This document shows, in pieces, positions 1 to 19,141 of a DNA stretch of 19,141 nucleotides. Within the stretch, counting starts at the first letter, position 1. Each line of letters starts with the position of its first letter. Position numbers and translations under genes: made by a program. Below the pieces are notes generated by a model. The model was given only the letters and a program-made list of their open reading frames with translations, was not told where the DNA came from and searched no databases. The stretch covers positions 1 through 19,141 of the forward strand of contig PATE01000111.1 in the NCBI GenBank assembly GCA_002712305.1. Reading direction: 5' to 3'. This DNA is from Gemmatimonadota bacterium (GTDB lineage Bacteria; Latescibacterota; UBA2968; UBA8231).

Positions 1-263
1 AGCGACGGTCAGCGTCAACACCACCCCGGTGTTGTCGAGATCAGAGTGGATTGACGATGTCGATGTCCCGCAAAGCCCCGCAGTTGTCCTCCGCCCGAGT
101 ACCCATGCCGGTGTCGCTGTTGCTGTTTACGGGCGTCCTCATTCTGTGTGGTCGCATTCTACCCGCACTGTTCTAGCGCTACTCGACCCTATCGCCGCTC
201 GATCTGTCTGCGACCACCTCTGAGGCGGCCAGGTCAGCGCCCGCGTGCCGACAAACCGGACCC
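1..263. other. Window edge, no recognised gene
   Basis: I recognise no gene between the window edge and the end of the ABC permease gene. The only suggestive item is a plus-strand reading frame at 57-176. It would encode a 39-residue peptide with one hydrophobic stretch (PMPVSLLLFTGVLILCG) and ends in TAG. It has no convincing ribosome-binding site and no family resemblance, so I do not call it a gene. Confidence 0.3.
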
Positions 264-1049
264 TCATGCGGAAGCTCCCGCGTAGTGTCGCACGCCCACC
301 CGCCAGAAGAGACGTGACACCAGGGACAGGGTCAGCGCCAGGCCGATGGTCAGCACGAGATAGTCGGTAGACAAGCGACCGATGAGCGCTTCGGCGGGAA
401 CGGTGACCGCGAAGGTGACCGGCACGAGGAACGTCAGAGCTGCCTGCAACCATCCGGGATAGATCGTCACCGGCCATCTCGCCGCGTCATAGAGGCTGTG
501 GAAGATCATGAAGATGTTCTCAATCCGGATAAACCAGAAAGAAACCGTCGCCAGGATCAGCCAGAAGCTGTAGAGGATGACGATGCCCGCCAGCAGGGTA
601 ACGGCAAAGATCGCCGCCTGTTGCATCTCGACGTGTTTCCCCATGTGAATCAGCGCCGCCGCCGAAACCGTCGGCCCCAGGATGACGTCGATCAATTGCC
701 AGACCCTTACTTGGGAGACACTCACCAGGACCTGCGCCTCTTCCGGCTTGGTGAGAGTGAAGTCGAGATTTCCATCGCGCACATCTTCGATCAGCTTTTC
801 CATGCTCGGCCGCACCACGACTCCCAACACACCCGTCATGAGTACGAAGATCCCGAGCAGGGCAACCAGCTCTGCCGGTTCCCAGCCATTGAGGTGGTCC
901 GTGTGTCCATAGATGACGGCAACCCCTGCCAGGGCAACCACCAGATTCATGAGCGACTTGCCCATCTGAATCCAGAAATTGGCCCGGTATTGCAGTTCGT
1001 ATAGCAGACCAATTCGCAGGTAGATGAGGAACAGTCGCAACAGTCTCAT
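264..1049 (-). CDS. ABC-2 type permease (COG3694-like), second membrane subunit
   Basis: Predicted integral membrane subunit of an ABC exporter, 261 aa, last gene of a three-gene operon. The frame is open further upstream, but those extra ~130 residues are Arg-rich shadow of the preceding gene. The chosen ATG at 1049 gives MRLLRLFLIYLRIGLLYELQ, a typical N-terminus of the family paired with COG4586/COG4587 proteins. Several hydrophobic segments follow (for example around LVVALAGVAVIYG and LVALLGIFVLMTGVLGVV). The segment VRDGNLDFTLTKP is the conserved cytoplasmic loop of these permeases. It starts 11 bases after the stop of the other permease and has no obvious Shine-Dalgarno, which suggests translational coupling. 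The substrate is unknown; relatives are annotated only as an uncharacterised export system. Confidence 0.85.
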   Translation of the reverse strand: MRLLRLFLIYLRIGLLYELQYRANFWIQMGKSLMNLVVALAGVAVIYGHTDHLNGWEPAELVALLGIFVLMTGVLGVVVRPSMEKLIEDVRDGNLDFTLTKPEEAQVLVSVSQVRVWQLIDVILGPTVSAAALIHMGKHVEMQQAAIFAVTLLAGIVILYSFWLILATVSFWFIRIENIFMIFHSLYDAARWPVTIYPGWLQAALTFLVPVTFAVTVPAEALIGRLSTDYLVLTIGLALTLSLVSRLFWRVGVRHYAGASA

Positions 1050-1060
1050 GGCAGACCAGT

Positions 1061-1870
1061 TCAGGCGCCGACGGCCGAGTATCGTGCCGACGCACGCGAC
1101 CACACCAGGTGGACGGTCAGCCAGCCGAGCCCGATCCACAAAAACTGTGTGGCAAAGCCAGTCAGCATCTGGTCGGGGGAAAGACGTCCCATCACCAGTT
1201 CGACGGGAAAGGCGAGCATCACCTTGAAAGGCAGCACGTCGGCGATCGCCTGTCCCCAGGTGGGCAGCAGCGAAATGGGCGCAATGCGGCCGGCGAGAAA
1301 GAAAAACAGCGCCATATAGAGATTGTTCAGACCCGATGTGTCGGTGATCCAGAAGGCCAGCAGCGCCAGTGACCACTCGAAGAAGAAGCGAACGAGGAAA
1401 GCGAGCACCACGGCGGGGCCAAAAGCGACCCACATCCACGGTTCGGGTGACAGGGTGGGCTCAAAGAACCACCAAAGCAGGGCTGTGGCAGGGATGACGA
1501 TAGCCAGGGTCAACAGTTTGTAGGCCATGTTCTGAATGATGTCCCGATGAAAGGGATGCAGGGGTTGCACCAGCAGCGCGTTGAACGTACCCGAGCGCAC
1601 ACGATACCCCATCTCCCACATGTGCCACGAAAATGTGACGTGATTGACGACCATCATGATCAGGAAGTAGGCTGCCAGTGAACTCGCATCGAAATCACCG
1701 ACTTTGCCATCATCCTGCGCTTTGGCCACGGTGAGCCAAACCACCAGATAGATGACGGGCTGCAACACGAGCCCGATCAGCCAGATGACGACGGCCGCCC
1801 GGTACTGGAACATGACGGCCAGCTCGATCTTGAACAGTGTTCGATAGATGTCGCCGAACAGACCCTTCAT
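1061..1870 (-). CDS. ABC-2 type permease (COG4587-like), first membrane subunit
   Basis: Predicted inner-membrane permease of 269 aa, middle gene of the ABC operon. It has about six hydrophobic segments, including AAVVIWLIGLVLQPVIYLVVWL near the N-terminus and FLVRFFFEWSLALLAFW in the second half. RVRSGTFNALLVQPLHPFHRD matches the characteristic loop of this family, the counterpart of the DGNLDFTLTKP loop in the downstream permease. The ATG at 1870 is preceded by a GAGGG about six bases upstream and begins nine bases after the stop of the ATPase gene. The two permeases probably form a heterodimer served by the ATPase. The substrate cannot be read from the sequence. Confidence 0.88.
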   Translation of the reverse strand: MKGLFGDIYRTLFKIELAVMFQYRAAVVIWLIGLVLQPVIYLVVWLTVAKAQDDGKVGDFDASSLAAYFLIMMVVNHVTFSWHMWEMGYRVRSGTFNALLVQPLHPFHRDIIQNMAYKLLTLAIVIPATALLWWFFEPTLSPEPWMWVAFGPAVVLAFLVRFFFEWSLALLAFWITDTSGLNNLYMALFFFLAGRIAPISLLPTWGQAIADVLPFKVMLAFPVELVMGRLSPDQMLTGFATQFLWIGLGWLTVHLVWSRASARYSAVGA

Positions 1871-1879
1871 GCGGCGCCC

Positions 1880-2887
1880 TCAGTCGCCATTTGAATCTGG
1901 ACTTGAGCCTGGACCGCCCAGTTGTTGAGCAAAGACTTGCTCGATCACATCCTCGATGGGCGGCTCTTCGACGGTCAGGTCGATGACCGGTAAATCTGCC
2001 AGCAGTCGACCCGTCGTCGAGGCGGTCTGCTCCTTGGGCACCGTCATCGTAAACCGGCTGCCCTCGGCACTGACCACCTCCCCGTAACTCGACAGGTCGG
2101 CGTCCTCTGTGTCCAATTCGACCACGATGGTCTTGTGGGGAGAAAAGCGCCGTACTAGCTCTGCCAGCTGGCCATCGAAAAGCAACTGGCCATGGTGGAT
2201 GACGACGACTCGTTCACACAGCGCCTCGACATCAGCCATATAGTGAGACGTGAGCAGAACCGTCGCGCCCGATTGCCGGTTGTATTCTGCCACAAAAGTG
2301 CGGATGCGACGCTGCATGGTCACATCGAGCCCGAGCGTAGGTTCATCGAGAAACAGGATCTGCGGACGGTGGAGCAGGGCCGCCGCCACTTCGCATTTCA
2401 TCCGCTCGCCGAGCGACAGATTGCGCACAGGTTTGCTTAGCAAAGTGGACAGATCGAGCAGTTCCACGAGCATGTCCACTGTGTCGGTGAAAGCTGGGCG
2501 CTCGAGACGATAGATGGCCCTGTTTCGCTCGAAGGAATCGGCGACAGGAATGTCCCAGACCAATTGATTGCGGTTGCCCATCACGAGCGTGATGTGACGC
2601 AGGAAATCCCGTTGTCTTCGAAAGGGTCTTAAACCCAACACCTCGACGTGGCCATCGGTGGGTTGCAGCAGGCCCGACAACATCTTCAGCGTCGTCGTCT
2701 TTCCCGCACCATTGGGCCCGAGAAAACCGACGACCTCACCGGGGGCAACTTCGAAACAGACGTCCTTCACCGCCTCGACATCGCGCGTTCGTCGATAGAA
2801 CAGACTCTTGGCAGCGTTCCACAATCCAGGATCGCGGACAGGGACCTTGTAGGTCTTGGACAGATGGTCACAGGCAATGGCTGTCAT
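1880..2887 (-). CDS. ABC transporter ATP-binding protein (COG4586-like)
   Basis: Cytoplasmic nucleotide-binding subunit of 335 aa that powers the two following permeases. All core motifs are present: Walker A GPNGAGKT (57-64), the Q-loop region GNRNQ (104-108), the signature LSLGE (157-161), Walker B ILFLDEP (177-183) and the switch histidine in TSH (213-215). The insert between residues 15 and 40 (RDPGLWNAAKSLFYRRTRDVEAV) is typical of the COG4586 subgroup that travels with COG4587 and COG3694 permeases. The C-terminal ~100 residues form a regulatory extension of the kind seen in NatA/DrrA-like exporters. First gene of the operon. The oxidoreductase upstream on the same strand ends 52 bases before it, so it may share a transcript. 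Confidence 0.92.
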   Translation of the reverse strand: MTAIACDHLSKTYKVPVRDPGLWNAAKSLFYRRTRDVEAVKDVCFEVAPGEVVGFLGPNGAGKTTTLKMLSGLLQPTDGHVEVLGLRPFRRQRDFLRHITLVMGNRNQLVWDIPVADSFERNRAIYRLERPAFTDTVDMLVELLDLSTLLSKPVRNLSLGERMKCEVAAALLHRPQILFLDEPTLGLDVTMQRRIRTFVAEYNRQSGATVLLTSHYMADVEALCERVVVIHHGQLLFDGQLAELVRRFSPHKTIVVELDTEDADLSSYGEVVSAEGSRFTMTVPKEQTASTTGRLLADLPVIDLTVEEPPIEDVIEQVFAQQLGGPGSSPDSNGD

Positions 2888-2939
2888 GAGTCGGCAACCA
2901 CGGGTGACGTGCTGGTGCTGCCAATCAGGGGTTTGGTCA

Positions 2940-4532
2940 TCATGCGCGTTGCGGTCCCTCGAGACCCAGATCGGCGCACATCACCTGTGCCGCATTGTAG
3001 CCGGGTAGTCCCGTGATGTTGCCGCTGGGGTGGCTGGATGATCCGCACAGATACAGCCCCTGCAGATAACCTCGATAGTGTCCGGCGCCCGGAAAGGGTC
3101 GATCATAACCGACCTGCCCGTGCGAAAGGGCGCCGACGAGCAGATCTCCTTCATGCATGTTGGGCAACTGTCGCGGGATATCTGCAGCTGTGCGTACGAA
3201 CTGGTCGAGAACCTGCCCCTTCAGACCCGGCGCATACCGCTCCCACGTTTCCAGCATTCGTTCGCCGTGTTCCTCACCGAGGTTATCCCAATGGGCGGGA
3301 TCTCCGTGTAGCCGATAGGGCACTTTCTCCCACATGAAAGCAGTGTGTTTCCCTTCCGGCGCCTGACTGCCATCGAATACGGTCGGGCTCGACCCCCACA
3401 TCACCGTCGGCGGAATCTCTCCCTGCTCGTGGGCCCTGACCATCTGGTCGAAGTCGGCTGGCGACTCGAGGCCGAGGATCACCATGAAGGCCTTGTCCAG
3501 ATGAGTCATGTTTTGGGCGGCCGCGTACCTGGGAGGTGCATCGAGATTCAGATAAAGCCCGAACAGGGGCGCCAGCAGATTGAAGCGGAATGCCACCGCT
3601 CGATCGCACCAACTGGCCGGCAGCACCGATGGCTCGATCAGTTCGAGAAATGTCTGCCGCGGATTCAGACCGGAGGCGACAAAGTGCCGTGCACCGATCT
3701 GCTCACCGTCGGTGGTCTCCACACCGATGACCTTCGCAGGGTCGGTGTACGAATCGACGAGAATGCGTTTCAGCGACGTCGACGTCCGCACTTGACCCCC
3801 TGCCGATTCCACGGCGGCCACCAGCGCATTGGCCAGGCCCGCTGACCCACCGCGACACATCTGTGCCTTGCCGCGTGAGGCCAGCAGTGCCGGAATATGA
3901 TGGCCGAACCCGGGTGCTCGCAGGTCGACCTCACGCAGACCGTTGAAGAACAGAAGCCCTGCCTGTACGGCGGGATGACTGAATTCCTGTTCCACAAACT
4001 GTCTCGGCGATAGAGCAGCGACTTCCAGCAGTTTTCTACCAGAGGCACTTCGGGCCAGTTCCTGATGACGCTGCGCGGTGGGGCGCGGCGGACTCAGTGC
4101 TTCGGGTAGCAGAATCTCATCGACAATCTGTCGGAACTCACGTGCCCACACATGGAGCCGGTCGGCGTCCTGTGGGCTGATGCGGGAGAAGGCATCCACT
4201 GTTTTGTCGAGATCCGTCCACCACTCGAGTGCAGTGCCATCCTCGAGCAACATGGCCACATTGAGCTCGGGTTCGAGGTAATCGGCGCCGTGGTCGCCCA
4301 ACTGCAGTTCATCGAACCAGGGCATGGCGGTGATCGCCCGGTGGTAGAAAGAATGCGTATTGTGGTAGAATCCGGAGCCGGGTGGCCACTGTTCGGTGCG
4401 CAGTCCCCCTCCGGCGATGGGTCCGGATTCAATGCAGAGCACTCGCAGTCCGGCACGGCACAGATAGCTTTGCAGTACGAGGCTGTTGTGACCTGCACCG
4501 AGGATGATGCCGTCGTATTGGGCGTCAGGCAC
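2940..4532 (-). CDS. FAD-dependent oxidoreductase, PYROXD2/phytoene desaturase-like (COG1233)
   Basis: Predicted flavoprotein of 530 aa. The N-terminus has the dinucleotide-binding fold: ILGAGHNSL near residues 10-18, then the acidic residue in LCIESG that would contact the FAD ribose, then AGGGLRTE. The C-terminus has the second conserved FAD-contact region, LYLCGSSSHPSGNITGLPGYNAA. This layout is that of the amine oxidase/phytoene desaturase superfamily; the GHNSL variant and the SSSHPSGNITG ending are typical of PYROXD2-like proteins. There are no other carotenoid genes here, so a carotenoid role is not supported and the substrate is unknown. The start is GTG at 4532 and has no strong Shine-Dalgarno. 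The gene ends 52 bases before the ABC ATPase gene on the same strand. Length is normal and no disruption is seen. Confidence 0.88.
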   Translation of the reverse strand: MPDAQYDGIILGAGHNSLVLQSYLCRAGLRVLCIESGPIAGGGLRTEQWPPGSGFYHNTHSFYHRAITAMPWFDELQLGDHGADYLEPELNVAMLLEDGTALEWWTDLDKTVDAFSRISPQDADRLHVWAREFRQIVDEILLPEALSPPRPTAQRHQELARSASGRKLLEVAALSPRQFVEQEFSHPAVQAGLLFFNGLREVDLRAPGFGHHIPALLASRGKAQMCRGGSAGLANALVAAVESAGGQVRTSTSLKRILVDSYTDPAKVIGVETTDGEQIGARHFVASGLNPRQTFLELIEPSVLPASWCDRAVAFRFNLLAPLFGLYLNLDAPPRYAAAQNMTHLDKAFMVILGLESPADFDQMVRAHEQGEIPPTVMWGSSPTVFDGSQAPEGKHTAFMWEKVPYRLHGDPAHWDNLGEEHGERMLETWERYAPGLKGQVLDQFVRTAADIPRQLPNMHEGDLLVGALSHGQVGYDRPFPGAGHYRGYLQGLYLCGSSSHPSGNITGLPGYNAAQVMCADLGLEGPQRA

Positions 4533-4906
4533 GTTCCGTACTTTTCGTTCTTTGGTGTTGGCTGATTTGCCTGGCAGATATATTCATCACACACAACCCA
4601 ACCCAATCAGAGGATCTCGTCAACGTAGAACGTGGCGTGGTCCTGAGCGGAGGATCGGTCTTGTGTAGAAGATTCACGTTGGAATCCTCGGTTCTTCTGT
4701 AGATTGAGCACGTCATGAAGCCTTCGATCATCAAAAGACGATGGATCATCATCGGGCAATGGGTCATCGCTTGTGGATGGCTGGGAATAATCTCGGCCGA
4801 GGCCCAACAGGTGCCCGCCGTAGAGGCCCATCCTTTCGGCACACTCGACCTTCGAATGCACGCCGGCTCCAGGCGCGGCGTGGAGGTCAATCGTCTCTGT
4901 TGCGGT
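4533..4906. other. Disordered intergenic stretch, possible gene remnant on minus strand
   Basis: I can assign no intact gene here. One minus-strand frame stays open down to a stop at 4607. It reads some protein-like stretches (ERMGLYGGHLLGLGRDYSQ) and ends ATFYVDEIL, an ending reminiscent of beta-sandwich or carbohydrate-binding domains. Its middle is low-complexity and polar, and the frame dissolves upstream where the plus-strand receiver fragment begins. A plus-strand frame from an ATG at 4715 starts with a signal-peptide-like sequence (IIIGQWVIACGWLGIISAEA) and continues into the receiver fragment. It matches no receiver N-terminus, so that start is probably accidental. Confidence 0.3.
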
Positions 4907-5134
4907 GACCGCCCGGGCCTGGAAGTCGCCGCAACGGCCAAGGATCGTAGCGTGGATGCGGTGATCGTGCTGATGACGGGATGGGAGTTTGATGCGGATC
5001 AGGTGGAGGGTGGACGGGTTGTTGATTTGGTGTTGTCCAAACCCTTCGAGCGAGACACCGTCATTGAACGCGTCCGTGACGCGCAGCAAATGGTGGAGTC
5101 GAGGCGCACCGTCGCCCGCGATATGGCCGGGTAA
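4907..5134 (+). pseudogene. C-terminal fragment of a response-regulator receiver domain
   Basis: About 75 codons read as the second half of a receiver (REC) domain: RPGLEVAATAKDRS, then DAVIVLMTGW (beta-4 with the conserved Thr), then a helix, then VVDLVLSKPF (beta-5 with the conserved Lys-Pro), then helix 5 and a normal stop. The LMTGW...VDLVLSKPF wording is common in receiver domains at the C-terminus of hybrid histidine kinases. The first half, with the acidic pocket and the phosphorylatable Asp, is missing: upstream codons in the same frame, back to an ATG at 4715, do not resemble any receiver sequence. It ends 34 bases before the convergent enolase-family gene. A functional phosphoreceiver is not possible from this piece. 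It could also be a real but chimeric protein, which I consider unlikely. Confidence 0.65.
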
Positions 5135-5168
5135 ACTAACCAACGCCGGCGTCGAGCTTCGTGGATGG

Positions 5169-6300
5169 TCACCAGTTGGTGAAGCTGCTATCCTCCCTGC
5201 GATAACGACCTCTTGCAGGCCCCTCTCGTGCGCCGCTGGGTGCGTGCCGCGCGGCTGCCTCTTCATCGATCTCAACACCGAGCCCCGGCACTTCTGGCGG
5301 CAGTAGGTGCCCATCGGCGAACGGGACCTGGCGTGGGAAGACGTCGGGCAGGATTTGACCCGGTTCACGTGACAGTTCCTGTACGCCGTGCAGAGGAGTT
5401 GCCAGACACAGGTGCAGACTCGCTGCAGTGCAAACCGGACCCAGCGGATTGTGGGGTGCCAGCGGCACGTAGTGGGTCTCGCACCAACCGGCGATCTTTC
5501 GAGCCTCGGTCAGGCCACCGACGATGCAGACATCGAGACGGCAGTAGTCCATCAGATCATTTTCCAGGGCTTCACGAAAAGCCCACTTGCTATCGAATTG
5601 CTCACCCACAGCGAGGGGGACGGAGCTCTGCTGACGCAACAGGCGGAGGCTCTGCGGATTCTCCGACCGCAGTGGATCTTCGATGAAGTAGGGTCGATAG
5701 GGCTCAACGCCCCGGCTGAATTCGATCGCCGACGGGGGGTCGAGTCTCGTATGCACATCGACACAGATCTGCAGATCGTCGCCAAAGGTCTCTCGCACGG
5801 CACGAACTCGGTCGATCCCGTCAGCCACAGCTCTGTGCGGTTCGAACACCTCTTCTTCGCCCGCCGGATCGCTCAGCCCCCAACGAACAAAACGCCAGCC
5901 CACCTCCACCTTTGATCGACAATTCGCGATCAAGGCATCGGTATCGGCTCCGCCCACGTGGGGATAACACACCACGCGCTCTCGGCACAGCCCGCCGAGC
6001 AATTCATAGACGGGGACCCCAAGGGCTTTGGCCTTGATGTCCCACAACGCCATGTCGATGGCGCTGACCGCAGCCGATTGAACGACGCCACTGGGAAAGA
6101 ATCCCCCTCGGAACATCGTCTGCCATAGATGCTCAATGCGGAATGGATCTTTACCGATCAGATCGGAAGAAAAGTCCCGCAGGACGGCGGCCCAGGCCTG
6201 CCTCACCAAGGCCATAGTGACCCGCGTCGGTGTCGATCTTGACGAAGGTATAGGTGCGATTCTCCTCGACGAGAATGGGCGTCACTTTCGTGATTTTCAC
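5169..6300 (-). pseudogene. Enolase-superfamily dehydratase (galactonate dehydratase-like), frameshifted near N-terminus
   Basis: Member of the mandelate racemase/muconate lactonizing enzyme group; relatives dehydrate sugar acids. The main frame (from about 6200 to the stop at 5169) carries metal ligands in VDVH, FIEDP and AVGEQ and the His of APHNPLGP, the pattern of DgoD-type dehydratases. It ends with the family's usual SFTNW. The true N-terminus is in another frame: GTG at 6300 gives VKITKVTPILVEENRTY and then DAGHYGLGEAGL, after which that frame soon stops (TAA, 6151-6153). The main frame resumes with AWAAVLRDF. Compared with relatives, about six residues are missing at the switch, which fits a deletion of 17 or 20 bases (remainder 2 after division by 3). 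The GTG start overlaps the amidase stop as GTGA. Either a young pseudogene or a sequencing/assembly error. Confidence 0.75.
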
Positions 6301-6929
6301 GGGGTGCCTGCATCTGTGGATGGGCTTGGAACGTCACCGAGCACGCGCGAGCGAATCTGATCGAGGGGAAACGCCGGACCGGGGTCGACTTTCCGCTGCG
6401 GCGCAACCTCTTCGTGGCCGAGGATGTAGCGAACGGAGTAGGTGGAGACCAACAGCTGGCACAGTTGCTCAATCATCTCGAGTTGACGCGTCGGATACCG
6501 GTGCCACCAACTGGACGCTGACTCGTTGCGGTGCACGCCCTGGACCGCATCAGCTTCGGCGATCTCACGCTCGAACCACGTGAACAGCCGTCCGTCTCTC
6601 TGGTGCAGTCGGCCAGGATTGTCGATCTCGACACCGATGCTGAACTGATTGAATTCTGTACGATCTGCCCACGCCGATCTGCCTGCGTGCCAGCCGATGA
6701 TGTTGAAGGGCAATAGCTGTGTGATCGTGCCGTCTTCAGCCACGACCAGATGGGCCGAGACCTGGCGCTGCGGGTCCATGAGGATGCGCACGGCTGAGGC
6801 CGCACTGGCGCACGCGGTGTGGTGGAGGATGAGGGTGTCAGGCCCACCGTTGGCGAAGGTTTCTCCGTGATTCGGAGATGTAACGTGATCGACGTGGTCG
6901 CCGACCAGACGGCCACCCTCAATCTTCAC
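6297..6929 (-). CDS. N-acetylmuramoyl-L-alanine amidase, AmpD-like (Amidase_2/PGRP fold)
   Basis: Zinc amidase of 210 aa predicted to cut the lactyl-peptide bond between muramic acid and L-alanine in peptidoglycan or its recycled fragments. Visible hallmarks are LILHHTA (zinc His near 36), SAHLVVAEDGTITQLLP (the fold's central strand pair), GWHAGRSAW (80-87), IGVEI with the conserved Glu near 101, and the C-terminal GHEEVAPQRKVDPGPAFP (zinc His 172 and Asp 182, with the RK-DPGPAF signature of AmpD). No signal peptide or membrane segment is seen, so a cytoplasmic recycling role as in AmpD is more likely than wall lysis. The GTG start at 6929 overlaps the stop of the upstream methyltransferase gene as GTGA, and its own stop overlaps the next gene the same way. 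This indicates translational coupling of all three. Confidence 0.9.
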   Translation of the reverse strand: MKIEGGRLVGDHVDHVTSPNHGETFANGGPDTLILHHTACASAASAVRILMDPQRQVSAHLVVAEDGTITQLLPFNIIGWHAGRSAWADRTEFNQFSIGVEIDNPGRLHQRDGRLFTWFEREIAEADAVQGVHRNESASSWWHRYPTRQLEMIEQLCQLLVSTYSVRYILGHEEVAPQRKVDPGPAFPLDQIRSRVLGDVPSPSTDAGTP

Positions 6930-8251
6930 GCCCGTCGGTCCTTCCGTGGGAGGGTGACTGGAGCCTCCTCATACCAATCGAAGCGATTCAGGGGCAGATG
7001 GGCCTTGCCCCCGTCCGTCTGCTTAACGAACAGACTCTGGAAAACGCTGATGTATCCGCGATCGAACCAATTCGCCACGGCGGACAGATACAGGCGCCAG
7101 ATGCGGTAGGTCCGTTCGTCCACCTGGGCCAACGCCGCTTCTTGGTTCGCCTCCAACCTGCGGGCCCGGTGACGGAGGGTTCGCGCGTAATTCTCGCGCA
7201 GACTCTCCACGTCGCGAGCCTCAAAGTTATGGCGCTCAGCGGCGGTGGTCAGCTTTGTCATCGACGGCAGATCGCTGTCGGGGAACACGTAGGTGCGAAT
7301 GAACCCCTTCGTCGTCTTGGCCGGACGCGCGGGAAGATCGGCGATCCCGTGCAGCAGAAAAGCACCGCCGGGTTTGAGATGCCGCTGAACAGCCTGGAAG
7401 TAGTCGTCCAGCCGTTCGCTACCCACGTGCTCGATCATGCCAACACTGACGACCTTGTCGAAGCCCTCTTCATCGGTGAGATCTCGATAGTCGATCACGC
7501 GCGCCTGGCAGCGGTCGGCCAGGCCGGCGGCGGCAAACCTTGCATTGGCTTCATCCGCCTGCGGCTGACTCAAGGTAATCCCCACGCCCTCGATACCGTG
7601 CTCCTCTGCGGCATGCAGCAGAAGCCCGCCCCAGCCACAGCCAATGTCGAGAAGCCGCTCCCCCGCCTTGAGACAAAGCTTGCGGCACAGCATGTCGAGT
7701 TTGCGCACCTGGGCGCGATCCAGATCATCGTCTTCGGCCGTGAAGTACGCACAGGAATACACCATGCGTTCGTCGAGCCAGAGACGGTAGAAATCATTGC
7801 TCACATCATAGTGGTGGGTCACCGCCTGGCGATCGCGATCTACCGAGTGCTCGCTGCCGGACAGCCCGGGCTCAGGGATGGACGTCGACTCTGCATCGGA
7901 TGGCAATTGCAGCAAGCGCCGTCCCAATTGGAGTTTCTGCCACCAGGTGAGTTTCATGCCGATCAGTTTTCTGGACAGGGGCACTGTCGCTTCCAGATCT
8001 CCCTCCAGATCGAACTCTCCCGATATGTAACACTCGGCGAAGTTCTCTTCCGTCGGCTTCATCAGCATGCGGCGCAGAGCGCTCGGTCGCCGCAGCACGA
8101 CCGTGGATGACGGCTCAAGATCGGCGTCTGGGCCCCACGTGTTTCCATCCCACAGGCGTATGGCAGAGTCGCGCGGTTCGATCCAACCAAAGATGTCGTC
8201 GATGATGGAGTAGGCGATGTCGGTCATGGGTTCCGAAACGGGTTGGGTCAT
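6926..8251 (-). CDS. Cyclopropane-fatty-acyl-phospholipid synthase family methyltransferase
   Basis: SAM-dependent enzyme of 441 aa expected to methylenate or methylate double bonds in membrane phospholipid acyl chains. It has the full-length Cfa plan: an N-terminal lipid-binding part (about 1-140), then the core with AVTHHYDVSNDFYRLWLDE, the SAM loop LDIGCGWGGL, GITLSQPQ, VSVGMIEHVG with the conserved Glu, and FIRTYVFPDSDLPS. The frame is open upstream, but ATG at 8251 is favoured because GGAGG lies 13 bases before it and because the added residues look like shadow. An ATG at 8227 is an alternative. First gene of a run with the amidase and the enolase-family gene. It is divergent from the methyltransferase at 8344, leaving only about 90 bases for both promoters. 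Confidence 0.93.
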   Translation of the reverse strand: MTQPVSEPMTDIAYSIIDDIFGWIEPRDSAIRLWDGNTWGPDADLEPSSTVVLRRPSALRRMLMKPTEENFAECYISGEFDLEGDLEATVPLSRKLIGMKLTWWQKLQLGRRLLQLPSDAESTSIPEPGLSGSEHSVDRDRQAVTHHYDVSNDFYRLWLDERMVYSCAYFTAEDDDLDRAQVRKLDMLCRKLCLKAGERLLDIGCGWGGLLLHAAEEHGIEGVGITLSQPQADEANARFAAAGLADRCQARVIDYRDLTDEEGFDKVVSVGMIEHVGSERLDDYFQAVQRHLKPGGAFLLHGIADLPARPAKTTKGFIRTYVFPDSDLPSMTKLTTAAERHNFEARDVESLRENYARTLRHRARRLEANQEAALAQVDERTYRIWRLYLSAVANWFDRGYISVFQSLFVKQTDGGKAHLPLNRFDWYEEAPVTLPRKDRRA

Positions 8252-8343
8252 CGTTGACTGCTGGCCTCCGTTTTCCTCGCCACCACACCATGGTCGAGGG
8301 GATGAGCAGCCAGACTTGGCAACGCTGCGTAATATAGAGCGCC

Positions 8344-8940
8344 ATGCCTCTTCTGACCGCGCCAACTCACCACCATCTGCCGATGAGCATCGAGCTGCGG
8401 GGACACAACTTCGACTGTGTCACCACATGGGGTCTGTTTCACCCCAAGGGAGTGGACGCGGGTACGCGTCTGCTGCTCGACCTGATCGACGTGTCCGCTG
8501 ATGCGGACTGCCTTGATCTGGGATGTGGGTGGGGGCCGATTGGCCTGTGTCTGACACGCCTGGCCCCGCAGGGGCAAGTGCACCTGGTCGACAAGGACTT
8601 TGTCGCCATCGAGTTCGCCAATCACAATCTGACGGCCAATGGATGCGACAACGGTCAGGCGTACCTATCGAACGGACTCCACCACGTGGCGGAGACGACG
8701 AGGTTTGACGTCATCGTCTCCAACATCCCCGCCAAGGTTGGCGGTGAGTTGCTGCAGTATTGGATGACAGAAACACACAAGCGGCTTCGACCGGGTGGCC
8801 GATTGTGGGTCGTCACCGTGGCGGGGCTGAAGGACTATATCAAGCGTGTGTTTCGGGAAGAATTTGGCAACTACCGCAAGGTAAAACAGAACCGCACCCA
8901 CATCGTGGCCGTCGCAGAGCGCATGGCAAACCCGAGTTGA
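8344..8940 (+). CDS. RsmC-like small methyltransferase (MTS domain)
   Basis: Class I SAM-dependent methyltransferase of about 198 aa. Motif I is CLDLGCGWGPIGL and the acidic end of beta-2 is HLVDKD. The substrate-site motif is SNIPAKVGGE, a variant of the SNPPFH-G motif of RsmC/RlmG rRNA guanine methyltransferases. The preceding WGLFHPKGVDAGTRLLLD matches the region just before the SAM loop in that family. It has the single catalytic domain only, like the short RsmC-like proteins of many phyla. The target, perhaps a guanine in rRNA, is inferred from family. The start may be the ATG at 8344 or the in-frame ATG at 8383, since the first 13 residues are poor in family character. It is divergent from the Cfa-like gene. 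Confidence 0.82.
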   Translation: MPLLTAPTHHHLPMSIELRGHNFDCVTTWGLFHPKGVDAGTRLLLDLIDVSADADCLDLGCGWGPIGLCLTRLAPQGQVHLVDKDFVAIEFANHNLTANGCDNGQAYLSNGLHHVAETTRFDVIVSNIPAKVGGELLQYWMTETHKRLRPGGRLWVVTVAGLKDYIKRVFREEFGNYRKVKQNRTHIVAVAERMANPS

Positions 8941-8977
8941 TACGGTACGCCACGGCGCAGACCGTCAAGGTTGAGAC

Positions 8978-9496
8978 CTATTCGGCAAGGTCATCGACGT
9001 CGATTTCGACCAGTTCCACCTCAGCCAGCAGATCGCAGACTTCGTCGAACAGGCCGGCAAACAGCCGCCCCGCAAGATGAGCCAGATCTCCGGCCAGGGC
9101 CCCTGCCGCAAAGTGGGCGGCGAAACACTGCCCCACAGCCGCAGCCAACCCGGCCGTCGTGTGCTCGTCTTCGATCACCGCGTGGAAGGTCTCAAGGCGC
9201 TGTTGGAGAAGCTCTGACGCTTGGGAATCGTGGTGGCCTTCTCGGATCCGTGCCGCGAATTGCTCTCGCAATTGCATGGCCACCTGATCGTCGCTGAGGC
9301 TGATCTGTAGAGCCAACTCCACGGCAAATGCTCGGGTGTGCAGCAATTCGAGCTGGATGATCTCAGGAGCAACACCCAGGGGTTCAGCCAACGATTGAAC
9401 TGCTTCCATCTCGCCCGCTCCGGGCTCGACAACAATCTGTCGAAGCAGTACACCCAGCTCGATCGCGCTCGCTTGTCGACGTGGTGGGATGGTCAA
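8978..9496 (-). CDS. Hypothetical alpha-helical protein
   Basis: I do not recognise this 172-aa protein. It is rich in Ala, Leu, Glu and Gln and should be nearly all helical. It has no signal peptide, no convincing membrane segment and an acidic C-terminus (VELVEIDVDDLAE). The start is taken as TTG at 9496 because AAGGA lies seven bases upstream, an unusually good Shine-Dalgarno for this window. The next in-frame ATG would remove about 30 residues. It ends in TAG and is convergent with the RsmC-like gene (37 bases between stops). Its start faces the membrane coiled-coil gene at 9585 across about 90 bases. The coding evidence is length, composition and start signal only. Confidence 0.55.
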   Translation of the reverse strand: MTIPPRRQASAIELGVLLRQIVVEPGAGEMEAVQSLAEPLGVAPEIIQLELLHTRAFAVELALQISLSDDQVAMQLREQFAARIREGHHDSQASELLQQRLETFHAVIEDEHTTAGLAAAVGQCFAAHFAAGALAGDLAHLAGRLFAGLFDEVCDLLAEVELVEIDVDDLAE

Positions 9497-9584
9497 TGCA
9501 GCGTCCTTCCGTTGCCGCGTGCGGTATCGGTCCCTATGCTGCCCATCTCCGGCGCTGCCGCCACCCTGCCCTTCTGGTTCCGGT

Positions 9585-9983
9585 ATGTTCGATTTTCTTC
9601 AGCGACGCGAAGTCCTCGACATCATCCTCAGCTCCAAGGTCGTGTTCAGTGCCGTATTCACCCTGGCCCTGTTCATCGTCGTCCACTCTGTATTGATGTT
9701 CATGCGCCAGAGTGGTGAACTCTATACACGGCTCGCACAAATCGACGCCGACCTCAACGTCTTGCACGCCAGCATCCCGGGCAAGCTGGAACGCATCACC
9801 CAGTTGCGACGCGATCTGGAACCGCTGCAGGCGGACTTTCGCCAGATTCAGGCGTACTATTCGCGGTTGCAGCATCTGGAAAGAACGTCGATGGAGCAAG
9901 AGGTGGAAGCTGAGCGTGAGGAAGAGGCGGAGAAGGACAAACGTATTCAGCACCAGAAGCTCGGATTGGATCGGTTCATCTAG
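9585..9983 (+). CDS. Small membrane-anchored coiled-coil protein, unknown function
   Basis: A 132-aa protein I cannot assign. It has a short cytoplasmic-looking N-terminus (MFDFLQRREVLDIILSSK), one membrane segment at about residues 19-41 (VVFSAVFTLALFIVVHSVLMF), then a long charged helix likely to form a coiled coil, with a very acidic/basic stretch (EQEVEAEREEEAEKDKR). The frame is open upstream, but those 32 residues are Cys/Pro/Ser-rich and improbable, so ATG at 9585 is chosen although no clear ribosome-binding site precedes it. It ends in TAG. The architecture resembles small membrane adaptor or division/secretion accessory proteins, but nothing in the sequence names one. The neighbours are also unrecognised. 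Confidence 0.65.
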   Translation: MFDFLQRREVLDIILSSKVVFSAVFTLALFIVVHSVLMFMRQSGELYTRLAQIDADLNVLHASIPGKLERITQLRRDLEPLQADFRQIQAYYSRLQHLERTSMEQEVEAEREEEAEKDKRIQHQKLGLDRFI

Positions 9984-10028
9984 CGCGGCGGGAAAACAGA
10001 CCCGTGAGGGTTTTGACCACCTCAGCCG

Positions 10029-10688
10029 CTAAAAGATCAGACCCGTTCCCATATCCGCAACGATCTCCCCCGCCTGCTGATCGACATATCCGTCGTCGGT
10101 GATCCGACTTTCCAGATAATAGATCCGCTCCCATCCCATGGCCGTGTAGACGAGGAATCGGACTCGGCCTGATCCGTCTTCATCGGTGCGCACCGTCGGT
10201 GTGTAGTCATCGGGTCGGCGCAAGTCACTCACCTTGCGGGCCTTGGTGAGGGCTTCATCGAAGCCGGCTTCGGTGAAAATGGGCGTTGATTCAAGCCACT
10301 CAGCGGCGTAGCGACTCACTCTCAGAGACCACATCTCGATGATGAAGTACGCGTATTCGAACGCGCCGGCCAGCGTTTGCCCATAGTCCAGGTACTTGTA
10401 CAGCTGTTCCACCAGTTCATCCCGCATCGGCACTTCCCCTTCATAAAAAGGCATCCAGGAGTCGTCGTCGGCGGGCCTGGCGAAGGGACGGATGGGGAGT
10501 TCGACGCCGGCGGCGGAAGTCTCCACCATGTAGTCGAGGATGTAGCCGTTTCGTGTATTGACCCGTGGAAACAGCGCCAACAAGGCGTTCACATCATCCG
10601 CTGGACTCGACGGATGAGAGCGATCGCGAAATTGCTGGACCTGCTTGCGCAGATCTTCGGCGGTGTCTGTAGGGATGTGTTCGAGCAT
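10029..10688 (-). CDS. Hypothetical protein
   Basis: Unrecognised protein of 219 aa, probably soluble: no signal peptide or membrane segment is seen. The upstream ~80 residues of the open frame are Arg/Pro-rich shadow; the ATG at 10688 gives MLEHIPTDTAEDLRKQVQQF, a sensible N-terminus. Striking parts are an aromatic helix (GAFEYAYFIIEMWSLRVSRYAAEW) and a C-terminal strand-rich region (RVRFLVYTAMGWERIYYLESRI). It is convergent with the membrane coiled-coil gene (45 bases between stops). On the other side it faces the PAS fragment. It ends in TAG. The composition is clearly protein-like, so I believe it is coding, without a function. Confidence 0.65.
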   Translation of the reverse strand: MLEHIPTDTAEDLRKQVQQFRDRSHPSSPADDVNALLALFPRVNTRNGYILDYMVETSAAGVELPIRPFARPADDDSWMPFYEGEVPMRDELVEQLYKYLDYGQTLAGAFEYAYFIIEMWSLRVSRYAAEWLESTPIFTEAGFDEALTKARKVSDLRRPDDYTPTVRTDEDGSGRVRFLVYTAMGWERIYYLESRITDDGYVDQQAGEIVADMGTGLIF

Positions 10689-10759
10689 GAGAGATTGCGG
10701 CGTCCGGACTGCCCAAGATAGCCTGGGATCACGTTGCCAACAAGCAGGCTGCCCGCTAG

Positions 10760-11203
10760 TGGTGCGCATTCGCGCACAGCGAGTTAGGGCCACAGATTGC
10801 AGAACGGACTCGGGTGGACGGCAGCGACGAACTGGAGCGGTCTGAAGCGGCTCAACGCCAGGCCAGCGACGAATTGCACCAGCGAGTGGAAGAGCGTGCC
10901 GCCGACCTGCGGTCTGTGGATGAGTCATTGCAGCGCGAAGCTGCCCAGCGGCAGCGAAGTGAAGAGCGATTCCGCAACATCTTCGAATACTCCAACGATG
11001 CCATCCTCGTGCTTGATCCGGATCACGACGAGATCCTCGACGCGAATCCTCGTGCCTGCAGATTGCTGTCCTGCACTCGAGAGGAACTCGGCAATCTCAC
11101 GCTCGGTGCCCTGTTTCCTGAAGACCTTGCTCGACTGCAGTCGTTTGCTCTGGCCGTGGTGGAGGATGGCTTCGGTTGGATGGACGAGATCAGTTGTCAG
11201 ACC
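10760..11203 (+). pseudogene. N-terminal PAS-domain fragment of a sensor kinase, 3'-truncated
   Basis: The frame opens after a TAG at 10757-10759, with a possible GTG start at 10814. It reads a charged helical linker (ELERSEAAQRQASDELHQRV and onward) followed by a PAS domain: RSEERFRNIFEYSNDAILV, DPDHDEILDANPRACRLL, CTREELGNLTLGALFPED, then WMDEISCQT. In relatives the last motif continues into KSG and the rest of the PAS core, then a histidine kinase. Here it is cut at about 11203, and the following DNA is the 3' side of a flagellin gene on the opposite strand. No kinase module is present. The reading frame continues to 11329, but those residues are flagellin antisense. The fragment's own 5' end is also uncertain. 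Confidence 0.7.
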
Positions 11204-11679
11204 CTGGTGTCGGTGGCATCGGTGAATGAAGTCGAAGTCGTTCGATCCACCTCGGCGAAACCAGCCAACAGCACACGGCCATTGTACACCGTCGCCTGCG
11301 CGATTCGTTCGATGGCCGCTGTAGCTTGATCGAACTCTGAGGTGAGCACTTCGCGCTGCTTGTCGGTGAGGTGGCCGTTGGCGGACTGTGTGGCCAGTAC
11401 GCGCATCCTCTGCAGCAGCGACGTCGATTCCTCCAGCGATCCTTCTGCGATCTTGAGCAAGTCCGTCGCCTACTCGGCGTTTTTTACGTTCTAACCCAAG
11501 CGGGTGACCTGCGCTCGAAAGCCCTCGGAGATTGATAAACCGGCGGCATCATTGGAGGCTCGTTTGATCCTCAAGCCCAAACCGATGGCCTCGAGGCGAC
11601 CCTCTTGGCTCGCGCGATTACGACTAATCCGATGAGAGACGTTGATCGCCGAAATGTTGCTGTTGATCGACAGAGGCAT
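11197..11679 (-). pseudogene. Flagellin N-terminal part with two in-frame TAG codons, 3'-truncated
   Basis: One continuous minus-strand frame encodes a recognisable flagellin start: MPLSINSNISAINVSHRISR, GLGLRIKRASNDAAGLSISE, then LLKIAEGSLEESTSLLQRMR and IAQATVYNGRVLLAGF. It is interrupted by TAG at 11491-11493 and again at 11470-11472, seven codons apart. Reading through gives TRLG*NVKNAE*ATDLLKIA. Flagellins normally have Gln at both stop positions, and CAG to TAG is a single transition each. The gene then breaks off at 11197-11204, losing the variable domain and the C-terminal helix needed for filament assembly. The ATG at 11679 has a purine-rich AAGGAAG upstream. Because other genes here end in TAG, recoding is unlikely and this is a pseudogene. 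Confidence 0.85.
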
Positions 11680-11707
11680 GGGGAGCTTCCTTCACACGAC
11701 TTGGTAT

Positions 11708-11734
11708 GATTCGGCGCTGAAACATTCCTCTGAA
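11708..11734 (-). promoter_or_regulatory. Possible sigma-28-like flagellar promoter
   Basis: On the minus strand CTTCAG and GCCGAATC are placed so that TTCA and GCCGAATC are 15 bases apart, the spacing of the flagellar sigma-28 consensus (CTAAAG, 15 bases, GCCGATAA). It lies about 30 bases before the flagellin ATG, a correct distance. The match is partial, 4 of 6 in the first box and the first five bases of the second, so it may be a decayed promoter or chance. Confidence 0.25.
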
Positions 11735-11818
11735 GCTACTGATAATACGGGAGTTAGATAGGATCACACTCCCCCCGTATCATCGGGCGGTTGGCTGGAT
11801 GCTTGAGGTTTTTTGATG

Positions 11819-11853
11819 AAAAAAGGCTCGCGGAACCTGAAAGGTTGCGAGCC
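11819..11853 (-). terminator. Intrinsic terminator of the zinc-finger gene
   Basis: GGCTCGC at 11825-11831 pairs perfectly with GCGAGCC at 11847-11853. Inside it, AACCT and AGGTT pair around a three-base loop, with a two-base bulge on one arm. On the minus strand the hairpin is followed by six T residues (plus-strand A run at 11819-11824). It sits about 50 bases beyond the stop of the minus-strand gene at 11901 and should end that transcript before the flagellin remnant. Confidence 0.85.
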
Positions 11854-11900
11854 GATGGGGCATCAGATCGTGGTGGGTGGGGAGGCCGTGTGGCCGGCGC

Positions 11901-12338
11901 TCAGTCCCCGGTCCCGAGTAGTTGATCGATGCCCTCGGTTTCTTCGACGCTCGGTTCGTCGACCGCATTGGGACGAACGCCGGTTCGCTTCTCAACCCGG
12001 TCGGACCAGGCCTCCTCCAGATTCTGGAGATATCGTGTCGCTGCCGTGCGCTCGTGGCCTTTCTGTGTGATCAGTCGTTCGTAGAGTGCCTCACCCACCA
12101 GACCATCTTCTCTGGCCTGCCGCAATAACTGTGCGTCCTGCTGCAACTCCGCCAGTCGACGTAATTGCACCATGACGTCCTCTTCGAGGCGTCGAAGCGA
12201 CCCATCGATGCGGACCCCTGCGGCCATCCGCTTGGCCTGCTCGAGCTCGTACTCGTGTTCGAATCTCAGGTGCCCGTTGAGGCCGCGTAAAGAGACGCGT
12301 TTGCCACATTCGGGGCACACTACCTTCAGATCTGCCAT
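11901..12338 (-). CDS. C2H2 zinc-finger/coiled-coil protein, unknown function
   Basis: A 145-aa protein with an N-terminal CPECGKRVSLRGLNGHLRFEH: Cys8, Cys11, His23 and His28 form a C-x2-C-x11-H-x4-H pattern consistent with a small zinc finger. The next ~80 residues are a charged helix likely to form a coiled coil (LEEDVMVQLRRLAELQQDAQL). A polar tail with many Glu ends in LLGTGD. This could bind nucleic acid or act as a structural adaptor; the sequence does not decide. The ATG at 12338 lacks a strong Shine-Dalgarno. It is divergent from the dgcN-like gene (about 107 bases between starts) and has its own intrinsic terminator at 11819-11853, so it is a monocistronic unit. Confidence 0.75.
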   Translation of the reverse strand: MADLKVVCPECGKRVSLRGLNGHLRFEHEYELEQAKRMAAGVRIDGSLRRLEEDVMVQLRRLAELQQDAQLLRQAREDGLVGEALYERLITQKGHERTAATRYLQNLEEAWSDRVEKRTGVRPNAVDEPSVEETEGIDQLLGTGD

Positions 12339-12445
12339 ATCAATATGCGCGTAAAGGTTTGTTTTCGTGTCAAATATACGAATCCTGATCGATCCTGCCC
12401 GACATGCCTTGACCCTGTCGCTGGACCCCGGTAGGTTGCTCCAGC

Positions 12446-13450
12446 ATGCTCACGATCAACCCCCCCTATCTGATGTTTCTCGGCGATGCGGCAGATCAGC
12501 TGGCGGCAAAGACCGCAGACGGTGTGGCGCGTTGGCGACCGGACTGGTGCCTTGGACAGCTGCGCCTCGAGGGGTGCCAGGCGGACATCGGGCTCGAAGA
12601 TCTGACCATAGATCAGGCTCGCCAGGCCGGTGCCCAAACCCTGGTCGTGGGTGTGGCCAATCGAGGCGGCATCATCTCTGAGGTATGGTTGGAAACGCTG
12701 CTTGCCGCGCTGGACGCCGGTTTCGATATCGCCAGCGGTCTGCATAACCGCCTCGGAGATCTTCCCGCACTGGCGGAGCGTGCTCAGGCCACAGGTCGAC
12801 AACTGGTGGACGTCCGCTACCCGGACGTTGAGCTGAAAGTAGGCCAGGGCACGCCGCGCACGGGACGTCGATTGCTGACCGTGGGTACCGACTGTTCCTG
12901 CGGAAAGATGTTCACGGCCCTTGCCATCGAGCGTGAACTGCAATCCCAATCACGCAAAGCCACTTTCCGCGCCACGGGCCAGACAGGCATCCTGATCGCC
13001 GGGACGGGTGTCTCCGTCGATGCGGTGATCGCCGATTTCATCGCCGGTGCGACCGAGCAACTTGCGCCAGACAACGACGACGATCATTGGGATCTTATCG
13101 AAGGACAGGGCTCGCTGTTCCATGCTTCCTATGCGGGCGTGTCCATGGGACTACTCCACGGCGCTCAGGCCCACGCCCTTGTGCTGTGCCACGAGCCGAC
13201 GCGAACCCACATGCGAGGTTTGCCACAAGCGCACCTTCCCTCGATCGCACAGTGCATTGACCTCAACGAACGCTGCGGCCGACTCACCAATCCCGACTGT
13301 CGCGTCATCGGCATCTCCCTGAATACGTCACAGTTACCCGACGACCAAGTCGACGACACCTGCAAGAGGATCGAGCATGAGACGGGGTTGCCCACGATCG
13401 ACGCCTATCGCCATGGCTCAGAACGTCTCGTAGAAGCCTTACCGGAATAA
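12446..13450 (+). CDS. dgcN: DgcN-like N-acyltransferase (DUF1611), D-glutamate N-acetylation
   Basis: A 334-aa DUF1611-family protein. It has the family's P-loop-like GTDCSCGKM (147-155), preceded by a Rossmann-like half with LVVGVANRGG (66-74) and SGLHNRLGD. It then shows the very conserved ATGQTGILIAGTGVSVDAVI, DFIAGATEQLAP and WDLIEGQGSLFHASYAGVS. Members next to a DgcA-type epimerase are named DgcN: they are reported to acetylate D-glutamate to N-acetyl-D-glutamate with acetyl-CoA in the cytoplasm. The older annotation for the family is NAD-dependent epimerase/dehydratase. The gene lies 74 bases before the dgcA-like gene on the same strand, which strongly supports the assignment. The exact amino-acid substrate is inferred from the family. 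Confidence 0.85.
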   Translation: MLTINPPYLMFLGDAADQLAAKTADGVARWRPDWCLGQLRLEGCQADIGLEDLTIDQARQAGAQTLVVGVANRGGIISEVWLETLLAALDAGFDIASGLHNRLGDLPALAERAQATGRQLVDVRYPDVELKVGQGTPRTGRRLLTVGTDCSCGKMFTALAIERELQSQSRKATFRATGQTGILIAGTGVSVDAVIADFIAGATEQLAPDNDDDHWDLIEGQGSLFHASYAGVSMGLLHGAQAHALVLCHEPTRTHMRGLPQAHLPSIAQCIDLNERCGRLTNPDCRVIGISLNTSQLPDDQVDDTCKRIEHETGLPTIDAYRHGSERLVEALPE

Positions 13451-13524
13451 GACTCGTGGAGAGTAGGGCACGTCCGATGATGAAGTTGGCGGTCCAGGCG
13501 ATGAGGCCGACGGACTGAGTTCGA

Positions 13525-14508
13525 ATGGATCTTCGCGTCTACCATGAGTCATGGCCATTGGCCACGGCCTTCACGATTTCTCGGGGTACGAAGACCCAGG
13601 CTGACGTCGTCGTCGTAGAGGTTGAGCGCGACGGTCACATCGGTCGGGGTGAGTGTGTGCCCTATCCTCGATACGAAGAGACCGTCGACGGCGTGATGGC
13701 CACGCTCGAGTCCCTTCGGCAAGCCCTCGCTCAGGGCCTCGACCGGGTGGCTCTGCAGCAGATCCTGTCCGCAGGGGCAGCGCGCAATGCCCTGGATTGT
13801 GCTTTGTGGTCTTGGGAAGCCGCACGTGCGGGATGCCGTGTCCATGAGCTTCTCGGCATGGATGCGCCGGGCCCTTTCACGACGGCCTACACGTTGAGTC
13901 TGGCAACTCCGACCCAGATGAGGGATGCCGCTGCCGAACAAGTTGAGCGCCCGCTGTTGAAGTTGAAACTCGCCGGTGACGGGCTGGATACGGATCGAGT
14001 TGCGGGTGTGCGCTCGGGTGCACCGAACGCACGGATCATCGTCGATGCCAATGAAGGTGGGCAGGAGGCGGAGTTGGGTGACTTGCTGTCGAGCCTTGCA
14101 GGTCTGGGCGTCGATCTGGTCGAACAGCCCCTGCCAGCTGGGCAGGACCTCGCGTTACAGCAGATGGAACACCCGATCCCGATCTGTGCCGATGAGTCCT
14201 GTCACACCTCTGATGATCTTCCGCAGCTGATCGATCGATACGATCTGGTGAACATCAAACTCGACAAGACCGGCGGGCTGACTGAAGCCCTCGCCCTTCG
14301 CGACGCTGCACGGTCCGCAGGCCTGGGCATGATGGTGGGCTGTATGGTGGGTACTTCGCTGTCCATGGCGCCCGCACTGTTGCTGGCAACCGGTGCGCAG
14401 GTCGTCGACCTCGACGGCCCCCTGTTGCTGGCCGCGGATCGAACACCGGGGCTGAGCTATCAACAGAGTCAGCTGATGCCTGCACCCGCAGGCCTATGGG
14501 ATGGATGA
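13525..14508 (+). CDS. dgcA: DgcA-like N-acetyl-D-glutamate racemase (dipeptide epimerase family)
   Basis: Enolase-superfamily enzyme of 327 aa, predicted to racemise N-acetyl-D-glutamate to the L form, which a deacetylase could then turn into L-glutamate. It has the acid-base pair typical of dipeptide epimerases: KLKL (Lys146, Lys148) on one side and NIKLDKTGG (Lys245) on the other. The metal ligands are Asp174 (VDANEG), Glu200 (VEQPLP) and Asp223 (CADES). N-terminal capping-domain features such as GRGECVPYPRYEE (40-52) are present. No disruption is seen. The ATG at 13525 has a poor ribosome-binding site. It forms a unit with the dgcN-like gene. The deacetylase partner is not in this window. 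Some relatives are L-Ala-D/L-Glu epimerases, but the DUF1611 neighbour favours DgcA. Confidence 0.85.
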   Translation: MDLRVYHESWPLATAFTISRGTKTQADVVVVEVERDGHIGRGECVPYPRYEETVDGVMATLESLRQALAQGLDRVALQQILSAGAARNALDCALWSWEAARAGCRVHELLGMDAPGPFTTAYTLSLATPTQMRDAAAEQVERPLLKLKLAGDGLDTDRVAGVRSGAPNARIIVDANEGGQEAELGDLLSSLAGLGVDLVEQPLPAGQDLALQQMEHPIPICADESCHTSDDLPQLIDRYDLVNIKLDKTGGLTEALALRDAARSAGLGMMVGCMVGTSLSMAPALLLATGAQVVDLDGPLLLAADRTPGLSYQQSQLMPAPAGLWDG

Positions 14509-14554
14509 CAGCAGAGGGATGTTGCGGCTTCCCTTGGGCCTCTTGTTTGGCGCT

Positions 14555-15805
14555 CTAGGCACTTGATGTCTGCAAAGGAGGGCGAGCGGCCAACGCCGCG
14601 ATGGACCCGAGGACTGCTAGCAAGGCCAGGGTGAGGAATGCGCCCCGGTAGGACCCCGTCAGGTCGCGGACGATACCTGAGAACAAGGGCCCGGAGGTCA
14701 TGCCCACCATGATCAACATGGCGCTAAAACCACTGATCGTTGCGTAAGCGCGTCGACCAAAATAGTCAGCCCTGATGGAGTTGATAATCGTGCCCCGGAT
14801 CCCCCAGGCCGCGCCATGCAGGACGGCAAAGATCATCGTCCCCGCGATCGTCGTCGCGTAGGCGAACACAACCATCGCCACCGCGTGCATCCACATCGCG
14901 ATAAAGATGATCCATCGCTTGTCGACGCGATCTCCGATCCACCCGCCGGACAACTGTCCTCCGATCACCACCACAACGAGCAAGGCCACAACCTGCCCTG
15001 CGCGCGTCTGTGACAGCCCCACTCCTTCGACCATATGGGGAATCTGGTGGACGAGCACTGTACCGACGATCAGAAGCGCACTGGCGTGGACGAGGGAAAG
15101 AAACCAGAACGCACGGGAGCGCAGCGCTTCGCCAGCCGAGAAACTCGGTTCCGCTTGCGGAGGCGTCACGCTCGCCTCCTGTTGATCCAATTCGCCATCG
15201 GGGCGTTGCCCATAGTCTTCGGGCCGACGTCGCATCAGCTGTGAGGCTGGAATCGTGATACAGGCGATCAGGAGTGCCGAACACATCGCCATCCATCGCC
15301 AGCCGTGCAGTTGAATGAGATAGACCACGGCGGGCACGAGCAGTCCCCCCGTGCCCATGCCAGCCAGGGTGAGTCCCAAAGCGGTGGAACGATGTCGTGA
15401 AAACCACTGCATCACCGTCGTCGAGATCGGCATGAAACCACCCAGACTCGATCCCAGGGCAATGGTGGCCAGGGCGACATAGAAGGACGTCAGCGACGAG
15501 GTATGGGCGAACAAAAGAAACCCGATGGCGAACAGCGCGTTGCCTGCGGTCATCACCTTGCGTGGACCCATCCGATCGATCAACCATCCTTGCGCGGGAC
15601 CGAGGATCCCGGATTCCAATTGCACGAGGGCGAAAGCGCTGGCGAGGATAGTCCGGCTCCAGCCGAACTCGGCTTGCAGGGGCAACACGTACGCGCTGAA
15701 GGCATGGAAGAGCAGCCCACCATTCAACAGCTGCACGACGAACCCAGCGACGACGATAATCCAACCGTAGAACAACACATCTCCTAGGTGGTGGGTGCTC
15801 ACCAA
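14555..15805 (-). CDS. MFS transporter, monocarboxylate/oxalate-formate antiporter-like
   Basis: Twelve-helix major facilitator of about 416 aa. The first helix begins FYGWIIVVAGFVVQLLNGGL, followed by PLQAEFGWSRT, and the loop between helices 2 and 3 reads GWLIDRMGPRKVM, the MFS motif A. The second half repeats it as GGWIGDRVDKRWI. This N-terminal style is typical of the MCT/oxalate-formate antiporter group that carries small organic anions. It is convergent with dgcA (46 bases between ends), so it may or may not serve that pathway. The start is TTG at 15805 or, equally plausibly, GTG at 15802; neither has a clear Shine-Dalgarno. It ends in TAG. The substrate is not determinable. Confidence 0.88.
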   Translation of the reverse strand: MVSTHHLGDVLFYGWIIVVAGFVVQLLNGGLLFHAFSAYVLPLQAEFGWSRTILASAFALVQLESGILGPAQGWLIDRMGPRKVMTAGNALFAIGFLLFAHTSSLTSFYVALATIALGSSLGGFMPISTTVMQWFSRHRSTALGLTLAGMGTGGLLVPAVVYLIQLHGWRWMAMCSALLIACITIPASQLMRRRPEDYGQRPDGELDQQEASVTPPQAEPSFSAGEALRSRAFWFLSLVHASALLIVGTVLVHQIPHMVEGVGLSQTRAGQVVALLVVVVIGGQLSGGWIGDRVDKRWIIFIAMWMHAVAMVVFAYATTIAGTMIFAVLHGAAWGIRGTIINSIRADYFGRRAYATISGFSAMLIMVGMTSGPLFSGIVRDLTGSYRGAFLTLALLAVLGSIAALAARPPLQTSSA

Positions 15806-15970
15806 CCAAGGCCAGGATCATCGGCAAGACCAGAGTACGCCTCCGGGTTAAACGTCTGCGCCGTGCACTGCGTCGAAGTGGCGGTGATGCTGGGAGGCAT
15901 CATTCGTTGAACGACCGGGGTCACCGGCGACGACCGATGAGGTCAGCGCCACAGATTAGGAGTTTGGACA
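15806..15970. promoter_or_regulatory. Divergent intergenic region, MFS gene and Spy-like operon
   Basis: These 165 bases must hold promoters for the MFS gene (minus) and the Spy-like operon (plus). I see no convincing -35/-10 pair. The clearest element is AGGAG eight bases before the ATG at 15971, a strong ribosome-binding site for the first exported protein. Confidence 0.4.
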
Positions 15971-16498
15971 ATGAGAACATCTCTCATCGTGGGAATGTTG
16001 GGTGCAGCTGCGCTGTGTTTGACCGTTGCCGATGCCGCCGATGCAGGCTCACGTCGCGGCGGCCGTGAGGGCCACGGCGGCAGAGGCTTGTGTGGAAGCG
16101 GACCGACGGGCATCGACGTCGAGCAACGAGATGCCCGGCATGCTGAGCGGCGGGCCTCCTTGGCCGATGCCCTTGAATTGACGGACGAACAGATCGCCGC
16201 CTGGGACCTGCTGCGCGAGGATGCCCAGCAGGCCAAGGATGACTTGTGTGCCGCTGGGGAAGTGAGCCGTGAGGATGCTCGTGCGCTGCGCACCTCCCGA
16301 CACGAGGTCTTCGTCTCCATTCTGACCCAGGACCAGCAGGAGGCATTGAAGAGTCTGCGACAGGAACGTCGGTCGGCTCGTGGGCCTCACGACAGAGCAG
16401 ATGATGATGAGCCAACTTCTGAAGAGGCGATCGAAGGTGCTAGCAAGGCCGCCGTCGCCAACACGACGTGGGCTGAAATCAAGATGGAAGCCCGCTAG
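15971..16498 (+). CDS. Exported Spy/CpxP-like (LTXXQ) protein with W-x-x-I-K tail
   Basis: Predicted periplasmic protein of 175 aa. The N-terminus MRTSLIVGMLGAAALCLTVADAADAG is a signal peptide. A Gly/Arg-rich linker with two Cys follows, then a helical region with LADALELTDEQIAAWDLLRE (65-84) and VSILTQDQQEALKSLRQER (115-133). These are the paired LTxxQ-type motifs of the Spy/CpxP fold, a periplasmic chaperone/stress sensor. It is more divergent than true Spy. It ends ANTTWAEIKMEAR; the TTWAEIK motif recurs in the next protein as TSWGDVK. A strong ribosome-binding site precedes the ATG. First gene of a two-gene operon with a terminator after the second. A role in envelope stress or metal sensing is inferred from family only. 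Confidence 0.75.
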   Translation: MRTSLIVGMLGAAALCLTVADAADAGSRRGGREGHGGRGLCGSGPTGIDVEQRDARHAERRASLADALELTDEQIAAWDLLREDAQQAKDDLCAAGEVSREDARALRTSRHEVFVSILTQDQQEALKSLRQERRSARGPHDRADDDEPTSEEAIEGASKAAVANTTWAEIKMEAR

Positions 16499-16537
16499 GG
16501 ATTGGCCGTCGCCACCGAAAGATTCGAGAGGAAGACG

Positions 16538-17266
16538 ATGATGAAACGAATCATGACTCTAGGCGCTACGGCGCTGGTGCTTGTGCTGATGTTGGACGCA
16601 TCCGAGGCGCAGCGCCCAGGCCGGGGATCCGAGAGCCGGGTCGGCGGCGACGGCGCAGGACGTCTCGCCGAAGCTCTGTCACTGACCGCAGATCAACAGG
16701 CTCAGCTCAAGTCACTTCGTCAGCAAATGCACGAACAGATGGAGTCTCTGCGCCAACAGGGAACAGAGCTGCGCAGCGAAGCCAGATCTCTCCGCGATCA
16801 ACACCGGCAACAGGTCAGATCGATTCTCACACCGGAGCAGCAGCAGGCACTGGCTCAGTTGAAGGCCGATCGGCCCGTTGGTCCGAGGGGCAGTGAGCGT
16901 GCCGGTCGACGGGCACGCGGGCGTCGGTTGGCAGAAAAACTGCAACTAACGCAGGAGCAGAGAGACGCGATGCAAGACTTGCGACGAGTCCATCGCCAAC
17001 AGGTGCAGGAGCTACGCGATGGTGCTTCCCGTGAGGACTTGCGTGCCCTGCACCAGGAGCACCGCGACTCGATGCGACAGGTGCTCACCGAGCAGCAGCG
17101 CCAGACGCTGGATCAGCTCCGCGCCGCGCGCCAGTCAAGCAAGCGCAGACCTCGGCGTGAAAGGCAACTCCCGCCTGATGGCGATCCATCGTTGGATGGA
17201 TCCGCCAGACCCGGTGTAGAGGGCACCAGTTGGGGGGATGTAAAGGAATCCGTCGACGGAGGGTGA
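16538..17266 (+). CDS. Exported protein with two tandem Spy/LTXXQ-like repeats
   Basis: Predicted periplasmic protein of 242 aa. The ATG at 16538 is chosen (preceded by GAGAGGAAG) because it begins the signal peptide MMKRIMTLGATALVLVLMLDASEA; the open frame extends only 12 codons further up. Two copies of a unit of roughly 87 aa follow. Copy one has LAEALSLTADQQAQLKSL (43-60) and VRSILTPEQQQAL (93-105). Copy two has LAEKLQLTQEQRDAMQDL (131-148) and MRQVLTEQQRQTL (179-191). The units resemble CpxP/Spy LTxxQ domains and are extremely rich in Gln, Arg and Glu, so coiled-coil-like helices are expected. The C-terminus carries TSWGDVK (230-236), matching the tail of the preceding gene. Spacing to that gene is 39 bases: one operon, probably with internal duplication. 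Confidence 0.78.
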   Translation: MMKRIMTLGATALVLVLMLDASEAQRPGRGSESRVGGDGAGRLAEALSLTADQQAQLKSLRQQMHEQMESLRQQGTELRSEARSLRDQHRQQVRSILTPEQQQALAQLKADRPVGPRGSERAGRRARGRRLAEKLQLTQEQRDAMQDLRRVHRQQVQELRDGASREDLRALHQEHRDSMRQVLTEQQRQTLDQLRAARQSSKRRPRRERQLPPDGDPSLDGSARPGVEGTSWGDVKESVDGG

Positions 17267-17300
17267 GACAGACAGCAAGGCGATTGTGCGGTCGTTGATT

Positions 17301-17333
17301 AGGAGGGTCACGGAGGGCGTGACCCTCCTTTTC
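17301..17333 (+). terminator. Strong intrinsic terminator after the Spy-like operon
   Basis: AGGAGGGTCACG (17301-17312) pairs with CGTGACCCTCCT (17318-17329), a perfect 12-base stem around the loop GAGGG, followed by a short T run. It lies 35 bases after the stop of the second Spy-like gene and just before the end of the convergent DUF1016-like gene. Confidence 0.9.
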
Positions 17334-17352
17334 CATTGAAGCCTCCGTCGGT

Positions 17353-18294
17353 TTATGGCGCCGCGCCGATGAGGCTGTTGAGATGATGGCCTTCGGCAAT
17401 GACTTGCTGTGCTTCGGCCGTGGAGTCGTCGTGCCCGAACAGATCGACGTCCGCAGGCGGTCCGGGGTGGTCCACGGTGATGGCCAGCCGACGCCCCTGG
17501 AGCAAAGCCTTGAGACGACCGCGGCCACCGTCGTCGGTGGAGGCGGGCACAATACCTCTGAGGGTCAGCCGTAGACGCTGTTCGAGCTGCGGTTCCACGA
17601 ACTGAGGTAGCAGTTGGGCAACGCCCGTCAACTGATGCGCAGATAGAGCCTGGGCATCACGCAGGGGATATGCGTACAACCGCTGGTGAGCCGCGCCCCA
17701 GACGGGGCGCAGATCGATGCCTTGCGGTGTGGGAGACAGTTCAACCAGAAGCCGGCTGCCGGTCGTATCCAGCAGACGCTGGGTGCGATCACTGATCGGA
17801 CCCAGAGACGCAACCGACATGTGGAGATGGAATCCAAGGTCGAGGGTAGGCGCGTGACCCGGGAGCAGCTGATACGTCCATGGACGGCCGCGTCGAGGCG
17901 TCAGGGCAGAGGATTTCTCACATTGCCGCACCTGAGCCTGCAGATGCCTAACACTCCAGCGGTGGGCTCGGGTCTGATCCAACAGGCGCAGAAGATCATC
18001 GTCGCGGGTCAGGGTCGCCAGGACCCGGCAATGGCTCCAGGCCAGGCCTGACCACGTGGTCAAATTCGGCAGGCGTAGATAGAACCGCCGGGCACGGTAG
18101 AGGGTCCTCGTATGCAGGTGTAGACGTTGGGCCAGAGAACCGATACTGTCCTGACCGTATCCGGACCGTGGTCCCAACTGCTCGTGAATCAGGCGTCCCA
18201 GCTCCCAGTAGGCCCGCGCCTTTCGCTCCCCTTGGTCAGACTGAGAGTTGACAATCTGAGCCGCCGCCACCAATTGCTCTTCCGCCGTCGCCAC
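17353..18294 (-). CDS. Protein with DUF1016/YhcG-like N-terminal region, unknown C-terminal domain
   Basis: A 313-aa protein. Residues ~25-100 read ARAYWELGRLIHEQLGP, then SGYGQDSIGSLAQRLHLHTRTLYRARRFY and WSGLAWSHCRVLATL. This order (a W-x-x-G-x-x-I helix, YG, an HTH-like segment, R-x-x-R-x-F-Y, then a W-S-H motif) resembles the DUF1016 N-terminal domain found in YhcG-type proteins. The rest does not look like the PD-(D/E)XK nuclease half of YhcG. It has LDLGFHLHMSVASLGP, a basic region and an ending FGHDDSTAEAQQVIAEGHHL. The ATG at 18294 lies two bases after the response-regulator stop, so the two are surely co-translated. A DNA-binding output role for that regulator is an inference. It ends in TAA and is convergent with the Spy-like operon. 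Confidence 0.7.
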   Translation of the reverse strand: MATAEEQLVAAAQIVNSQSDQGERKARAYWELGRLIHEQLGPRSGYGQDSIGSLAQRLHLHTRTLYRARRFYLRLPNLTTWSGLAWSHCRVLATLTRDDDLLRLLDQTRAHRWSVRHLQAQVRQCEKSSALTPRRGRPWTYQLLPGHAPTLDLGFHLHMSVASLGPISDRTQRLLDTTGSRLLVELSPTPQGIDLRPVWGAAHQRLYAYPLRDAQALSAHQLTGVAQLLPQFVEPQLEQRLRLTLRGIVPASTDDGGRGRLKALLQGRRLAITVDHPGPPADVDLFGHDDSTAEAQQVIAEGHHLNSLIGAAP

Positions 18295-18296
18295 CC

Positions 18297-18728
18297 TCAG
18301 GCCTCCACGTCAGCAGCCGAGCCGCCCAGTGCCAGATGGATCACCTTGAGCAATCGATCGGTGGCGATGGGCTTGCGCAACACGCCGGCGACTTTCTGAC
18401 CCGTCTGCTTGAACTCAGTGCTGGCCGATTCGGTGCAGACCACAACCTTCACTTCCGGATCCAGCTGTTGCAGCTTCGCCAGGACCGCCTCGCCCTGCAC
18501 GTCTTCCAGGACCATATCGAGGATGACGATGGCGATTTCCCGCTGCCTTTCGAGGAACAGCTTCAGCCCCGCGATTCCGGCATCTGCCTCGATCACCTCG
18601 AACCCGTAGTACTCCAGATTGAGCGACAAGGTCTTGCGAGCTATGGCAGAGTCGTCGATGACCAGCACGGCCTGTTTGCCGCCCTGTGTGGCCAGGACCT
18701 TGCTGATGTCGATGTTGAGTTTGCCCAT
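18297..18728 (-). CDS. Stand-alone response regulator receiver (CheY-like)
   Basis: A single receiver domain of 143 aa with a short N-terminal extension (MGKLNIDISKVLATQGGKQ). The complete phosphorylation site is present: acidic pair Asp25-Asp26 in VLVIDDSAIARKTL, phosphoacceptor Asp71 in IVILDMVLEDVQG, the switch Thr99 in VVVCTES and Lys119 in GVLRKPI. No DNA-binding or enzymatic output domain is attached, so signalling must go through a partner protein. The obvious candidate is the DUF1016-like protein encoded two bases downstream. The ATG at 18728 is preceded by AGGT at a suitable distance. The kinase is not in this window; the PAS kinase fragment at 10760-11203 is truncated and could not serve. 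Confidence 0.92.
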   Translation of the reverse strand: MGKLNIDISKVLATQGGKQAVLVIDDSAIARKTLSLNLEYYGFEVIEADAGIAGLKLFLERQREIAIVILDMVLEDVQGEAVLAKLQQLDPEVKVVVCTESASTEFKQTGQKVAGVLRKPIATDRLLKVIHLALGGSAADVEA

Positions 18729-18965
18729 CGTCTACCTGGCCGTCGCTGGGGGCCGCCATCGAGGTTGTGCTACCAAGATATCCTGATCTCCGCCACTAGA
18801 CGGTGTTTCTCAGATCGAGTGACGATTCGGATACGAGGGTCAATCTGGGTCCTGATGTCACCTCGGGCAAGCGCTCCCGCCACCACCATGGGAAGAAGAT
18901 CGTAGATTAGGGGACTACCGATTCTGCCCAGAGATCTTCAAGACCATCGCCAACAAAAACGACGA

Positions 18966-19133
18966 ATGACAACGATCTCCGACCCGATCGTCACCAGCAC
19001 TCTGTCAGACGATGTGGTCCAGCATCTTCGTAGTTCGCTGACAAAGGATCGCAAATCGGCCACGCGACGAGACCGTTTTGTCAGCCTGGCTCTGGCTGTG
19101 CGCGATCGCCTGATTGTGCCCGGCCCGTCCTGA
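18966..19133 (+). pseudogene. Glycogen phosphorylase-like N-terminus, stops early
   Basis: Reading from an ATG at 18966 gives MTTISDPIVTSTLSDDVVQH followed by LRSSLTKDRKSATRRDRFVS and LALAVRDRLI, then VPGPS and a TGA at 19131. The pattern H-L-x(3)-L-x-K-D ... A-T-x-R-D ... L-A-x-A-V-R-D-R-L matches the opening of glycogen/alpha-glucan phosphorylases, which continue into a catalytic domain of about 800 residues. Here the family resemblance ends right after VRDRL and the frame closes. The alternative frames over the last 25 bases do not restore an expected E-R-W motif. Either the gene is broken by a rearrangement or indel, or the window edge hides a more complex structure. The stretch 18729-18965 upstream holds no recognisable gene. 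Confidence 0.5.
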
Positions 19134-19141
19134 TGTCTTCG

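Follow-up and report, generated by a model that had tools for sequence, protein, structure and literature searches.

Convergent gene remnants in the window

The window analysed here, a 19,141-nucleotide stretch of a contig from a marine Gemmatimonadota bacterium, carries the beginning of a flagellin gene on its minus strand and, facing it on the plus strand, the beginning of a gene for a PAS/HisKA_2 histidine kinase (Table 1). The flagellin frame opens at 11679 and specifies 160 residues, with its final TGA just past a deletion junction. It matches the Pfam Flagellin_N profile over 136 positions (E 1.7e-32 with TAG read through) and has two internal stops only, the TAGs of codons 63 and 70, as the original prediction had described. 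In comparison with bacterial flagellin (FliC/FlaA; PF00669 and PF00700), these N-terminal positions match well but the gene is reduced to about 160 codons, contains two premature TAGs and is without the C-terminal domain: a domain search found Flagellin_C (PF00700) in the orthologue of the relative G001 and no match to it in the remnant. In the filament core the two terminal domains of flagellin pair with each other. With the C-terminal one gone, no flagellin could be made even if both TAGs were read as glutamine.

The expectation that the gene would show no other damage nearby was wrong. The 3' 58% of the gene has been deleted, the frame ends at residue 160, and residue 34 is Leu in the remnant while it is Ser in nine of nine other flagellins in an alignment that leaves out row L004, a substitution (S34L) confined to the window. 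The kinase remnant has likewise been cut short, its homology stopping at about residue 140 of the G001 protein.

Table 1. Features of the locus and of its counterparts in relatives (positions without a prefix are those of the window)
Feature	Position	Strand	Observation
Intact gene	9489..9983	+	Ends ...GLDRFI-TAG, C-terminus as in G001
Intact gene, unknown function	10029..10691	-	Ends ...GTGLIF then TAG, same residue as relatives' ends
PAS/HisKA_2 histidine-kinase remnant, PAS N-terminal part only	10814..11203	+	HisKA_2 and HATPase domains absent
Junction of ~1.55-kb deletion	11203..11206		BLAST synteny and junction alignment; breakpoint approximate at ~73% identity
Flagellin remnant, first 160 codons	11197..11679	-	Flagellin_N match, no Flagellin_C; intact 390-aa orthologue
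Premature TAG, codon 70	11470..11472	-	CAG in G001
Premature TAG, codon 63	11491..11493	-	CAG in G001
Intact zinc-finger-like protein gene	11901..12338	-	Syntenic in G001, G005, G009, G012, G015
Intact 396-aa kinase, G001	L024:2935-4125	+	PAS, HisKA_2, HATPase_c domains
Intact 390-aa flagellin, G001	L024:4211-5383	-	Both terminal domains present
G012 flagellin remnant	L027:3109-3714	+	C-terminal part, middle deletion

The deletion and the locus in related genomes

G001, a Gemmatimonadetes MAG of the same genus (JABJJN010000067), is syntenic with the window at this locus, and there the flagellin and kinase genes converge. G005 and G009 also hold the convergent pair, so that an intact orthologue of the flagellin stands at the same locus in all three; the pair is thus ancestral. 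BLAST matched window 9292-11202 to L024 1427-3353 of G001 and window 11207-13451 to L024 4902-7192. The interval missing from the window, which measures 1,548 bp in G001 (L024:3354-4901), is present in G001, G005 and G009. Its absence has cost the flagellin gene the whole of Flagellin_C and the kinase gene about 65% of its length. Because these matches resume beyond the junction, one deletion very probably accounts for the loss of both 3' ends.

The lost flagellin half, used as a protein query against the window genome, found paralogues only (best 49% identity), and the lost interval as a DNA query gave short matches only, most of them inside flagellin paralogues. The lost kinase half had no match in the window genome, and control searches of G001, G005 and G009 recovered the source and its paralogues. 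That neither missing half was found elsewhere in the assembly fits a real deletion better than a rearrangement. In a separate observation, a query with the C-terminal part of the HisKA_2-type kinase found nine places in G001 (7.1 Mb) and none in the window genome (4.77 Mb, 91% complete), which suggests either a broader loss of this kinase class or an incomplete assembly.

At the syntenic place in G012 there is a different flagellin remnant, which has kept part of Flagellin_C but has lost ~135 residues at the N-terminus as well as a segment in the middle; no kinase was found beside it. The other matches to flagellin in this genome are fragments too, and one of them contains a TGA. In G015 no Flagellin_N gene was found anywhere in the genome, including the syntenic place. 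This flagellin has been lost more than once within the family, by a deletion in the window, by different deletions in G012 and by complete absence in G015. It is conceivable, if rather doubtful, that the convergent flagellin and HisKA_2 kinase work together, the kinase as a sensor for one particular filament protein, and that this unit has been lost repeatedly in this Gemmatimonadota family.

The premature stops, the genetic code and rival readings

Both TAGs correspond to CAG in G001 and align with Gln in G005 and G009, in agreement with the original claim that they fall at conserved glutamine positions. This placement is not informative about recoding. Among the N-terminal 160 codons of the G001 gene, 13 lie one transition from a stop (11 CAG, 1 CAA and 1 CGA), so C-to-T nonsense mutation mostly gives TAG at glutamine and the placement is as expected. 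Seven of the 78 possible pairs of these 13 codons are no more than seven codons apart. Synonymous sites are saturated in the comparison with G001 (dS about 2) and give no measure of a lineage-specific excess of C-to-T changes from damage or editing.

Flagellin_N was detected at eight places genome-wide: the remnant with its two TAGs and seven stop-free long frames (393-488 aa), the intact copies that the original prediction had proposed looking for. Between the remnant and G001 dN is 0.089 and, with the saturated dS, dN/dS is about 0.05, similar to the intact neighbours. The remnant has nine amino-acid changes found only in the window, two of them the stops, against four in G001; lineage-specific changes in the neighbours number 32 in the window and 33 in G001, and the remnant's excess is not significant (p 0.23). 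The remnant still shows the signature of strong past purifying selection. This is compatible with a gene that died recently, though it is no proof. Given the low dN/dS, inactivation probably came long after the lineage parted from G001.

We weighed whether TAG is read as glutamine, genome-wide or through a suppressor tRNA, on the evidence of the neighbouring genes, release factor RF1, the tRNAs and multi-copy families. The position of both TAGs in Gln columns speaks for this reading, but codons one transition from a stop are mostly CAG here regardless, and the flagellin is in any case without its C-terminal domain. The argument that neighbouring TAG stops tell against a TAG-to-Gln code was well founded, since the genes ending at 9983 and 10029 terminate exactly at the C-termini of their relatives. 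In the intact neighbours within the window no TAG was found at conserved Gln columns, and stops occurred only in artificial 5' extensions of the start site. The RF1 gene (prfA) matches above the curated cut-off and has an open frame of 372 aa, intact by length. No tRNA with a CUA anticodon, the suppressor proposed as a check, was present among the 33 tRNAs found in the 91% complete assembly, where the only Gln anticodons are TTG and CTG. There are no internal stops in 58 ABC-transporter domain matches of the window genome, nor in the other seven flagellins. Neither recoding nor suppression is supported, and both are so strongly disfavoured that we give them practically no credence.

An artefact, in which the junction or the TAGs stem from wrong assembly or miscalled bases in a contig built from a metagenome, draws some plausibility from the fragmented state of the assembly (146 contigs) and from its being a single assembled genome. 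Against it stand the lack of the missing halves elsewhere, the synteny that runs on at both sides of the junction and the independent decay or loss of the gene in relatives; it would require a number of separate errors to coincide at a single dispensable locus and is improbable. A C-to-T sequence error at both TAGs, if real, would still leave the flagellin broken. More improbable again is that the N-terminal fragment has been kept as a short peptide (62 residues up to the first TAG) with a function of its own, for example in regulating flagellin export or as a decoy in it. In favour are an undamaged stretch from the start region through codon 62 and a low dN/dS to G001, but that ratio mainly records the time before the lesions, the conserved Ser34 has been altered, and relatives either hold the full gene or degrade other parts of it, as in G012, where a C-terminal piece is kept. 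We consider this peptide a very remote prospect.

Probable decay of a redundant flagellin gene

The remnant is very probably a recently dead, redundant flagellin gene, broken by a deletion of about 1.55 kb and by two premature stops, with the facing kinase cut by the same event. The ancestor would have carried a convergent flagellin gene (minus strand) and PAS/HisKA_2 sensor kinase gene (plus strand). A single deletion in the window lineage would have removed the 3' ends of both, and CAG-to-TAG transitions at codons 63 and 70 may have come before or after it. The loss was presumably tolerated, given the seven other full-length flagellins in the genome. The original prediction regarded nonsense inactivation as the simplest reading. 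Inactivation in preference to recoding is upheld by the true TAG stops, the RF1 gene and the lack of a CUA tRNA, but the stops are not the sole lesions.

Like other bacterial pseudogenes made by deletion and nonsense mutation in redundant families, the gene in the window is truncated, contains premature stops and has intact paralogues and orthologues. It differs from them in that one deletion killed two convergent neighbours; otherwise there is nothing unusual about it, and this is ordinary gene decay. A literature search for flagellin pseudogenes in Gemmatimonadota returned nothing on point. With these findings an apparent sign of stop-codon reassignment falls away: the gene with TAG at glutamine positions has lost its 3' half and TAG usage in the genome is ordinary. 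They also add a clean, if modest, case of an uncultured bacterium losing a redundant flagellin.

Elsewhere in the window, two adjacent plus-strand genes at 15971-17266, the second with an LTXXQ motif, resemble one G001 gene (L024:12759-13553) and are possibly a tandem duplication. Two genes of 420 and 586 aa at L024:8274-11333 in G001 are absent from the window at 14508-14555; in G001 they sit between an enolase-superfamily-like gene and an MFS-like gene.
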